From Aquaticitalea lipolytica (GTDB lineage: Bacteria > Bacteroidota > Bacteroidia > Flavobacteriales > Flavobacteriaceae), in NCBI RefSeq assembly GCF_014641635.1, contig NZ_BMIC01000001.1, positions 812,641 to 876,640 on the forward strand: 64,000 nt of DNA. Reading direction: 5' to 3'. Position 1 is the stretch's first letter; the number at the start of each line of letters is the position of its first letter. Under the pieces are notes generated by a model that saw only the letters and a list, made by a program, of their open reading frames with translations, did no database searches and was not told the origin of the DNA. Below, piece after piece: positions 1 to 64,000 of the stretch. The position numbers were made by a program, and so were the translations under genes.

Positions 1-243
1 AATACATTGTTGTATAGCTTTTAAATTGGTTTTACGCTCATCGTAAATCAACTTCAACTCATGAGTTTCTACATTCCAAATTGCAGACTTCACTCCTTTT
101 GCTCTAATTGCTGCTTTTTCAATACGCTCTTTACACATTAAACAAACACCATCTACCTCAATAGATACTTTGGCATTTTTGTTTTGTGCAAATGTTATAG
201 TTGTTACTACTAATAATAATAGTACAAATGCTATTTTTTTCAT
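1..243 (-). CDS. Secreted heavy-metal-associated (HMA) domain protein, 3' end missing
   Basis: The gene starts at 243 and runs off the left edge; 81 codons are present. The N-terminus is a signal peptide (Lys-Lys, then a run of Leu/Val, ending TFAQ), so the protein should be exported. It continues into an HMA fold with VDGVCLMCKERIEKA, i.e. a CxxC (Cys-Leu-Met-Cys) metal site. HMA domains bind soft metals such as Cu(I). It lies 16 bases downstream of the TonB-dependent receptor on the same strand and is probably the last or second-to-last gene of that operon. A periplasmic metal carrier or chaperone is inferred. The identity of the metal cannot be read from sequence. Confidence 0.8.
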   Translation of the reverse strand, partial: MKKIAFVLLLLVVTTITFAQNKNAKVSIEVDGVCLMCKERIEKAAIRAKGVKSAIWNVETHELKLIYDERKTNLKAIQQCI

Positions 244-259
244 CACTTATAATTTTATG

Positions 260-2497
260 TTATTTAATTTTAAATCTTAATCCTGCGTAATACATACTTC
301 CAAAAATTGGACCATAAACAAACGTTGTATCAAAATTAGCTCCAAAAGGGTCGTCTGCTCCTAAAATAGGATTATCTTGAGTAACATTTGTTATGTTTTC
401 TCCGCCTAAATATACTTCAAATTTATCAGAAAACACTTTAGTAATCTGAGCATTTAATGTTCCTACAGTTGGTGAATATTCTGGTAATTGATACTGAACA
501 GGGTTTGTAGCTGTTGATGAAAAACGTTGTTTACCTAACCAGTTATATGTAGCATCAAATTTCCATTGTGCTTCACTTCCTTCTTTATGTGTTTCGTAAG
601 AAGCGTTAGCAAACAAACGATGTTTTGATGTTAAAGGTTTTTCAAGTTTACCTGAATTATACTGAGTTTTTACATCATAAAATTTATATGCAGTTCGTAA
701 ATCAAAACCTTCAAAAACATTATAGTTAAACTCTAATTGAAAACTGTTTGCATAGCTATCTCCTTCTAAATTATAGAAATTTATTTCAGTTGGGTTTTCA
801 TAATCTACTACTACTTGATTTTGAAAATCGGTTCTGTAATAATCTAAAGTGACGTCTGCTTTTCTTCCAAAGAGGTTAAACCCTTGTAAAAAAGACAACC
901 CATAGTTCCATGCTATTTCAGGATCTAATCCGTATATTTCTCCTCCAGAATTAATAATATTTAAACTTCTTGAAGTTGAGAAAATCGATTGATTTTCAGC
1001 AAAAATATTGGCACTACGTTTACCTCTTCCAAACGAAAAGCGTAAGGCAGATTTTTCCCAAGGTGTATAACGTGCATGAAGCCTAGGTGTCACAAATGTT
1101 CCTAAAAGATTATGTCTGTCTATTCTAACACCTGCTGATACATTCCATTTTTCTAAATTATCAAAATTATATTCAAAAAAAGCACCAATAGAGTTTTCAG
1201 TACGCTCAAAATCTGATGTATCAACAAACTCATCATAATGGTCGTAAGTATAACTTAAACCTGTTTTTATTTTATGCCTTGAATCACTAATAATTGAATT
1301 ATAAATAGCACTTGTATACAAACTATTATGCAATATATCATATCGTGTCAATCCAAAATACGATTCTTGGTTATGACGGCTAAATGCAGCTTGTACTCCT
1401 AAACTTTGCCAAGGTACTTCAGGGTTAACATAACCTGTTTTTACAGATGCATCTATACGTTGTGTATTTATTTCGCTTCCCCAAGCATTGGTGGTAAATT
1501 TATCTGTATCTGGATTAAAATCAGTTTGTCCAGTTTGTTTAGCATCATTTAAATATCTGAAATTAATGAAACTTACAAAGCCTTTTTCGGGATTGGTATA
1601 TTGCCAACGATTCATAAAATTTATCTGCTTTTGTATTGGCGCATCTAAAAAAGAATCATCGTTCATATCAAATTTTCTATCTCTTATATTACCATGAACA
1701 TATAACCCAGTACTCCACTTATCACTAACTTTAGTATTTAAATGAGTATTCAGTTCATACCTTCCATTTTCTGAAGCATAAGCATTTACAAAAAATTTAG
1801 CATCTGTTGTTGGTTTTACTAGTTCTGTATTAATCTGCCCAGCTATACTTTCAAATCCATTAACTACACTTCCTGCTCCTTTAGTAATTTGAATACTTTC
1901 CACCCAAGTTCCTGGAGTAAAGCTTAATCCATAAGCTTGTGATGCACCACGAATTGTTGGAATATTCTCTGAAGTAATCAAAATATAAGGGCTTGTTAAA
2001 CCTAACATTCTTATTTGTCGTGTTCCTGTTACTGCATCGGCAAAATTTACATCAATTGACGGATTAGTTTCAAAACTTTCAGATAAATTACAACATGCAG
2101 CTTTTAATAGCTCATCACTACTCACAGTCATAATATTTGCAGACTGTAAATAAGATTTTGAAGTTGCTTGCTTACGAGAAGTCACTGTGACCTCGTCTAA
2201 CTCACTAGTTGGTGTTAACCAATGATGAACCATTTTTGGCTCAGTAATAGTTAAAGTATCGGTTTTAAACCCAACATAACTTATAACAAGTTTTGTATAT
2301 TCCTTTTTATAAGGAATTGTGAATTTTCCATCTATATCAGTTACTGTTCCAATAGTTGTATCTAACCAATATACATTTGCTCCAGGCAAACCAATATGTT
2401 TTTTTTCTGGATTTGATTCCATAATCATACCGCTTATCTTGTCTTGAGAAAACAAAACTGTTGGCAGTATTAATAATATATATAATATGTTTTTCAT
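260..2497 (-). CDS. TonB-dependent outer-membrane receptor with carboxypeptidase-like N-terminal domain
   Basis: 745 residues. Signal peptide (1-17, ending LFSQ), a CarboxypepD_reg-like beta-sandwich domain (about 20-95), a TonB-box-like segment DEVTVTSRK (101-109), a plug domain (about 115-230) and a C-terminal beta barrel ending in FKIK. The receptor should import a ligand across the outer membrane using TonB energy. The plug carries a vicinal Cys pair, Cys135-Cys136, in AACCNLSESFETN, which is unusual in an exported protein. Its start codon overlaps the stop of the upstream HMA-MauE gene by one base (TAATG), so the two are translationally coupled. Flanking HMA proteins suggest a metal or metal complex as ligand; this is inference. 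Confidence 0.88.
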   Translation of the reverse strand: MKNILYILLILPTVLFSQDKISGMIMESNPEKKHIGLPGANVYWLDTTIGTVTDIDGKFTIPYKKEYTKLVISYVGFKTDTLTITEPKMVHHWLTPTSELDEVTVTSRKQATSKSYLQSANIMTVSSDELLKAACCNLSESFETNPSIDVNFADAVTGTRQIRMLGLTSPYILITSENIPTIRGASQAYGLSFTPGTWVESIQITKGAGSVVNGFESIAGQINTELVKPTTDAKFFVNAYASENGRYELNTHLNTKVSDKWSTGLYVHGNIRDRKFDMNDDSFLDAPIQKQINFMNRWQYTNPEKGFVSFINFRYLNDAKQTGQTDFNPDTDKFTTNAWGSEINTQRIDASVKTGYVNPEVPWQSLGVQAAFSRHNQESYFGLTRYDILHNSLYTSAIYNSIISDSRHKIKTGLSYTYDHYDEFVDTSDFERTENSIGAFFEYNFDNLEKWNVSAGVRIDRHNLLGTFVTPRLHARYTPWEKSALRFSFGRGKRSANIFAENQSIFSTSRSLNIINSGGEIYGLDPEIAWNYGLSFLQGFNLFGRKADVTLDYYRTDFQNQVVVDYENPTEINFYNLEGDSYANSFQLEFNYNVFEGFDLRTAYKFYDVKTQYNSGKLEKPLTSKHRLFANASYETHKEGSEAQWKFDATYNWLGKQRFSSTATNPVQYQLPEYSPTVGTLNAQITKVFSDKFEVYLGGENITNVTQDNPILGADDPFGANFDTTFVYGPIFGSMYYAGLRFKIK

Positions 2498-3228
2498 TAG
2501 TTGTAAGTTTTAATTAGCATAATGATTGCCATAATAATCATAATACTGTTTTCAATAAAAGTAGCTTTGGTCATTGGCAGTTTTAAGGCTGTACCTAAAC
2601 ATGCACATTGAATTGATTTTTTATCTAATAGGGTTTTAGTAACTCCAAAAGTTGTAATTCCTAAAATGATTAAAGTAATTATTAATGCTAACGGAATTTG
2701 AACTCTCATTAAGAATAATACTCCGAGTGCTAATTCAATAAAAGGATAAACCCAACCATAAGAAGGAATAATTTTTGCTAAAGGATCGTACATTTTAAAC
2801 GATTCTGGAAAACCTTTTAAATCTAATAGCTTAAAAAAGCTAAATACAATGTAAAACAGTCCCATAAAGTCGAGCATAAAACTGTTTCCATCCCAAGGGT
2901 TAATATTTAATAAAATTGATGCTACAGTAATATATCCGAAGATTAAAAACAAAGGAAATAGCTGTTGCAAATCACTTTTTTCTTCTTCAATTGGCATTGA
3001 AGCCGATTTAAAAACGTTTTGTTCTTTCTTATCTGTAATTGAGTATTTGCTAGATAATGCTTTTTGCAAAACATCAGTAGTAATGTGTGTTTTCATGTTG
3101 ATAATTACTTCTGAAGACTCTAAATCTACAGACACATTTTCAACGTTGTCTATTTCTTGCAAGGCTTTTTCTACACTAGCCTTACAACTATTACAGGTCA
3201 TTCCTGTAACTATATATGTATGTTTCAT
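2497..3228 (-). CDS. HMA domain fused to MauE/DoxX-like membrane protein
   Basis: 243 residues. Residues 1-68 form an HMA metal-binding domain with GMTCNSCK (Cys12, Cys15). After a linker there are four predicted membrane helices (about 92-112, 120-140, 158-195, 220-240) resembling the MauE/DoxX superfamily. A Cys pair, Cys-Ala-Cys, sits in QCACLG between the last two helices. MauE-type proteins are linked to disulfide or redox handling, and the fusion suggests a membrane protein that accepts or reduces a soft metal ion. It is downstream of a HYC_CC_PP gene and coupled to the TonB receptor. The fold assignment is good; the biochemical role is inferred. Confidence 0.75.
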   Translation of the reverse strand: MKHTYIVTGMTCNSCKASVEKALQEIDNVENVSVDLESSEVIINMKTHITTDVLQKALSSKYSITDKKEQNVFKSASMPIEEEKSDLQQLFPLFLIFGYITVASILLNINPWDGNSFMLDFMGLFYIVFSFFKLLDLKGFPESFKMYDPLAKIIPSYGWVYPFIELALGVLFLMRVQIPLALIITLIILGITTFGVTKTLLDKKSIQCACLGTALKLPMTKATFIENSIMIIMAIIMLIKTYN

Positions 3229-3300
3229 TTTTGAAATATATTTGATTAATAAATAGTTTAAGTTTTCTGTTTTTTAACAGAAATAGAAAAAACTATAAAA

Positions 3301-3714
3301 TCAAATTATGAAGACCTGGTCTAAAACCTGTATATCGGCAACCAAATTAGGTGGAGAATAATCTTTATGAGGAATGATCTCTTTATCAACTGTTTCAAAA
3401 AGATCAAAAATAGAATATACTAAACTTGTAATAAAAACTTTATGAATACTTGGAAGTTCTTCAAACTTAGACAACTTTAATTTGTCCTGACCTTTAATAA
3501 CTTCTAACTCATCTTTACAGCAATTCTTTTTTGTAATTAGAGCTTGCTCCATTTCAAAAGCTTCCATCATACATTTTTGCGCCTCTGTAAATACTGCTGT
3601 ATCAATTAAAACGTCACCACAAAAGTGTTTCTCAACTGTAAAAGATACTGTTGACAACAACACTAAAAGTGCCATTAGCATTGAAAAGCTTTTATGTAGT
3701 ACTTGTTTTAACAC
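3301..3714 (-). CDS. HYC_CC_PP-type small secreted or membrane-anchored protein
   Basis: 137 residues from a GTG start. A hydrophobic N-terminal segment (about 8-26) is followed by the order of motifs that names the family: His-Phe-Cys-Gly (30-33), Asn-Cys-Cys (64-66) and Ser-Pro-Pro (120-122), with another Cys at 48. The protein is probably exported, and the cysteines plus the HMA neighbours point to metal or redox chemistry; the function is not established. The GTG lies only 4 bases after a TAATTTTG promoter box, so the message may be leaderless. The N-terminal residues KQVLHK look like part of the conserved family N-terminus, which supports GTG over the internal Met12. An 8-bp hairpin (3264-3283) lies downstream, without a T run on this strand. 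Confidence 0.7.
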   Translation of the reverse strand: MLKQVLHKSFSMLMALLVLLSTVSFTVEKHFCGDVLIDTAVFTEAQKCMMEAFEMEQALITKKNCCKDELEVIKGQDKLKLSKFEELPSIHKVFITSLVYSIFDLFETVDKEIIPHKDYSPPNLVADIQVLDQVFII

Positions 3715-3718
3715 AATG

Positions 3719-3726
3719 CAAAATTA
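3719..3726 (-). promoter_or_regulatory. Promoter -7 box TAATTTTG for the metal cluster
   Basis: Minus strand reads TAATTTTGCATTGTG, a perfect match to the Bacteroidota -7 element TAnnTTTG. Only four bases separate it from the GTG start at 3714. The usual spacing to the transcription start would place it at or next to the start codon, which implies a leaderless message. Confidence 0.55.
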
Positions 3727-3772
3727 ATGATTTTTGAACTATAAGTAGCTAAATTATAATTCTATTAACATT

Positions 3773-4201
3773 TTACTGCTTCAGTTTATGATAATAAAAC
3801 GCTGGCAACAAGAGCAATAACAATAAAGGCTGAATTAAAAATCGTCTAATATTGAAGAAAATATAGTAGTCTTCTTTATTTGGGTTAATTACAAAATATA
3901 AGAAAAAAAGAATTAAAATCACATACGAAACAGCAAACACTAATGCTGAGAATTTAACAATACTTCTATCTTTAAAAAACAGAAAAATAATCCCTAATGA
4001 AATAGCTGAATTAAGCAAAAATCTTATAGTAGTATAAATTGTTAGTTTAAAAATTTCGCGCCTTGGGTTATCAATGTATAAATAATCATTTTTAAAAAAC
4101 GATAAGTAAGGGTCATAAAACAATTCGTTTTCAAAAGCTCTTATCAAGATTAACAACCCGAAGAATACTAGAAGCAATATCATTTTTATAACGTTAGACA
4201 T
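3773..4201 (-). CDS. Exosortase-F system-associated membrane protein
   Basis: 142 residues, almost all membrane: helices at about 5-23, 50-75, 85-107 and 120-137, with a soluble stretch containing FYDPYLSFFKNDYL between the first two. This matches the small protein that always accompanies the flavobacterial exosortase XrtF. It overlaps the xrtF gene upstream by 8 bases, so the two are co-translated. Its role is not known; it presumably assists the XrtF protease/transpeptidase in the inner membrane. The assignment rests on sequence pattern plus position. Confidence 0.8.
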   Translation of the reverse strand: MSNVIKMILLLVFFGLLILIRAFENELFYDPYLSFFKNDYLYIDNPRREIFKLTIYTTIRFLLNSAISLGIIFLFFKDRSIVKFSALVFAVSYVILILFFLYFVINPNKEDYYIFFNIRRFLIQPLLLLLLLPAFYYHKLKQ

Positions 4202-4745
4202 TTGCTTTTTTTATGTTAGAAAAACGATTAACCCAAAACATCCATAATAAAAATACCATTCCGTAAATTATCATAGGAAAAATAACAGTATGCAACTCTT
4301 CTCGTCGCCAAGGATAATGATATAATCCTACTGAAAGTATTACTATTCTTAATAAATTAACTACATATATAAGTACACTTCCAGCCAAAATATAAAGAAA
4401 TGTAGTTTTAGCTTTTCCTGCAAAAGCGATGATAAATGAAACAAACAAAATAATAACACTTACCGAATTACAACCTTCAACCACACGTGCTACAAACTTG
4501 TTATTAATAATAAGTTTCATAGAAGGTTCATTAGGATGCTCTTCTATTGTAGCATTATATCCAAATGTTTCTAATAATGTTTGACTTTGCTTAGCAACTA
4601 AATTAGTTAGGTAGTCAGGATAATATTTGTCATCAACTGAAGCATCTAAATATAACTTATATGAAAAAGATAAGGCTGCATAAACTAATATAAAGGTTAG
4701 TATAAACTTAATAACCGACTTGTATTTTATGATTAACTCTTTCAA
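4194..4745 (-). CDS. xrtF: Exosortase family protein XrtF
   Basis: 183 residues. An N-terminal membrane helix, a periplasmic loop (about 30-85), then several helices carrying the exosortase triad: Cys92 in VVEGCNS, Arg133 in NLLRIVILS and His152 in ELHTVIFP. Exosortases cleave C-terminal sorting signals of exported proteins in the cytoplasmic membrane. XrtF is the short flavobacterial form. It is followed with overlap by its partner gene. No protein in this window has a clear PEP-CTERM-like tripartite tail, so its substrates must be elsewhere. Confidence 0.88.
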   Translation of the reverse strand: MKELIIKYKSVIKFILTFILVYAALSFSYKLYLDASVDDKYYPDYLTNLVAKQSQTLLETFGYNATIEEHPNEPSMKLIINNKFVARVVEGCNSVSVIILFVSFIIAFAGKAKTTFLYILAGSVLIYVVNLLRIVILSVGLYHYPWRREELHTVIFPMIIYGMVFLLWMFWVNRFSNIKKANV

Positions 4746-4837
4746 AAAAGGAGATTTACATTAGTGATGTTAAATTTATATAAAAAGAAAGATAGTAATT
4801 CTACTTTTTAAATACTTTTACCAAAACTTTTTGAACA

Positions 4838-5290
4838 ATGACTTTTGAACAACTTAAACCTCAGGTAGAATCTATAATTTCTAACAATACATCTGTTGAT
4901 GAACGACTACTATTAATATGCGAACTTTTAGAAGCTAATGTTCCTTATTATAATTGGGTTGGATTTTATTTTAGAAATGGTAACAAAGAAGAATTAAAAC
5001 TTGGCCCTTATGTTGGCGAACATACAGACCATACTATTATTCCTTTTGGTAAAGGTATTTGTGGACAAGTAGCTGTAAGCAATCAAAACTTTGTGGTTCC
5101 AGATGTATCAGCTCAAAATAATTATATAGCTTGTAGTATTACAGTAAAAGCCGAAATTGTTGTGCCTGTTTTTGTTAATGGTGAAAATGTTGGACAAATA
5201 GATATAGACTCAAACACACCAGATCCTTTTACTGAAGCCGATGAACGATTTTTAGAGTTTGTTTGTGAAAAAGTAGCTGGAATCCTTTAA
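4838..5290 (+). CDS. GAF-domain protein related to free methionine-(R)-sulfoxide reductase
   Basis: 150 residues, one GAF domain. It carries the family signatures YNWVGFYF, GKGICGQ and IACS, and ends at the usual length. E. coli MsrC uses Cys118 as catalytic and Cys84 as resolving residue, with Cys94 also conserved. By counting from the shared motifs, Cys75 and Cys99 here match Cys94 and Cys118, but the Cys84 position is His65. It may therefore resolve its sulfenic acid with Cys75, or act as a small ligand-binding GAF protein. The gene is a single unit reading away from xrtF. Confidence 0.75.
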   Translation: MTFEQLKPQVESIISNNTSVDERLLLICELLEANVPYYNWVGFYFRNGNKEELKLGPYVGEHTDHTIIPFGKGICGQVAVSNQNFVVPDVSAQNNYIACSITVKAEIVVPVFVNGENVGQIDIDSNTPDPFTEADERFLEFVCEKVAGIL

Positions 5291-5299
5291 TTAAGAATT

Positions 5300-5557
5300 T
5301 TATCTCTTAATGTAATTTGATATTTTCATAATTATAAAAGTCAAGCTGAGTAAAATTACTAATAAAAATACAATAACTTGAAATATTCCAAACCAAAAAT
5401 TAATATTTGAAAAATCCCAAGCCCAACCCACTGTTTTATTAATTCCAAAGTTAGCATCTGTTGAAAATAATGTAATTAAAAAAACAGAGGTTAAAATAAT
5501 AAAAATATAGGATGTTAATCTTTTAAAAAACCACCAAAAAATTTTATTTTTTTTCAT
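5300..5557 (-). CDS. Small two-helix membrane protein, unknown
   Basis: 85 residues from the ATG at 5557, 10 bases after the stop of the upstream permease gene. A longer reading from 5593 would overlap the permease and adds only a polar stretch, so the shorter form is preferred. Basic N-terminus, helix 1 at about 12-30, a polar loop containing GWAWDFSNINFW, helix 2 at about 55-77, and a Lys/Arg tail. I recognise no family. Position suggests co-expression with the permease. Confidence 0.55.
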   Translation of the reverse strand: MKKNKIFWWFFKRLTSYIFIILTSVFLITLFSTDANFGINKTVGWAWDFSNINFWFGIFQVIVFLLVILLSLTFIIMKISNYIKR

Positions 5558-5567
5558 GAAAATTTGA

Positions 5568-6824
5568 TTACATCCCTGTTCTAATCGCTTCAACAGGATC
5601 TAAACGAGAAGCAGAAATTGCAGGTATAACTCCAGAAATTAGCCCAATAATTGTTGATAAAACAAATCCGAGCATCATATTACCTGCAGATAATGCAAAT
5701 TTAAAATCTCCTGTAACCTCTGATAAGTTAATTGAGAGCGAAACTAACCAAACAAAGAACAATCCAACCAATCCTCCAATAACAGCAAGTATTGTTGCTT
5801 CAAATAAAAACTGAAACAAAATAAATCTGTTTTTTGCTCCTAATGATTTTTGTATTCCAATAAGATTTGTACGTTCTTTTACGCTCACAAACATAATATT
5901 GGCAATTCCAAATCCACCTACTAGTAGTGAGAATCCGCTTATAATCCATCCCATAACATTCATAGTACCAATAACGCTATCAATAGCATCAGTCATACCA
6001 GAAAGTTTATTTACAAAAAAGTTGTCTGGTTCATCAGCTTTTAAACCTCTATAAGCTCTGTATTTCTGTTTTAACACCTGCTCAAACGCACCTATATCAA
6101 CTCCCTTTTTAGGCTTTATAATTACTGCTCCAGGTATTCCTTCTGAGCCACCATTTCTAAATTGTCTCACAAAATTAGCAGGTAAAAAAGCTTGTTCATC
6201 AGAAGAGTCTCCTAAACCTGACCCAACTTTCTTAAGAACTCCAATTACAGTTAACTTACGTCCGTAAATACGAACAGTCTTACCTATTGGATTTAAATTT
6301 TTGAATAGATTTTCAGCAATTGAATATCCTAAAACAACAACCGATGCTCCTGACACAGATTCAGCTTCATTATAAAAACGCCCTTGTTCAATTTTTAAAT
6401 TCTCTATATCAGCAATACCATTAGACACTGGAGTTACATCAACACCAGAAATTGTTTCTCCTTCATATTTTATACTTTCGCCTCCAGCAAAAATCACATA
6501 AGCTATAGCTTCAATATCTGGGACATTACGCTTTATAAACTCATAACTATCATTCTCAGTTTGAGGATAGTTATCTCGCTGCCATCTTGGTATATCAGTA
6601 GGGCCAAATGAATATTTGGTAACATACATTGTGTTTTTATCTAAACCACTCAATTGGTCTTGTATATTTTTATCTAATGAATCTACTGCGGCTAGTACAG
6701 CAATTATGGAAAAAATACCAATAGTTACGCCTAATAAAGACAGAAATGTTCGTAATTTATTATTTCGTAAAGCATTAATGGCAAACGAAAAACTTTCTTT
6801 AAATAGTCGTAAGTAAAGTAACAT
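5568..6824 (-). CDS. ABC transporter permease, MacB/FtsX type
   Basis: 418 residues. Membrane helix at about 22-45, a large periplasmic MacB core domain (about 50-255), then three helices (about 290-310, 330-365, 375-400) that make the FtsX domain. It ends with the usual SRLDPVEAIRTGM. MacB-type permeases are mechanotransmission units driven by a cytoplasmic ATPase, acting in export of lipoproteins, peptides or toxic compounds. No ATPase gene adjoins it here, so its partner must be elsewhere. The substrate is unknown. Confidence 0.85.
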   Translation of the reverse strand: MLLYLRLFKESFSFAINALRNNKLRTFLSLLGVTIGIFSIIAVLAAVDSLDKNIQDQLSGLDKNTMYVTKYSFGPTDIPRWQRDNYPQTENDSYEFIKRNVPDIEAIAYVIFAGGESIKYEGETISGVDVTPVSNGIADIENLKIEQGRFYNEAESVSGASVVVLGYSIAENLFKNLNPIGKTVRIYGRKLTVIGVLKKVGSGLGDSSDEQAFLPANFVRQFRNGGSEGIPGAVIIKPKKGVDIGAFEQVLKQKYRAYRGLKADEPDNFFVNKLSGMTDAIDSVIGTMNVMGWIISGFSLLVGGFGIANIMFVSVKERTNLIGIQKSLGAKNRFILFQFLFEATILAVIGGLVGLFFVWLVSLSINLSEVTGDFKFALSAGNMMLGFVLSTIIGLISGVIPAISASRLDPVEAIRTGM

Positions 6825-6937
6825 GAATATTGGCTGTTTTAAAACGAATTTAAAGATAGGACGTTTTTAACAATTTTTTGTTACAAAAAACTTAAATAAA
6901 CTCACTCGTCTTATCATAAATTCTCTTTAAGAATATG

Positions 6938-6945
6938 TACTTTTG
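6938..6945 (+). promoter_or_regulatory. Promoter -7 box TACTTTTG of purH
   Basis: Perfect TAnnTTTG element 25 bases ahead of the purH ATG. It lies inside the longest open frame, which could be read from 6935, and so rules out that upstream start. Confidence 0.6.
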
Positions 6946-6970
6946 CAACTTTAAACTACACAACAACAAC

Positions 6971-8503
6971 ATGAATAACAACAAAACCATAAAATCGGCA
7001 TTAATTTCGGTTTTTAGCAAAGAAGGATTAGAACCAATTGTAAAACAATTAAACTCACAAGGAGTTACTATTTACTCTACTGGTGGAACCGAAAAATTTA
7101 TTAAAGATTTAGGCATAAATGTAGTTCCTGTTGAGGATGTCACTTCATATCCTTCAATTTTAGGAGGTCGTGTAAAAACATTGCATCCAAAAGTTTTTGG
7201 TGGTATTTTAAACAGACAAAACAACGAAAGTGATGTTGCAGAAATGCAAGAATTTACAATCCCACAAATCGATTTAGTAATTGTTGATTTATATCCTTTT
7301 GAAAAAACTGTAGCTTCTGGCGCGAGCAATGCAGATATTATAGAAAAAATTGATATTGGTGGTATTTCACTAATTAGAGCCGCTGCAAAAAATTATGCAG
7401 ATGTGGTTTGTGTATCATCGGTTGAAGACTATTCAGAATTTTTAGAATTATTAAAATCTAAAAACGGAACAACATCGGAAGAAGACAGAAAACGATTTGC
7501 TTCAAAAGCTTTCAATATATCTTCACATTACGATTCGGCAATATTTAATTACTTCAATAAAAATCATGAAGAAGCTGTTTTAAAAATTAGTGAAACAAAA
7601 GGTCAAGTGCTTCGTTATGGAGAAAATCCGCATCAAAAAGGGTTTTTCTTTGGAGATTTTGATGCAATGTTTACTAAACTTCATGGTAAAGAGTTAAGCT
7701 ACAATAACCTTTTAGATGTTGATGCAGCAGTTAATTTAATGAATGAATTTAAAGGTGAAGCTCCAACATTTGCAATTTTAAAACATAATAATGCCTGCGG
7801 ATTTGCTCAACGCAATACTGTGCATCAAGCTTATGTTGATGCGTTAGCTGGAGATCCTGTTTCGGCATTTGGAGGTATTTTGATTAGCAATGTAGAAATA
7901 GACAAATCTACAGCTGAAGAAATTCATGATTTATTTTGTGAAGTTGTTATTGCGCCTTCATTTTCAAAAGAAGCACAAACAATTCTTGAAGGAAAGAAGA
8001 ACAGAATTTTATTAGTTCAACACGATATTGAACTTCCAAAAACAACCGTAAGAACGTGTTTAAATGGTGCTTTAGTTCAAGAGAGAGATAATATTACAGA
8101 TGCTATTGAGCATTTATCTAATGCAACAAACAATAAACCAACTCAAAACGAGTTAGAAGATTTAATCTTTGCATCAAAAATTTGCAAGCATACTAAATCT
8201 AACACCATCGTTTTAGCAAAAAACAAACAATTATGTGCAAGCGGAACAGGACAAACAAGTCGTGTTGATGCACTTAACCAAGCTATACATAAAGCTCAAT
8301 CTTTTAATTTTGATTTAAAAGGAGCTGTAATGGCTAGTGATGCCTTTTTCCCTTTTCCAGATTGTGTTGAGATCGCAAAAAACGCTGGAATTACAGCAGT
8401 AATCCAACCAGGAGGATCAATTAAAGACCAATTGAGTATCGATTATTGCAATGAAAATAATGTTGCAATGGTATTTACAGGGACGCGTCATTTTAAACAT
8501 TAA
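6971..8503 (+). CDS. purH: Bifunctional AICAR transformylase / IMP cyclohydrolase
   Basis: 510 residues from the ATG at 6971. Catalyses the last two steps of de novo purine synthesis: formyl transfer from 10-formyl-THF to AICAR, then ring closure to IMP, in the cytoplasm. The N-terminal cyclohydrolase (MGS-like) domain covers about 1-195 with STGGT and SYPSILGGRVKTLHP. The C-terminal transformylase domain has GENPHQKG, the catalytic KHNNACG and GSIKD, and ends TGTRHFKH. The start was chosen because the promoter box lies between 6935 and this ATG. It is the only purine gene in the window. Confidence 0.96.
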   Translation: MNNNKTIKSALISVFSKEGLEPIVKQLNSQGVTIYSTGGTEKFIKDLGINVVPVEDVTSYPSILGGRVKTLHPKVFGGILNRQNNESDVAEMQEFTIPQIDLVIVDLYPFEKTVASGASNADIIEKIDIGGISLIRAAAKNYADVVCVSSVEDYSEFLELLKSKNGTTSEEDRKRFASKAFNISSHYDSAIFNYFNKNHEEAVLKISETKGQVLRYGENPHQKGFFFGDFDAMFTKLHGKELSYNNLLDVDAAVNLMNEFKGEAPTFAILKHNNACGFAQRNTVHQAYVDALAGDPVSAFGGILISNVEIDKSTAEEIHDLFCEVVIAPSFSKEAQTILEGKKNRILLVQHDIELPKTTVRTCLNGALVQERDNITDAIEHLSNATNNKPTQNELEDLIFASKICKHTKSNTIVLAKNKQLCASGTGQTSRVDALNQAIHKAQSFNFDLKGAVMASDAFFPFPDCVEIAKNAGITAVIQPGGSIKDQLSIDYCNENNVAMVFTGTRHFKH

Positions 8504-8554
8504 TATTTTTAGTTAGTCTCAACTATTTAAAGAAAAAACTCGTATATAATTAAA

Positions 8555-8586
8555 TTGTTAATATTTAGTAACTTTTACTACATTTA
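8555..8586 (+). promoter_or_regulatory. Candidate promoter of the mre operon
   Basis: TTG at 8555-8557, a 21-base spacer, then TACATTTA at 8579-8586, one mismatch from TAnnTTTG. The spacing suits the Bacteroidota -33/-7 promoter. About 50 bases separate it from mreB. Confidence 0.4.
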
Positions 8587-8635
8587 CAAAACCAACAAAA
8601 GAACTTAACATATCAACCTTTCATAACAGACGCAG

Positions 8636-9664
8636 ATGGGATTTTTTGATTTCTTAACAGAAGAAATAGCTATAGATTTAGGAACAGCAAACACATTAAT
8701 TATTCACAATGATAAAGTAGTTGTGGATAGTCCCTCAATAGTTGCCAGAGACCGAATAACAGGAAAAATAATTGCAGTTGGTAAAGAAGCCAGCATGATG
8801 CAAGGAAAAACGCATGAAAACATAAAAACAATTAGACCATTAAAAGATGGTGTAATTGCTGATTTTGATGCTTCAGAGCAAATGATAAATTTATTTATTA
8901 AAAATATTCCTGCTCTTAAAAAGAAATTATTCACTCCAGCATTAAGAATGGTTGTTTGTATTCCGTCAGGTATTACTGAAGTAGAAATGCGAGCTGTAAA
9001 AGAATCTTGTGAACGTGTTAATGGTAAAGAAGTGTATTTAATACACGAACCAATGGCTGCAGCCATTGGTATTGGTATTGATATTATGCAACCAAAAGGA
9101 AACATGATTGTTGATATAGGTGGTGGTACAACAGAGATTGCCGTTATTGCTCTTGGCGGAATTGTATGTGATAAGTCTGTTAAAGTTGCTGGTGATGTAT
9201 TTACCAACGATATTATATACTACATGAGAACACAACATAATTTATATGTTGGAGAACGTACAGCTGAAAAAATAAAAATACAGATTGGTGCTGCTACTGA
9301 AGATTTAGAATTACCACCAGATGAAATGAGTGTTCAAGGTCGTGATTTATTAACAGGAAAACCAAAGCAAGTACAAATATCATTTAGAGAAATTGCAAAA
9401 GCACTTGATAAATCTATATTAAGAATTGAAGATTCTGTAATGGAAACATTATCTCAAACACCTCCAGAATTAGCAGCAGATATTTACAATACTGGAATTT
9501 ATCTTGCAGGTGGAGGATCGATGTTAAGAGGTTTAGACAAACGCTTGTCTCAAAAAACAGACTTACCAGTATATATTGCTGAAGACCCATTAAGAGCTGT
9601 TGTTAGAGGTACAGGTATTGTACTAAAAAATCTTCAGAAATTTAAAAGCGTACTTATAAAATAG
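8636..9664 (+). CDS. mreB: Rod-shape-determining actin homologue MreB
   Basis: 342 residues, the usual length. It polymerises with ATP on the inner face of the membrane and guides lateral wall synthesis. Visible motifs are the phosphate-1 loop DLGTANTLI, phosphate-2 VDIGGGTTEIAV, the adenosine motif AGGGSMLRGLD, and the MreB-specific HEPMAAAIG. The N-terminal GFFDFLTEE supplies a hydrophobic membrane contact. It is first in the operon with mreC, mreD, pbp2 and rodA, the complete elongasome core in its classical order. Confidence 0.97.
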   Translation: MGFFDFLTEEIAIDLGTANTLIIHNDKVVVDSPSIVARDRITGKIIAVGKEASMMQGKTHENIKTIRPLKDGVIADFDASEQMINLFIKNIPALKKKLFTPALRMVVCIPSGITEVEMRAVKESCERVNGKEVYLIHEPMAAAIGIGIDIMQPKGNMIVDIGGGTTEIAVIALGGIVCDKSVKVAGDVFTNDIIYYMRTQHNLYVGERTAEKIKIQIGAATEDLELPPDEMSVQGRDLLTGKPKQVQISFREIAKALDKSILRIEDSVMETLSQTPPELAADIYNTGIYLAGGGSMLRGLDKRLSQKTDLPVYIAEDPLRAVVRGTGIVLKNLQKFKSVLIK

Positions 9665-9673
9665 TAAACCCAA

Positions 9674-10498
9674 ATGCAACAAATCATCAACTTTGTATTA
9701 AGAAACAAAACATTTCTTTTGTTTTTGTTACTCTTTGGTGTGTCTTTGTTTTTTACTATTCAATCGCATTCTTATCATAAAAGTAAGTTTATAAACTCTG
9801 CTAACTATGTTACAGGAGGTATCTATAAAAAAACTAATGGTATTAAACAATATTTTAACTTAAAAGAAGAAAACGAAGCTTTAATTGAAGAAAATAAAAA
9901 GCTAAAAACTCTTTTGTTTAATATTAATATTGACACATTAAATTATACAATTACCGATAGTACTTTTCTAGGTGAATATTTTAAATTTAGAACAGCTTCT
10001 GTTTATAAAAACAGTTATAGTTTGTCTAATAACTACTTAACAATTAATAGAGGAAAAAAAGATAACATAAAACAAGATTTTGGAGTAATAACCTCCAAAG
10101 GGATTGTAGGAATTATTGAAAACACTTCTGATAATTATGCGTCTGTATTATCCATTTTAAACACTAAAAGTAGAATTAACGCTCAACTAAAAAAAACAAG
10201 CCATATTGGTTCTTTAGAATGGAATACTAAATCGCCAGAGTTTGTACAAATGGTAGATGTCTCAAAATTTGCTCCAGTAAAAGTTGGAGACACTATTATA
10301 ACTGGTGGTCAGTCTACTATATTTCCTCAAGGTATTTTAATTGGTAGTATTGACTCTTTTTCTTTAGATACTGGTGGTGACACTTATACCATAAATGTGA
10401 AACTATTTAATGATATGACTAATATTGGTCATGTTTATATTATTGAGAATTTAAATGCTGAAGAGCTTAAATCACTAGAACAAAAGCCAAATGAATAG
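9674..10498 (+). CDS. mreC: Rod-shape-determining protein MreC
   Basis: 274 residues. One membrane helix (about 13-30), a coiled coil (about 60-80, rich in Glu/Lys/Asn with LKEENEALIEENKKLK), then the periplasmic two-barrel region with TINRGKKDNIKQDFGVIT and VGDTIITGGQSTIFPQGI. MreC scaffolds PBP2 and MreD in the elongasome. It lies 9 bases after mreB and overlaps mreD by 8 bases, so translation is coupled. Confidence 0.93.
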   Translation: MQQIINFVLRNKTFLLFLLLFGVSLFFTIQSHSYHKSKFINSANYVTGGIYKKTNGIKQYFNLKEENEALIEENKKLKTLLFNINIDTLNYTITDSTFLGEYFKFRTASVYKNSYSLSNNYLTINRGKKDNIKQDFGVITSKGIVGIIENTSDNYASVLSILNTKSRINAQLKKTSHIGSLEWNTKSPEFVQMVDVSKFAPVKVGDTIITGGQSTIFPQGILIGSIDSFSLDTGGDTYTINVKLFNDMTNIGHVYIIENLNAEELKSLEQKPNE

Positions 10499-10997
10499 TG
10501 CTTCAATAAATATCATATCGCGTTTTGTTATATTAATTTTGGTTCAGGTGTTAGTCCTTAACAATATTAACTTTCTAGGCTATATAAATCCTTATCCATA
10601 TATTTTATTTACTATACTTTTCCCAGTAAGAAATAACCGAACAGCTATAGTTTTTTTAAGTTTCATATTAGGATTATGTGTTGATATTTTTTCAGATTCT
10701 GGAGGTATTCATGCAGCAGCTTGTGTTACCATAGCTTATATAAGACCTACCATACTTAAATTCTCTTTTGGCTCTATTTATGATTATCAGACTATAAAAT
10801 TCAACCAAACCGAAATTGGAACAAGGCTAACTTATTTCTCAATAATAACTGTTGTACATCACTTCATTTTGTTTAGCCTAGAAGTATTTAACATTTCAAA
10901 AATAATTTTAGTCCTTCAAAAAACGTTATTCTCAAGTATATTTACTATACTATTATGTTTATTAATTACAATTCTTTTTAGCAACAAACGTAAATGA
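10491..10997 (+). CDS. mreD: Rod-shape-determining protein MreD
   Basis: 168 residues, five to six predicted membrane helices. Contains NPYPYILFTILFP and LGLCVDIFSDSGGIHAAA, typical of MreD. An integral-membrane partner of MreC/PBP2 without known enzyme activity. Overlaps mreC by 8 bases and pbp2 by 4 (ATGA), showing strict translational coupling along the operon. Confidence 0.9.
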   Translation: MNSASINIISRFVILILVQVLVLNNINFLGYINPYPYILFTILFPVRNNRTAIVFLSFILGLCVDIFSDSGGIHAAACVTIAYIRPTILKFSFGSIYDYQTIKFNQTEIGTRLTYFSIITVVHHFILFSLEVFNISKIILVLQKTLFSSIFTILLCLLITILFSNKRK

Positions 10998-12940
10998 GAA
11001 AACTGTTACTTACCTCTATTGTTTTTTCTGTAGGTCTAATATTTATTGCACGATTATTTTACTTACAGGTTTATAATCAAGATACATATAGCTTATACGA
11101 CGATAATGCTATTAGAAAAGTTTATGACTATCCTAAACGCGGTTATGTTTATGACAGAAATGGCAAGCTTTTAGTGGCAAATCAGCCATCTTACGATGTC
11201 ATGTTTATTCCTAGAGAAGTAAAACCATTAGACACACTTGAGTTTTGTAGTTTATTACGTATAACTAAAGAAGATTTTAATAGAATATATGATAAAGCAT
11301 ATATTTACTCACCTCGATTACCTTCTGTTTTTATCCCTCAATTATCTAGAGAAGAATATGCAGTCCTTCAAGAAAAAATAAGAAAATTTCAAGGTTTCTA
11401 TATTCAAAAAAGATCTTTAAGAGATTATCAAACCACAATTGGGGCTAACGTTTTAGGTGATATTGGCGAAGTAAATAACGCCATTATAGATAACAACCCA
11501 TATTATAATATGGGAGATTTAATTGGCAAGCAAGGGGTTGAAAAAACTTATGAAGAAATTTTAAGAGGTGTAAAAGGCATAAAGTTTATTCAAAAAGACA
11601 GGTTCAACAGAGACCTTGGCCCATACAAAGATGGTATTTATGATACTTTACCTAAAGCAGGTCACGATATAACAATTACAATTGACGCAGTATTACAAGA
11701 GTATGGCGAACTACTAATGCAAAATAAACGTGGTGGAATTATTGCCATAGAACCTAGTAGTGGAGAAATACTTGCAATGGTTTCTGCTCCTACTTATAAT
11801 CCAAATTTATTAGTTGGAAGACAACGTTCTGCAAATTTTTCAAAATTATATAATGACTCAATAGCAAAGCCTCTTTTCGATAGAGGTCTTCAAGCACAAT
11901 ATCCTCCAGGCTCACCATTTAAAGTACTAAACGCCCTTATTGGTTTACAAGAACAAGTTGTAACAACAGATGATCAATTTGGTTGTAGAATGGGTTATTA
12001 TGTTGGTAGCAGAAGATTAACTGGTTGTCATAGTCATTCGAGTCCTTTAGCTATGAATGGTGGAATTGCACAATCTTGCAATGCTTATTTTGCTAACGTT
12101 TATAGACGAATTATTGATAAACATAAAGATGCTGGCGATGGAATGGATGTTTGGAGTAACCATGTTAAAAGTTTTGGTTTAGGTAATTATTTAAATAACG
12201 ATTTAGCAGTTGGACAAAAAGGAAGAATTCCTGATGCAGCTTTTTATGACAAATGGTATGGTAAAGACAGATGGGCTTCAACATATATTATATCTAATGC
12301 TATTGGTCAAGGAGAAGTAGAAGCAACGCCAATTCAATTAGCAAACATGGTAGCTGCTATTGGTAATCGTGGTTATTATTTTACACCACATATAATTAAA
12401 AATATTGAAGGTGAAAAAATAGATTCTAAATATACTACACCAAATTACACAACAATAGACAAACAATATTTTGAACCTGTTGTTCAAGGTATGTTTGATG
12501 TATACAACCATGGTACAGCTTCAACATTACAAGTGCCAGGAATTGAGATATGTGGTAAAACTGGTACTGCCGAAAATTTTGTGAGAATAAATGGAGTTAA
12601 AACTCAACTAACTGACCATTCTATATTTGTTGCTTTTGCTCCAAAAGACAATCCAAAAATTGCTATTGCTGTTTTTGTTGAAAACGGATATTGGGGAAGT
12701 AGATTTGCAGGTAGAATTGCTAGTTTAATGATTGAAAAGTATATTAAGGGAGAAATCACAAGAAAAGACATGGAAACATGGATACTAACTCATGGTCTTG
12801 AAACTGAATACAGCAAACCCTATTCTGGAAAACCTTTTACTATTAACAAAGGTGCAACTATTGATATTGTTGAACCTCCAAAAACAGATAAGGATTTAAA
12901 AAAAAATAGTGTTAATGTAAAAGCAAAGACAACTAACTAG
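10994..12940 (+). CDS. mrdA: Penicillin-binding protein 2, elongasome transpeptidase
   Basis: 648 residues. N-terminal membrane anchor (about 5-22), dimerisation/pedestal domain with YPKRGYVYDRNG, then the transpeptidase domain. The active-site motifs are Ser307-Pro-Phe-Lys310 (SxxK, with Pro where Thr is common), Ser361-Cys-Asn363 (SxN) and Lys522-Thr-Gly (KTG). Cross-links lateral-wall peptidoglycan made by RodA, in the periplasm. The C-terminal tail (about 605-648) is Lys/Thr-rich and looks disordered. It sits between mreD and rodA in the operon. Confidence 0.95.
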   Translation: MRKLLLTSIVFSVGLIFIARLFYLQVYNQDTYSLYDDNAIRKVYDYPKRGYVYDRNGKLLVANQPSYDVMFIPREVKPLDTLEFCSLLRITKEDFNRIYDKAYIYSPRLPSVFIPQLSREEYAVLQEKIRKFQGFYIQKRSLRDYQTTIGANVLGDIGEVNNAIIDNNPYYNMGDLIGKQGVEKTYEEILRGVKGIKFIQKDRFNRDLGPYKDGIYDTLPKAGHDITITIDAVLQEYGELLMQNKRGGIIAIEPSSGEILAMVSAPTYNPNLLVGRQRSANFSKLYNDSIAKPLFDRGLQAQYPPGSPFKVLNALIGLQEQVVTTDDQFGCRMGYYVGSRRLTGCHSHSSPLAMNGGIAQSCNAYFANVYRRIIDKHKDAGDGMDVWSNHVKSFGLGNYLNNDLAVGQKGRIPDAAFYDKWYGKDRWASTYIISNAIGQGEVEATPIQLANMVAAIGNRGYYFTPHIIKNIEGEKIDSKYTTPNYTTIDKQYFEPVVQGMFDVYNHGTASTLQVPGIEICGKTGTAENFVRINGVKTQLTDHSIFVAFAPKDNPKIAIAVFVENGYWGSRFAGRIASLMIEKYIKGEITRKDMETWILTHGLETEYSKPYSGKPFTINKGATIDIVEPPKTDKDLKKNSVNVKAKTTN

Positions 12941-12947
12941 TTTAAAA

Positions 12948-14225
12948 ATGCAGAGAGATTATAAAAGTTTTAGATTAGATTGGCTAACCATAATTCTGTT
13001 TTTTTTATTAGTAGGATTTGGATGGGTTAATATAACTTCAGCCTCTCATGTTGGTGATATTATTGAGTATTTTGACATGAACCAACCTTACGGGAAACAA
13101 TCCTTTTTTATAGTTCTTACATTAGTACTTATCGTTATAGTATTATCTATAGAAGCCAAATTTTATGAACGTTTTGCTAGTATAATATACATTTTCTCAA
13201 TTATTTCGCTGATTGGTTTATTCTTGTTTGGAAAAAACGTTAATGGAGCAACATCATGGTATGCCATTGGAGGTATGACATTACAACCTAGTGAATTTGC
13301 AAAATTTGCAACTTCGTTAGCAGTCGCAAAATACATTAGTGATATGCAAACTAACATAACAACACTAAAAGACCAACTTAAAACAATGGCTATAATTGTT
13401 TTACCAGCCATTCTTATTCTGTTGCAAAACGATGCTGGTAGTACAATTGTTTATGCTGGTTTCTTTTTTGTTTTTTATAGAGAAGGCCTTCAGCAAATCT
13501 ATTTAATTATTGGCACAGCAATTATATTTTTATCTGTTCTTGCACTTAAATTTGGAATTTTATATACATCAATAATATCGGCTGTTTTTATACTAGCTCT
13601 ATATTTTTACAGACGTAAAAAGAAATCTTCAATTATTCAGTCTATAGTTATACTATTACTATGTATTGGTTTTTCCTTCGGAATTAAATATTTCTATACA
13701 GATATTTTAAAAGACCATCAAAAAGATAGAATCAGTTTATGGTTACGCTTAGAAAAAGATCCAGCAAAATTAGAGTTAATGAAAAAGAAAGAAGCATACA
13801 ATCTGCTTCAATCTGAAGAAGCAATTAAATCTGGAGGCTTTACTGGTAAAGGTTATTTAGAAGGCACACGTACAACAGGGAAATTTGTCCCAGAACAACA
13901 TACCGATTATATTTTTAGTACAGTTGGTGAAGAATGGGGTTTTCTTGGTAGTGCTCTTGTTGTTATTTTATTTGTAGCACTATTAATACGTATTCTACAT
14001 CTTGCAGAGCTTCAAAAATCACAATTTAGTAGGGTTTATGGCTACTGTGTTGCTTCAATTTTATTTGTGCATTTTATGATTAATGTTGGTATGGTAATGG
14101 GATTAATACCAACAGTTGGTATACCTCTACCCTTTTTTAGTTATGGTGGCTCTAGTTTATGGGGCTTTACTATTTTACTCTTTATATTTGTTAAATTAGA
14201 TTCAAACAGAATTAACGAGTGGTAA
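12948..14225 (+). CDS. rodA: Peptidoglycan glycosyltransferase RodA
   Basis: 425 residues, SEDS family, about ten membrane helices. It polymerises lipid II into glycan strands together with PBP2. Family signatures: LQPSEFAKFA, NDAGSTIVY, the acidic loop PEQHTDYIFSTVGEEWGFLG and PTVGIPLPFFSYGGSSLWGF. A cytoplasmic insert of charged residues (about 250-285) is longer than in E. coli. It lies 7 bases after pbp2 and is the last gene of the operon, followed by a clear terminator. Confidence 0.95.
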   Translation: MQRDYKSFRLDWLTIILFFLLVGFGWVNITSASHVGDIIEYFDMNQPYGKQSFFIVLTLVLIVIVLSIEAKFYERFASIIYIFSIISLIGLFLFGKNVNGATSWYAIGGMTLQPSEFAKFATSLAVAKYISDMQTNITTLKDQLKTMAIIVLPAILILLQNDAGSTIVYAGFFFVFYREGLQQIYLIIGTAIIFLSVLALKFGILYTSIISAVFILALYFYRRKKKSSIIQSIVILLLCIGFSFGIKYFYTDILKDHQKDRISLWLRLEKDPAKLELMKKKEAYNLLQSEEAIKSGGFTGKGYLEGTRTTGKFVPEQHTDYIFSTVGEEWGFLGSALVVILFVALLIRILHLAELQKSQFSRVYGYCVASILFVHFMINVGMVMGLIPTVGIPLPFFSYGGSSLWGFTILLFIFVKLDSNRINEW

Positions 14226-14233
14226 TAAAAATA

Positions 14234-14260
14234 AAAAGGGACTAAATATTAGTCCCTTTT
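14234..14260. terminator. Bidirectional terminator between rodA and valS
   Basis: AAAAGGGACT, a 7-base loop and AGTCCCTTTT make a perfect 10-bp stem with A/T flanks on both sides. It can end transcripts from rodA (plus) and valS (minus). Confidence 0.85.
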
Positions 14261-14283
14261 ACAATATTACAAAGTCTAATTTT

Positions 14284-16914
14284 TTATTTTAAACTCGCTA
14301 AACTAGACTTCAAAGTTTCAATTTTAGCTAAAGCATCTGCTTCTTTATTACGCTCATTTTGTAATACTTGCTCTGGAGCATTATTTACAAAACGCTCATT
14401 AGACAACTTGCTTTGAACCGATTTTAAAAACCCTTCTGTATAAGTTAATTCAGCATTTATCTTTTTGATTTCTTCATCAATATTAACTGCTCCAGAAATA
14501 GGAATAAAATACTCGTTAGATTGTACTCTAAAACTTAAAGCGCCATCAACAGAATCTGTTACAGATTCCATTTTAGATATATTTCCAAGTTTAGCAATTA
14601 CTGAATTAAACTGATTTGATAAATTTTCATTATTTATAACAGATAACTCTATACTATCTTTAAAAGATATGTTTTTATCTTTTCTAATAGTTCTTATACC
14701 AGACACTACTTCCTTAACAACTTCAAAGTCTGAAATCAATTTCTCATTAAAAGTTTCAAGCTTTGGATACTGTGCAACTATTAAAGCTTCTTCTGGTTTA
14801 CGCTCAGCTATATACTGCCAAATCTCTTCAGTAAGAAAAGGCATAAATGGATGTAAAATCCTAAGGTTGTTTTCAAATATCTCAATAATTGTGCTGTGTG
14901 TTTTAGCATCGATTGGTTGTTGGTAGTCTGGCTTAATCATTTCTAAAAGCCAAGAACAGAAATCATCCCAAACCAATTTGTACATCGTCATTAAAGCATC
15001 TGATAATCTATATTTGCTATAATGGTCTTCAATTTCTGCAAGTGCATTTTGAAACTTATTTTCGTACCACTGTAAAGCAATCTTAGATGATTCTGGTTGC
15101 TCAATATCTGCAACTTCCCAACCGTTTATTAGTCTGAAGGCATTCCATATTTTATTAGCAAATCCTTTTCCTTGTTGGCATAAATCTTCATCAAACATTA
15201 AATCATTACCAGCTGCACTACTTAGTAGTAATCCAACACGTACTCCATCAGCTCCATAATCGTCAATTAATTTTAATGCATCTGGAGAATTACCTAATGA
15301 TTTAGACATTTTACGTCGTTGTTTATCTCGAACTAATCCTGTTAAATACACATTTTCAAAAGGTTTTTCTCCTTTATACTCGTAACCAGCTATAATCATA
15401 CGAGCTACCCAAAAGAAAAGAATGTCTGGTCCTGTAACTAAATCGTTTGTAGGATAGTAATATTTAATCTCTTCGTTTTCTGGATTTCTTATACCATCAA
15501 AAACACTCATTGGCCATAACCAAGAAGAAAACCATGTGTCTAAAGCATCTTTATCTTGAGTTAAATCTTCTGCTTTAAAGCTATCATTTCCAGATTTTTC
15601 TTGAGCAAGTTTTAAAGCATCTTCTTTGGTTTCAGCAACAACAAAATCGTCTTTACCATCACCATAATAATATGCAGGAATTTGTTGTCCCCAAAGTAAT
15701 TGCCTAGAGATATTCCAATCTCTTATATTTTCCATCCAATGACGATAGGTGTTATTAAATCGTTTAGGATATAGCTTTATGTCCTCATCATCTAAAACAG
15801 CTTTAATAGCTGGTTTTACAAGTTCTTGCATGCTCAAAAACCATTGGTCAGATAGTCTTGGTTCAATCACTGCTTTTGTACGCTCACTTGTACCAACTTT
15901 ATGAGTAATGTCTTCCGTTTTTACAAGAATTCCTAACTCATCTAGTTCTTTAGCAACATCTTTTCTCGCTACTACTCTATCCTTTCCTTGATGATGTAAC
16001 CCAAAACTATTCATAGTTCCATCTTCATTCAATACATCAATAACTTCTAGATTATGCCTGTCACCAATTTCTTTATCATTTACATCATGAGCAGGTGTTA
16101 CTTTTAAACATCCTGTACCAAACTCAATATCTACATAATCGTCTTCAATTATTGGAATAACACGATTGCAAATAGGTACTATAACCTTTTTACCCTTTAA
16201 TGAAGTAAAACGTTCATCATTTGGATTAATACAAACAGCTGTGTCACCTAAAATAGTTTCAGGACGAGTAGTTGCTATGGTTACAAAACCATCTTCACCA
16301 TCAATTTTATATTTAACATAGTACAATTTGTCAGTACGCTCAACATGAATCACCTCTTCATCTGACAATGTTGTTTTAGCTTCAGGATCCCAATTTACCA
16401 TTCGATAACCTCGATAAATTAAGCCCTTATTAAACAAATCAACAAAAACCTTTATTACGGCTTCATTCATATCATCATCCATTGTGAATTTGGTTCTATC
16501 CCAATCACAAGAGCAGCCTAGTTTTTTTAATTGTTCAAGAATTACGCCTCCATATTCATGTGTCCAATCCCAAGCATGTGCTAAAAATTCGTCTCTGGTT
16601 AGATCATTCTTATCTATTCCTTGCTCCTTTAGTTTGGCAACAACTTTTGCTTCAGTAGCAATAGATGCATGGTCTGTACCAGGAACCCAGCATGCATTTT
16701 TTCCTTGCAAGCGAGCACGACGTATTAATACATCTTGAATTGTATTATTAAGCATGTGTCCCATATGTAATACTCCAGTGACATTTGGTGGAGGAATAAC
16801 AATAGTATATGGCTCTCTTTCGTCTGGTACAGAATGAAAATAATTATTTTTCATCCAATACGCATACCATTTGCTTTCTACATCTGAAGCTGAATATTTT
16901 GTTGGTATTTGCAT
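14284..16914 (-). CDS. valS: Valyl-tRNA synthetase
   Basis: 876 residues. Charges tRNA-Val with valine. Class I motifs are visible: the HIGH-type PNVTGVLHMGHML near the N-terminus, the KMSKS sequence RRKMSKSLGNSPD, and editing-domain GTGCLKVTPAHDVND. The C-terminal 65 residues form the coiled-coil arm typical of ValRS. The start is the ATG at 16914 (MQIPTKYSASDVE). An in-frame TTG at 16947 is part of a TACTTTTG promoter box and cannot be translated from that promoter. Single-gene unit. Confidence 0.97.
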   Translation of the reverse strand: MQIPTKYSASDVESKWYAYWMKNNYFHSVPDEREPYTIVIPPPNVTGVLHMGHMLNNTIQDVLIRRARLQGKNACWVPGTDHASIATEAKVVAKLKEQGIDKNDLTRDEFLAHAWDWTHEYGGVILEQLKKLGCSCDWDRTKFTMDDDMNEAVIKVFVDLFNKGLIYRGYRMVNWDPEAKTTLSDEEVIHVERTDKLYYVKYKIDGEDGFVTIATTRPETILGDTAVCINPNDERFTSLKGKKVIVPICNRVIPIIEDDYVDIEFGTGCLKVTPAHDVNDKEIGDRHNLEVIDVLNEDGTMNSFGLHHQGKDRVVARKDVAKELDELGILVKTEDITHKVGTSERTKAVIEPRLSDQWFLSMQELVKPAIKAVLDDEDIKLYPKRFNNTYRHWMENIRDWNISRQLLWGQQIPAYYYGDGKDDFVVAETKEDALKLAQEKSGNDSFKAEDLTQDKDALDTWFSSWLWPMSVFDGIRNPENEEIKYYYPTNDLVTGPDILFFWVARMIIAGYEYKGEKPFENVYLTGLVRDKQRRKMSKSLGNSPDALKLIDDYGADGVRVGLLLSSAAGNDLMFDEDLCQQGKGFANKIWNAFRLINGWEVADIEQPESSKIALQWYENKFQNALAEIEDHYSKYRLSDALMTMYKLVWDDFCSWLLEMIKPDYQQPIDAKTHSTIIEIFENNLRILHPFMPFLTEEIWQYIAERKPEEALIVAQYPKLETFNEKLISDFEVVKEVVSGIRTIRKDKNISFKDSIELSVINNENLSNQFNSVIAKLGNISKMESVTDSVDGALSFRVQSNEYFIPISGAVNIDEEIKKINAELTYTEGFLKSVQSKLSNERFVNNAPEQVLQNERNKEADALAKIETLKSSLASLK

Positions 16915-16944
16915 GCTTTGGTATTGTTTTTGTATAATGACTTG

Positions 16945-16952
16945 CAAAAGTA
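16945..16952 (-). promoter_or_regulatory. Promoter -7 box TACTTTTG of valS
   Basis: Perfect TAnnTTTG element 30 bases upstream of the valS ATG on the minus strand. Its last three bases are the TTG that would otherwise extend the reading frame. Confidence 0.6.
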
Positions 16953-17040
16953 CTTATATTTCTTTTTTTGTGAAATTATAAAAACAATTAATGTGTTTAA
17001 AATTTGTGAATTGAAAGCCGTTTAACGTAATATGTCTAAA

Positions 17041-17048
17041 TAATTTTG
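17041..17048 (+). promoter_or_regulatory. Promoter -7 box TAATTTTG of the DUF1573 gene
   Basis: Perfect TAnnTTTG element on the plus strand, about 72 bases before the ATG at 17121 and divergent from the valS promoter. Confidence 0.45.
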
Positions 17049-17120
17049 CAAAATCACAAAAAGTAAGTAGTTTTGATAGTTAGTTTTAAACTAGAAAGTA
17101 ATAATAAAAAATATAAAGTG

Positions 17121-17546
17121 ATGAAAAATTTAATTACAATTTTATTTGTAGGAATGATGAGTCTTGGAGTATTTGCTCAAGAAAAAGTGGCAAAAATTGA
17201 ATTTAAGACCGACACTATTGATTATGGAACAGTTGAAAAAGGATCTGATGGCGTTAGAGTATTTGTTTTTACAAACACAGGTAATGCTCCTTTAATTATT
17301 TCTGATGTTAAGTCAACTTGTGGCTGTACAGTTCCAAAAAAACCAGAAGGACCAATTATGCCAGGACAAACAGGTGAAATATCTGTAAAATATGATACAA
17401 ACAGAGTAAATCCTATTAGAAAAACTATTACAGTAACTTCTAATGCTGATACACCAACTGTAGCCCTAAAAATCAAAGGAGAAGTAGTAGACTCTTCTAA
17501 AACTAGTGTGCTAGAGAAAAAAGGTAAAAGTGTTATGGAGCAATAA
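17121..17546 (+). CDS. Secreted DUF1573 protein
   Basis: 141 residues. A signal peptide (1-19, ending GVFAQ) precedes one ASPM-SPD-2-Hydin-like Ig domain, the DUF1573 form: FKTDTIDYGTVEKGSDG, then NAPLIISDVKSTCGCTVPKK and the MPGQTGEISVKYD strand. The family is abundant in Bacteroidota and periplasmic or surface located; its function is unknown. The start at 17121 is preferred over longer frames because it begins directly with the signal peptide. The gene stands alone and ends at a bidirectional terminator. Confidence 0.88.
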   Translation: MKNLITILFVGMMSLGVFAQEKVAKIEFKTDTIDYGTVEKGSDGVRVFVFTNTGNAPLIISDVKSTCGCTVPKKPEGPIMPGQTGEISVKYDTNRVNPIRKTITVTSNADTPTVALKIKGEVVDSSKTSVLEKKGKSVMEQ

Positions 17547-17568
17547 AAGCTATATAAAAAATATTAAT

Positions 17569-17602
17569 AAAGCCCTTTTTATAACTTATAAAAAGGGCTT
17601 TA
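17569..17602. terminator. Bidirectional terminator between converging genes
   Basis: AAAGCCCTTTTTATAA, a 2-3 base loop, and its complement ending GGGCTTT form a long near-perfect stem between the convergent DUF1573 and aspartyl-protease genes. Confidence 0.85.
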
Positions 17603-17607
17603 TCTTT

Positions 17608-18933
17608 TTAAAATAAATTTACAAGCACAAAACGAAATGTTAGAATAACACCATTTCTATCTACTTTCATTTTAATGTGCTTTCCATCATCAGCTCTAAA
17701 TATTCCATTTATTTCTTGAAGGCTTAAATCATGAGCTTCTTTATTATTAATTGATACAACTATATCTCCAAGATGTAAACCAGCTTTTTCAGCTGGTGAA
17801 TCTTTTCTAAGTTCAACTATTTTAAAAGCAGGTTTAACGGCATAATTGTATGATGTTTGTACAATAATCCTATTAGAAGTATCTGAGCTTTTATCTCCTT
17901 TAAAAAACACATTATCTTTACTTTCTTTAACAACTCTTATTCCATCTTGTTCTAAAACAATTCCGCTTTTGTTATAGTGAAATGGAGACTTAAAATTACC
18001 ATTCTTTTTGAATGTTACCTTTCCATTAGGGTAGTCCATAATAATATTAAAACGTTTTAATAGCTCTCCAGAAATACTACCACTTCGCTCTTTAAATTTT
18101 CGAGCAATACTTATAGATATAGAATCAGGGAAAGCAACATTAACCTCTTCAAGTTTAAAACTATTAAGAGAAAATGAAGTTACTTTAGATCGTTTCCCAT
18201 AAACACTACCACTAAGTCCTTTTCCTAAATAATCTTCAAAATATTTATCTCCAACAGGAGCCATTCCAATATTTTCGTCTTCAAAAAGCCATAAAGCATC
18301 ACTACCTCCAGAATCAATTAATAATTTAACAGGAATTATATTCGAATTTATTTCTACCGAAGCGTCTATATAAGGTTTGTTTTGATTTAATGTAAGATTA
18401 AGTGTTTCACATTTTTTGCAATCTTTATAAACATATGTTTTAGGATTGTGTAGCTTAATAAACTTTTTTGAATAATTTATTTCAACAATAAAATCTTTAA
18501 AAACATCATAACCAATAATACCATGAATTGGAACACCAAGTCGAGGTGTAAAATTTATAGCATTATCAAAAACTACAAATACATCCTGATTTACATTAAT
18601 TGCATTTCCAATTCTGAATAAATTATGTTTAGACTTTAATGCTTCAATAGAACCTTCTCCTCCTAAACCTCTAAGATAAATAATCTCAACATGGTTTATT
18701 TGTAAAGAATCTGCATGATTGGCTATATTAAACAAAATAGGCTTGCTCACTCCAGAGTCTAATAAAAAAGACAACTCAACTCCATTAACTTCAACAGGCA
18801 AAACAATTAAATTATCAATTAATTTAAATTTAATCTTATCAGATGTTGATCTGGGAATATTAAAACTACTTTGTGAGAAACAAAAAATGGATATCAGTAA
18901 TAATAGTAAAAAAAGCGTATTTTGTTTTATCAT
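17608..18933 (-). CDS. Exported aspartyl-protease-like protein with C-terminal PDZ domain
   Basis: 441 residues. Signal peptide (1-20, ending FCFSQ). Two retropepsin-like halves carry Asp-Ser-Gly motifs: FLLDSGVSK (Asp59) and LLIDSGGSD at about 206-214. A PDZ domain (about 355-425) has ELRKDSPAEKAGLHLGDIVV. The layout matches the Bacteroidota aspartyl-protease/PDZ family, in which each Asp-Ser/Thr-Gly supplies one catalytic Asp. It probably acts in the periplasm. Substrate unknown. A spaced Cys pair, CKKC, lies near residue 170. Confidence 0.82.
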   Translation of the reverse strand: MIKQNTLFLLLLLISIFCFSQSSFNIPRSTSDKIKFKLIDNLIVLPVEVNGVELSFLLDSGVSKPILFNIANHADSLQINHVEIIYLRGLGGEGSIEALKSKHNLFRIGNAINVNQDVFVVFDNAINFTPRLGVPIHGIIGYDVFKDFIVEINYSKKFIKLHNPKTYVYKDCKKCETLNLTLNQNKPYIDASVEINSNIIPVKLLIDSGGSDALWLFEDENIGMAPVGDKYFEDYLGKGLSGSVYGKRSKVTSFSLNSFKLEEVNVAFPDSISISIARKFKERSGSISGELLKRFNIIMDYPNGKVTFKKNGNFKSPFHYNKSGIVLEQDGIRVVKESKDNVFFKGDKSSDTSNRIIVQTSYNYAVKPAFKIVELRKDSPAEKAGLHLGDIVVSINNKEAHDLSLQEINGIFRADDGKHIKMKVDRNGVILTFRFVLVNLF

Positions 18934-19058
18934 ACTGAATGATTATTGTAATGTCTAACAACAATTTACAAATCTTTATCTGAACTATTTTTTTTATGTC
19001 AATATTTTAAAAAAACTTTAAGATAAATTTCAGAACTTTGCCACCTAAACATTAGATA

Positions 19059-20249
19059 ATGCCAAAAATTTCACAAAAAGGGCAATTAATGCCAGAGTCG
19101 CCTATTAGAAAACTAGTTCCTTATGCTGAATTAGCATATAAAAAAGGAAAAACAGTATATCATTTAAATATTGGACAACCAGATATAAAAACACCACAAG
19201 TAGCTTTAGATGCTGTTAAAGTGCACTCATTAGACATTTTAGCCTATACAAGGTCTGAAGGCTCTGAAGAATACAGAAAAAAAATTGCAGAGTATTATAA
19301 AAAAAATAATATTTATGTGTCTCATGAAGATATAATTGTAACAACTGGTGGAAGTGAGGCTTTGCTTTTTGCCTTTGGAAGTATTATGGATTCTGATGAT
19401 GAAATTATTATCCCAGAACCATTTTATGCAAATTACAATGGATTTTCAACAGCTTCAAATATTAAAGTAGTTCCAGTAATTTCTAAAATTGAAGATAATT
19501 TTGCTTTACCAGCTATTGAAGAATTTGAAAAGCTAATTACTCCAAAAACAAAAGCAATACTTATTTGTAATCCTGGTAATCCAACAGGTTATTTATATTC
19601 TAAGGATGAAATTAAAAAATTAGCTCAAATTGTAAAAAAACATGACTTGTTTTTAATTGCAGACGAAGTGTATAGAGAGTTTGTTTACGATGGCAATGAG
19701 TTTTATTCTATCATGCAAGAAGAAGGTTTAGAAGATTATGCAATAATGATAGACTCTGTTTCTAAACGATACAGTATGTGTGGAGCTCGTATTGGTTATT
19801 TAGTTTCAAAAAACAAAAACGTAATTAAAACAGCATTAAAATTTGCACAAGCAAGATTGAGCCCTCCTACTCTAGCTCAAATAGCAAGTGAGGCTGCATT
19901 GCAAACTCCTCAAAGCTATTTTGATGAAGTTATTGATGAATATGTAAAAAGAAGAAACATTCTAATTAACGAATTAGAAAAAATTGAAGGTGTAAAAGTA
20001 GCTAAACCAAATGGGGCTTTTTATTGTATTGCAGAGTTACCAATTAAAAACGCAGATAAATTTGCACAGTGGTTATTAGAGACTTTCGATTATAATAACG
20101 AAACAGTAATGGTAGCACCTGCTGCTGGTTTTTACTCAACTCCTGGAGTTGGACTAAATCAGATACGAATCGCTTATGTACTTAATGAAACAAGTTTAAT
20201 TAAAGCTGTTAAAATTCTTGGAGAGGCATTAAAAGTTTATAAAGATTAA
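19059..20249 (+). CDS. Class I/II PLP-dependent aminotransferase
   Basis: 396 residues. Fold type I aminotransferase resembling the aspartate/aromatic subgroup: LNIGQPDIKTP, TTGGSEALLFA, NPGNPTGYLYS, ADEVYREFVYDG and the PLP lysine Lys236 in DSVSKRYSMCGARIG. The C-terminal Arg that binds the substrate carboxylate is probably in NQIRIAYVL. The exact amino donor cannot be fixed from sequence. The TAA stop overlaps the murB start by one base (TAATG), so both are co-translated. Confidence 0.9.
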   Translation: MPKISQKGQLMPESPIRKLVPYAELAYKKGKTVYHLNIGQPDIKTPQVALDAVKVHSLDILAYTRSEGSEEYRKKIAEYYKKNNIYVSHEDIIVTTGGSEALLFAFGSIMDSDDEIIIPEPFYANYNGFSTASNIKVVPVISKIEDNFALPAIEEFEKLITPKTKAILICNPGNPTGYLYSKDEIKKLAQIVKKHDLFLIADEVYREFVYDGNEFYSIMQEEGLEDYAIMIDSVSKRYSMCGARIGYLVSKNKNVIKTALKFAQARLSPPTLAQIASEAALQTPQSYFDEVIDEYVKRRNILINELEKIEGVKVAKPNGAFYCIAELPIKNADKFAQWLLETFDYNNETVMVAPAAGFYSTPGVGLNQIRIAYVLNETSLIKAVKILGEALKVYKD

Positions 20250-21262
20250 TGCAAATACAAAAAAACATATCACTAAAACCTTATAATACGTTTGGTATTG
20301 ATGCCATTGCTAAACATTATATTTCGGTTAAATCAATTGAAGAATTACAAAGTGTTTTAAAATCAGATTCATTCCCAAATAAGTTTATTCTTGGTGGAGG
20401 CAGTAATATGTTACTTACTAAAGATATTGAAGATTTAGTGGTTCATGTAAATCTTAAGGGAATTGAAGTAGTTTCTGAAAATGATAATCATATTTTTGTT
20501 AAAGCTAATGCTGGTGAGAATTGGCACGAGTTTGTGCTTTGGTGCTTAAATCACAATTTAGGCGGAATAGAAAACTTATCATTAATTCCTGGTAATGTAG
20601 GCACAGCACCAATTCAAAATATTGGCGCTTATGGCGTAGAGCTTAAAGATGTATTTGAATCTTGTGAGGTGATTGATATAAAAACTTCAGAAATCAGAAC
20701 TTTCAATAACAAGGAATGTAAATTTGGCTATAGAGAATCTGTTTTTAAACAAGAAGTAAAAGACCAATATATTGTTATTAATGTAACTTTTAAGCTAACA
20801 AAGAATAATCATGTGCTTCGTACTGATTATGGCGCTATAACATCTCAATTAAATGAAATGAAGATTACAGAGCCAACAATTCAAGATGTTTCAAACGCTG
20901 TTATAGCCATAAGACAAAATAAACTTCCAGACCCAAAAAAGATTGGAAACAGTGGTAGTTTTTTTAAAAACCCTGTAATATCAACTAAACACTTTGAAAC
21001 ATTAAAATTAAATTTTCCTGATATTCCTAGTTATCCTATATCAGAAACAGAAGTAAAAGTTCCAGCAGGTTGGCTAATTGAAAAGGCTGGTTTTAAAGGA
21101 AAAACATTAGGAAATTATGGCGTGCATAAAAACCAAGCTCTTGTGCTTGTAAACTATGGAGACGCAAATGGAAAAGATATTTTAGATTTGGCAAGATTAA
21201 TTCAAAAAACAATTAATCGCCTTTTTGAAATTACAATAGAAACCGAAGTTAATATTATATAA
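20249..21262 (+). CDS. murB: UDP-N-acetylenolpyruvoylglucosamine reductase
   Basis: 337 residues, type I MurB. Reduces enolpyruvyl-UDP-GlcNAc to UDP-MurNAc with NADPH and FAD in the cytoplasm. FAD-binding domain: LGGGSNMLLT, SLIPGNVGTAPIQNIGAYG. The catalytic proton-donor Ser is in KIGNSGSFFKNP. The third domain has PAGWLIEKAGFKG and HKNQALVLVN. It is coupled to an upstream aminotransferase. A hairpin after the stop is better formed on the opposite strand. Confidence 0.96.
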   Translation: MQIQKNISLKPYNTFGIDAIAKHYISVKSIEELQSVLKSDSFPNKFILGGGSNMLLTKDIEDLVVHVNLKGIEVVSENDNHIFVKANAGENWHEFVLWCLNHNLGGIENLSLIPGNVGTAPIQNIGAYGVELKDVFESCEVIDIKTSEIRTFNNKECKFGYRESVFKQEVKDQYIVINVTFKLTKNNHVLRTDYGAITSQLNEMKITEPTIQDVSNAVIAIRQNKLPDPKKIGNSGSFFKNPVISTKHFETLKLNFPDIPSYPISETEVKVPAGWLIEKAGFKGKTLGNYGVHKNQALVLVNYGDANGKDILDLARLIQKTINRLFEITIETEVNII

Positions 21263-21290
21263 AAAAAGAGCTTCAGTAATTCTGAAACTC
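21261..21290 (-). terminator. Rho-independent terminator, better on the minus strand
   Basis: Minus-strand RNA pairs GAGUUUCAG with CUGAAGCUC (one U-G wobble), loop AAUUA, then U7. On the plus strand the same position is a C-A mismatch and no U run of this length follows, so the polarity is minus even though murB ends here on the plus strand. Confidence 0.6.
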
Positions 21291-21368
21291 TTAATTTATA
21301 ATAGAATGTGTTTTGAAAAAGCTATTAATCAATTCTTTTGAGGGAATAACATTCTATGCTGTAAAAAC
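21262..21368 (-). ncRNA. Candidate small structured RNA on the minus strand
   Basis: Read on the minus strand, a 9-bp closing stem AUAGAAUGU/ACAUUCUAU (21357-21349 with 21309-21301) encloses a 39-nt region with a weak inner stem AAAAG/CUUUU and a C-rich arm UUCCCUC. It is followed by a 9-bp hairpin GAGUUUCAG/CUGAAGCUC and seven U residues at 21267-21261. There is no minus-strand coding gene upstream for almost 10 kb, so a good minus-strand terminator here needs a noncoding transcript. The 5' end is uncertain; TAATATTG at 21375-21368 is one mismatch from a -7 box. Size and shape could suit the short flavobacterial 6S class, but this is untested. Confidence 0.42.
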
Positions 21369-21470
21369 AATATTATTTTAAAAATACTGTTACGTTATAT
21401 TTTACTAATTTTACTTCTTAAATATATATACGCTTAAAAAGCCTATTTGGATTTTTTACAATAAAAAAAA

Positions 21471-22001
21471 TTGAGCACTTCTTTAGAACAACATATTGTA
21501 CAATTACTCGAAAAAAGTGATACCGCTGCCATAAATTTACTTTATGAAAATTATGCAGACAGCCTTTATGGTGTTATTTTAAAGATTACAAAAAATGAAG
21601 AATTAGCTCAAGATGCTTTACAAGAAAGCTTTGTTAAAATATGGAAGAATGCTAAAAAATACGATTCTAAAAAGGCAAAATTATTCACTTGGCTATATAG
21701 AATTGCAAGAAATACAGCTATAGATAAACTACGAAGCCACAACAATAGATTTGAAAAAGAAGTCCAAATCGATAAATCAAACGTATATATACTACCAACA
21801 TCAAGTTTAAATCAAGATGTTATTGATATTAAAGAACATGTTGGGAGACTAGACGAGAAGTATCAAATTGTACTAAATGCCTTGTTTTTTGAAGGTATGA
21901 CACAACAAGAAGCAAGTGATGAATTAGATATTCCATTAGGTACTATAAAGTCTAGATTAAAAATAGGATTAAGAGAATTAAAAAAACTCTATACTCCATA
22001 A
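21471..22001 (+). CDS. ECF-type RNA polymerase sigma factor
   Basis: 176 residues from a TTG start; no ATG precedes the conserved region. Sigma region 2 (about 20-85) has AQDALQESFVKIWKNAKKY and TWLYRIARNTAIDKLRS. Region 4 (about 120-172) has FEGMTQQEASDELDIPLGTIKSRLK. It resembles the SigK-type ECF factors of Bacteroidota that pair with RskA-type anti-sigma factors. The next gene, 13 bases downstream, is exactly such a protein, which supports the pairing. A candidate ECF target promoter lies at 54159-54184. Confidence 0.9.
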   Translation: MSTSLEQHIVQLLEKSDTAAINLLYENYADSLYGVILKITKNEELAQDALQESFVKIWKNAKKYDSKKAKLFTWLYRIARNTAIDKLRSHNNRFEKEVQIDKSNVYILPTSSLNQDVIDIKEHVGRLDEKYQIVLNALFFEGMTQQEASDELDIPLGTIKSRLKIGLRELKKLYTP

Positions 22002-22014
22002 AAAAGTGGAAATA

Positions 22015-22809
22015 ATGGAAAAAAAACTACATTCTTTTTTACAATCTGGCCTAATAGATAAATATATATTAGGTACAACTACTCCTAATGAAACATTAGA
22101 AGTTGAACACTATATCTCAACGTATCCTGAGGTAAAAGCTGAATATAACAGACTACAAGATAATTTAGAAATTATTGCAAAAGCTAATGCTGTTGAGGCA
22201 CCAAAGTTTGTTTTAGATGCAATTCTTAATGATATTAATGACAAACCAGTAATTGCATTAAATACACGAAAACAACACACACCTTGGTACAGCATAGCTG
22301 CTAGTTTTGCAGCAATTATGTTTGCTGTCACAGCATTCTTATTGTATCAAAAAAATAGCGACTTAATAAGAGAAAATAACGTAGTTGTTGATGAACTTTT
22401 TGATTTACGAAGCGATATTGAAAATAACAACAACAAGCTAGACAATGTAATGCGTCAGTTAATGAAATTAAACAATCCAGAAACTGAAAAATATGTGTTA
22501 CGTGGTAATGATAGAGCTAAAGATTTAAAAACTGTAGCCTATATTAATTCGGTTGATAAAACATCAATGATAGATGTTGTTTCATTACCAAAATTACCAA
22601 AAGAGCAACAATACCAAATTTGGGCTGAGTTGCAAGATAGAATGGTAAATCTTGGAATTCTTGATGCTAATGACAGACGTTTAAAATCTATTCCTTACAT
22701 GGAAAACGCACTTGGCTTAAGTATTACAATTGAACCAAAAAATAAAGTAAGTGAGAGAGCAACAGCAGAAAATGAAGTTGCAGAAATTACACTAAAAAAC
22801 AAATATTAG
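22015..22809 (+). CDS. Membrane anti-sigma factor, RskA-like
   Basis: 264 residues from the ATG at 22015; a GTG at 22006 would add three. The N-terminal cytoplasmic domain (about 1-85) contains LIDKYILGTTTPNETLEVE, typical of anti-sigma-K regulators. One membrane helix follows (about 88-110), then a short coiled coil and an extracytoplasmic RskA C-terminal domain with PKEQQYQIWAELQDRMVNLG. It should hold the upstream ECF factor inactive until a signal releases it. No zinc-binding HxxxCxxC motif is visible. Confidence 0.85.
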   Translation: MEKKLHSFLQSGLIDKYILGTTTPNETLEVEHYISTYPEVKAEYNRLQDNLEIIAKANAVEAPKFVLDAILNDINDKPVIALNTRKQHTPWYSIAASFAAIMFAVTAFLLYQKNSDLIRENNVVVDELFDLRSDIENNNNKLDNVMRQLMKLNNPETEKYVLRGNDRAKDLKTVAYINSVDKTSMIDVVSLPKLPKEQQYQIWAELQDRMVNLGILDANDRRLKSIPYMENALGLSITIEPKNKVSERATAENEVAEITLKNKY

Positions 22810-22823
22810 TATCTTTTTAATAT

Positions 22824-22857
22824 TAAAAAAAGCCACCAAATTATGGTGGTTTTTTTA
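22824..22857 (+). terminator. Terminator of the sigma/anti-sigma operon
   Basis: A-rich stretch, CCACCA, loop AATTA, TGGTGG, then T7. The A and T runs extend the stem with one bulged G. Confidence 0.8.
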
Positions 22858-22916
22858 TGCAAATAAATTAGCGTTTAAGACTTAAAAAGATGTTCGTTTA
22901 TATTTATGAAAAGCAC

Positions 22917-22924
22917 TATCTTTG
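22917..22924 (+). promoter_or_regulatory. Promoter -7 box TATCTTTG
   Basis: Perfect TAnnTTTG element 16 bases before the ATG at 22941. It argues that the small membrane protein begins there rather than at the upstream in-frame ATG at 22890. Confidence 0.6.
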
Positions 22925-22940
22925 CATAAATATTTTTATA

Positions 22941-23144
22941 ATGAAACTTTTTTTAATTACTCTTATTCTTTTAGGACTTGCAATAGCAGGAATTGCAATA
23001 AAAATTTGGGCAAAAAAGGATGGAAAATTTGCTGGAACTTGTGCAAGTCAAAATCCGATGTTGAATAAAAGTGGTGAATCTTGTGGTTTTTGTGGCAAGA
23101 CTCCAGATCAATTTGAAAATTGTAATGAACCTCAACACTCATAG
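22941..23144 (+). CDS. Small membrane protein with four cysteines, NqrM-like
   Basis: 67 residues. One N-terminal membrane helix (about 3-21), a basic stretch KIWAKKDGKFAGTC, then four cysteines at 34, 48, 51 and 61. The layout, a single helix, a basic linker, a first Cys at about 33-34 followed by three more in a short soluble tail, resembles NqrM (DUF539). NqrM is the proteobacterial factor needed to install the iron centre of Na+-NQR. Sequence identity outside this layout is low, so the assignment is a hypothesis. NQR genes are present at 61.8-64 kb. It is followed 6 bases later by a glycosyltransferase. Confidence 0.5.
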   Translation: MKLFLITLILLGLAIAGIAIKIWAKKDGKFAGTCASQNPMLNKSGESCGFCGKTPDQFENCNEPQHS

Positions 23145-23150
23145 GTATTA

Positions 23151-24263
23151 ATGCTAATTTTTAATATTCTATTCTACTTATTTATTGTAGTTATACTTAT
23201 TCAGATTATTTATTACGGTGTATTTTTTGTTGCTTTCAAAAAACAAAACACTCTTCATAAAACCTCAAAAAAACACCCAGTTTCAGTAATTATATGTGCT
23301 AAAAACGAAGCAAAAAACCTAAAACATTTTTTGCCTTCAATTTTAGAACAAGATTATCCAAACTTTGAAGTCGTTTTAATTAATGACTGTTCTTCAGATA
23401 AAACTTTAAAAGTAATGGAGAGCTTCAAAGAATTACACAATAATATTAAAATTGTTAATGTAAAAAGTATTGAAGCGTTTTGGGGAAACAAAAAATATGC
23501 GCTTACTCTTGGAATAAAAGCATCAACACATAATCATTTACTATTTACTGATGCAGATTGCAAACCTGTATCAAAACACTGGATTAGTGAGATGAGCAGT
23601 CATTTTTCTGATAAAAAATCGATAGTAATTGGATATAGTCCATATAAAAAAGAGAAGAAATCATTCTTAAATAAACTTATACGATTTGAAACCTTATTAA
23701 CAGCAACCCAATATGTCTCTTATGCAAAAATGGGAAGTCCTTACATGGCAGTAGGTCGTAATTTAGCATACACAAAAGACACCTTTTTTGAAGCTCGAGG
23801 TTTTATGGATCATATGAATATAAAATCTGGTGATGATGATTTGTTTATAAATCAAATTGCTGATGCTTCAAATACAATAATTTGTATAAACCAAAATAGC
23901 TTTACAGAATCAATCCCTAAAAAGAATTTTAAAGACTGGATACTTCAAAAAAGAAGACATATTAGCACAGCAAAGCATTACAAATCAAAACATAAATTAC
24001 TATTAGCTACATTTTATGCGTCACAGATACTTTTTTATGTTTTAGCTATTCTATTAATAAGCACACTTACATATTGGAAAATTGTACTTATACTAATAGC
24101 TTTAAGATACATTGTTCTCTTTACAAGTTTTATAGTTACATCAAAAAAACTTAAAGAAAACGACCTAATACCCTATTTACCTTTGTTAGAATTGTTTTTA
24201 ATTACCTCGCAATTCTCTATATTTATGAAAAATATATCTTCAAAGCCCAATCATTGGAAATAA
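23151..24263 (+). CDS. Family 2 glycosyltransferase, membrane-bound
   Basis: 370 residues. N-terminal membrane helix (about 2-24), then a GT-A domain: PVSVIICAKNEAKNL, VLINDCSSDKT, the metal-binding DxD as FTDADCKP, and a QKRRHIS motif in place of the usual QxxRW. Two to three C-terminal helices follow (about 280-350). Processive or lipid-linked sugar transfer at the inner membrane is likely; donor and acceptor are unknown. It overlaps the following sigma-factor gene by 10 bases. Confidence 0.87.
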   Translation: MLIFNILFYLFIVVILIQIIYYGVFFVAFKKQNTLHKTSKKHPVSVIICAKNEAKNLKHFLPSILEQDYPNFEVVLINDCSSDKTLKVMESFKELHNNIKIVNVKSIEAFWGNKKYALTLGIKASTHNHLLFTDADCKPVSKHWISEMSSHFSDKKSIVIGYSPYKKEKKSFLNKLIRFETLLTATQYVSYAKMGSPYMAVGRNLAYTKDTFFEARGFMDHMNIKSGDDDLFINQIADASNTIICINQNSFTESIPKKNFKDWILQKRRHISTAKHYKSKHKLLLATFYASQILFYVLAILLISTLTYWKIVLILIALRYIVLFTSFIVTSKKLKENDLIPYLPLLELFLITSQFSIFMKNISSKPNHWK

Positions 24264-24802
24264 AACAAGCTATTGAGAAAGCCAAATTAAACGACCAAAT
24301 GGCGTTTAATTATTTATTGGACACCTTTTGGAATGATGTTTATGGGTTTCAGTTAAAACGTACAGAAAACGAAAATGATGCAGAAGACATAACCATACAA
24401 ACCTTCTCTAAGGCGTTTGATAAAATTCATACTTATAATGAAAATTATGAATTTAAAACTTGGTTAATAACCATTTCAAAGAATATTCATATTGATTTGG
24501 TTAGAAAGCAAAAATCATCAATAGCAAATACTACAAGTAAACCTCATGATAATGATTTTTACGATATTATTGATGAATCTCCTTCGCCTGAAGATGACTT
24601 AATCACAGAGCAAAACTTAGCAAAATTACTTCGAGACATAAAGAAGTTAAAACCTCATTATCAAGAAATTATTAATTTAAGATACTTCCAAGAGTTAAGC
24701 TACAAAGAAATTTCAGATCAACTAAACGAGCCCATAAACAATGTGAAAGTAAAGTTGCTTCGTGCTAAAAAACTATTGGCAGAAATTATTAAGAAGAAGT
24801 AA
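24254..24802 (+). CDS. Second sigma-70 family (ECF) factor
   Basis: 182 residues from a TTG start that overlaps the glycosyltransferase end by 10 bases. Region 2 has AEDITIQTFSKAFDKIHTY and FKTWLITISKNIHIDLVR. Region 4 has YFQELSYKEISDQLNEPI and VKVKLLRAKKLL. It is distinct from the factor at 21471. No anti-sigma factor of known type adjoins it; the next gene encodes a four-helix membrane protein that could play that role, but this is speculation. Confidence 0.88.
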   Translation: MEIKQAIEKAKLNDQMAFNYLLDTFWNDVYGFQLKRTENENDAEDITIQTFSKAFDKIHTYNENYEFKTWLITISKNIHIDLVRKQKSSIANTTSKPHDNDFYDIIDESPSPEDDLITEQNLAKLLRDIKKLKPHYQEIINLRYFQELSYKEISDQLNEPINNVKVKLLRAKKLLAEIIKKK

Positions 24803-24804
24803 GT

Positions 24805-25686
24805 ATGAATCAAACACAAAGTCAGTTTTATCAAGAATCTGGAATAGCCAACCCACTAAATATTTCGCTATCAGTAACATGCAGCCTCATTGCAATATGC
24901 ATTTTGAGTTTTCTTTACAGTATAATTACTCACTACCTACCTCTTGTTTACTTTAATTTTTTAATTGCTATAGGATTTGGCATTTCAATCTCCTTTGTTA
25001 GTCGTTTTTTCAATAGTATATTCAAAATAAGAAACAGGAAAAAAAGCATTATCATCACTTTAGTTTTAGCTTTTATAGCTGTGTGTTTTCAATGGATATG
25101 GTATTTATATATTATTAATTCTGTTGAATTTAGTTTTATAGATGGAATTACTTTTTTTATTAATATGATATTCAGACCAGATTTAGTAATTGAAAATATA
25201 ATTATCATAAATAAATTTGGTGTTTGGGAAATGTTTGGAACTACATTTAAAGGCATTGTTTTATGGTTAGTTTGGTTGGTTGAAGCTGCTATAATCATGT
25301 TTTTGTCATATAATAATTATTTACATTTTCAAACAATTCCATTTTCAGAAAAAGACAACAAATGGTTTAAAAAAGATTATATTGATTTTGATTTCGAACA
25401 TATTGCATTCAAAAAAGAGTTCATAGAAAAATTTCAAATTAATCCTTCAGAAGCAATTAGTGAATTAAAAAAAGGTGATGGTTTAAGACATTCAAAAATT
25501 TCAGTTTACAAATCTGATACTGAACAAAAAAGTATAGTTACAATTGATAATATAAGAGTAACCGAAAGAGGAAAAGGAAAAAAAGATATCACTACTGTAC
25601 TTGAACCTATATATGTTGACAATCAACATTTAATAAAAATTAGAAACAGTTTTAAATTTAAAAAAGCATCGATTTTTGAGTTTTAA
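24805..25686 (+). CDS. Membrane protein of unknown family
   Basis: 293 residues. Hydrophobic segments at about 20-42, 47-68, 77-100 and 150-172, then a polar C-terminal domain (about 180-293) with many Lys/Asp/Glu and a beta-rich SIVTIDNIRVTERGKG. I recognise no family. It begins 2 bases after the sigma-factor stop and overlaps the NRAMP-type gene by 11 bases, so it belongs to a co-translated set. It might be a regulator or partner of its neighbours. Confidence 0.65.
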   Translation: MNQTQSQFYQESGIANPLNISLSVTCSLIAICILSFLYSIITHYLPLVYFNFLIAIGFGISISFVSRFFNSIFKIRNRKKSIIITLVLAFIAVCFQWIWYLYIINSVEFSFIDGITFFINMIFRPDLVIENIIIINKFGVWEMFGTTFKGIVLWLVWLVEAAIIMFLSYNNYLHFQTIPFSEKDNKWFKKDYIDFDFEHIAFKKEFIEKFQINPSEAISELKKGDGLRHSKISVYKSDTEQKSIVTIDNIRVTERGKGKKDITTVLEPIYVDNQHLIKIRNSFKFKKASIFEF

Positions 25687-26890
25687 CCTTAAAAATATTG
25701 GCCCAGGGTTATTATTTGCTGGTGCTGCTATTGGTGTTTCTCATTTGGTACAATCAACACGTGCAGGAGCAGATTTTGGTTTTGGCCTAGTTTGGGCTTT
25801 ACTACTTGTAAACATTTTTAAATATCCTTTTTTTCAATTTGGTCCGCGTTATGCTTTAGCAACTGGCGAGAGCCTTTTAGATGGTTACAAAAAATTAGGA
25901 AAAGGCGTTTTAATTACCTATTTCATTTTAAGCATTGCTACAATGTTTACCATCCAACTTGCAGTAACTATAGTAACTGCAGGTTTGGCTTCATCTATTT
26001 TTGGAGATTTTATTTCTTTAGAATTTTGGACAGTAATAATTTTAGGTATCAGTTTTTCTATTCTTGTTTTTGGGAAATATAGTTTTCTTGACAAACTAAT
26101 GAAAGTAATTGTGCTAACCCTTACAATTAGTACTGTTGTAGCTGTAATTATCGCATTGTCAAATAACCAAACATCTTTTTCATTTGCACAAATACTTCCA
26201 AAAAACAGTGTAGAAATAGCATTTTTAATTGCTTTTATGGGATGGATGCCAGCTCCTTTAGATATTTCAATTTGGCATTCTCTTTGGGCAATTGAAAAAC
26301 ACAAAGACACAAATACTTATGATGTAAAATCATCACTTTTCGATTTTAATGTAGGCTATTTATTTACAATAATTTTAGGATTAGGTTTTATCTCTTTAGG
26401 TGCTTTGGTAATGTTTCATACCGAAGATGTTTTTAGTGGCTCAGCTAGTGAGTTCTCAAACCAACTTATTAATATGTATACTAAAAATTTAGGCAGTTGG
26501 TCTTATGTAATAATTGGCATTGCTGCTTTTACAACAATGTTTAGCACTACACTAACAACATTAGATGCTTCACCTCGAGCAATGGAAAAAACTACCCAAT
26601 TGCTATTTGGTAACATTCTAAAAAGAGGATATTTATTGTGGCTACTCATACTAGCTTTAGGAACTATTTTTATTTTCTTCTTTTTAAACTCAGAAATGGG
26701 ATTATTAATTAAAATAGCAACTATACTATCATTTCTTACTGCACCATTTTACGCTATTATAAATTACAGATTAATTAGTAGCAAGCACACTCCTAAAGAG
26801 TGGCAACCTTCAATAAAAATGCACATTTTAAGCATTTTAGGCATCCTATTTTTAATCGCTTTTAGCATTTGGTATCTATCTACATTATAA
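25676..26890 (+). CDS. NRAMP-family membrane transporter lacking the DPGN motif
   Basis: 404 residues from a TTG start, about eleven membrane helices, with the NRAMP hallmark GPGLLFAGAAIG at the N-terminus. In canonical NRAMP proteins the helix-1 motif Asp-Pro-Gly-Asn and helix-6 Met-Pro-His bind the metal. Here the aligned residues are Gly20-Val-Ser-His23, and helix 6 reads GWMPAPLDIS, so Met191 is kept but the His is Ala193. The protein should still be a transporter of this fold, yet probably not a normal Mn/Fe carrier. It overlaps the preceding gene by 11 bases. Confidence 0.8.
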   Translation: MSFNLKNIGPGLLFAGAAIGVSHLVQSTRAGADFGFGLVWALLLVNIFKYPFFQFGPRYALATGESLLDGYKKLGKGVLITYFILSIATMFTIQLAVTIVTAGLASSIFGDFISLEFWTVIILGISFSILVFGKYSFLDKLMKVIVLTLTISTVVAVIIALSNNQTSFSFAQILPKNSVEIAFLIAFMGWMPAPLDISIWHSLWAIEKHKDTNTYDVKSSLFDFNVGYLFTIILGLGFISLGALVMFHTEDVFSGSASEFSNQLINMYTKNLGSWSYVIIGIAAFTTMFSTTLTTLDASPRAMEKTTQLLFGNILKRGYLLWLLILALGTIFIFFFLNSEMGLLIKIATILSFLTAPFYAIINYRLISSKHTPKEWQPSIKMHILSILGILFLIAFSIWYLSTL

Positions 26891-26913
26891 CATTTTATTA
26901 CAATTTAACTTTG

Positions 26914-26921
26914 TATCTTTG
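26914..26921 (+). promoter_or_regulatory. Promoter -7 box TATCTTTG of lipA
   Basis: Perfect TAnnTTTG element 21 bases before the lipA ATG. Confidence 0.6.
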
Positions 26922-26942
26922 CATGAGTTAATTGCATTTTAA

Positions 26943-27821
26943 ATGAATACAGAAACGTCTTCAAATATATTACCAGAACGTCAAGCAAAACCTAAATGGC
27001 TACGTGTTAAACTTCCAACAGGAAAGAAATATACTGAGTTAAGAGGATTAGTTGATAAATACAAGCTTAATACAATTTGCACATCTGGAAGTTGCCCAAA
27101 TATGGGTGAATGTTGGGGAGAAGGTACTGCAACATTTATGATTTTAGGAAATGTGTGTACACGTTCTTGTGGGTTTTGTGGTGTAAAAACAGGACGTCCT
27201 GAAACTGTAGATTGGGATGAGCCTGAAAAAGTTGCCCGTTCAATAAAAATCATGAATATTAAACATGCTGTATTAACAAGTGTAGATAGAGATGATTTAA
27301 AAGATATGGGAAGTATTATGTGGTCAGAAACTGTTAAAGCAGTTAGACGAATGAATCCTGAAACTACATTAGAGACTTTAATTCCAGATTTTCAAGGTAT
27401 AGAACAGCATATTGACAGAATTATTGATGTTGCTCCAGAGGTCGTTTCGCATAATATAGAAACTGTTAGACGTTTAACTCGAGAAGTACGTATTCAAGCT
27501 AAATATGATAGAAGTCTAGGAGTTTTAAAATATTTAAAATCTCAAGGACAACGTCGCACAAAATCTGGTATTATGTTAGGGCTTGGTGAAACAAGAGAAG
27601 AGGTTATTGAAACACTTCACGACTTAAAAGCTAATGATGTTGATGTTGTAACTATTGGTCAGTACTTGCAGCCAAGTAAAAAACACTTACCAGTAAAACA
27701 ATTTATCTTACCACAACAATTTGATGAATATAAACAGATTGGTTTAGACTTAGGTTTCCGTCATGTAGAAAGTAGTGCATTGGTTAGATCTTCATACAAA
27801 GCACAAAAACACATTAACTAA
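26943..27821 (+). CDS. lipA: Lipoyl synthase
   Basis: 292 residues. Radical-SAM enzyme that inserts two sulfurs into octanoyl-protein to make lipoyl cofactors for 2-oxoacid dehydrogenases and glycine cleavage. The auxiliary cluster ligands are Cys46, Cys51 and Cys57 in [12 protein letters not shown]. The radical-SAM cluster ligands are Cys72, Cys76 and Cys79 in CTRSCGFC. The C-terminal RSSY supplies the serine ligand of the auxiliary cluster. The stop overlaps the gap start by one base (TAATG). Confidence 0.97.
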
Positions 27822-28819
27822 TGATTAATGTTGCAATAAATGGTTTTGGTCGAATAGGACGACGTGTGTTTAGATTAATACAAGAGCGTAGTGATATGCA
27901 AATTGTTGCTATTAATGATTTAGCAGATGCAAAAACATTAAGCCATTTGTTAAAGTATGACAGCATTCATGGTGTGTTTAATAAACCTATTTCATCAGAA
28001 AGCGGTTTTATTATTGTTGATGGTAGAAAGATTAGTCTATTAAATCATAAACACCCTGAAGATATTGATTGGACACCTTTTAAGGTTGATTTTGTTATTG
28101 AATCATCAGGAAAATTTAAAACCAAAAGTGAATTACAATATCATATTAATAATGGAGCAAAACGTGTAATTTTATCTGTACCTCCAACTGAAGATGATAT
28201 AAAAACTGTAGTAATTGGCATAAATGAATCTGTTTTAAATGGTACAGAAACCATTATTTCTAACGCATCATGCACGACAAATAATGCAGCGCCAATGATT
28301 GATGTTATAAATCGTTTATGCAAAATTAAGCAAGCATATATTACTACTATACACTCATACACTACAGATCAAAGCTTACATGATCAACCTCATAAAGATT
28401 TACGTCGTGCTAGAGCAGCAGGACAATCTATAGTTCCTACTACAACTGGAGCAGCAAAAGCTTTAACAAAAATTTTTCCTGAATTGTCTGATGTTATTGG
28501 TGGTTGCGGAATACGCGTTCCTGTTGCAAACGGATCACTAACAGATATTACTTTTAATGTTGTAGAAACTGTATCAATTGAGGATATAAATTCGGCATTT
28601 AAAAAAGCTTCAGAAACATATCTGAAAAACATTTTAGAATATACTGAAGACCCAATTGTATCTATTGATATTGTTGGAAATCCACACTCTTGTGTTTTTG
28701 ATTCTCAAATGACTTCAGTTATAGGAAACATGATAAAAATTGTAGGTTGGTACGATAACGAAACTGGCTACTCTTGCAGAATTATTGATTTAATTTGCAA
28801 TTTATCGGACAAATCGTAA
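27821..28819 (+). CDS. gap: Type I glyceraldehyde-3-phosphate dehydrogenase
   Basis: 332 residues. Oxidises glyceraldehyde-3-phosphate with phosphate and NAD. Rossmann motif INGFGRIGR, the Asp of NAD-specific forms in INDL (Asp33), catalytic Cys151 in SNASCTTN and His178. Also present are LRRARAAGQSIVPTTTGAA and GWYDNETGYS. Coupled to lipA by a one-base overlap, an unusual partner for a glycolytic gene. Its role as the main glycolytic enzyme or a second copy cannot be decided from this window. Confidence 0.95.
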   Translation: MINVAINGFGRIGRRVFRLIQERSDMQIVAINDLADAKTLSHLLKYDSIHGVFNKPISSESGFIIVDGRKISLLNHKHPEDIDWTPFKVDFVIESSGKFKTKSELQYHINNGAKRVILSVPPTEDDIKTVVIGINESVLNGTETIISNASCTTNNAAPMIDVINRLCKIKQAYITTIHSYTTDQSLHDQPHKDLRRARAAGQSIVPTTTGAAKALTKIFPELSDVIGGCGIRVPVANGSLTDITFNVVETVSIEDINSAFKKASETYLKNILEYTEDPIVSIDIVGNPHSCVFDSQMTSVIGNMIKIVGWYDNETGYSCRIIDLICNLSDKS

Positions 28820-28838
28820 CTTTTATCGAATAAATAAT

Positions 28839-28846
28839 TATATTTG
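28839..28846 (+). promoter_or_regulatory. Promoter -7 box TATATTTG of the hybrid kinase
   Basis: Perfect TAnnTTTG element 20 bases before the ATG at 28867. Confidence 0.55.
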
Positions 28847-28866
28847 TTCAATTAAAGTGGCCAAAT

Positions 28867-31101
28867 ATGTCCCCAATCAAGTATTACATAGTTACTATTT
28901 TAATATGCTTTTCAACAATTTTATCTGCACAAAATAGTGCAAATGAAGACGTTGAACTATTAAAAATGCGTGTTGATAATTATGTCACTCAATCAGGTTT
29001 TGAGAGTGATCGTGGCGATTATTATAATGCAATTGACAACCTTCAAAAAGCATTAGAATTAGCTAAAAAAGTTAACGACAAAAAAAGTACAGGTAATATT
29101 TATACTAAAATAGCCAAACTTCAATATTTAGTAGAGGAACCTGAAAATGCTTTAGTATCACTTACCAAAGCAGCAGAATTACAAAGAGAAATTAATGATT
29201 ATGCTGACCTTGCTGTTACCTACAACATTAGAGGAATATTACATAGTAGTAAAAAAGAATACAAAACTGCTCTTGAATATTTTAACTCAGCAAAAACAAA
29301 ATTTGAAGAAGAAGGATTAGAAGCATATATTTCTGAAGTAACCTTAAATGAAGCAAAAGTTTATATAGAACTTGAAGATTACAAAAACGCAAAATCACTC
29401 TTAGAAAAAACTATTGTTCTTTCAAAAAAACATAATCAAACAAAAATATTAAGTAGCGCGCTTATTAATAGCGGTAAAGTATTACAGCATATTGATAAAA
29501 ACAATCCTTCATCACTTTCTATGACTGAAGAAGGTTTGCAAATTGCAAAATCTAACAACATAATAGAAAACATTAATGATGGCTATTTAACATTAAGCGA
29601 TGTATACCAAGGTGTAGAAAACTATAAACTTGCTAATGAATTTTTAAAAAAACATATTAGACTTTCAGACTCGCTTTTAGATATAAAGCGTGAAAACTTA
29701 TCTCCAGAACGAAGAGCTCAATTTATAAATGAGTATAAAGATGCGAAAACTAAAGATATGGAGGTGAAACTAGAAGAGGCTGATGCTGAAAATAGCTTAA
29801 CAAGAATTACAACCATTTTAAGTATTGCATTAATTACAATCCTATCATTACTTACACTTTCTCTTTATAAGAATAATAATATTAGACTAAAAACAAACAA
29901 CATGCTTCATAAAAAAAATGATGAGTTGATTGTTGCTAAAGAAAAAGCTGAACTAGCTTCAAAAACAAAAGCTAACTTTTTATCTACTGTAACTCACGAG
30001 CTAAGAACTCCTTTGTATGCAGTAACCGGGTTAACAAATATGCTACTTGACGAAGACCCAAAACCAGATCAAATAACTCACTTAAAGTCTTTAAAATTTT
30101 CAGGTGATTATTTACTAACTTTCATTAATGACATACTACAAATAAATAAAATTGAAGCAAACAAAGTTGAATTAGATCCAGAGATTTTTAACTTAAAAAA
30201 GAAAGTAGAAAATGTTGTTTCAGCACTTAATAATTCGGCTTTAGACAATAATGTAATAATGCATTATGAATTTGAAAAAGGATTGCCTGAAACTTACATT
30301 GCTGATCAATTAAAAATATCTCAAATATTAATCAATCTAATTGGTAACGCAATTAAGTTCACTAAAGATGGTGATATTTGGGTAAGGGTTTATAAAATAA
30401 GCCAAAAAGACAATGATTATACACTCCGATTTGAAATTGAAGATAACGGAATTGGTATTACAAAAGAAAAGCAAGAACATATGTTTGAAAGTTTCTCACA
30501 AGGTTCAATTCAAATTAACAGAAAATATGGAGGAACTGGTCTTGGTCTCTCTATTGTAAAAGGACTTATTGAAATTCTAAAAGGTAAAATATACCTTAAA
30601 AGCGAGCTTGGAAAAGGGTCAACATTTATTTTTGAAATCCCTCTAACATATTCTGAAGAAACTATAAAAGTTGAAAAACCTAATCATTTTAATAACATTA
30701 ACGAATTGGACTTAAGTACTATTAAAATTTTGGTTGTTGAAGACAACAAAATCAATCAAATGATAACCAAAAAGATTTTAAACAAAATGAGTCTCTCTTG
30801 TGATATTGTTGACAACGGAGAAGACGCTGTAGAACGTGTAAAACAAAATCGTTATGATGTTGTTTTAATGGATATTCATATGCCAGGAATTAGTGGCCTA
30901 GAAGCTACTAAAATTATTAGAACCTTCGATAAAGAGCTTACAATTTTTGCTTTAACTGCTGTGACTTTAGAAGACAAAATGCATGAGTTTGATGAGGCTG
31001 GTTTTAATGATATTATTTCAAAACCGTTTAAACAAGATGATTTTGAGAAGAAGCTATACAATGCTCTAATTAATAATAAAAAATCAGCAACTTCTATTTA
31101 A
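28867..31101 (+). CDS. Hybrid sensor histidine kinase with periplasmic TPR repeats and receiver domain
   Basis: 744 residues. Signal peptide (1-21), about five TPR-like helical repeats (about 30-270), a membrane helix (about 312-330) and a short coiled coil. The HisKA domain has phospho-acceptor His377 in THELRTPLYAV. The ATPase domain has the N box LINLIGNAIKF, DNGIGI and GGTGLGLSI. A C-terminal receiver has phospho-acceptor Asp669 in VLMDIHMPG and the conserved Lys in ISKPF. It probably senses a periplasmic signal through its TPRs. No DNA-binding output domain or response-regulator gene adjoins it. Confidence 0.92.
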   Translation: MSPIKYYIVTILICFSTILSAQNSANEDVELLKMRVDNYVTQSGFESDRGDYYNAIDNLQKALELAKKVNDKKSTGNIYTKIAKLQYLVEEPENALVSLTKAAELQREINDYADLAVTYNIRGILHSSKKEYKTALEYFNSAKTKFEEEGLEAYISEVTLNEAKVYIELEDYKNAKSLLEKTIVLSKKHNQTKILSSALINSGKVLQHIDKNNPSSLSMTEEGLQIAKSNNIIENINDGYLTLSDVYQGVENYKLANEFLKKHIRLSDSLLDIKRENLSPERRAQFINEYKDAKTKDMEVKLEEADAENSLTRITTILSIALITILSLLTLSLYKNNNIRLKTNNMLHKKNDELIVAKEKAELASKTKANFLSTVTHELRTPLYAVTGLTNMLLDEDPKPDQITHLKSLKFSGDYLLTFINDILQINKIEANKVELDPEIFNLKKKVENVVSALNNSALDNNVIMHYEFEKGLPETYIADQLKISQILINLIGNAIKFTKDGDIWVRVYKISQKDNDYTLRFEIEDNGIGITKEKQEHMFESFSQGSIQINRKYGGTGLGLSIVKGLIEILKGKIYLKSELGKGSTFIFEIPLTYSEETIKVEKPNHFNNINELDLSTIKILVVEDNKINQMITKKILNKMSLSCDIVDNGEDAVERVKQNRYDVVLMDIHMPGISGLEATKIIRTFDKELTIFALTAVTLEDKMHEFDEAGFNDIISKPFKQDDFEKKLYNALINNKKSATSI

Positions 31102-32098
31102 CAAAATCAGTAATTATTTTATTAAATAAAGTACTATTATCAATATCTGTTTTTATTGGTAAATAGAACAAATTATCGTCCTTTTTAAAATGCGAATTAA
31201 GTCGCATAAAATCTTTCTCTGTAGTAATTATCAATTCTTTTTCACGCAAAAGCTTTACATCGCTTTCTGTAAACTCATAATGATCATCAAAATTAAGGTG
31301 CTCAAAATTTAAATCTTTAGCTTTTAAAAAATCTACTAAAGGTTTTGGGTTTGCAATTCCAGTTACCAATGTAAATGATTTAGACTTTAAAAAATTAAAA
31401 TCTTTGTCATCAGTAGCACTCTTCAAAACTTCAGAATATTTTATTGTACTAAAAAACACCTTTTGGTGCGCTTTTGGTTTTAATGCAGCAATTATTGATT
31501 GCTTTTCGTTATTATCAATACCATCAGGGCATTTAGTAACAACAATAACATCTGCCCTATTTGCTCCATTTTTTGGCTCACGTAAATTTCCTGTTGGAAG
31601 CAACATATCGTTAACATACAAGTCGCTATAAGGTGTTAGTAAAACATAAAATCCAGCTTTTACTTTTCGATGCTGAAAAGCATCATCCAACAATATTAAA
31701 TCAGGTCTTGACTCTAAATTTAATAAACTATCAATACCTCTTTGCCTATCAGCATCAACACTAACTATTATATCATTAAATTTTTTATAAAATTGAAATG
31801 GTTCATCTCCAATGGATAAAGCAGAAGCAGATTCATCAGCCACAATAAACCCTTTTGTGTGTCTCTTATAACCTCTACTTAAAGTTGCAACCTTGTTGTC
31901 TTTTTTAAGTAAATTGATTAAATATTCAATCATTGGTGTTTTACCTGTTCCACCAACACTTAAATTACCAACACAAATTATGGGTAAATCATACGCTTTA
32001 GAGTTTTTTATTCCTAAATCGTATAAAATATTTCTTATCCAAGTTACCAAATAATAAATAGGAACAACAGGAAATAATATGTATCTCAATATTTTCAT
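31094..32098 (-). CDS. lpxK: Tetraacyldisaccharide 4'-kinase
   Basis: 334 residues from the ATG at 32098; a GTG directly before it adds one residue. Phosphorylates the 4' position of the lipid A precursor at the inner membrane. An N-terminal hydrophobic anchor (about 5-25) is followed by the Walker A motif GNLSVGGTGKTP, LSRGYKRHTKGF, LLDDAFQHRKV and FDDHYEFTESD near the C-terminus. Its 3' end overlaps that of the convergent hybrid-kinase gene by 8 bases. Confidence 0.95.
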   Translation of the reverse strand: MKILRYILFPVVPIYYLVTWIRNILYDLGIKNSKAYDLPIICVGNLSVGGTGKTPMIEYLINLLKKDNKVATLSRGYKRHTKGFIVADESASALSIGDEPFQFYKKFNDIIVSVDADRQRGIDSLLNLESRPDLILLDDAFQHRKVKAGFYVLLTPYSDLYVNDMLLPTGNLREPKNGANRADVIVVTKCPDGIDNNEKQSIIAALKPKAHQKVFFSTIKYSEVLKSATDDKDFNFLKSKSFTLVTGIANPKPLVDFLKAKDLNFEHLNFDDHYEFTESDVKLLREKELIITTEKDFMRLNSHFKKDDNLFYLPIKTDIDNSTLFNKIITDFVK

Positions 32099-32118
32099 CA
32101 CAACGAAAATATAATATT

Positions 32119-32126
32119 TATATTTG
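32119..32126 (+). promoter_or_regulatory. Promoter -7 box TATATTTG of the Nif3-family gene
   Basis: Perfect TAnnTTTG element 26 bases before the ATG at 32153 and divergent from lpxK. Confidence 0.55.
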
Positions 32127-32152
32127 TTTTAAACCTAATACAAAAAAATAAT

Positions 32153-33247
32153 ATGATTGTTCAAGACGTCATAAATTACTTAGAAGAATTAGCTCCTTTA
32201 CAATATGCCGAAGATTTTGATAATGTTGGCCTTTTAGTTGGTGATAAAAAAACAAAACTCACTGGAGTATTAGTAACATTAGACACGCTTGAAGAAGTTG
32301 TAGATGAAGCTATAGCAAAAAAGTGTAACCTTATTGTAAGCTTTCATCCTATTATTTTTAAAGGCTTAAAAAAACTTAATGGCTCTAATTATGTCGAAAG
32401 AGTTGTTATAAAAGCAATTAAAAACAATATTGCTATTTATGCCATTCATACAGCTTTAGATAATTGCTTACAAGGTGTTAACGATATTATTTGTAACACT
32501 CTTGGACTAACAAATAAAAAAATATTATTACCTCAACAAGGAACAATAAAAAAACTGACAACTTATGTCCCTAAAAAAGATGCAAAAACATTAAGAGTAG
32601 CATTATTTAATGCTGGAGCAGGGCAAATTGGTAATTATGAAAACTGTAGCTTTAATAGTGATGGCGTTGGCACATATAAAGGCAATGAAAATTCCAATCC
32701 AGTTATAGGCACTAAAGGCAAATTACATAGTGAAGAAGAAACACAAATTTCGGTAACTTTCCAGAAACATTTAGAATCTAAAATTTTAAAATCGCTTTTT
32801 GAGAATCATCCTTATGAAGAAGTTGCTTTTGAGGTTGCTACCTTAGATAATTATAACCAAACTATTGGTATGGGAATGGTTGGAGAACTTGAAAATGAGC
32901 AGAAAACAGAAGATTTTTTAAACTTTGTAAAACAAAAAATGAATGTTTCTTGTATTAAGCATTCAAATATTACAAAAAAAGAGGTTAAAAAAATTGCTGT
33001 ATTAGGAGGCTCTGGAAGTTTTGCCATTAATGCAGCAAAGTCAGTAAACGCTGATGTTTTAATAACTTCAGATCTTAAATATCATGATTTTTTCTCAGCA
33101 GAAAATCAAATAATTTTAGCAGATATTGGCCATTATGAAAGCGAACAATTCACAAAAAACTTTTTAGCTGACTATCTATCAAAAAAAATTACTAATTTTG
33201 CAGTCGTTTTATCGATGATAAACACCAATCCTGTAAAGTATTTATAA
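32153..33247 (+). CDS. Nif3-like dinuclear-metal-centre protein
   Basis: 364 residues, the long form in which a CutA/PII-like domain (about 130-225) splits the two Nif3 halves. Metal-ligand motifs: SFHPIIFKGLKKL and HTALDNCLQGVND in the N half, and ADIGHYESEQF in the C half. Related proteins are annotated as GTP cyclohydrolase I type 2, but activity is not generally established. It lies 2 bases ahead of the coiled-coil gene, a pairing widely conserved among bacteria. Confidence 0.88.
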   Translation: MIVQDVINYLEELAPLQYAEDFDNVGLLVGDKKTKLTGVLVTLDTLEEVVDEAIAKKCNLIVSFHPIIFKGLKKLNGSNYVERVVIKAIKNNIAIYAIHTALDNCLQGVNDIICNTLGLTNKKILLPQQGTIKKLTTYVPKKDAKTLRVALFNAGAGQIGNYENCSFNSDGVGTYKGNENSNPVIGTKGKLHSEEETQISVTFQKHLESKILKSLFENHPYEEVAFEVATLDNYNQTIGMGMVGELENEQKTEDFLNFVKQKMNVSCIKHSNITKKEVKKIAVLGGSGSFAINAAKSVNADVLITSDLKYHDFFSAENQIILADIGHYESEQFTKNFLADYLSKKITNFAVVLSMINTNPVKYL

Positions 33248-33249
33248 TT

Positions 33250-34032
33250 ATGGCAAAAAAAGCTGAACTTTCTGTTGAAGAGCGATTAAGAGCTTTGTAT
33301 GATTTACAATTAATTGACTCAAGAGTTGACGAGATTAGAAACATAAGAGGAGAGCTTCCTTTAGAAGTTAGAGATTTAGAAGATGAAGTTGAAGGTTTAA
33401 ATACCAGACTTGAAAAGTTAAACAATAGTCTTGAATTGATTGATAACGATATCAAAGCAAAAAAGAATTTAATTGAAGAAGCTAAAACTTTAATTAAAAA
33501 ATATGCTGAACAACAAAAGAATGTTAGAAATAACAGAGAATTTAATTCATTAACTAAAGAAATTGAATTTCAAGAATTAGAAACTCAATTAGCTGAAAAG
33601 CATATTAAAGAATTTAAAGTTCAGATTGAGCAAAAAAAGGAAGTTATTTCTGAAACTAAAGACAGACTTAAAGATCGTCAAACTCACTTAAAGCATAAAA
33701 AAGGTGAATTAAACGCAATTTTAGCTGAAACTGAAAAAGAAGAAACAGCTTTAATTAAAAAATCTGAAGAGTTCCAAAATCAAATAGAAACTCGTTTAGT
33801 TGAAGCATACCACAGAATTCGTCAGAATGTAAAAAACGGATTAGCAGTTGTACCAATTGAAAGAGGTGCTTCTGGAGGTTCTTTCTTTACAATTCCACCT
33901 CAAGTGCAGGTAGAAATAGCTTCTCGTAAAAAAGTTATTACTGATGAGCATAGTGGTCGTATCTTAGTTGATGCACAACTTGCTGAAGAAGAAAAAGCAA
34001 AAATGGAAAAAATGTTTGCTAAGCTAGCATAA
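33250..34032 (+). CDS. Coiled-coil protein of the C4 zinc-ribbon family, zinc site lost
   Basis: 260 residues. A long antiparallel coiled coil (about 10-190) is followed by the small C-terminal domain that normally is a zinc ribbon with two CxxC pairs. Here those positions are Ser208 and Ser211 (in ERGASGGSFF) and Asp232 and Ser235 (in TDEHSGRIL). The whole protein has no cysteine. The fold seems kept (IPPQVQVEIASRKKV, GRILVD), but zinc cannot be held in the usual way. Related proteins have been linked to ribosome or RNA functions; the role here is unknown. Confidence 0.82.
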   Translation: MAKKAELSVEERLRALYDLQLIDSRVDEIRNIRGELPLEVRDLEDEVEGLNTRLEKLNNSLELIDNDIKAKKNLIEEAKTLIKKYAEQQKNVRNNREFNSLTKEIEFQELETQLAEKHIKEFKVQIEQKKEVISETKDRLKDRQTHLKHKKGELNAILAETEKEETALIKKSEEFQNQIETRLVEAYHRIRQNVKNGLAVVPIERGASGGSFFTIPPQVQVEIASRKKVITDEHSGRILVDAQLAEEEKAKMEKMFAKLA

Positions 34033-34051
34033 GCAAACATCAAATTATACC

Positions 34052-34079
34052 AAAAGCCTTCATCTAAATGAAGGCTTTT
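34052..34079 (+). terminator. Terminator after the Nif3/coiled-coil pair
   Basis: AAAAGCCTTCAT, loop CTAA-like, ATGAAGGCTTTT and a further T run: a strong rho-independent terminator. Confidence 0.88.
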
Positions 34080-34120
34080 TTATTTAGTATAATTTTCACA
34101 TTTAAACCTTTAAGGTTTTA

Positions 34121-34128
34121 TAGTTTTG
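34121..34128 (+). promoter_or_regulatory. Promoter -7 box TAGTTTTG of msrA
   Basis: Perfect TAnnTTTG element 27 bases before the msrA ATG. Confidence 0.55.
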
Positions 34129-34155
34129 TTCGACTACTAAAAGAAAACTATAATT

Positions 34156-34812
34156 ATGAAAAACATATTCACTTTTATTTTTGTTACTCTTTTGTTTAGC
34201 TGTCAGAATAATGCACAAGTTAACAGCAAACAACAAGCTGTTATTGATGCAAAACCTATTGAAGTAGCTTTAGAAAACGGAAAAGCAAAAGCATATTTTG
34301 CAAGTGGATGTTTTTGGTGTGTTGAAGCTATTTACGAAAGCATTAAAGGGGTTGACGAAGTTATAAGTGGCTATTCTGGTGGTTACACAAAAAGCCCAAC
34401 TTATGAATCTAGTAATACAGGTAGAACTGGTCATGCTGAAGCTGTTGAAGTCATATATGACCCTAAAATAGTGAGTTTTGCTACTTTAGTAGATGTCTAT
34501 TTTGGTTCTCAAAATCCAACACAGGTAAATGGACAAGGCCCTGACAAAGGTTCGCAATATCGCTCCATTATCTTCTATCAGAATGATGAGCAAAAACAAA
34601 TTATTTTAAAGAAGAAAGAAGCACTAGCCAAACAGCTAAATACTAAAATAGCTGCCGAAGTTTATCCTTTTCAAAAATTTTGGGTAGCCGAAGATTATCA
34701 TCAAAATTACGAGCGTTTACATCCTGAAAATCCATACATCCAAAATGTATCTATACCAAGATTAAATAGGTTTAAAGCTAAATTTCCAGAGTTATTAAAA
34801 AGCAAACATTAA
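34156..34812 (+). CDS. msrA: Peptide-methionine (S)-S-oxide reductase, predicted lipoprotein
   Basis: 218 residues. A lipoprotein signal peptide with lipobox LFSC (Cys16) places this MsrA at a membrane outside the cytoplasm, unlike the cytosolic form. The catalytic motif is GCFWC with Cys52. Also present are GYSGGYTKSPTYE, GHAEAVEVIYDP and YHQNY. It repairs oxidised methionine in exported proteins. The reductant is unknown and no MsrB domain is fused. Its 3' end overlaps the convergent methyltransferase gene by 4 bases. Confidence 0.93.
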   Translation: MKNIFTFIFVTLLFSCQNNAQVNSKQQAVIDAKPIEVALENGKAKAYFASGCFWCVEAIYESIKGVDEVISGYSGGYTKSPTYESSNTGRTGHAEAVEVIYDPKIVSFATLVDVYFGSQNPTQVNGQGPDKGSQYRSIIFYQNDEQKQIILKKKEALAKQLNTKIAAEVYPFQKFWVAEDYHQNYERLHPENPYIQNVSIPRLNRFKAKFPELLKSKH

Positions 34813-35609
34813 AACTTTGTTGCCTTAATTTCAAAAATTAAAGGATACAGTTTATCTTTTGTTGCATACATTCCAGATTTAGTTTGCTCTAAGTCTGGCA
34901 ATACATTATAAGGACATTCGTCATACTCATTTAAATAATCAATATGCAAACCTGCCTCAGTAAGCGCGTTTATAACTTCGCTTAAACCATGATTCCAGCC
35001 ATATTCTTTACTTGTCATTTTTGCGTCTTGGTTGGCATAAGTTCCTTCATACTCTTCATAAATAACTTCGTCTTGCATATAACCATATCTCATAATTGAT
35101 TTCCCTTCACGATAGTCAAACATCCAAACAATTGGATGAAATTCTGCCATGTAAAATGTTCCTCCCTTCTTTAAACGCTCGGCAATCATTTTTCCCCAAG
35201 GCTTTAAATCTGGTAACCAACCAATAACTCCATAACTAGTAAAAACTATATCAAACGTGTTGTTTACATATTTCGAAGTTTCTAAAACATTACAACATAC
35301 AAACTCAGCATCAAGTTTTAATTCTTTATTTAATTGCTGCGCTAGTTTAATACCTTCATCACTCAAATCAACTCCAACACATTTAGCTCCTAACCTACTC
35401 CAGCTTAATGTATCTTGCCCAAAATGACATTGTAAATGCAGTAAAGATTTATCTTTAACATCACTCAGAGCCTTCAACTCATAAGACATTAAAGAAGATT
35501 TCCCTTCTTTAAAAGCCTTTATATTATACATATCACTTTTAGAGTGTTCTTTCACTTTAGTGTTCCAAGTTGCTCTATTGGTTTCAAAATAATGGTTATT
35601 ATCACTCAT
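34809..35609 (-). CDS. Class I SAM-dependent methyltransferase
   Basis: 266 residues from the ATG at 35609 (MSDNNHYFETNRATWN); a longer frame from 35651 adds an unlikely Cys/Phe-rich stretch. The SAM fold is shown by LLHLQCHFGQDTLSWSRLG (motif I with Gln/His in place of the usual Gly-rich loop), VGVDLSDEGI and FDIVFTSYGVIGWL. Such proteins are common in Flavobacteriia with unassigned small-molecule substrates. Single gene, convergent with msrA. Confidence 0.82.
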   Translation of the reverse strand: MSDNNHYFETNRATWNTKVKEHSKSDMYNIKAFKEGKSSLMSYELKALSDVKDKSLLHLQCHFGQDTLSWSRLGAKCVGVDLSDEGIKLAQQLNKELKLDAEFVCCNVLETSKYVNNTFDIVFTSYGVIGWLPDLKPWGKMIAERLKKGGTFYMAEFHPIVWMFDYREGKSIMRYGYMQDEVIYEEYEGTYANQDAKMTSKEYGWNHGLSEVINALTEAGLHIDYLNEYDECPYNVLPDLEQTKSGMYATKDKLYPLIFEIKATKF

Positions 35610-35666
35610 AGTTTTTAAAATTTCACAACTAAAATAAAATAAGTTCATCAATTACAATAGCTTTCT

Positions 35667-35674
35667 TAACTTTG
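35667..35674 (+). promoter_or_regulatory. Promoter -7 box TAACTTTG
   Basis: Perfect TAnnTTTG element 12 bases before the ATG at 35687. An in-frame TTG at 35672 belongs to the box and is not a start. Confidence 0.55.
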
Positions 35675-35686
35675 AATAAAAATACT

Positions 35687-36352
35687 ATGAAAAATTCTAT
35701 TGCATTATTCATTCTACTTTTAATAGTCTCTTCTTGTAAAGAGGAGAAAAAAGAAACTATTAAAGAACTTTCTATTGCTGAAAAAATAGCAAATGCTCAC
35801 GGTTTTGAACATTGGAATAAGGTAAAATCTTTTGAATTTACATTTGGTGGTAAAGCAGATGATCCTCAAAGTGGTCGTGCTTGGGTATGGAATCCAAAAA
35901 CCAATGACATTAAATTAGTTCGTGATAGTGTAGTTACAGTGTATAATAGGAATAATATGGACTCAATAGCATTAAAAGCTGATAGAGGGTTTATAAATGA
36001 TAAATTTTGGGCGTTAATTCCATTTCAATTAATTTGGGATGAAGGCACTACAATTTCTGAAGTAGAAAAATCTCAATCTCCAATTAAAAAAGAAAAACTC
36101 AACAAAATTACTATTTTGTATTCTAATGAAGGTGGTTATACTCCTGGTGACGCATATGACATTTACTTTGATGATAATTATATTATTAAAGAATGGAGCT
36201 ATCGTGAAGGAAATACTACCGAACCGTCATTATCAAACACTTTTGAAAATTATCAAGAATTTAATGGCATAAAAATAGCCCTAGAACATAAAAAAGCAGA
36301 AGGTGATTGGAATCTCCTTTTAAGAAATATTAAGGTAGTATTGGAAGAATAA
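35687..36352 (+). CDS. Predicted lipoprotein, unknown function
   Basis: 221 residues. Lipoprotein signal peptide with lipobox VSSC at about 14-17, a charged linker, then a beta-rich domain: HWNKVKSFEFTFGGKA, SGRAWVWNPKT, DKFWALIPFQLIWD and GDAYDIYFDDNYIIKEW. The pattern suggests an LolA-like or related half-barrel family found in Flavobacteriia, but I cannot name it with certainty. Probably outer-membrane or periplasmic. Transcribed alone from a clear promoter. Confidence 0.75.
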   Translation: MKNSIALFILLLIVSSCKEEKKETIKELSIAEKIANAHGFEHWNKVKSFEFTFGGKADDPQSGRAWVWNPKTNDIKLVRDSVVTVYNRNNMDSIALKADRGFINDKFWALIPFQLIWDEGTTISEVEKSQSPIKKEKLNKITILYSNEGGYTPGDAYDIYFDDNYIIKEWSYREGNTTEPSLSNTFENYQEFNGIKIALEHKKAEGDWNLLLRNIKVVLEE

Positions 36353-36384
36353 TTTTACTTCAAAACATCTAAAACTTACAATTA

Positions 36385-36423
36385 AGACGTATATATTGTA
36401 TAAATATTCCGCAGTATGCGTCT
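36385..36423 (+). other. Hairpin in the 3' untranslated region
   Basis: AGACGTATA and TATGCGTCT form a 9-bp stem (one G-U wobble) around a 21-base loop. No T run follows, so it is not a terminator; the real terminator hairpin comes just after it. Confidence 0.45.
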
Positions 36424-36433
36424 ATATATATTT

Positions 36434-36465
36434 AAAGTGCTTCATCTAACAAGTTGAAGCACTTT
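36434..36465. terminator. Bidirectional terminator
   Basis: AAAGTGCTTCA, a 9-base loop and TTGAAGCACTTT, then T-rich sequence on the plus strand and a short T run on the minus strand. Serves both the lipoprotein gene and the convergent CDGSH gene. Confidence 0.8.
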
Positions 36466-36472
36466 CTCTTTT

Positions 36473-36892
36473 TTATCCAACAAAATTTTGTTTTACATGT
36501 GTTCCATCACAAAATGGTTTATTGTTAGATAGTCCACATCTACAAAATGCAGTTGTTCTGTTTTTAGTTTCTTGCTTACCATCTTTATGAGTCACTTTTA
36601 ATGTTCCATAAACCAATAAAGGACCATTCTCAACTACCTCAATTTTTGTTTCCATACTTTCTGATGTTTTATCACCTTCAGCATTCATATAAAAACTTAA
36701 AGCACCAGATGGACATTGTTTTACTTGATTAACAATTGCCTGTGTGTTTTCGGCATCAATTTTAATCCATGGTCTATCTTTAGGCTGAAAAACTTTTGGT
36801 AAACCTTTAGCACATATTGCAGAGTGAATGCATTTTTCTGCTTCCCATACAACTGTAACTTCTCCGTTTGAATATTCTTTTGTTTTGCTCAT
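36473..36892 (-). CDS. Iron-sulfur protein: Fer4_19 (YjdI-like) domain plus CDGSH domain
   Basis: 139 residues. The N half (about 1-70) is a divergent single-cluster ferredoxin domain like E. coli YjdI, with Cys in EKCIHSAICAKGLPKVF and VKQCPSGALSF. The C half (about 75-139) is a CDGSH [2Fe-2S] domain with CRCGLSNNKPFCDGTH, i.e. three Cys and one His ligand. Electron transfer or cluster storage is likely; partners are unknown. It stands alone next to the kynurenine operon on the opposite strand. Confidence 0.92.
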   Translation of the reverse strand: MSKTKEYSNGEVTVVWEAEKCIHSAICAKGLPKVFQPKDRPWIKIDAENTQAIVNQVKQCPSGALSFYMNAEGDKTSESMETKIEVVENGPLLVYGTLKVTHKDGKQETKNRTTAFCRCGLSNNKPFCDGTHVKQNFVG

Positions 36893-36976
36893 ACCAAATA
36901 ATTTGTATTAAATATACAAAAAAACTAAGTTCAATTTATCGCTTAACTAAGTGTTCATTTCTAAATTTATAATTGC

Positions 36977-36984
36977 TATTTTTG
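36977..36984 (+). promoter_or_regulatory. Promoter -7 box TATTTTTG of the kynurenine operon
   Basis: Perfect TAnnTTTG element inside the long open frame of kynU. It excludes the in-frame TTG at 36973 and makes the one at 36985 unlikely. Confidence 0.55.
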
Positions 36985-37008
36985 TTGGAAACCGAAAAAC
37001 AATTCGCC

Positions 37009-38280
37009 TTGTCCAACTATAAATTAGGTCTTGATTTTGCTAAGGAGCTAGACCAAAACGATAAATTATCTCATTATAGAAGTCAATTTCATATTCCAAA
37101 AGATAAGGATGGAAATGATTGGTTATACTTCACAGGAAACTCTTTAGGGTTGCAACCTAAAAACACAAAAAAATATATAAATCAAGAATTAGAAGATTGG
37201 GCAAATTTTGGTGTAGAAGGTCATTTTGAAGCTAAAAATCCTTGGATGCCTTACCATGAGTTCTTAACGGAATCTATGGCAAAAGTTGTAGGCGCAAAAC
37301 CTATTGAGGTTGTTGTTATGAATACACTTACCACGAACTTGCATTTACTAATGGTGAGTTTTTATCAACCAACAAAAACCAAGTATAAAATAGTTATTGA
37401 AAGTGATGCATTTCCTTCTGATAGATATGCAGTACAAACCCAATTAAATTTTCATGGTTTTGATGCTACTGAAGGCTTAATAGAGTGGAAACCTCGCAAA
37501 GGTGAAGAGCTTTTACATATTGAAGATTTAGAAACTATTCTTAAAGAACAAGGAGATGAAATTGCTTTGCTACTTATTGGTGGTGTTAATTATTACACAG
37601 GACAATATTTAGATATAAAAAAAATTGCCGAATTAGGGCACGCTGAGAACTGTATGGTTGGTATCGATTTAGCACATGGCGTTGGAAATATAAAACCAGA
37701 GCTTCATGATTCTGGAGTAGATTTTGCTGCTTGGTGTACTTATAAATATTTAAACTCAGGACCAGGAAGTTTAGGCGGACTTTTTGTACACGAAAAGCAT
37801 GCACATAATAAAAAATTAAAACGATTTGCTGGTTGGTGGAGTCATAACAAATCTACACGTTTTAATATGCGACAACCATTAGACGTAATCCCTGGAGCCG
37901 AAGGCTGGCAACTAAGCAATCCTCCAATTTTATCAATGGCAGCTATAAAAGCATCTTTAGATATGTTTAATGAAGTTGGGATGGATGCTTTAAGGGAGAA
38001 GTCTGAAAAACTAACAGGTTACTTTGAGTTTTTAATTAATGAATTGAATAACAACAAAATCAAAATCATAACACCATCAAATCCTAAAGAAAGAGGTTGC
38101 CAACTTTCTATTCAGGTAAAAGATGCTGATAAAGATTTACATAAAAAATTAACCAAAGCGCATATCATTACAGATTGGCGAGAACCAGATGTTATAAGGT
38201 GTGCTCCTGTTCCATTATACAACACCTTTGAAGATGTTTACAGAATGGTTGAAAAATTGAAAGCTATTTTAAATGAATAA
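37009..38280 (+). CDS. kynU: Kynureninase
   Basis: 423 residues from the TTG at 37009 (SNYKLGLDFAKELD). No ATG exists before the conserved region, and TTG codons at 36973 and 36985 fall at the promoter box. PLP enzyme cleaving (3-hydroxy)kynurenine to (3-hydroxy)anthranilate and alanine. Signatures: YFTGNSLGLQPK, VVVMNTLTTNLH, GIDLAHGVGN and the PLP lysine Lys246 in CTYKYLNSGPGS. First gene of the catabolic operon, overlapping kmo by 8 bases. Confidence 0.94.
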   Translation: MSNYKLGLDFAKELDQNDKLSHYRSQFHIPKDKDGNDWLYFTGNSLGLQPKNTKKYINQELEDWANFGVEGHFEAKNPWMPYHEFLTESMAKVVGAKPIEVVVMNTLTTNLHLLMVSFYQPTKTKYKIVIESDAFPSDRYAVQTQLNFHGFDATEGLIEWKPRKGEELLHIEDLETILKEQGDEIALLLIGGVNYYTGQYLDIKKIAELGHAENCMVGIDLAHGVGNIKPELHDSGVDFAAWCTYKYLNSGPGSLGGLFVHEKHAHNKKLKRFAGWWSHNKSTRFNMRQPLDVIPGAEGWQLSNPPILSMAAIKASLDMFNEVGMDALREKSEKLTGYFEFLINELNNNKIKIITPSNPKERGCQLSIQVKDADKDLHKKLTKAHIITDWREPDVIRCAPVPLYNTFEDVYRMVEKLKAILNE

Positions 38281-39670
38281 ACAACAAAACATACTCATCA
38301 TTGGCGCTGGGCTTTGCGGAAGTCTTCTTGCATTACGTTTAGGGCAACGTGGCTACAATGTTACTGTAATGGAAATGCGTCCAGATTTGCGAAAAGTAAA
38401 TATCTCTGCTGGTCGCTCAATAAATCTAGCTTTTTCAGATCGTGGTAATAAGGCTATGAAATTGGTTGGTATTGAAGATAAAGTTAAAACACTTTGCATA
38501 CCTATGAATGGCAGAATGCTTCATGATATAGAAGGCAATACCATTTTAGCACCTTACAGTGGTCGTGAGCACGAATTTATTAATTCAATCTCAAGAGGAG
38601 AACTTAATGCATTGTTGCTAGATGAAGCCGAAAAGCATAAAAATGTAACCATACATTTTAATAGAAAATGTAAATCTGTAGATTTCGAAAATACAACAGC
38701 TACTTTTAAAGATTACGAAAATAATGTAGAATTTATTGAAGATGCAGATGCTATTTTTGCAACAGATGGAGCTGGTTCTGCAATGCGAAAAAGTTATTTT
38801 CTAGGCAAAAAATTCTTGTTCAGTTTTTCACAAGATTATTTAACCCATGGCTATAAAGAGTTAAGTATACTTCCTGCCGAAAATGGAGGCTACAAAACTT
38901 ATAAAAATGCACTTCATATTTGGGGAAGAGGCGATTTTATGCTCATTGCATTACCTAATTTAGATGGTAGTTTTACTGTGACATTGTTTTTAAGTTTTGA
39001 TGAAGGCGAATACAATTTCAATAACCTAACTACTAAAGAACGTGTATTAGAATTCTTTGGTAAATACTTTAAAGATGCTTTAGAGTTGATGCCAAACTTA
39101 GTAGACGACTTTTTTGAAAATCCAACGTCACCATTAGGAACCGTAAAATGTTCGCCTTGGCATTATAAAGGCAATACACTATTAATGGGAGACGCAGCAC
39201 ATGCCATCGTCCCTTTTTATGGCCAAGGTATGAATGCCTCTTTTGAAGATGTTGTAGAATTTGATAAAGTTTTAGATGAACATCATCAAAATTGGGAAAG
39301 CGTTTTTAAAGCTTACGAAAAGACTCGTAAAAAAGATACAGACGCTATAGCAGATTTAGCTATTGATAATTTTCATGAAATGAAAGATCATGTAAACAAT
39401 GCTATTTTCAGAGAAAAACGTAACTTAGAGATGGCTTTAGAAAAAACATTTCCTAATGAGTATTCTTCAAAATATTCGTTAGTTACCTTTAACGAAGATA
39501 TAGGTTATAGGCAAGCAATGTTACAAGGGAGAGCTCAAGACAAAGCAATTTTAAACTTACTTGCAGACAAAGACATTAATATTAATGATGATTTAAAAAT
39601 CATCTTAGAAAAAGTTAAAGCAGCTACTAAAAACATATTAGAAGACGATAAAATTGCAGGATTAAAATAA
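38273..39670 (+). CDS. kmo: Kynurenine 3-monooxygenase
   Basis: 465 residues. FAD-dependent group A hydroxylase converting kynurenine to 3-hydroxykynurenine with NADPH and O2. FAD-binding IIGAGLCGSLLALRLGQRG at about 6-24, RSINLAFSDRG, FATDGAGSAMRK and LMGDAAHAIVPFYGQGMN. The C-terminus carries amphipathic helices but no clear membrane anchor as in the mitochondrial enzyme. Overlaps kynU by 8 bases, so the two are translated together; in the pathway its product is the substrate of KynU. Confidence 0.95.
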   Translation: MNKQQNILIIGAGLCGSLLALRLGQRGYNVTVMEMRPDLRKVNISAGRSINLAFSDRGNKAMKLVGIEDKVKTLCIPMNGRMLHDIEGNTILAPYSGREHEFINSISRGELNALLLDEAEKHKNVTIHFNRKCKSVDFENTTATFKDYENNVEFIEDADAIFATDGAGSAMRKSYFLGKKFLFSFSQDYLTHGYKELSILPAENGGYKTYKNALHIWGRGDFMLIALPNLDGSFTVTLFLSFDEGEYNFNNLTTKERVLEFFGKYFKDALELMPNLVDDFFENPTSPLGTVKCSPWHYKGNTLLMGDAAHAIVPFYGQGMNASFEDVVEFDKVLDEHHQNWESVFKAYEKTRKKDTDAIADLAIDNFHEMKDHVNNAIFREKRNLEMALEKTFPNEYSSKYSLVTFNEDIGYRQAMLQGRAQDKAILNLLADKDININDDLKIILEKVKAATKNILEDDKIAGLK

Positions 39671-39678
39671 CTTAAACT

Positions 39679-40083
39679 ATGAGTGAAAAAATAGTAACAC
39701 CAAGAGGTGCTTATCCTCACACAAAACGCGTTGGCGATTTTATATTTGTTTCTGGAACTAGTTCTCGTCGTGCAGACAATACTATTGCAGGCGTTGATAT
39801 TATTGACGAAATGGGAACCAAACGTTTAAATGCTGAAGTACAAACACGTGAAGTAATTTTAAATATAGAAAAGAATTTAGCTAAAGAAGGTGCTTCACTT
39901 AAAGATGTAGTAGATGTCACTTCTTTTTTAGTTAATATGAATGATTTTGCAGGCTATAATAAAGCTTATGCCGAATTTTTTGACAAAGAAACAGGCCCAA
40001 CACGTACCACAGTTGCTGTACATCAATTACCGCATCCAGATTTGGTAGTTGAAATTAAAGTGATGGCCTATAAAAAATTGTAG
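39679..40083 (+). CDS. RidA-family 2-aminomuconate deaminase
   Basis: 134 residues. RidA/YjgF fold: [20 protein letters not shown], a [20 protein letters not shown] helix and the carboxylate-binding Arg109 in [10 protein letters not shown]. In this operon the expected role is hydrolysis of 2-aminomuconate to 4-oxalocrotonate and ammonia (the amnD-type step). Generic enamine/imine hydrolysis is the alternative. Lies 8 bases after kmo and one base before the DUF2971 gene. Confidence 0.88.
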
Positions 40084-40084
40084 T

Positions 40085-41116
40085 TTGTTAGTTTATAAAT
40101 ACAGAGATGCAATTGATATTAAGTTTGAAGGGCAAAAAATCTCAAACTTTGAAAGAGATTTGATTTCAATTGAAAAGAATTATTTCTGGGGAACTTATTA
40201 TAAGGATTTGAATGATCCTTGCGAAGGGTTAATTTCAACAGATAGATTTACTAGTCAATCTAATTCATTAAAATGGTTATTTGGTAGAAAGAAAACTGAA
40301 AGTTTTATTAAAGTCAAAGATGCTCTTGAAAATCTAATGAAGCAACTTGAAAAGGTTGGAATTTATTCATTATCAAAAACTTATAATAATGAATTATTAT
40401 GGGCTCATTATGGAAATTCTCATAAAGGTTTTTGTATTGAATATGATTTAGAATTATTAACAAAAAATTATAAACATAACTTTTCAGTTATTTATAATAA
40501 CAAAATACCTGAAATTGGCATAGAAGACATTGCTATCAAGTCAAATGATCTTATAAAAAAAATGTTTGGTTATAAATATGAAAAATGGATTTATGAAAAA
40601 GAATATAGAATTATAACTGACGATTTTGGAATTAATAATTATTATTATCAATCAGTTAAATCTATTTATTTTGGATTAAATATGAGTTTAAACCAAAAAA
40701 ATGAATTAATGAACAGATTAAAAGGTAGAGGTATAAAATATTTTCAAATGATACAATTGCCAAAAACTTATAAATTTGAAGCAGAAGCAATTGATGATAT
40801 TAACACCAATAAAGTGACATATTTAAAAGAAATTCCAAAAGAAATAACTGGTGGGATTTCAATAAATTTTAAAATAATTAAACAAAATTATTGGGCAATA
40901 AAAGGAAGAGGTGATGTCGAAATTGAAATTGAAAAAATAATTAAAGAAAATGAATTACTTTGGTTAGCGAATGAAATTAAAGATAATTTATTTTACAATG
41001 CCGAAAACGTAATTATGGTACATTATATAGCAAATAAAAACAAAGATATGGCATGGGCAACTACTCACTATCAAGATGGAAAAATTAACCTTAATATTAA
41101 TGGTCTAATAGAATAA
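40085..41116 (+). CDS. DUF2971 domain protein
   Basis: 343 residues from a TTG start one base after the deaminase stop. The N-terminal part has the DUF2971 pattern: LVYKYRD at the start, WGTYYKDLNDPCEGLI, GIYSLSKTYNNELLWAHYGNSHKGFCIEYD and WIYEKEYRII. The C-terminal third (about 255-343) is extra and unrecognised. DUF2971 proteins are often accessory genes with unknown or defence-related roles. Its composition is more A/T rich than the enzymes on either side. It is wedged between two pathway genes and its function there is unclear. Confidence 0.8.
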   Translation: MLVYKYRDAIDIKFEGQKISNFERDLISIEKNYFWGTYYKDLNDPCEGLISTDRFTSQSNSLKWLFGRKKTESFIKVKDALENLMKQLEKVGIYSLSKTYNNELLWAHYGNSHKGFCIEYDLELLTKNYKHNFSVIYNNKIPEIGIEDIAIKSNDLIKKMFGYKYEKWIYEKEYRIITDDFGINNYYYQSVKSIYFGLNMSLNQKNELMNRLKGRGIKYFQMIQLPKTYKFEAEAIDDINTNKVTYLKEIPKEITGGISINFKIIKQNYWAIKGRGDVEIEIEKIIKENELLWLANEIKDNLFYNAENVIMVHYIANKNKDMAWATTHYQDGKINLNINGLIE

Positions 41117-41117
41117 A

Positions 41118-42557
41118 GTGAACATCCAAAACTACATAAACGGTAATTTCCATAATCCAACGTCTAATGAATGGATAGACAACTATTGCCCTTCTAATGG
41201 TGAAGTATATGGAAAAATCCCAAACTCATCTAAAGACGATATTGAAAATGCATATATAGCTGCAAAATCTGCTTTTCCTAGTTGGTCTCAAACTACTTTA
41301 GAAGAACGCAGTAGAATAATGATTAAGATTTCCGAATTACTTGAAGCCAACCTACAGCGTTTTGCTGAAGCCGAAAGCAAAGACAACGGAAAACCAGTGA
41401 GTTTAGCAAAATCAGTTGATATACCAAGAGCAGCGAGTAATTTTCGCTTTTTCGGAAATGCCATTACCCAATTTGCAAGTGAAAGTCATGAAAGTGTTGG
41501 GCAAGATGCTGTAAATTACACGCTACGCCAACCAATTGGTGTTGTTGGTTGTATAAGTCCCTGGAACCTTCCACTCTATTTGTTTACCTGGAAAATTGCT
41601 CCAGCAATAGCAGCAGGAAACTGTGTGGTAGCCAAACCAAGTGAAGTGACACCAATGACAGCTTACCTTTTGAGTGAGATACTAAATGAGGCTGGCCTCC
41701 CTAAAGGCGTTTTAAACATTGTACATGGATTGGGCACAACAACTGGTCAAGCTATAATTGAACATCCAGATATTAAAGCTATTTCGTTTACTGGAGGTAC
41801 AGCAACAGGAGCTCATATTGCTAAGGTAGCAGCTCCAATGTTCAAGAAATTATCTTTAGAATTAGGTGGTAAAAACCCAAATATCATTTTTGCAGATTGC
41901 GATTATGAAGATATGTTGGAAACAACTGTTCGCTCATCATTCGCAAACCAAGGACAAATATGTTTATGCGGAAGTCGCATTTTTGTTGAAGCTTCTATTT
42001 ATGAGAAATTCAAAAAAGATTTTGTTACGCGAGTTAAAGCATTAAAAGTTGGACATCCTTCAGAAGATTCAACCAATATAGGAGCTTTAGTATCAAAACC
42101 TCATCTTGAAAAAGTAATGGATTATATAAACATTGCTAAGCAAGAAAAAGGAACAATACTTTGTGGAGGAAAAAAAGTAATTGTGAATGGCTATGAAAAT
42201 GGATACTATTTAGAACCAACAGTTATTGAAGTCCAAAATGATGAATGTAGAGTTAATCAAGAAGAAATTTTTGGGCCAGTAGTAACCATTATGCCTTTTA
42301 GCACAGAAGATGAAGTGTTACAAATGGCAAACAAAGTAAAATATGGCTTATCTGCTACACTCTGGACTAATAACCTAAAACGCACTATGCGAATGAGTAG
42401 CCAATTACAATCTGGAATTGTTTGGGTTAACACTTGGATGATGCGCGATTTAAGAACACCTTTTGGTGGTGTAAAAGCATCTGGTGTTGGGCGTGAAGGT
42501 GGATTTGAAGCCTTACGCTTTTTTACTGAAGCAAAAAATGTGTGTATTAAATACTAA
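41118..42557 (+). CDS. 2-aminomuconate 6-semialdehyde dehydrogenase
   Basis: 479 residues from a GTG start one base after the DUF2971 stop. NAD-dependent aldehyde dehydrogenase: GVVGCISPWNLPLYLFTWK, FTGGTATGAHIA, the general base Glu in LELGGKNPN and catalytic Cys282 in ANQGQICLCGSR. It is close to 2-hydroxymuconic semialdehyde dehydrogenases, and in this operon it should oxidise 2-aminomuconate semialdehyde to 2-aminomuconate. That assignment uses operon context; family membership itself is certain. Confidence 0.92.
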   Translation: MNIQNYINGNFHNPTSNEWIDNYCPSNGEVYGKIPNSSKDDIENAYIAAKSAFPSWSQTTLEERSRIMIKISELLEANLQRFAEAESKDNGKPVSLAKSVDIPRAASNFRFFGNAITQFASESHESVGQDAVNYTLRQPIGVVGCISPWNLPLYLFTWKIAPAIAAGNCVVAKPSEVTPMTAYLLSEILNEAGLPKGVLNIVHGLGTTTGQAIIEHPDIKAISFTGGTATGAHIAKVAAPMFKKLSLELGGKNPNIIFADCDYEDMLETTVRSSFANQGQICLCGSRIFVEASIYEKFKKDFVTRVKALKVGHPSEDSTNIGALVSKPHLEKVMDYINIAKQEKGTILCGGKKVIVNGYENGYYLEPTVIEVQNDECRVNQEEIFGPVVTIMPFSTEDEVLQMANKVKYGLSATLWTNNLKRTMRMSSQLQSGIVWVNTWMMRDLRTPFGGVKASGVGREGGFEALRFFTEAKNVCIKY

Positions 42558-42576
42558 TTGACATAAATAAATTTCA

Positions 42577-43077
42577 ATGAAAAAAATATTCTTATCAATT
42601 ATTGTAATTCTTCTTTTTAATTTTTCTTTCAGTCAAGACAAGTTGTTGACTTTTGAAAAAAATGATTACTCAATTAATTACCCAGACACTTGGAAATTAG
42701 ATACTTCTGGGCAAATGGATTCAGAGTTTATACTCTTTTCTGCACTAACTTCAAACGATGAATTTAGAGAAAACATTAACTTGGTCATTCAAGATTTAGG
42801 AGAGCAAAAAATGACTATGCCTGAATTTGTAAAGCTTTCAGAAAGCCAAATCAAAGCTTATACTAGTAATGGAAAAGTTATTGAGAGTAAAGGTGATAAT
42901 TTTTCACACTCAATCGTTTTTAGTGGGTTTGTTGCTAATAATGATTTAAAATTTAAGCAGTTATATTTTTTAAAAAACAACAAAATATATGTAATTACAT
43001 TTACAGCTTTAGAAAACTCTTATGATTCTTACTTAAAAACAGGAAACGAAATTTTAAATAGTTTTAAACTTAAATAA
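42577..43077 (+). CDS. Secreted PsbP/DcrB-like protein
   Basis: 166 residues. Signal peptide (1-19, ending FSFSQ) and a compact alpha/beta domain with ISYPDTW-type strand NDYSINYPDTWKLD, NINLVIQDLG, FVKLSESQIKAYT and a C-terminal helix NEILNSFKLK. This order resembles the PsbP/DcrB fold. No catalytic motif is visible. It lies in the kynurenine operon and ends exactly where the SDR begins, so it is co-expressed with cytosolic enzymes despite being exported. Role unknown. Confidence 0.65.
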   Translation: MKKIFLSIIVILLFNFSFSQDKLLTFEKNDYSINYPDTWKLDTSGQMDSEFILFSALTSNDEFRENINLVIQDLGEQKMTMPEFVKLSESQIKAYTSNGKVIESKGDNFSHSIVFSGFVANNDLKFKQLYFLKNNKIYVITFTALENSYDSYLKTGNEILNSFKLK

Positions 43078-43860
43078 ATGAATTTAAACTTAAATAATAA
43101 ATATGCTTTAGTTTGCGGAAGCACAGCAGGAATTGGTAGAGCAACAGCAATTGCATTGGCACAAGAAGGTGTACAAGTAACTTTAGTTGCAAGAAATGAA
43201 AGCAAACTAAAAGAAGTACTAGCAGAATTACCCAGCCAGAGAAAACATAATTACATAGTTGCAGATTTTACTAATCCTGAAGAATTAAAATTAAAGGTAT
43301 CTGATTATATATCAAAAAACCATGGGTTTCATGTTCTTGTTAACAATACAGGTGGTCCAAAAGCTGGAACTGTTTTAGATGCAAATTTAGACGAGTTTGA
43401 AAGTGCATTTATTCAGCATTTAAAGTGCAACCACGTATTAGCACAAGCTGTTATTCCTTTTATGAAAACAGAAGGTTATGGTAGAATAATTAATATGATA
43501 TCAACTTCGGTTAAACAACCTATTGAAGGCTTAGGTGTAAGTAATACCATTCGTGGTGCTGTAGCAAATTGGAGCAAAACATTAGCTACAGAAGTTGGAC
43601 CTTTTGGAATTACAGTAAATAATGTACTTCCAGGAGCTACTGCTACTGAACGACTAACTTCAATTCTTCATAATGTGGCAAAAAAAATAAATGGTTCTTA
43701 CGAACAAGCTGAAGCTATGATGAAAAACGTTACACCAGCAAAACGATTTGCCGAACCTGAGGAAATAGCTAATGCAGTGGTATTTTTAGCAAGTGAATGC
43801 GCTGGATATATTAACGGAATTAACCTTCCTGTTGATGGTGGACGAACAAAATCTTTGTAA
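43078..43860 (+). CDS. SDR-fold protein lacking the canonical Tyr and Lys
   Basis: 260 residues. Rossmann fold of the short-chain dehydrogenase family: cofactor loop CGSTAGIGRATA, VNNTGGPKAG in place of NNAG, Ser142-Thr-Ser after the fifth strand. The Tyr-x3-Lys catalytic pair is replaced by Ser155-x3-Arg159 in GVSNTIRGAV. This matches the BKR_like_SDR_like subgroup, which lacks the classical tetrad. It starts immediately after the previous stop, inside the kynurenine operon. A reductase role for a pathway intermediate is possible, but the chemistry would be noncanonical. Confidence 0.85.
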   Translation: MNLNLNNKYALVCGSTAGIGRATAIALAQEGVQVTLVARNESKLKEVLAELPSQRKHNYIVADFTNPEELKLKVSDYISKNHGFHVLVNNTGGPKAGTVLDANLDEFESAFIQHLKCNHVLAQAVIPFMKTEGYGRIINMISTSVKQPIEGLGVSNTIRGAVANWSKTLATEVGPFGITVNNVLPGATATERLTSILHNVAKKINGSYEQAEAMMKNVTPAKRFAEPEEIANAVVFLASECAGYINGINLPVDGGRTKSL

Positions 43861-43885
43861 CTTTATATCATAAAATTTTTGAATT

Positions 43886-44419
43886 ATGAGCAACTTAGTA
43901 TCTCCTTTAAATTTTAAAGATTGGATTGAAGAAAACAGACACCTTTTAAAACCACCAGTTGGTAATAAAGTTGTGTGGAAAGATGGCGATTTTATAGTAA
44001 TGGTTGTTGGTGGACCAAATAGTAGAAAAGACTACCATTATAACGAAACACCTGAATTTTTCTATCAAATTGAAGGTGATATCGTATTAAAAATTATTGA
44101 TAAAGGCACTCCTAAAGATGTGCATATAAAAGAAGGTGATATTTATTTATTACCACCTAAAGTTCCACATTCTCCTCAGCGAGGTGCAAATACAGTAGGT
44201 TTAGTTATTGAATATAAAAGACCTGAAGGTATGCGTGATGCTTTACTTTGGTTTTGCGAAAACTGTGTAACAAAATTATACGAAGAAGATTTTAAGGTAG
44301 AAAATATTGAAACAGATATGCCTAAAATTTTTGATAAATATTATGGTGATAAAGACAAACGCAGTTGCCCTAATTGTGGCGAAATAATGCAACCACCTAA
44401 AAAAGTTCAGATAGACTAA
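43886..44419 (+). CDS. nbaC: 3-hydroxyanthranilate 3,4-dioxygenase
   Basis: 177 residues. Cupin that opens 3-hydroxyanthranilate to 2-amino-3-carboxymuconate semialdehyde with Fe(II) and O2. The iron ligands His51, Glu57 and His95 fall at the same numbers as in the Cupriavidus enzyme (DYHYNETPEFF, KVPHSPQRG). The bacterial C-terminal rubredoxin-like iron site is complete: Cys124, Cys127, Cys161 and Cys164 (CENC, CPNC). Followed after 2 bases by the decarboxylase. Confidence 0.96.
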   Translation: MSNLVSPLNFKDWIEENRHLLKPPVGNKVVWKDGDFIVMVVGGPNSRKDYHYNETPEFFYQIEGDIVLKIIDKGTPKDVHIKEGDIYLLPPKVPHSPQRGANTVGLVIEYKRPEGMRDALLWFCENCVTKLYEEDFKVENIETDMPKIFDKYYGDKDKRSCPNCGEIMQPPKKVQID

Positions 44420-44421
44420 TT

Positions 44422-45504
44422 ATGAAACGCAAACTAAGAATAAACGGTCACTCTCACCTACTACCTTATCCTGAGGAAATTCCTCAGTTTATGAAAGACA
44501 AAGGTATTTTTTGGGTAGATAAAGACCGAAAGTTCATGCTTCAAAAAGATTGGAGTCGACCAGTTACAGACTCTAGTTTCTTTTTAGATGAAAAACTAGC
44601 ATGGATGGAACGCTTTAAAATTGACCATGCAGTTGTTTTAAACCTTTCTCAATTATATGGTAATGGTTTGCGAGTGGAAGAAATGAAGCAAGCCTTGCGT
44701 TTTCAGAATGATTTTAATGCAAAAATTCAGAGAGAAAACCCAAGTAAGTTTACATGTGGTTTTGTTGTTCATCCAGGTTTTGTAAGAGGAGCTTGTTGGG
44801 AAATTGAGCGTTGTGTTGAAGAATTAGGCATGCAATTATTGTGCTTACCAACTCACTATATGGATACTATTGGTACTTGGCGCTGTATTTTTGATGAAGA
44901 AAACGAACCTATTTTTGAGTTAGCTAATAAATATAATCTTGCAGTAGAAATCCATCCTTATGATGGTGAAAAATTCATAAAATTAGAAAATACTTCTTGG
45001 CGTTTTCATTTAATTTGGATGTTAGCACAATGTGCAGATGCATATCATTTTTTAACTTTAAATGGCTACCAAGATAAATACCCAAATATGCGCACTTGCT
45101 TTGCTCATGGAGGCCAATTGGCACAAATTAACTTAGGAAGACGTATACAAGGATTTGATGGACGACCAGATTTGTTTGAAGGCAAGCACCATCCTAGAAA
45201 AGCAGTTGGGCATAAAAATATCTTTTTTGACACATTAGTTCATGATACTGGTGGTTTACAATTACTAATTAAAAACCAAACCTCAAAACAAGTTTTAATG
45301 GGATTAGACGACCCTTATCCTTTAGGAGAAATGGAAAGTGCTCAACAATCATCTTATCCTGGTAAAATATTAGATTTAGCAATAGAACGTAATATTATTA
45401 CCGAAGATGAACGCGATGCTATTTGGGAAGATAACGTTATACAGTGGTTATGTGGTGATGATGAAGCTGCCAAGCAAAGACTGATTAATCGAATTTTAAG
45501 TTAA
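44422..45504 (+). CDS. nbaD: 2-amino-3-carboxymuconate-6-semialdehyde decarboxylase
   Basis: 360 residues. Amidohydrolase-fold metal enzyme removing the carboxylate of ACMS, steering flux to 2-aminomuconate instead of quinolinate. Metal ligands: His10 and His12 in NGHSHLL, His in VEIHPYDG, His in TCFAHGGQ and Asp in MGLDDPYPLG. Bacterial enzymes usually have about 335 residues; the extra length is near the N-terminus and in WSRPVTDSSF. Overlaps the next gene by one base (TAATG). Confidence 0.95.
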   Translation: MKRKLRINGHSHLLPYPEEIPQFMKDKGIFWVDKDRKFMLQKDWSRPVTDSSFFLDEKLAWMERFKIDHAVVLNLSQLYGNGLRVEEMKQALRFQNDFNAKIQRENPSKFTCGFVVHPGFVRGACWEIERCVEELGMQLLCLPTHYMDTIGTWRCIFDEENEPIFELANKYNLAVEIHPYDGEKFIKLENTSWRFHLIWMLAQCADAYHFLTLNGYQDKYPNMRTCFAHGGQLAQINLGRRIQGFDGRPDLFEGKHHPRKAVGHKNIFFDTLVHDTGGLQLLIKNQTSKQVLMGLDDPYPLGEMESAQQSSYPGKILDLAIERNIITEDERDAIWEDNVIQWLCGDDEAAKQRLINRILS

Positions 45505-46145
45505 TGCACTTTTTACCAAAAAAACTAGACGATTATGTTGTGGCTCATTCTGAAGAAGAACCAGAATTATTACAACAGCTTACTCGCGAAACTTATCAAA
45601 AAATATTACAACCTATTATGCTTAGTGGACCATATCAAGGTCGCGTTCTAAGTATAATCTCAAAATTAATAAGACCAAAAACCATATTAGAGTTAGGCAC
45701 TTTTACAGGCTATGCAACACTGTGTCTAGCTGAAGGCTTACAAAAAAATGGCGAAATACATACTATAGATGTTAATGAAGAACTATTAGATTTTCAACGT
45801 AAGTATTTTGACAAATCTGATTATGGAAAGCAAATTCATCAACATTTAGGCAATGCAATAGATATTATACCTACTATAGATAAAACCTTTGATCTTGTAT
45901 TTATTGATGCTGATAAACCAAACTATATTAACTATTTTCATTTAATTATTGAGAAACTAAATCCTGGAGGCATCATACTTTCTGATAATGTGCTTTGGCA
46001 CGGAAAAGTTATTGAACCTCTTGATGACAAAGATGTTTCAACCAAAGCTATTTTAGATTATAATACACTTTTAAAAACCGACGATAGAATAGAAACTGTT
46101 TTACTACCTATTAGAGACGGATTAACAATTAGCAGAAAAAAGTAA
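45504..46145 (+). CDS. Caffeoyl-CoA-type O-methyltransferase
   Basis: 213 residues. SAM-dependent catechol O-methyltransferase family: LELGTFTGYATLCLAEGL (SAM motif), HTIDVNEE, VFIDADKPNY (metal-ligand Asp) and GGIILSDNVLWHG. Members act on vicinal diols or similar chelating pairs. It is coupled by one base to the decarboxylase, so methylation of a hydroxylated pathway intermediate is conceivable. The family is also often found as a housekeeping gene of unknown target in Bacteroidota. Confidence 0.87.
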   Translation: MHFLPKKLDDYVVAHSEEEPELLQQLTRETYQKILQPIMLSGPYQGRVLSIISKLIRPKTILELGTFTGYATLCLAEGLQKNGEIHTIDVNEELLDFQRKYFDKSDYGKQIHQHLGNAIDIIPTIDKTFDLVFIDADKPNYINYFHLIIEKLNPGGIILSDNVLWHGKVIEPLDDKDVSTKAILDYNTLLKTDDRIETVLLPIRDGLTISRKK

Positions 46146-46169
46146 TCTTTTAATTTTAAAAAAACATTT

Positions 46170-46712
46170 ATGGAAAACATAAAAGATGCACAAAACGAAA
46201 TGTCTAAAAACTATGCAAATGGTTCAACAGGTATAATAATTTCAGGGATTGTTTGGTTAATTTCTGCATTAATAATTGTATTTGCAACACCTAAATCAGG
46301 AGTTTGGTCGCTACTAATTGGTGGTGCACTAATTTTTCCTTTAAGCCTGTTAGTTAATAAATTAATAGGTCTTTCAGATTCGCACTCTAAAGACAATCCT
46401 TTGGGAAAACTTGCAATGGAAGGCACTTTTTTAATGCTTATGTGTATACCTATTGCACTTTTATTGTCATTTCAAAACATTGAATGGTTTTTTCAAGCTA
46501 TGATAATGATTATTGGAGGTCGTTATTTAACCTTTCAAACGTTATATGGCAATAAATTATATTGGCTATTAGGTAGTTTGCTAGGTATTTCTGCCTTTAT
46601 TCTGTTTTCTTTAAAGGCAGATGCCTTTTCGTCTGTTTTATCAGGTGCAATAATTGAAATTGTTTTTGGTAGTTATATGTTTTTTAATTTTAAAAAAACT
46701 CAAACTAAATAA
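46170..46712 (+). CDS. Small integral membrane protein, DUF7010-like
   Basis: 180 residues, about five to six hydrophobic helices (about 20-40, 45-62, 85-103, 108-125, 130-147, 155-172). The segment NYANGSTGIIISGIVWLISA and LIGLSDSHSKDNPLGKLAMEG recall the DUF7010 group, but I am not certain. Function unknown. It begins 24 bases after the O-methyltransferase and may be a read-through gene of that operon. Confidence 0.6.
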   Translation: MENIKDAQNEMSKNYANGSTGIIISGIVWLISALIIVFATPKSGVWSLLIGGALIFPLSLLVNKLIGLSDSHSKDNPLGKLAMEGTFLMLMCIPIALLLSFQNIEWFFQAMIMIIGGRYLTFQTLYGNKLYWLLGSLLGISAFILFSLKADAFSSVLSGAIIEIVFGSYMFFNFKKTQTK

Positions 46713-46773
46713 CGTTAAAACGAATTCATATTAGGTTGTTGGCCTCAATTTGAGAAAAACCTAGAAAATAAAA

Positions 46774-47202
46774 ATGACAAAAGAATATTTAAGTAAAAAT
46801 CCGAAAGAATTGTTCTGGTTATTTTGTTTAGGAATTCCTTTTTTGATTTGGATTTACTCAATAGGAATTGAACTGAATAGGAAAATCCCTGAAAGCGGAA
46901 GACTAAATAAAATAACTCTTATTGGACTCATTGCATATCCGATTATTTATATTCCAATTGGATTAACTTTATTAATATCTGGAATTTCGGATATGAATGC
47001 GATTTTGCCTTTTCATTTCGGAGCTATAATTTGTATGTTTTTATTAGTAATTTTGACATCAATGACAATAATAAAATTTGAAAAAGCAGAAAAATTAAAA
47101 CAATCAAATGGAATTGGGTTGTTTTTTGGAATTTGCTATTTTATCATTGGTGTTTGGTATATACAGCCGAAATTGAATGAATATATAAAGTTGATAAAAT
47201 AA
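46774..47202 (+). CDS. Small membrane protein, unknown
   Basis: 142 residues, four predicted helices (about 10-28, 45-70, 78-102, 115-133). I recognise no family. Codon choice differs from the neighbours, with CCG, CGG, TCG and GCG codons close together (for example in NPKELF, ESGRLN and ISDMNAILPF). The flanking spacers also look unlike other spacers here. These are mild signs of a transferred cassette. Confidence 0.5.
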   Translation: MTKEYLSKNPKELFWLFCLGIPFLIWIYSIGIELNRKIPESGRLNKITLIGLIAYPIIYIPIGLTLLISGISDMNAILPFHFGAIICMFLLVILTSMTIIKFEKAEKLKQSNGIGLFFGICYFIIGVWYIQPKLNEYIKLIK

Positions 47203-47303
47203 AAATCTGTGGGTGACACAGTATAGAGGACATTGTCTATTTTAGATTGCTTTCTCATATAACCACGCAACTATTCTAAATAAAACACTTAAAAAAACCT
47301 ACA

Positions 47304-47338
47304 AAAAAATCCTCTCCAAAAAACTTGAAGAGGATTTT
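47304..47338 (-). terminator. Terminator of the S8 peptidase gene
   Basis: On the minus strand AAAATCCTCT pairs with AGAGGATTTT across a 13-base loop and runs into T7. It lies 19 bases past the peptidase stop. Confidence 0.85.
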
Positions 47339-47356
47339 AAATAGAATTAAAAGTTA

Positions 47357-48856
47357 TTATTGTACAGCTTGTAATGCGTCAATATTTCCATATCCAAAGC
47401 TACTATTTCTACTAGGATAAAATTCTGAAGATTGCTTTAAACGATTTAAAACTTGAGTCCTTGTCCAACTTGGATATTTAGACCAAACCAAAGCAGCAAT
47501 TCCTGCTGTAGTTGCAGTTGCAACAGATGAACCACCTGTATAACGTCTTTCTCCATTATAAAAACCTAAAACAGGTGGTGCTTTAGACGTATCATTATCA
47601 CCTTCCATTATTATAGTAAAATCTATTTTATCACCACTATGGCAAGTTTCACAACGCTCGTAAGTTAACCCATCATTTACTCCAGTAACAGCTACTGTTT
47701 CGCTCATAGTTGCTGGAAAAATAACACCAAACCCATTTGTAAAACTTGTTGAAGTTCCTCCAGCTGCAAAAATTAATTTTCCTTTACTGTATGCATATTT
47801 TACTGCATCTGAAATGTTACCTATTGACCATATATACCCAATAGACATTGAAATGATTTTAACATCACTTCTATTACCTAATTGTGTTAACGCATCTGAT
47901 ACTCCTTTGCGTTCATGATAATCGTTAAGTAAAACATCTTCTGTAGCTCTATATGCAACTAAATTTGAATTATATGCTACACCTACAGGCATTCCGTTAT
48001 CATTTCTTGGAGCTGCAATTGTCGATGCCATTGCTGTTCCGTGACCACATTTATCATGTGGACCATCATAGTTACTAGACCACCACCAAGCAGAGTCAAT
48101 GAAAGTACCATACTTTTGTACAAACCTTCCACTTGAATAACCATCATTAAAACCAACTGAATTTAGTAATTGCTGTGATTCAGAAACACCAGTATCAATT
48201 AATCCAACGGTTACTCCTGAACCAGTACTGTAATTCCAAGCTTGTTGTATATTATGCTTGTTAAAATGCCAAGATACTTGAGCATTATTTGGAGCAATTG
48301 TAGTATAGTGAGCAGTATTTATGGTTTCTCCATTTTTACTACATCCTGAGCTAGACCGTTGGTATTGATCATTAGTATAATGATTGTACCCATTAGGTTC
48401 TATATATCTTACATTCTTACTTTTACGTAAAGCTATTATTGTTTCTATTGACTTAACTTCAATATCAAAAACATTTATAATTTGATGCTCAACAATTGTT
48501 AATTTGTCTTTACTTATTTTTTCATTTTTAGATATAAGCGAAACTAATTCGTCTTTTTTATTTATTAAACTTTGACTTCTGTTTTCACTAAAAATTTCGT
48601 TTTCACTACCATATCCTACGGTTAAAATGTTATTTCCATGAACTAAAGCGCTCCACAAAAAATGAGCGTCTGTATTACTCCAATTAAAATTTCCTTTAGT
48701 GGATAGTGTTTCGCTTATTTTACTATTAATTTCAGAAATACTTAACGGATCTTTCTGATAATTTACAGATTCTTCTTGTACTATTTCGTCACTTTTAGAA
48801 CAAGCAACTATAGTAATTAATAAAAGAATAAATGATTTAAAAAGTAGTTTTTTCAT
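47357..48856 (-). CDS. S8 subtilisin-like peptidase, predicted lipoprotein
   Basis: 499 residues. Lipobox IVAC (Cys19). An N-terminal prodomain-like region (about 40-160), then the subtilase domain with Asp221 (GLIDTGVS), His272 (CGHGTAMAS) and Ser444 (GGSSVATATTAG). The oxyanion-hole Asn of the usual AAGN motif is Gly367 here (FAAGGTST), and GTSMAxP reads GSSVATA. It may be slow or specialised. A spaced Cys pair (CETC) lies near 402-405. No C-terminal secretion tail is seen; anchoring is through lipid. Confidence 0.88.
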   Translation of the reverse strand: MKKLLFKSFILLLITIVACSKSDEIVQEESVNYQKDPLSISEINSKISETLSTKGNFNWSNTDAHFLWSALVHGNNILTVGYGSENEIFSENRSQSLINKKDELVSLISKNEKISKDKLTIVEHQIINVFDIEVKSIETIIALRKSKNVRYIEPNGYNHYTNDQYQRSSSGCSKNGETINTAHYTTIAPNNAQVSWHFNKHNIQQAWNYSTGSGVTVGLIDTGVSESQQLLNSVGFNDGYSSGRFVQKYGTFIDSAWWWSSNYDGPHDKCGHGTAMASTIAAPRNDNGMPVGVAYNSNLVAYRATEDVLLNDYHERKGVSDALTQLGNRSDVKIISMSIGYIWSIGNISDAVKYAYSKGKLIFAAGGTSTSFTNGFGVIFPATMSETVAVTGVNDGLTYERCETCHSGDKIDFTIIMEGDNDTSKAPPVLGFYNGERRYTGGSSVATATTAGIAALVWSKYPSWTRTQVLNRLKQSSEFYPSRNSSFGYGNIDALQAVQ

Positions 48857-48940
48857 TTAATGATATTTAGATGGTTAATAGTATTCTAAATATATTAAAT
48901 ATTTTAATTGAAAAATGATATCAATGAAGATTGGTATATA

Positions 48941-49231
48941 CTATAGCTCTCGCTTTACAGATCCCATAGCATCTTCAACCTCATCTTTAACTTTGTCTAC
49001 TTCTTCTTTAAAGTTTTTAGTGAAGTCTGATGTATCTATACCATGTTTATGTGCACTTTTAGTCACCTCACTTTTTATATCGTTTGAGGCATCTTTAAGC
49101 ATACGCATTCCTTTGCCTAAACCTCTGGCAATTTCTGGTATTTTATCGGCTCCAAAAACCATGACTACTATAAATAGTATGAACATAATTTCGGTTGTAC
49201 CAATAAATAAAAATGTAGTTAATAGTATCAC
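48941..49231 (-). CDS. tatA: Sec-independent translocase subunit TatA/TatE
   Basis: 96 residues. One N-terminal membrane helix (about 3-25), the Phe-Gly hinge and amphipathic helix FGADKIPEIARGLGKGMRML, then a charged tail. It forms the Tat export pore with TatC, which is not in this window. It sits downstream of the two carboxypeptidase-like-domain genes on the same strand, with an 90-base gap. Confidence 0.93.
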   Translation of the reverse strand: MILLTTFLFIGTTEIMFILFIVVMVFGADKIPEIARGLGKGMRMLKDASNDIKSEVTKSAHKHGIDTSDFTKNFKEEVDKVKDEVEDAMGSVKREL

Positions 49232-49321
49232 AATGCAAATATACTAAGTTGTTTTGTTAAGATTATATAATGTATGTAGAATATTTTTATAATGAGGAAA
49301 GTAACTTTAACTACAACTAAG

Positions 49322-50128
49322 CTAGTCTTTTTTTATTTGAAGATTAGCTTTATATACGTTCAGCTTTTCTTGAAGAAATTCTAATATAGCTATATGGTTA
49401 TTAATTTTACATAAGTTAGAAAAATTCTCATCTTCAGAACAGAAATAAAAAAACTCAGATCTTAGCTCTTCGTCTAAATCACTATCATTAAAAAGTAACT
49501 CTGAAAAATTAGAAATAATTTTCGACATGCATTCGTCTTGTCGTTCTAATTTAACCTGATTTTTAAGCATTTTTGTTCGTCCTGATATTGCATTTATAAT
49601 TGGGTTTAGTGATAAGCCTACTCCACCTCCACCTAACGAACCACCAACTGTTGGGTTTAAATCTGATGCTTCTTTTAACCGCCTTTCATTTTGTGTAAGT
49701 GGCTTGCCTGTATAACCAGGAATACCTAAATCGTAAAAATTTATATCTCGTTCTGCTTCAGAATTTTCAATATCAGATAATAAATCGCCTGTCAATATTT
49801 TACCAACAACAACTTCGTCTAATTGGTTTACAAGTTCTTGTAAAAAAACAGTTACAGATTTAGACTTTACAATTGATGCATTTATAATAATTTCTTTGGG
49901 TTGATACTGAATTCCACTAATTATTATAGTGTCATTTAGTTTAGCAGGAATAATAAACTCACCATTACTATTTGTTATGGTAAATCTGCTTGCAGTTTTA
50001 TTAATAATATGAATACCTTCAAGATCATCTGGAGCAATAACTTTACCTTCTACATCTATGTTTTGGGCATTAGAAATAGAAAAGCATAAAAATATAATTA
50101 CAAAGAAGAGTTTACTAATGCTTCCCAT
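49322..50128 (-). CDS. Exported carboxypeptidase-like-domain protein, copy B
   Basis: 268 residues. Signal peptide (1-21, ending SNAQ), a CarboxypepD_reg-like domain (about 23-105) with IDVEGKVIAPDDLEGIHIIN, FTITNSNGEFIIPA and VFLQELVNQLDEVVV. The C-terminal half is polar and alpha-helical with a Gly-rich stretch (GGSLGGGGVGLSLN) and no enzyme motif. It is a paralogue of the gene just upstream, which it overlaps by 14 bases. The domain is the one found at the start of TonB receptors, but no barrel follows. Function unknown. Confidence 0.8.
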   Translation of the reverse strand: MGSISKLFFVIIFLCFSISNAQNIDVEGKVIAPDDLEGIHIINKTASRFTITNSNGEFIIPAKLNDTIIISGIQYQPKEIIINASIVKSKSVTVFLQELVNQLDEVVVGKILTGDLLSDIENSEAERDINFYDLGIPGYTGKPLTQNERRLKEASDLNPTVGGSLGGGGVGLSLNPIINAISGRTKMLKNQVKLERQDECMSKIISNFSELLFNDSDLDEELRSEFFYFCSEDENFSNLCKINNHIAILEFLQEKLNVYKANLQIKKD

Positions 50129-50933
50129 CTAAGCTTTCTAAAAATTGTTTGCTTTTTTGAGTTAAGAACTCTAAAAACTGCATTTCTTTTCCTGCTTTTA
50201 GTAGGTTATAATCTAAACCATTATTTTCAACAAAAGCAATAAACTCATCTATCTTGTCTTTAGGAATTTCAAAATTGGTTAGTATATACTGCGAACTATA
50301 ATAATCTCTTAATCCTGATGTAGGAATATCTGGAACTTTGTCTTTAATGTTCTCCTTTTTTGATTTATCAGATTTAAAAAGCGGCTTTAATAACATACCA
50401 ATAATTGCAATGGCATCTGCTTGGTATCTTATATCATTTCCTGGTCCACGCATAGCAATATTTTCCACTTTAGACTTATAATCGTCAGGAAACTCATAAT
50501 CACTAAAATTTTGTATTCCAAAATAAATAGCATCCATATTAGGATTAAAAGTTCTAACACTCTCTATATCTACAGCCAAATTTCCTGTAAGATCGTATGG
50601 TAAAATAACAACTTCATCTAGCTTATTTACTTTTTCAACCAAAAAGACAGTCATTTTTTTAGATTTAATAATGTTCTCATCTATTGTAACCGTAAAATCC
50701 TGAAATTGCAACGCCCTAAATTCAACAATATCGTTTAAAGCCACATTTAATAAAAATTTACCGTTTTCGTCTGTAACTGTACCTTTATTAGAAGATGAAT
50801 TATAAACTGTAATTCCTTCTAAATCATTGCTATCAACAACAATTTTTCCAGAAATTTCTATACGCTCAAGATCTTGTGCTGAAATTGTAAAAAAGGAACT
50901 AAAAAGTAGTGTAAAAAGTAAAAGTCTTTTCAT
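50115..50933 (-). CDS. Exported carboxypeptidase-like-domain protein, copy A
   Basis: 272 residues from the ATG at 50933, which starts with a clean signal peptide (ending TISAQ); a longer frame from 50969 would add an unlikely N-terminal piece. Domain about 25-105: IEISGKIVVDSNDLEGITVY, TVTDENGKFLLNV, MTVFLVEKVNKLDEVVI. Same plan as copy B: about 270 residues, the same ending of the domain, then a polar helical half without a barrel. Evidently the pair arose by tandem duplication. Function unknown. Confidence 0.8.
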   Translation of the reverse strand: MKRLLLFTLLFSSFFTISAQDLERIEISGKIVVDSNDLEGITVYNSSSNKGTVTDENGKFLLNVALNDIVEFRALQFQDFTVTIDENIIKSKKMTVFLVEKVNKLDEVVILPYDLTGNLAVDIESVRTFNPNMDAIYFGIQNFSDYEFPDDYKSKVENIAMRGPGNDIRYQADAIAIIGMLLKPLFKSDKSKKENIKDKVPDIPTSGLRDYYSSQYILTNFEIPKDKIDEFIAFVENNGLDYNLLKAGKEMQFLEFLTQKSKQFLESLDGKH

Positions 50934-51047
50934 TAAAATTGGTTTTAAAAGATAAAGTACGGTTTTCATATCTTAATTAAAATGCAAAACATATCTAAAC
51001 TTTTGTTAAAAGGATACTTTACTTAAATTTACAACAAATTAACCGAG

Positions 51048-51755
51048 ATGAAAAATATAATCATAGCAAGCACATCTACAATTCATGGTAGTGGATATTT
51101 AGAATACATTTTAGATGAATTAAAATCTTTTTTTAAACACACAGATGATATTTTATTTATCCCATTTGCAAGACCTGGTGGAATAAGTCATGATGAGTAC
51201 ACAAAAAAAGCTAATGAAGCTTTTAGTAAAATAGGAAAAAAAGCTAGAGGAATTCATGAATTTGAAAACCCAATTGAAGCTTTAAAAAACGCAAAAGGAA
51301 TTTTTACAGGAGGTGGTAATACGTTTGTTTTAGTAACACAGTTATATAAATTTAATTTAATTGAGCCTTTAAAAGATGTTATACAAAATGGCACTCCTTA
51401 TCTTGGCACAAGTGCAGGAAGCAATATTTGTGGATTAACTATAAACACTACTAACGACATGCCTATTGTGTATCCTCCAAGCTTTAAAACTTTAGGTTTG
51501 GTTCCTTTTAATATAAATCCGCATTATTTAGACCCAGAACCTAATAGCAAACATATGGGAGAAACCAGAGAAACACGAATACAAGAGTTTCATGCGTTTA
51601 ACTCACCTCCAGTTGTTGGGTTGCGAGAAGGAAGCTGGCTACAAGTTAAAGATGAATCAATTGTATTAAAAGGCAGTTTATCTGCAAGAATATTTGAATA
51701 CAATAAATCGCCTTACGAAGTAGAGTCTAACACAGAGTTAAATACACTTAAATAA
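51048..51755 (+). CDS. pepE: Dipeptidase E (alpha-aspartyl dipeptidase)
   Basis: 235 residues, S51 serine peptidase. Cleaves Asp-X dipeptides in the cytoplasm. The nucleophile Ser is in GTSAGSNICG, preceded by the oxyanion-forming FTGGGNTFVLV. The later NPHYLDPEPNSKHMGETRETR and GLREGSWLQV are typical. Signal peptide absent. Single gene; the hairpin after it belongs mainly to the opposing tRNA. Confidence 0.94.
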   Translation: MKNIIIASTSTIHGSGYLEYILDELKSFFKHTDDILFIPFARPGGISHDEYTKKANEAFSKIGKKARGIHEFENPIEALKNAKGIFTGGGNTFVLVTQLYKFNLIEPLKDVIQNGTPYLGTSAGSNICGLTINTTNDMPIVYPPSFKTLGLVPFNINPHYLDPEPNSKHMGETRETRIQEFHAFNSPPVVGLREGSWLQVKDESIVLKGSLSARIFEYNKSPYEVESNTELNTLK

Positions 51756-51782
51756 AAAAGCCTCACATTTCTGTGAAGCTTT
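51754..51782 (-). terminator. Terminator of tRNA-Gly
   Basis: Minus-strand RNA pairs AAAGCUUCACA with UGUGAGGCUUU (one U-G wobble), then U6. On the plus strand the same position is a mismatch, so it primarily terminates the tRNA transcript. It overlaps the last bases of pepE. Confidence 0.75.
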
Positions 51783-51784
51783 AG

Positions 51785-51857
51785 AGCGAAAGACGAGGGT
51801 CGAACTCGCGACATTCAGCTTGGAAGGCTGACGCTCTACCAACTGAGCTACTTTCGC
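51785..51857 (-). tRNA. tRNA-Gly (anticodon TCC)
   Basis: 73 nt. Acceptor stem GCGAAAG/CTTTCGC, D-arm with AGCTCAGTTGGTAGAGC, anticodon stem TCAGC/GCTGA with loop CTTCCAA (anticodon TCC), T-arm with GTTCGAC and 7-base loop. Discriminator base T. No CCA is encoded. It has its own promoter and terminator and is not in a tRNA cluster. Confidence 0.96.
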
Positions 51858-51867
51858 ATTCTTGAGG

Positions 51868-51875
51868 CAAATATA
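51868..51875 (-). promoter_or_regulatory. Promoter -7 box TATATTTG of tRNA-Gly
   Basis: Perfect TAnnTTTG element ending 10 bases before the mature 5' end of the tRNA. Confidence 0.6.
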
Positions 51876-51905
51876 TATAAACAGGTATTCATTTTAAAGA
51901 AAAAA

Positions 51906-52331
51906 TTAAAGCTTTTTTAAAAAATGATAGCCAAGTATTTGAAAGCCTTCATTGTAATAAAATTTATGTGAAGGATAATTTTGAACATATGTATTCAATT
52001 CCATGGTTTCATACCCTTTTTGCTTAACATATTCGTAAAGCCAATTAAAAAATTGTTTCCCTAAACCTTTACTTCTGTAGCTATCATCAATATAAACATG
52101 ATCTACTTCAACGCTTCTTCCTGAGTAATGCCTTGTACAATACCAAAGCCCTGTAACACCAATAAGTTTATTGCCATCATAAATAACTGCACACTCATAA
52201 TTTTGAGTAACCATTTCTGAAAATCGTTGCTTTAACAGTTCATCAGAATTTTTATTATTGGTTAGCTTCTGAATTAATGGAATAATAGAATTGATTTCCG
52301 TTTTATCAATAATTTTGAATGTAAATGGCAT
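51906..52331 (-). CDS. GNAT-family N-acetyltransferase
   Basis: 141 residues. Acetyl-CoA-binding motif A is RSKGLGKQFFNWLYEYVKQKG, preceded by VDHVYIDDSYR; the C-terminal strand has NEGFQILGYHFLKK. Substrate unknown. Transcribed divergently from another GNAT gene; the two promoters lie back to back. Confidence 0.87.
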   Translation of the reverse strand: MPFTFKIIDKTEINSIIPLIQKLTNNKNSDELLKQRFSEMVTQNYECAVIYDGNKLIGVTGLWYCTRHYSGRSVEVDHVYIDDSYRSKGLGKQFFNWLYEYVKQKGYETMELNTYVQNYPSHKFYYNEGFQILGYHFLKKL

Positions 52332-52369
52332 TGTAGTAAAAAATTTAAGTGAATATAAATAATTTACTT

Positions 52370-52377
52370 CAAAGATA
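52370..52377 (-). promoter_or_regulatory. Promoter -7 box TATCTTTG, leftward
   Basis: Perfect TAnnTTTG element 38 bases before the leftward GNAT start. It lies 7 bases from the rightward box at 52385, so the two divergent promoters must overlap. Confidence 0.55.
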
Positions 52378-52384
52378 AATTAGT

Positions 52385-52392
52385 TAAGTTTG
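52385..52392 (+). promoter_or_regulatory. Promoter -7 box TAAGTTTG, rightward
   Basis: Perfect TAnnTTTG element 19 bases before the ATG at 52412. Confidence 0.5.
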
Positions 52393-52411
52393 AGCAACAC
52401 TATTTTACTAA

Positions 52412-52864
52412 ATGAAAAAAGAATCTAACTATACAATTAAGCAAATATCTTCAGTTAAAACTTATATTGTAAGGCATCCTGTTTTGCGCGAAGGACGACC
52501 AATTGAAGATTGCGCTTTTGATAATGACGATTTAGAAACAACATTACATTTTGGACTCTATACTAATAATGATTTGGTTGGTGTCGCTACTTTTTTATTA
52601 AATAACAACCAATTATTTTCTGAAACTAATCAATATCAACTTAGAGGAATGGGAGTTTTAAAGTCACATCAAGGTTTTGGCTTTGGAGACTCACTTTTAC
52701 AATATGGCGAGCAACAAATAAAGCTAAAAGATGGCGCATTAATTTGGTTTAACGCAAGAGAGATAGCCATTGGTTTTTACGAAAAAAACAATTATCAAAC
52801 AATAGGTGATTCTTTTGAAATTAAGGGAGTTGGCAAACATTATGTAATGTATAAGAAGTTATAA
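52412..52864 (+). CDS. GNAT-family N-acetyltransferase
   Basis: 150 residues. Motif A appears as RGMGVLKSHQGFGFGDSLLQY, here with Gln-Gly-Phe-Gly-Phe-Gly in place of the usual Arg/Gln-x-x-Gly-x-Gly/Ala; the last strand has FYEKNNYQTIGDSFEIKGVG. Opening HPVLREGRPIEDCAFDND is typical of a bacterial subgroup with unassigned substrate. Followed by an M48 protease gene after 44 bases. Confidence 0.85.
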   Translation: MKKESNYTIKQISSVKTYIVRHPVLREGRPIEDCAFDNDDLETTLHFGLYTNNDLVGVATFLLNNNQLFSETNQYQLRGMGVLKSHQGFGFGDSLLQYGEQQIKLKDGALIWFNAREIAIGFYEKNNYQTIGDSFEIKGVGKHYVMYKKL

Positions 52865-52908
52865 TATGTAAATCTTTTGTAAATTGTAACTCTAATTTTT
52901 TTTAATAA

Positions 52909-53682
52909 ATGAGACGCGGTAATTTAAAAATAAGACTATTAATAGGTGCAGCCATCGTGATTTTTGCAATTGTAAAACGATGTAACAGTAAAGAAACTAA
53001 CCCTTATACTGGTAGAGTACAAACTATTAATATGACTTCAGATCAAGAAATAGCAATTGGTTTGCAAAGTGCTCCACAAATGGCTCAACAATATGGAGGA
53101 TTATATCCAAATTCAGAATATCAAGCTATTGTTGATAATGTTGGACAAAAATTAGTTAATTCAAGTATAGCAAAACAAACACCTTACAAATATGAGTTCC
53201 ATTTATTAGCAGATCCAAATACAATAAATGCATTTGCACTTCCTGGTGGACAAATTTATATAACCTATGCTTTATTTTCTAAACTGCAAAATAGAGACCA
53301 ACTTGCTGGAGTGTTAGGTCATGAGATTGGTCATGTGTTGGGTCGTCATTCTGCCGAACGAATTGCTGAAAGTGAATATTGGCAAACACTATCAACTGGA
53401 GCTTCAGTTGGTGCTGATATGGGAGGATTAGTTAATAGTTATGGACAACAAACTTTATTAACTAATGGTCGTGGCGATGAACTTGAAAGTGATGAGCTTG
53501 GTGTAAAATTTATGTTAGATGCTGGTTATAATCCCGAAGAAATGATTGGTGTTATGAAAATATTAAAAGCTGCAGCTGGACCGAGTAGAGTTCCAGAAAT
53601 GCAAAGCACACATCCAGACCCTGAAAACAGAATAGAAAAAATTAAAGAAGCCATTGAGAAATATAAAAAAGCGTCTAATTAA
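52909..53682 (+). CDS. M48-family metallopeptidase
   Basis: 257 residues. N-terminal membrane anchor or uncleaved signal (about 8-23), then a peptidase domain with zinc motif His138-Glu139-Ile-Gly-His142 in LGHEIGHVLGRHSAER and the third ligand Glu in RGDELESDELG. NAFALPGGQIYITYAL is typical of the BepA/LoiP/Oma1-like group. It should work in the periplasm in protein quality control. No TPR domain follows. A terminator hairpin uses its last codons. Confidence 0.92.
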   Translation: MRRGNLKIRLLIGAAIVIFAIVKRCNSKETNPYTGRVQTINMTSDQEIAIGLQSAPQMAQQYGGLYPNSEYQAIVDNVGQKLVNSSIAKQTPYKYEFHLLADPNTINAFALPGGQIYITYALFSKLQNRDQLAGVLGHEIGHVLGRHSAERIAESEYWQTLSTGASVGADMGGLVNSYGQQTLLTNGRGDELESDELGVKFMLDAGYNPEEMIGVMKILKAAAGPSRVPEMQSTHPDPENRIEKIKEAIEKYKKASN

Positions 53683-53697
53683 ATTAAACGCTTTTTT
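53665..53697 (+). terminator. Terminator overlapping the end of the M48 gene
   Basis: AAAAAAGCGT, a 13-base loop and ACGCTTTTTT, then more T. The left arm lies in the last codons of the peptidase gene. Confidence 0.8.
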
Positions 53698-53724
53698 TAC
53701 TAACTCAAACTTTCTGCTTTAATA

Positions 53725-54111
53725 CTAAGATTCTAAACCTTCTAAATATGACAATGCATCTTTAGCATTAGATAATTTAGCATAGTCAAAAGCAGTCATA
53801 CCTTTATCAGACTCTTTTTCGATGTTGGCACCTTTTTCTATTAAAAGTTTAAGGATTTCTACTCTGTTATACTTTGCAGCATACATTGCTGGTGTCATTC
53901 CGTTTGATTTTTGATTAACATCAGCACCAAACTCTATTAGTTTTTTTACAGTATCTAAATCGCCTTTAATGATAGAAATACAGAAAGGGCTAACAGATGA
54001 TTTTGTTTTAACAAACTCAGTAGCGTTAGAGTTTGTAATTTGATTCGAAGCTTTTAAAGTAGTCATTGAAAACCCTAAAGCAATTGCGATAATAACGATT
54101 GTTTTTTTCAT
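53725..54111 (-). CDS. Secreted ankyrin-repeat protein
   Basis: 128 residues. Signal peptide (1-21), a short linker, then about three ankyrin repeats: DLDTVKKLIEFGADVNQKSN, TPAMYAAKYNRVEILKLLIE and TAFDYAKLSNAKDALSYL. Ankyrin repeats bind proteins; no enzyme domain is present. A well-formed ECF-type promoter is upstream, so the gene probably belongs to an extracytoplasmic stress regulon. Partner unknown. Confidence 0.9.
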   Translation of the reverse strand: MKKTIVIIAIALGFSMTTLKASNQITNSNATEFVKTKSSVSPFCISIIKGDLDTVKKLIEFGADVNQKSNGMTPAMYAAKYNRVEILKLLIEKGANIEKESDKGMTAFDYAKLSNAKDALSYLEGLES

Positions 54112-54158
54112 GATGAGTGATTTTTAAATTGATTGTTTTTATTTGATTACACTAAAGA

Positions 54159-54184
54159 GACGACTTTAATTCTTAACTGTTACA
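54159..54184 (-). promoter_or_regulatory. ECF-sigma-type promoter (TGTAAC-N16-CGTC)
   Basis: Minus strand TGTAAC at 54184-54179, a spacer of exactly 16 bases, and CGTC at 54162-54159. This is the AAC/CGTC pattern of many ECF promoters, and it lies 47 bases before the ankyrin gene. No TAnnTTTG box is seen in the same place. Confidence 0.6.
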
Positions 54185-54346
54185 GAAAAATTTATATATA
54201 ACATTTATTTAACTAATTGTAAACAAATATGTTAAGAGTATCAAAAATTCAACAATTACCATAACAAACAATTTGAGTAATATTAATTTTACCATAATTT
54301 TAAACATTTTGTACTCTTCTTTAAAGTTATTAGTTTATTAAACTTT

Positions 54347-54354
54347 TATCTTTG
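54347..54354 (+). promoter_or_regulatory. Promoter -7 box TATCTTTG of gpmI
   Basis: Perfect TAnnTTTG element 19 bases before the gpmI ATG. Confidence 0.6.
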
Positions 54355-54373
54355 ACATTAAATGTAATTCACC

Positions 54374-55894
54374 ATGAATAAAAAAGTTATTCTTATGATT
54401 CTTGATGGATGGGGTTTATCTCCAGACCCAAAAGTTTCTGCAATTGATAATGCTAATACACCTTTTATAGACTCCTTATATACTAAGTATCCACATGCAA
54501 CTTTAAGAACAGATGGTTTGCACGTAGGCTTACCAGAAGGACAAATGGGAAACAGCGAAGTTGGACATATGAATCTTGGTGCTGGACGAATAGTTTATCA
54601 AGATTTAGCTAAAATCAACCTTGCAGTTAAAAACAAAACATTAGCTAATGAACCTGTGCTTATTGATGCTTTTAAATATGCTAAATCTAATAATAAGCCT
54701 GTTCATTTTTTAGGCCTACTAAGTGATGGTGGCGTACATTCTCATATTGATCATTTATTAGGTTTACTAGATGCAGCAGAAGATTATGGTGTGCGAAACA
54801 CATTTGTACATGCTTTTACCGATGGAAGAGATGTAGATCCAAAATCTGGTTTTGGCTTTGTAACTGCACTTGAAGAACATATTAAAAATTCTAACACAAA
54901 ACTAGCATCAATTACAGGGCGTTATTATGCAATGGATAGAGATAAACGTTGGGAACGAATTAAGTTAGCTTATGACGCATTGGTAAATGGTATTGGAGAA
55001 CTATCAAACAACGCTACACAATCCGTAAAAAAAAGTTATAAAAATGATATTACTGATGAGTTTATAAAACCCATCATAATGACAGATAGTAACAACCAAC
55101 CTATTGCAAATATTAAAGATGGTGATGTTGTTATCTTTTTCAACTTTAGAACAGATAGAGGTCGTCAGCTTACCGAAGCCTTAACTCAAAATGATTTTCA
55201 TGAACAAAATATGCATAAGCTTAATTTGTATTATGTAACCATGACTAATTATGATGAAAGCTTTTCAAATATTAAAGTTGTTTTTGAAAAAGATAATCTA
55301 ACAGAAACATTAGGTGAAGTTTTAGAAAAACATCATAAAAAACAAATTCGTATTGCTGAAACTGAAAAATATCCACACGTTACATTTTTCTTTTCAGGAG
55401 GAAGAGAATTACCTTTTAAAGGAGAAACTAGAATTTTAAGAAACTCACCAAAAGTTGCAACCTATGATTTAAAACCAGAAATGAGTGCTTACGAACTTAG
55501 AGATGCTTTAGTTCCAGAACTAGTAAAAGGCGATGTAGATTTTGTTTGCCTTAATTTTGCAAATGGTGATATGGTAGGTCATACTGGAGTTATGGAAGCT
55601 GCAATTAAAGCATGTGAAGCAGTAGACATTTGTGTTAAAGATGTTGTTACAACTGCGTTAGAAAATAATTACACAACTATTCTTATAGCAGATCATGGTA
55701 ATTGCGAAACAATGATAAATCCTGATGGATCGCCAAATACTGCACATACGACCAATCCTGTTCCTGTAATTTTAATTGATAACGAATTAAAACATATAAA
55801 TGATGGCGTTTTGGGTGATATAGCTCCAACAATATTAAAACTTATGGGAGTACAACAACCAAAATTAATGACAAGACAGGCTTTAATTGATTAA
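54374..55894 (+). CDS. gpmI: 2,3-bisphosphoglycerate-independent phosphoglycerate mutase
   Basis: 506 residues. Interconverts 3- and 2-phosphoglycerate using two Mn ions and a phosphoserine intermediate. Metal-binding IDGWG-like MILDGWGLSP at the start, nucleophile Ser61 in GQMGNSEVGHMNLGAGR, FTDGRDVDP and TILIADHGNCE at the C-terminus. Preceded by a 260-base spacer with two divergent promoters, one for this gene. Alone in its unit, perhaps with the HAD gene after it. Confidence 0.97.
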   Translation: MNKKVILMILDGWGLSPDPKVSAIDNANTPFIDSLYTKYPHATLRTDGLHVGLPEGQMGNSEVGHMNLGAGRIVYQDLAKINLAVKNKTLANEPVLIDAFKYAKSNNKPVHFLGLLSDGGVHSHIDHLLGLLDAAEDYGVRNTFVHAFTDGRDVDPKSGFGFVTALEEHIKNSNTKLASITGRYYAMDRDKRWERIKLAYDALVNGIGELSNNATQSVKKSYKNDITDEFIKPIIMTDSNNQPIANIKDGDVVIFFNFRTDRGRQLTEALTQNDFHEQNMHKLNLYYVTMTNYDESFSNIKVVFEKDNLTETLGEVLEKHHKKQIRIAETEKYPHVTFFFSGGRELPFKGETRILRNSPKVATYDLKPEMSAYELRDALVPELVKGDVDFVCLNFANGDMVGHTGVMEAAIKACEAVDICVKDVVTTALENNYTTILIADHGNCETMINPDGSPNTAHTTNPVPVILIDNELKHINDGVLGDIAPTILKLMGVQQPKLMTRQALID

Positions 55895-55943
55895 TCTTCA
55901 AACATAGATAATTATTGTATTTTAGCATCATAAAAATTAATCA

Positions 55944-56351
55944 ATGAACTTTCAGGACAAATTAATTATTGCAATAGATTTTGATGGAACTATCGTTGAA
56001 GACGCATATCCAAAAGTTGGTAAACCACGTATTTTCGCTTTCGAAACATTAAAGCGTTTACAAGATGAAGGGCATCGTTTAATACTATGGACTTATAGAA
56101 GTGGTAAAAAACTTGATGAAGCTGTTAAATTTTGCGAAGACAATGGCATCGTTTTTTATGCAGTAAACAAAAGTTTCCCTGAAGAAAAGTTTGACTATAG
56201 CAAAAGCCGCAAAATATATGCTGACTTATATATTGACGATAGAAACATTGGTGGCATTCTTGGTTGGGGAGAAGTTTACCAAATGATTACTAACGAGAAG
56301 CCAAACATCAAAGAAAATCAGAAAAAAGGATTCTTCTCTTTTTTTAAATAA
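55944..56351 (+). CDS. HAD-superfamily protein, BT0820-like
   Basis: 135 residues, a small HAD phosphatase without cap domain. Motif I is AIDFDGTIVED (Asp12, Asp14), motif II is in LILWTYRSGKK, and the last acidic pair is in YIDDRN. This matches the short Bacteroidota group related to BT0820, a small HAD hydrolase of known structure. Substrate unknown. Lies 49 bases after gpmI and is convergent with the CoA-transferase gene (3-base gap). Confidence 0.87.
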   Translation: MNFQDKLIIAIDFDGTIVEDAYPKVGKPRIFAFETLKRLQDEGHRLILWTYRSGKKLDEAVKFCEDNGIVFYAVNKSFPEEKFDYSKSRKIYADLYIDDRNIGGILGWGEVYQMITNEKPNIKENQKKGFFSFFK

Positions 56352-56354
56352 TCT

Positions 56355-57626
56355 TTATCCTCTTACAAGTTCAAAATAGTGTTTATCAATAGACTCTCTA
56401 TGATCTGGATGAGCAATATCTACCAAGGCTTTCACTCTATTTTTTATAGTTTTTCCATATAAATTAGCCACTCCATATTCAGTTACCACATAATGCACAT
56501 GAGCTCTTGTAGTAACAACTCCTGCTCCTGGCTTTAAAGATGGCACTATTCTACTTATTCCTTTGCTTGTTACTGATGGTAATGCAATTATAGCCTTACC
56601 TCCTTCACTTAATGAAGCTCCTCTAATAAAATCCATTTGTCCTCCTACTCCAGAATACATATTTGGACCTATAGAGTCTGCACAAACCTGACCTGTAACA
56701 TCAACTTCAATTGCCGAATTAATAGCAACCATTTTTGGATTTTGTTTTATAATAGATACATCATTAACATAATTAGAAGCACGCATTTCTATAAACGGGT
56801 TATCATCAACATAATCATATAATTTTTGAGAGCCAATTAAAAAAGTGGCTAATGCTCGTCCTCGATTAATACACTTATAATTACCATTTACAACGTCTTT
56901 TAAAATTAAATCAATAACACCATCAGAAAACATTTCTGTATGTAACCCTAAATCTTTATGATTAGTTAGGCGAGTTAATACAGCATTTGGTATACTACCA
57001 ATTCCCATTTGAAGTGTACTTCTATCTTCAATTAAATTAGCCACATAATCTCCTATTTTATTTTCAATTTCAGTTGGTTCAGGCATATTATGACTTGGTA
57101 ACAACTCATTACTTTCAACAAACACATCAATTTCAGAAACATGAATAATTCCTGCACCATGAGTTCTTGGCATATATTTATTTACTTGAGCTATAACATA
57201 TTTTGCGTTATCTATAGCTGCTAATGTTGCTTCAACCGAAACTCCCAAAGAACAATAACCATGTCTATCTGGAACAGATACTTGAATTAATGCAACGTCT
57301 AAATCAATAATATTACGTTTAAACAATAATGGCAATTCGCTTAAAAACACTGGAGTGTATGATCCGTTTCCAGCCTTTATAGTATGTCTAACATTTTTAC
57401 CTATAAAAAAAGAATTTACATGAAAGCTGTTTTTTAATTCTGGATTTGCATAAGGCGCTTCGCCTTCAGTATGTAATTGACAAACCTCAACATTTCTTAA
57501 TTCTTCATGCCGATTAGCCATCGCTTTTATTAACGCTTGAGGCGCAGCTGCTGCTGCATGAATATAAACACGATTGTTTGATTTTATAACTTTTACTGCT
57601 TCTTCAGCACTTACAGGTGAGTACAT
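56355..57626 (-). CDS. Acetyl-CoA hydrolase/transferase family protein
   Basis: 423 residues from the ATG at 57626 (MYSPVSAEEAVKVIK). CoA-transferase family I-like fold: VNPEL-type PELKNSFHVNSFF, VSVPDRHGYCSLG and the catalytic-region Glu in GLHTEMFSDGVIDL, then RGASLSEGGKAIIALPSV. Members include 4-hydroxybutyrate CoA-transferase, succinyl-CoA:acetate CoA-transferase and acetyl-CoA hydrolase; the exact pair is not decided. A TTG at 57647 that would extend the frame is part of the promoter box. Confidence 0.9.
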   Translation of the reverse strand: MYSPVSAEEAVKVIKSNNRVYIHAAAAAPQALIKAMANRHEELRNVEVCQLHTEGEAPYANPELKNSFHVNSFFIGKNVRHTIKAGNGSYTPVFLSELPLLFKRNIIDLDVALIQVSVPDRHGYCSLGVSVEATLAAIDNAKYVIAQVNKYMPRTHGAGIIHVSEIDVFVESNELLPSHNMPEPTEIENKIGDYVANLIEDRSTLQMGIGSIPNAVLTRLTNHKDLGLHTEMFSDGVIDLILKDVVNGNYKCINRGRALATFLIGSQKLYDYVDDNPFIEMRASNYVNDVSIIKQNPKMVAINSAIEVDVTGQVCADSIGPNMYSGVGGQMDFIRGASLSEGGKAIIALPSVTSKGISRIVPSLKPGAGVVTTRAHVHYVVTEYGVANLYGKTIKNRVKALVDIAHPDHRESIDKHYFELVRG

Positions 57627-57644
57627 AATAATTGATTTAAGCAG

Positions 57645-57652
57645 CAAAATTA
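57645..57652 (-). promoter_or_regulatory. Promoter -7 box TAATTTTG
   Basis: Perfect TAnnTTTG element 18 bases upstream of the CoA-transferase ATG on the minus strand. Its final TTG is in frame but not a start. Confidence 0.55.
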
Positions 57653-57724
57653 TTTATTAAAAACCGTTTAAAAACTGTCGAAAATCATGTTTTGATAATA
57701 AAAGATTACAATTTTTATTTTAAG

Positions 57725-57732
57725 TATCTTTG
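57725..57732 (+). promoter_or_regulatory. Promoter -7 box TATCTTTG of map
   Basis: Perfect TAnnTTTG element 16 bases before the ATG at 57749, which excludes the upstream in-frame start at 57692. Confidence 0.6.
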
Positions 57733-57748
57733 CCAATATTTTTTAAGC

Positions 57749-58567
57749 ATGATTATAGTAAAAACAAGAGAAGAAATTGAATTAATGCGCGAAAGTGCAT
57801 TGGTAGTTTCTAAAACATTAGGAATGTTAGCCAAAGAAGTGAAGCCAGGAGTAACCACATCCAAATTGGATAAAATGGCTGAAGAATTCATAAGAGAACA
57901 AGGTGCAATACCTGGTTTTTTAGGTTTGTATGATTGCCCTTCAACGTTACTTTGTAGTACTAATGAAGCTGTAGTACATGGACTTCCAACCAATGTTCCA
58001 CTTAAAGAAGGTGATATTGTATCAATTGATTGTGGTGCTATAAAAAACGAATTTTATGGTGATCATGCCTATACATTTGAAATAGGAGAAGTAGCTCCAG
58101 AGACTCGAAAATTACTTCAAGTAACTAAAGAATCGTTGTATTTAGGAATTCGAGAACTAAAAGTTGGAAACAGAGTTGGCGATGTTGGTTTTGCTATACA
58201 AAATTACTGCGAAGCTCAAGGCTATGGTGTAGTAAGAGAACTTGTAGGTCATGGATTAGGAAAGAAAATGCATGAAGATCCTGAAATGCCAAATTATGGT
58301 AAACGAGGACGTGGTAAAAAATTTATTGAAGGTATGGTTGTAGCTATTGAGCCTATGATAAATATGGGAACTCATAAAGTAAAGCAACTTAACGATGGCT
58401 GGACAATTGTTACTTTAGATGGACAACCTAGTGCTCATTTTGAACACGATGTGGCTATTGTTGACGGAAAACCAGAAATCTTATCGACGTTTGCATATGT
58501 TTATGAAGCTTTAGGTATTACATCTAATGAAGAAGATGAATTTCGCCAAAAAGCATTAGTGCTTTAA
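57749..58567 (+). CDS. map: Methionine aminopeptidase, type I
   Basis: 272 residues from the ATG at 57749 (MIIVKTREEIELMRES). Removes the initiator Met in the cytoplasm. Pita-bread fold with metal ligands in SIDCGAIKNEFYGDHAYTF (two Asp), GHGLGKKMHEDPE (His) and AIEPMINMGT (Glu), plus the last Glu in HFEHDVAIVD. The start was chosen by the promoter box and by the usual N-terminus of the family. Followed 6 bases later by a methyltransferase. Confidence 0.96.
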   Translation: MIIVKTREEIELMRESALVVSKTLGMLAKEVKPGVTTSKLDKMAEEFIREQGAIPGFLGLYDCPSTLLCSTNEAVVHGLPTNVPLKEGDIVSIDCGAIKNEFYGDHAYTFEIGEVAPETRKLLQVTKESLYLGIRELKVGNRVGDVGFAIQNYCEAQGYGVVRELVGHGLGKKMHEDPEMPNYGKRGRGKKFIEGMVVAIEPMINMGTHKVKQLNDGWTIVTLDGQPSAHFEHDVAIVDGKPEILSTFAYVYEALGITSNEEDEFRQKALVL

Positions 58568-58573
58568 TAGTAA

Positions 58574-59338
58574 ATGAAAAAGCTTTTCAAACTTATTCTT
58601 AATACAATTCCAAGACCTTTACTGATTAGGTTAAGTTATGTAGCTCGTCCTATTTTAGCATTTTTTTTAAAAGGCAATACATTTACTGACCCTATTGATG
58701 GCAAAAGCTTTAAGTCTTTTTTACCTTATGGTTATGGTAAACAACGTAACAATGTACTATCGCCATCTACATTGAGTTTAGAACGTCATCGTTTACTTTG
58801 GTTGTTTCTAAAAAATGAAACTGATTTTTTTTCTGCACAAAAAAAAGTATTACACTTTGCCCCAGAACAATGTTTTTTAAAACGATTTAAAAAGCTTAGT
58901 AATTTAGATTATACTACAACAGATTTGTTATCTCCAATCGCAGATGTAAAAGCAGATATTTGCAATCTTCCATTTAATGATAATGAATTTGATTTTATAC
59001 TATGTAATCATGTATTAGAACATATTCCTGATGATACTAAGGCTATGCAAGAATTGTATCGTGTGATGAAAGTTGGAGGTATGGGAATTTTTCAAATTCC
59101 GCAAGATTTAAATAGAGAAAAAACCTTTGAAGACGATTCTATTACAGATAAAAAAAAACGCGCTAAAATTTTTGGACAATATGACCATGTTAGAGTTTAT
59201 GGTCGTGATTATTTTAATAAACTTAGACGTATTGGTTTTAAAGTTGATGAAGTAGATTACACTTCTAAACTTTCAAAAGAAGATGTTGCAAAATTCTGTC
59301 TTGCCAAAGGCGAAATTATTCCTGTGGTTTACAAATAG
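58574..59338 (+). CDS. SAM-dependent methyltransferase, Methyltransf_11 type
   Basis: 254 residues. The SAM site is degenerate at motif I (KVLHFAPEQCFLKRFKKL, without the usual GxGxG), but later motifs are clear: TTTDLLSPIADVKADICNLP and FDFILCNHVLEHIPDD, then MKVGGMGIFQIPQ. Families like this often act on sugars or lipids. It directly follows map, probably in one operon. Substrate unknown. Confidence 0.84.
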   Translation: MKKLFKLILNTIPRPLLIRLSYVARPILAFFLKGNTFTDPIDGKSFKSFLPYGYGKQRNNVLSPSTLSLERHRLLWLFLKNETDFFSAQKKVLHFAPEQCFLKRFKKLSNLDYTTTDLLSPIADVKADICNLPFNDNEFDFILCNHVLEHIPDDTKAMQELYRVMKVGGMGIFQIPQDLNREKTFEDDSITDKKKRAKIFGQYDHVRVYGRDYFNKLRRIGFKVDEVDYTSKLSKEDVAKFCLAKGEIIPVVYK

Positions 59339-59339
59339 T

Positions 59340-60323
59340 TTAATTCTCTGGAAATCCATTTAAAGACAGTGTTTCTAACTCTTTATTTTCGTTTTCAAAA
59401 ATTAAAAACACTTTCAATTCTGGATGCGTTTTTAAAAAGTCTTTCACCTTTTCTATTCCCATGGCTTTAAAAGCAGTCGCATAACCATCAGCAGTCATAC
59501 AATTACTGGTAATAACTGAAATGCTCAATAAATTGGTTTTACTCGGATAACCCGTTTTTGTATCTATAATATGTGAATATCGATTACCTAAACTGTCGGT
59601 TTTAAATTTTCTGTAAGTTCCAGAAGTAGCCATTGATTCGTTGTGAAGCGAAATTGCTTTCATTATAGATTGTGTACCATCAAAATGAGGCATCTCTACA
59701 CCTACTTTCCAAGGTTTTTGTTTTTCAATATTTGTACCTTTGCATCTAATTTCACCACCAATTTCTACAATATAATTCTCAATATTTTTGCTTTCTAAAA
59801 AATCAGCAATAACATCAACTCCATAACCTTTAGCAATAGCATTAAAGTCTATAAATGTATTTGTGTTTTCTTTAATAATTGTATTATCAACTAACTTTAC
59901 TTTATTTAATCCAACAGAAAGCATTAAGCTATCTATTTTAAGACTATCTAAGCTGATTATTTTTCCTTCAGGCCCAAAATCCCAAGCATTAACTAAAACA
60001 CCTATAGTTGGATCGAAAACACCTTCTGTAGCTTCATAAATCACTTGTGAAGCCGAAAATACTTTTTTAAAATGTTCATCAACCTCAACTGATTCGTTTC
60101 TATTTAGTTTTGATATATCTGAATTGGTTTGATATGTAGACATCGATTTATTAATCACATAAAATAAACTGTCTATTTGTTGTTGAAAATCGTCACTCTC
60201 TTCAGAGTAATACTGAATTGAATATGTTGTACCAAATACATCACCAGTTAGCTTTGTATTCTTCTGATCTTGTTTACAACTAAAAACAATTAATAATAAA
60301 AGTGTAAATAAAAAATGTCTCAT
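59340..60323 (-). CDS. apbE: FAD:protein FMN transferase, predicted lipoprotein
   Basis: 327 residues. Lipobox VFSC (Cys16) puts it on the periplasmic side. It transfers FMN from FAD to a Thr/Ser of target proteins such as NqrB and NqrC. Signatures: VGLNKVKL, AIAKGYGVDVIADFL, IVEIGGEIRCKG, SGTYRKF, HIIDTKTGYPS and MTADGYATAFKAMG. It follows a small gene with no gap and lies 2.4 kb from nqrF on the same strand, with a terminator between them. Confidence 0.94.
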   Translation of the reverse strand: MRHFLFTLLLLIVFSCKQDQKNTKLTGDVFGTTYSIQYYSEESDDFQQQIDSLFYVINKSMSTYQTNSDISKLNRNESVEVDEHFKKVFSASQVIYEATEGVFDPTIGVLVNAWDFGPEGKIISLDSLKIDSLMLSVGLNKVKLVDNTIIKENTNTFIDFNAIAKGYGVDVIADFLESKNIENYIVEIGGEIRCKGTNIEKQKPWKVGVEMPHFDGTQSIMKAISLHNESMATSGTYRKFKTDSLGNRYSHIIDTKTGYPSKTNLLSISVITSNCMTADGYATAFKAMGIEKVKDFLKTHPELKVFLIFENENKELETLSLNGFPEN

Positions 60324-60701
60324 TTAATTCAGATTAGTTTCTACAACTTGTATTCCGTTATATTCAATTAAATAGTCTTCGTTTAAATATATTGGCAAAT
60401 CTTCTCCATTTGGATTTCCTAAACCAACGCCAGCATATAATACTTTAGCATCTTTATCTCTCGCATGCTTTTTAAAAGATTCCATCCAAATTACATCATA
60501 ATTGTTTGGGTTTTCTGGTAGGATAACCACTTTAACAATGACAAAAAAATATTGTTTGTTTTTATCTATACACACAAATTGTGGGTGCTTTTTAAGTTTA
60601 CTATTTATAGCTATAAATTCAAAACCTCGTTGCTCTAAATCCTTACCAACATGATTCATTGCAAGGTTGTGAAGTTCTTGTTCTGTAAGTGGTTTGCTCA
60701 T
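60324..60701 (-). CDS. Small conserved protein upstream of apbE, unknown
   Basis: 125 residues from the ATG at 60701 (MSKPLTEQELHNLAMN). Soluble, with VGKDLEQRGFEF, KLKKHPQFVCIDKNKQYFFV and AKVLYAGVGLGNPNGEDLP; no signal peptide, no cofactor motif, one Cys. Flavobacterial homologues sometimes carry the name NQR subunit F, probably through neighbourhood with nqr and apbE. It has no ferredoxin or flavin domain, so that name is not justified. The stop abuts the apbE start. The promoter box is 4 bases before the ATG. Confidence 0.75.
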   Translation of the reverse strand: MSKPLTEQELHNLAMNHVGKDLEQRGFEFIAINSKLKKHPQFVCIDKNKQYFFVIVKVVILPENPNNYDVIWMESFKKHARDKDAKVLYAGVGLGNPNGEDLPIYLNEDYLIEYNGIQVVETNLN

Positions 60702-60705
60702 AATG

Positions 60706-60713
60706 CAAAAGTA
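60706..60713 (-). promoter_or_regulatory. Promoter -7 box TACTTTTG, nearly leaderless
   Basis: Minus strand TACTTTTGCATTATG, with four bases between the box and the ATG at 60701. The transcript should start at or within a few bases of the start codon. The same arrangement is seen at 3714. Confidence 0.55.
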
Positions 60714-60747
60714 CAAAATGATAAAAAGTTTTTTTACTTTGTTTGGT

Positions 60748-61617
60748 TTATTTAAATCTCACAAATTTAGAGTCGTAAAACGTATAATTAGAAACTGGTA
60801 TTACAGCATCTTTTTCTAATTTATACCATGGTGAAATTGTAGTGTCTACTAGATTCTTAACTAGATGTACATTTTGTGCAGGTGTATTACCTTGAAACAA
60901 AAGAAATAATTTCTCTCCTTTATCATTTATTACTTCATCACAAATCATTACAATATGCCCTGGAGAGCCTCCTTTTATAAGCATGTCACCTAGTTTTAAT
61001 TGTTTAGCATCATTAATTTTTGGCAATTCATTATAAAGTGATAATGTTCCTGCATACATATAAATTAGGTTCAAATAATTATAAAAATTAGCTTTAGATT
61101 CGTTTTTAGATGCAGATTTACTAAATGTTACTTTATTACCATTAATAATAGGTCGATAGCCATCTGCATATTTATCCCAAGAGCAATAATCACCACTTGT
61201 AAAGTTGAAGCCTATCTCGTCTTTTCTATTATTATCCCAAAGGTATTCGCTCCTAATTCTAATAAGTGCATCAGCACATTGTTGCAGCCCATTTGAAGGT
61301 ACTGGAATTTCTAAAATACCAATATGTCCACCTTGCCAAAAATAATCAGTATTATCATAATTAATAATTTTTGAGCCATACGCTTTCAGCTTATAATTAC
61401 GCAAATACTCTTCAAATGATCCTTTTGGGTAATCTACACGTTTATAACCTTCAGGAATATTTACTCTACTTTTTATAGTTAGACTATCTTCATTAATATG
61501 ATTGGTCTTTTCAATAGAACCAACAATCATATTGGTTGCTTGCTTAACAGGTTTAAATTGATAAGCAACAATTACAAATACTGAAAGTAGAGATAAAATA
61601 AGAATTAGCTTTTTCAT
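60748..61617 (-). CDS. DUF4846 family protein
   Basis: 289 residues. N-terminal hydrophobic anchor (about 3-20), then the DUF4846 pattern: RVDYPKGSFEEYLRNY, QQCADALIRIRSEYLW, FNFTSGDYCSWDKYADGY, SLYNELP, IKGGSPGHIVMICDE and LLFQGNTPAQNVHLVKN. The Cys in SGDYCSWDKY and the later GHIVMI with Asp suggest a papain-like (NlpC/P60-type) arrangement, but activity is not established. Exported. Has a structured leader of about 108 bases after the nqr terminator. Confidence 0.85.
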   Translation of the reverse strand: MKKLILILSLLSVFVIVAYQFKPVKQATNMIVGSIEKTNHINEDSLTIKSRVNIPEGYKRVDYPKGSFEEYLRNYKLKAYGSKIINYDNTDYFWQGGHIGILEIPVPSNGLQQCADALIRIRSEYLWDNNRKDEIGFNFTSGDYCSWDKYADGYRPIINGNKVTFSKSASKNESKANFYNYLNLIYMYAGTLSLYNELPKINDAKQLKLGDMLIKGGSPGHIVMICDEVINDKGEKLFLLFQGNTPAQNVHLVKNLVDTTISPWYKLEKDAVIPVSNYTFYDSKFVRFK

Positions 61618-61725
61618 CTGATAATATTTATTTGTTTTTTAATGGTCAGATGCAATGCCCAAATTATAATTCTAGTGGGTTTGGCGCATTTCATTAAATG
61701 GGCATTTCATAATTATTGTAACGAA
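61618..61725 (-). other. Structured leader of the DUF4846 gene with a short upstream frame
   Basis: On the plus strand ATGCCCAAA (61655-61663) can pair with TTTGGCGCAT (61680-61689, one bulge) or, using its first seven bases, with TGGGCAT (61699-61705). The two pairings exclude one another. The minus strand also holds a 12-codon frame (MKCPFNEMRQTH, stop TAG) that covers both alternative partners. No TAnnTTTG box is visible in the gap. Confidence 0.35.
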
Positions 61726-61752
61726 AAAACCCAACACTTTCGTATTGGGTTT
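61726..61752 (-). terminator. Terminator of the nqr operon
   Basis: Minus strand AAACCCAATA, loop, TATTGGGTTT-type complement and T6: a clear terminator 21 bases after the nqrF stop. Confidence 0.88.
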
Positions 61753-61772
61753 GATTTTATATGTACTGAAGA

Positions 61773-63083
61773 TTATCCTCCAAAGTCATCAAATCTGATA
61801 TGTTCGTCTGGAATTCCGAAGTCTTCACCCATTTTTTGAACCGCTTGATTCATTAATGGAGGTCCACAGAAATACAACTCTATATCTTCTGGCGACTCGT
61901 GTTTGCTTAAGTAATTATCAATCACACAATTGTGAATAAACCCAACAAAACCATCTCCAGGAGCATCAATGTTTTCTTTTACTTTCCAGTTATCTTCTGG
62001 TAAAGGTTCAGATAATGCTAAATAGAATTTAAAATTAGGGAAATCGTTCTCTAATTGATTAAAGTGATCTAAATAGAATAACTCACGTTTAGAACGTCCA
62101 CCATACCAATAGGTTACTTTACGACCTGTTTTTAAGGTTTTGAATAAGTGGTATAAGTGCGAACGCATTGGTGCCATACCAGCTCCACCACCAACATATA
62201 GCATTTCAGAATCTGACTCATTAATGAAGAACTCTCCATAAGGACCAGAAATAGTTACTTTATCACCAGGTTTTTGAGCAAAAATGTATGACGATGCAAT
62301 ACCAGGATTAACAGCCATCCAACCGTTTTTAGCACGATCCCAAGGTGGAGTTGCAATACGTACGTTTAACATAATTTCACGTCCTTCTGCTGGGTAAGAA
62401 GCCATAGAATATGCTCTTTCAACAGTTTCAGTGTTTTTCATCATTAATGGCCATAAATTAAATTTATCCCATTCTGCTTGAAACTTATCTGGAGTTTCAT
62501 GCTCTTGTGGATGTGCAGTAATGTCGATATCTGAATATTTTATTTCGCATGGTGGAATTTCAATTTGAATATATCCTCCAGCTTTATAACCCATGTCTTC
62601 AGGTATTTCTACTACAAACTCTTTAATAAAAGATGCAACATTATAATTACGAACAACAGTCGCTTCCCATTTTTTAATTCCGAATACTTCTTCTGGAATA
62701 GTGATTTCCATGTCTTGTTTCACTTTTACCTGACAAGATAAACGTGCTCCATGTTTTAACTCACTACGTGTAAAATGTGGAGTTTCTGTTGGTAAAGCTT
62801 CGCCTCCTCCAGATAATACGTGACATTCACATTGAATACAAGTACCTCCACCACCACAAGCAGATGGTAAAAATATTTTATTATTTCCTAACGTTGAAAG
62901 TAAACTTCCTCCTGAAGCAACTTCAATTGTTTTCTCGCCATTAATAGTAATTTTTACTGGGCCAGATGGTGATAATTTTTGTTTTACTACCAATAAAAGC
63001 GATACCAGTAAAAGGGTAATTATTAAAAAAGCTACTACTGTTGCTATTATGGTTCCTAATGTTCCTGCTGCTAATAAAATCAT
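61773..63083 (-). CDS. nqrF: Na+-translocating NADH:quinone reductase subunit F
   Basis: 436 residues. The NADH-oxidising subunit. N-terminal membrane helix (about 8-33), a [2Fe-2S] domain with Cys76, Cys82, Cys85 and Cys117 ([19 protein letters not shown]), an FAD domain with RAYSMASYP, and an NADH domain with [15 protein letters not shown] and [11 protein letters not shown]. It passes electrons from NADH via FAD and the cluster to the membrane subunits D/E. Two bases... from the upstream nqrE: the stop of nqrE and this start are one base apart. Confidence 0.97.
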
Positions 63084-63084
63084 C

Positions 63085-63798
63085 TTACTCGTTTACTTTT
63101 GTATTGTTAGCTAACTCTTTATCAGTATTATTTTTAGGTTCTTCAACCTTTACTGTTTTTTCTTCTTTTGGAGCTTCATCACCACCTGTTAACATACCTC
63201 CAAAACTCATAAATCCGATTGCCATTAATCCTGTAATGATAAATGTAATTCCTAATCCTCTTAATGCTGGTGGCACGTTAGAATATCTGATTTTTTCGCG
63301 AATTGCCGCAATAGCTAAAATTGCTAAAAACCAACCTATTCCAGAACCTATTCCGTAAACCGTTGCTAAACCTAAAGTAGGAATCTCACGAGATTGCATA
63401 AATAATGAACCTCCTAAAATAGCACAGTTTACTGCAATAAGTGGTAAGAAAATACCAAGTGAATTGTAAAGTGATGGTGAAAATTTCTCAACCACAATTT
63501 CTACTAATTGTACCATTGTTGCTATAGTAGCAATAAACATGATAAATGATAAGAAGCTTAAATCGTAATCTGCATAATCAGCACCTAACCATTTTAACGC
63601 TCCTGGTTGTAATAAATACTGATCAAGTAACCAGTTTAAAGGCACAGTTATCGCTAATACAAAGATAACGGCTGCACCTAGACCAACTGCTGTTGTTACT
63701 TTTTTAGATACTGCTAGGTAAGAACACATTCCTAAGAATGTTGCAAATACCATGTTATCTATAAATATTGATTTTAAAAATAATTCTATATATTCCAT
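63085..63798 (-). CDS. nqrE: Na+-translocating NADH:quinone reductase subunit E
   Basis: 237 residues, six membrane helices. Together with NqrD it holds the intramembrane iron centre through conserved Cys: SYLAVSKKV-preceding FLGMCSYL and [10 protein letters not shown]. The first 203 residues match the usual subunit length (about 200); a charged tail of roughly 33 residues (after FGGMLTGG) rich in Lys/Glu/Asn is additional. Lies one base before nqrF and 11 bases after nqrD. Confidence 0.96.
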
Positions 63799-63809
63799 AT
63801 TTTTAAATA

Positions 63810-64000
63810 TTAATCTTCAATTAATGTTTTATTTCTACTACGTTGTACCCAAATAATAATTCCTACAACAATTAATGCCATTGGAGATAATAACATAAAT
63901 CCGTTATTCTCGTATCCTAAAGCATATAATCCTGATAATTCTCCAGGAATAGGATTACCTAATACGGGAAAACCTAATAGCGTTCCAGAACCTAAAAGTT
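63810..64000 (-). CDS. nqrD: Na+-translocating NADH:quinone reductase subunit D, C-terminal part
   Basis: The last 62 codons and stop of nqrD; the gene continues past the right edge. Readable residues include [34 protein letters not shown] and the basic tail [13 protein letters not shown]. The GNGLM-like segment [11 protein letters not shown] and the order nqrD-nqrE-nqrF identify it. It forms the membrane iron-site half together with NqrE. Confidence 0.9.

Follow-up and report, generated by a model that had tools for sequence, protein, structure and literature searches.

Gene organization at the locus

The gene analyzed here lies in a window of 64,000 nucleotides from the Aquaticitalea lipolytica genome and encodes an Nramp-related protein of a group referred to below as the GVSH clade (Table 1). 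Its open reading frame (ORF) is intact over 404 codons. It shares 11 bases with the end of the upstream ORF, starting at a TTG codon that was set mechanically (the conserved region runs from residue 5 on). The protein scored 65.8 bits with PF01566, above the curated Pfam cut-off of 29.8, and is the only PF01566 protein in the 3.1-Mb genome. An earlier note on this DNA had described an NRAMP-fold protein at this place, and the intact frame, the Pfam score, and the AlphaFold model (pTM, 0.82) bore that description out. The protein also scored 66.4 bits with NCBIfam NF037982 ("Nramp family divalent metal transporter"; cut-off, 50).

Table 1. Features of the transporter locus and their positions in the window
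Feature	Position	Strand	Remark
ECF sigma factor	24254..24802	+	Upstream neighbor usual in Flavobacteriaceae
293-aa ORF	24805..25686	+	Between ECF sigma factor and transporter
Nramp-related (PF01566) transporter, GVSH clade	25676..26890	+	404 aa, TTG start
GPG, residues 9-11, TM1 start	25700..25708	+	Present in 148/148
G20-V21-S22-H23	25733..25744	+	Opposite canonical Nramp DPGN
Lys49, TM2	25820..25822	+	Opposite DraNramp A85; 148/148
TM6 break, G189-W190-M191-P192-A193-P194-L195-D196	26240..26263	+	
TM8 D297-x-x-x-R301	26564..26578	+	D297 and R301 both 148/148
Lipoyl synthase lipA	26943..27821	+	Downstream neighbor

The order ECF sigma factor, transporter, lipA is that of Flavobacteriaceae-type loci: of 79 such loci, 71 had the sigma factor directly upstream of the transporter and 74 had lipA downstream; outside such loci lipA was not found downstream. 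This neighborhood may reflect synteny by descent. The 293-aa ORF had no match in Pfam or NCBIfam, and its family was directly upstream of the transporter in just 2 of the 79 loci. In many Flavobacteriales outside the Flavobacteriaceae, from several families, a FabK/nitronate-monooxygenase-like gene was directly upstream on the same strand (loci L238, L240 to L249, L251, L252, L254, and L264); the window genome holds a 71% match to this gene, but at another locus (L269). The neighbors in other lineages were unrelated (a TonB receptor, TsaC, and a carboxylase). Since neighbors differ between lineages, no common theme holds, and genome neighbors were rejected as a clue to the substrate, lipA and the ECF sigma factor being constant in Flavobacteriaceae-type loci only. 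A riboswitch search of the window and of the loci of 18 relatives gave none that reached the threshold. In one lineage (L165:13545-15893), the gene directly upstream of the transporter encodes a TonB-dependent receptor that is heme-receptor-like below the cut-off.

A large and conserved clade

Relatives were drawn from whole genomes, named genome contigs, and plasmid records. Search matches fell cleanly into two sets, one with approximately 35 to 77% identity over almost the full length and the remainder at approximately 32% or below. The close group was present in 50 of 296 genomes of a phylum sample, a match was found in 64 of 296 genomes of an order sample, and 31 of 60 near relatives carried the gene; in one genome collection, such proteins are encoded at no fewer than 589 matching places. 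The clade occurs in many Bacteroidota and, outside them, in Neisseria gonorrhoeae, Photobacterium, and Pseudoalteromonas, the records concerned being gonococcal chromosomes filed as plasmids, two from Photobacterium, and two from Pseudoalteromonas.

Conservation was counted in an alignment of 148 distinct (nonidentical) clade members. Residues G20, S22, H23, K49, P51, G189, W190, M191, P192, S202, W204, D297, and R301 were invariant, and residue 196 was Asp or Glu in every member. The constancy of G20, S22, H23, G189, W190, M191, and P192 in all 148 excludes a sequencing error, and the open frame likewise speaks against a pseudogene; both explanations were ruled out. The GVSH clade is real, deep, and widespread, and the reading of this protein as an isolated oddity was not sustained, the clade being large and falling inside the Nramp-related proteins already described as paraphyletic (PMC12873925).

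The transporter gene can nonetheless be lost. In one relative (L174, 2001-11895) it is split into two fragments separated by approximately 9 kb, the C-terminal one adjoining an ORF for an IS4-type transposase, and in another (L175) a 72-aa C-terminal remnant stands alone at the conserved sigma-lipA place. Two long ORFs (1,032 and 483 aa) between the L174 fragments are putatively SusC/SusD-like by their look.

Residues of helices 1 and 2

The GPG at the start of TM1, given as retained in the earlier note, was confirmed throughout the clade. The replacement of DPGN by GVSH also stood as described, with residues 20, 22, and 23 fixed, but the change of Asp to Gly proved not to be special to this protein. 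Other PF01566 proteins from the same and related genomes carry GPGT, GTGS, GAGD, GSGE, or LGPGS in TM1, besides the canonical DPGN, and Gly at the DPGN Asp position was common to every noncanonical group sampled except NRMT; it is therefore no mark of the GVSH clade. What varies from group to group is the residue at DraNramp N59, which is His in the GVSH clade, and the Ser that replaces Gly just before this position was found in the GVSH clade only, among the sampled groups. On alignment, the hallmark of the clade is Ser-His after Gly20.

The alignment of TM1 and TM2 to DraNramp is gapless, pairing residues 20, 23, and 49 with 56, 59, and 85, so that the placement of K49 opposite A85 is the firmer; that K49 and H23 belong to the site is predicted from this alignment. 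Outside the GVSH clade, Lys opposite A85 occurred only in the GAGD, GSGE, and GSGE2 groups (loci L178, L185, and L237; L179 and L180; and L236), and the GSGE groups also have the TM8 arginine in common with the GVSH clade. Together, the shared lysine and arginine suggest a wider "lysine" branch of the PF01566 family.

Register of helix 6

The residues described as an MPA in place of the canonical MPH (positions 191 to 193) are present, but this register is probably two residues out. A profile comparison with canonical Nramps alone (E value, 1e-7 in one run and ~8e-10 in another) opened a 2-residue gap and set M191-P192 on the M-P of MPH. In contrast, comparisons with the PxpT (E value, 5e-18), GAGD (4e-23), GSGE, GSGE2, and GTGS2 groups, as well as both multiple alignments, were gapless and set A193-P194-L195 opposite M-P-H and W190 opposite the Ala of A-x-x-M-P-H. 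Residue 193 is variable (Ala in 102, Ile in 30, Thr in 10, and Gly in 6 of 148), whereas M191-P192 is constant. Because most comparisons and the multiple alignments are gapless, the register in which A-x-x-M-P-H corresponds to W190-x-x-A193-P194-L195, with M191-P192 specific to the clade, is preferred; since the AlphaFold pLDDT is below 50 at residues 192 to 195, it is favored and not proved. The canonical A-x-x-M-P-H is absent, its His missing in either register.

Predicted fold and phylogenetic placement

An AlphaFold model built from 76 sequences (pLDDT, 82) returned an Nramp fold for the structure prediction that had been proposed as a check, with the model uncertain at the TM6 break (residues 192 to 195). 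Its best PDB match was DraNramp (6d91; Z, 40.1; 3.1 Å over 384 residues), followed by other Nramps, EleNRMT, and the organic carriers SLC7A10 (Z, 32.2) and AdiC (Z, 32.1). Nramps are the top-ranked matches of the model, and the predicted fold is that of Nramp/LeuT proteins; matches to non-Nramp families were not taken as function, nor were families off the match list excluded. The claim that both helices are unwound held for TM6, which the model breaks at residues 190 and 191, but not for TM1 (residues 10 to 34), which is drawn as one helix.

In a tree of 59 rows, all 27 GVSH rows fell on one side of a branch with support of 100/100; the stem of the clade is long (1.92 changes per column), and long branches are present in the tree. 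The clade adjoins the GSGE groups (97/93) and lies apart from the canonical, NRMT, and PxpT rows, the positions of the GSGE2 and NRMT rows being particularly unsure. An approximately unbiased (AU) test rejected GVSH proteins and canonical Nramps as one group (p-AU, 1.75e-5). Placement in the canonical clade was therefore rejected, and the phylogeny that the earlier note had proposed as a check set the protein outside the canonical, NRMT, and PxpT/MntG groups, in a clade of its own.

Comparison with characterized and uncharacterized relatives

The GVSH clade shares its fold and family with the Nramp-related or G-motif groups (PMC12873925; the outgroup of Cellier, PMC9606685 and PMC10606218) and, like them, is without DPGN, MPH, and the TM3/TM9 proton pathway. 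Those proteins have been described as paraphyletic, diverse, and uncharacterized apart from NRMT and MntG (PMC12873925), and the GVSH clade is in this class. The window protein has the marks of the G-motif type, namely Gly at the DPGN Asp, loss of MPH, and no proton-pathway residues. Its clade differs from the other sampled groups in having Ser-His where they have Gly followed by Thr, Ser, Asp, Glu, or Gly and, additionally, in the invariant Trp-Met-Pro of TM6 and Asp/Arg of TM8. It is a clade in its own right within a kind already known, set apart from the groups sampled here, and may equal one of the groups of PMC12873925.

Canonical Nramp/MntH (DraNramp) is the best structural match, but identity is approximately 15% and the metal and proton-pathway residues are all lost. 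PxpT and YcsG (MntG) are likewise PF01566 proteins with the TM1 Asp changed to Gly and match by profile (E value, ~5e-18), but they have features of their own: GPGT and VVPYN motifs, linkage to 5-oxoprolinase genes, and a separate clade (100/99). The window protein lacks GPGT and stands outside their clade, and no pxp genes were seen beside GVSH-clade loci among those examined; a GPGT-type paralogue in the same order lies directly before pxpA, pxpB, and pxpC (locus L177). EleNRMT resembles the GVSH protein in fold (Z, 33) and in the change of M230 to Ala in the favored register, but NRMT keeps the TM1 Asp (DAGG), and its profile match is weak (E value, ~1.6e-5). Among solved structures, the sequence search matched SiNRAT (NRAT1, 8ont; E value, 0.0014) and no other; it belongs to a plant clade. 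The signatures of NRMT and NRAT are DxxG/TxxA or T and DxxN/AxxT, respectively (PMC8806188). With G-x-x-H and W-x-x-A, the window protein fits neither, in agreement with the original remark that it has neither the Mg nor the Al pattern.

Substrate of the GVSH clade

In DraNramp, Asp is strictly required at position 56, D56A being inactive, and Y54, A85, M230, H232, and L381 are the core specificity positions, with A85 in the second shell (PMC13060092). Relative to DraNramp, the GVSH clade has Y54 changed to Ala, D56 to Gly, N59 to His, and A85 to Lys; M230 to Ala, Ile, Thr, or Gly and H232 to Leu, Ile, or Val (favored register); and H237 to Trp, D296 to Phe, Q378 to Thr, and L381 to Ser. E134 is without counterpart, and the proton-pathway residues are absent. 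All five core positions are thus replaced together with D56 and N59, so that a substrate other than Mn or Fe is plausible; the earlier suggestion that a different substrate is likely was upheld to that extent, but loss of D56 alone excludes no metals. From these alignments, canonical Mn/Fe transport by the clade is unlikely, and the protein is probably mislabeled as a "divalent metal transporter."

The explanation that best accommodates these features, with a confidence that stays somewhat short of an even chance, is an Nramp-fold carrier with a rebuilt site and, preferentially, a small organic substrate. Such a protein would be a LeuT-fold secondary transporter of PF01566, in one clade among several with the canonical Mn/Fe site replaced, and would presumably keep the central site and work there by alternating access. 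The rebuilt site would lack the first-shell aspartate and have His at the Asn position and a second-shell Lys at DraNramp A85. By chemistry only, a Lys near the site and a His within it speak for a substrate that is anionic or zwitterionic rather than a bare divalent cation, and the site might better fit a small organic molecule of that kind (e.g., a carboxylate). PxpT, a PF01566 protein required for the uptake of 5-oxoproline, offers a precedent by analogy: Corynebacterium glutamicum without pxpT fails to grow on this compound, and pxpT complements the defect (PMC13274462). We tentatively suggest that the GVSH proteins, which carry a divalent metal transporter annotation across Bacteroidota and in Neisseria, are a large, previously unassigned set of small organic acid or zwitterion carriers; the Nramp fold would then have left metal transport a second time, independently of PxpT.

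A transition-metal importer in which His23, Met191, and Asp/Glu196 replace Asp56, Asn59, and Met230 as ligands would account for the strict retention of H23, M191, and an acidic residue 196 and for the profile comparison that places M191-P192 on the M-P of MPH, but it is unlikely, given the invariant Lys near the site at DraNramp position 85 (PMC13060092) and the position of M191 at 228, not 230, in most group comparisons. There is also neither a constant metal-linked neighbor nor a riboswitch above the threshold in the window and 18 loci. Overexpression of Bacillus subtilis YcsG/MntG, a homologue of PxpT, has been reported to raise cellular Mn, and the protein was called an Mn importer (PMC10448178); as it is placed in "G-motif 3" (PMC12873925) and by group is without the TM1 Asp, the substrate class cannot be read from the loss of D56, and this example favors a metal role. 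Metal supply in the host cuts both ways. The window genome also encodes a ZnuA-type binding protein and ZIP proteins, so that its metal supply need not rest on the transporter. Among 11 carrier genomes, ZIP proteins were present in all, which weighs against a metal importer, and a ZnuA-type binding protein was found in 4; since 7 have the transporter gene and none of the latter, redundancy cannot dismiss a metal role. This mixed supply neither needs nor excludes one.

Other functions are less probable than metal import. The fold might serve a carrier of monovalent ions or protons only or a nontransporting sensor; the matches to the model take in LeuT-fold carriers of ions, KimA (Z, 30) being one example, but fold matches do not show function and nothing specific points either way, and we regard this as improbable. 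An NRMT-like Mg2+ transporter with a site enlarged for the hydrated ion is very improbable. In the favored register M230 is changed to Ala and H232 to Leu, each of which enables Mg2+ import by DraNramp; in that protein, though, it is A85D/E, not Lys, that favors Mg2+ (PMC13060092), the TM1 Asp kept in NRMT is lost in the GVSH clade, and the tree places NRMT closer than the GVSH clade to the canonical Nramps (moderate support, 90/55). Least credible of all, and refuted as far as an error is concerned, is a canonical Mn/Fe Nramp altered by a sequencing error or local motif divergence: the automatic NF037982 annotation would agree with it, but the motifs are identical in 148 independent relatives, the clade lies outside the canonical one, and the proton-pathway residues are gone.

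If the clade carries no metals, its naming as "Nramp family divalent metal transporter" is a source of error for studies of metal homeostasis. The clade also holds the only PF01566 protein of a gonococcal genome. The changed positions G20, S22, H23, K49, W190, and D196 would constitute a natural experiment in the substrate change of one fold, and their tabulation complements the published mutant scans of DraNramp.

The gonococcal member

The sole PF01566 protein of gonococcal chromosome NZ_CP119142.1 is a GVSH-clade member (L181:6968-8221) with the motifs GGSH and GWMPAP. Like some other clade members, it falls slightly under the Pfam cut-off for PF01566 (29.2 versus 29.8 bits). A transport test of this member was not found in the literature. 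Its gene adjoins one that by eye resembles a lysyl-tRNA synthetase gene. The protein is probably NGO1455, which is listed as a "putative NRAMP" in a gonococcal fnr microarray study (PMC1802743).
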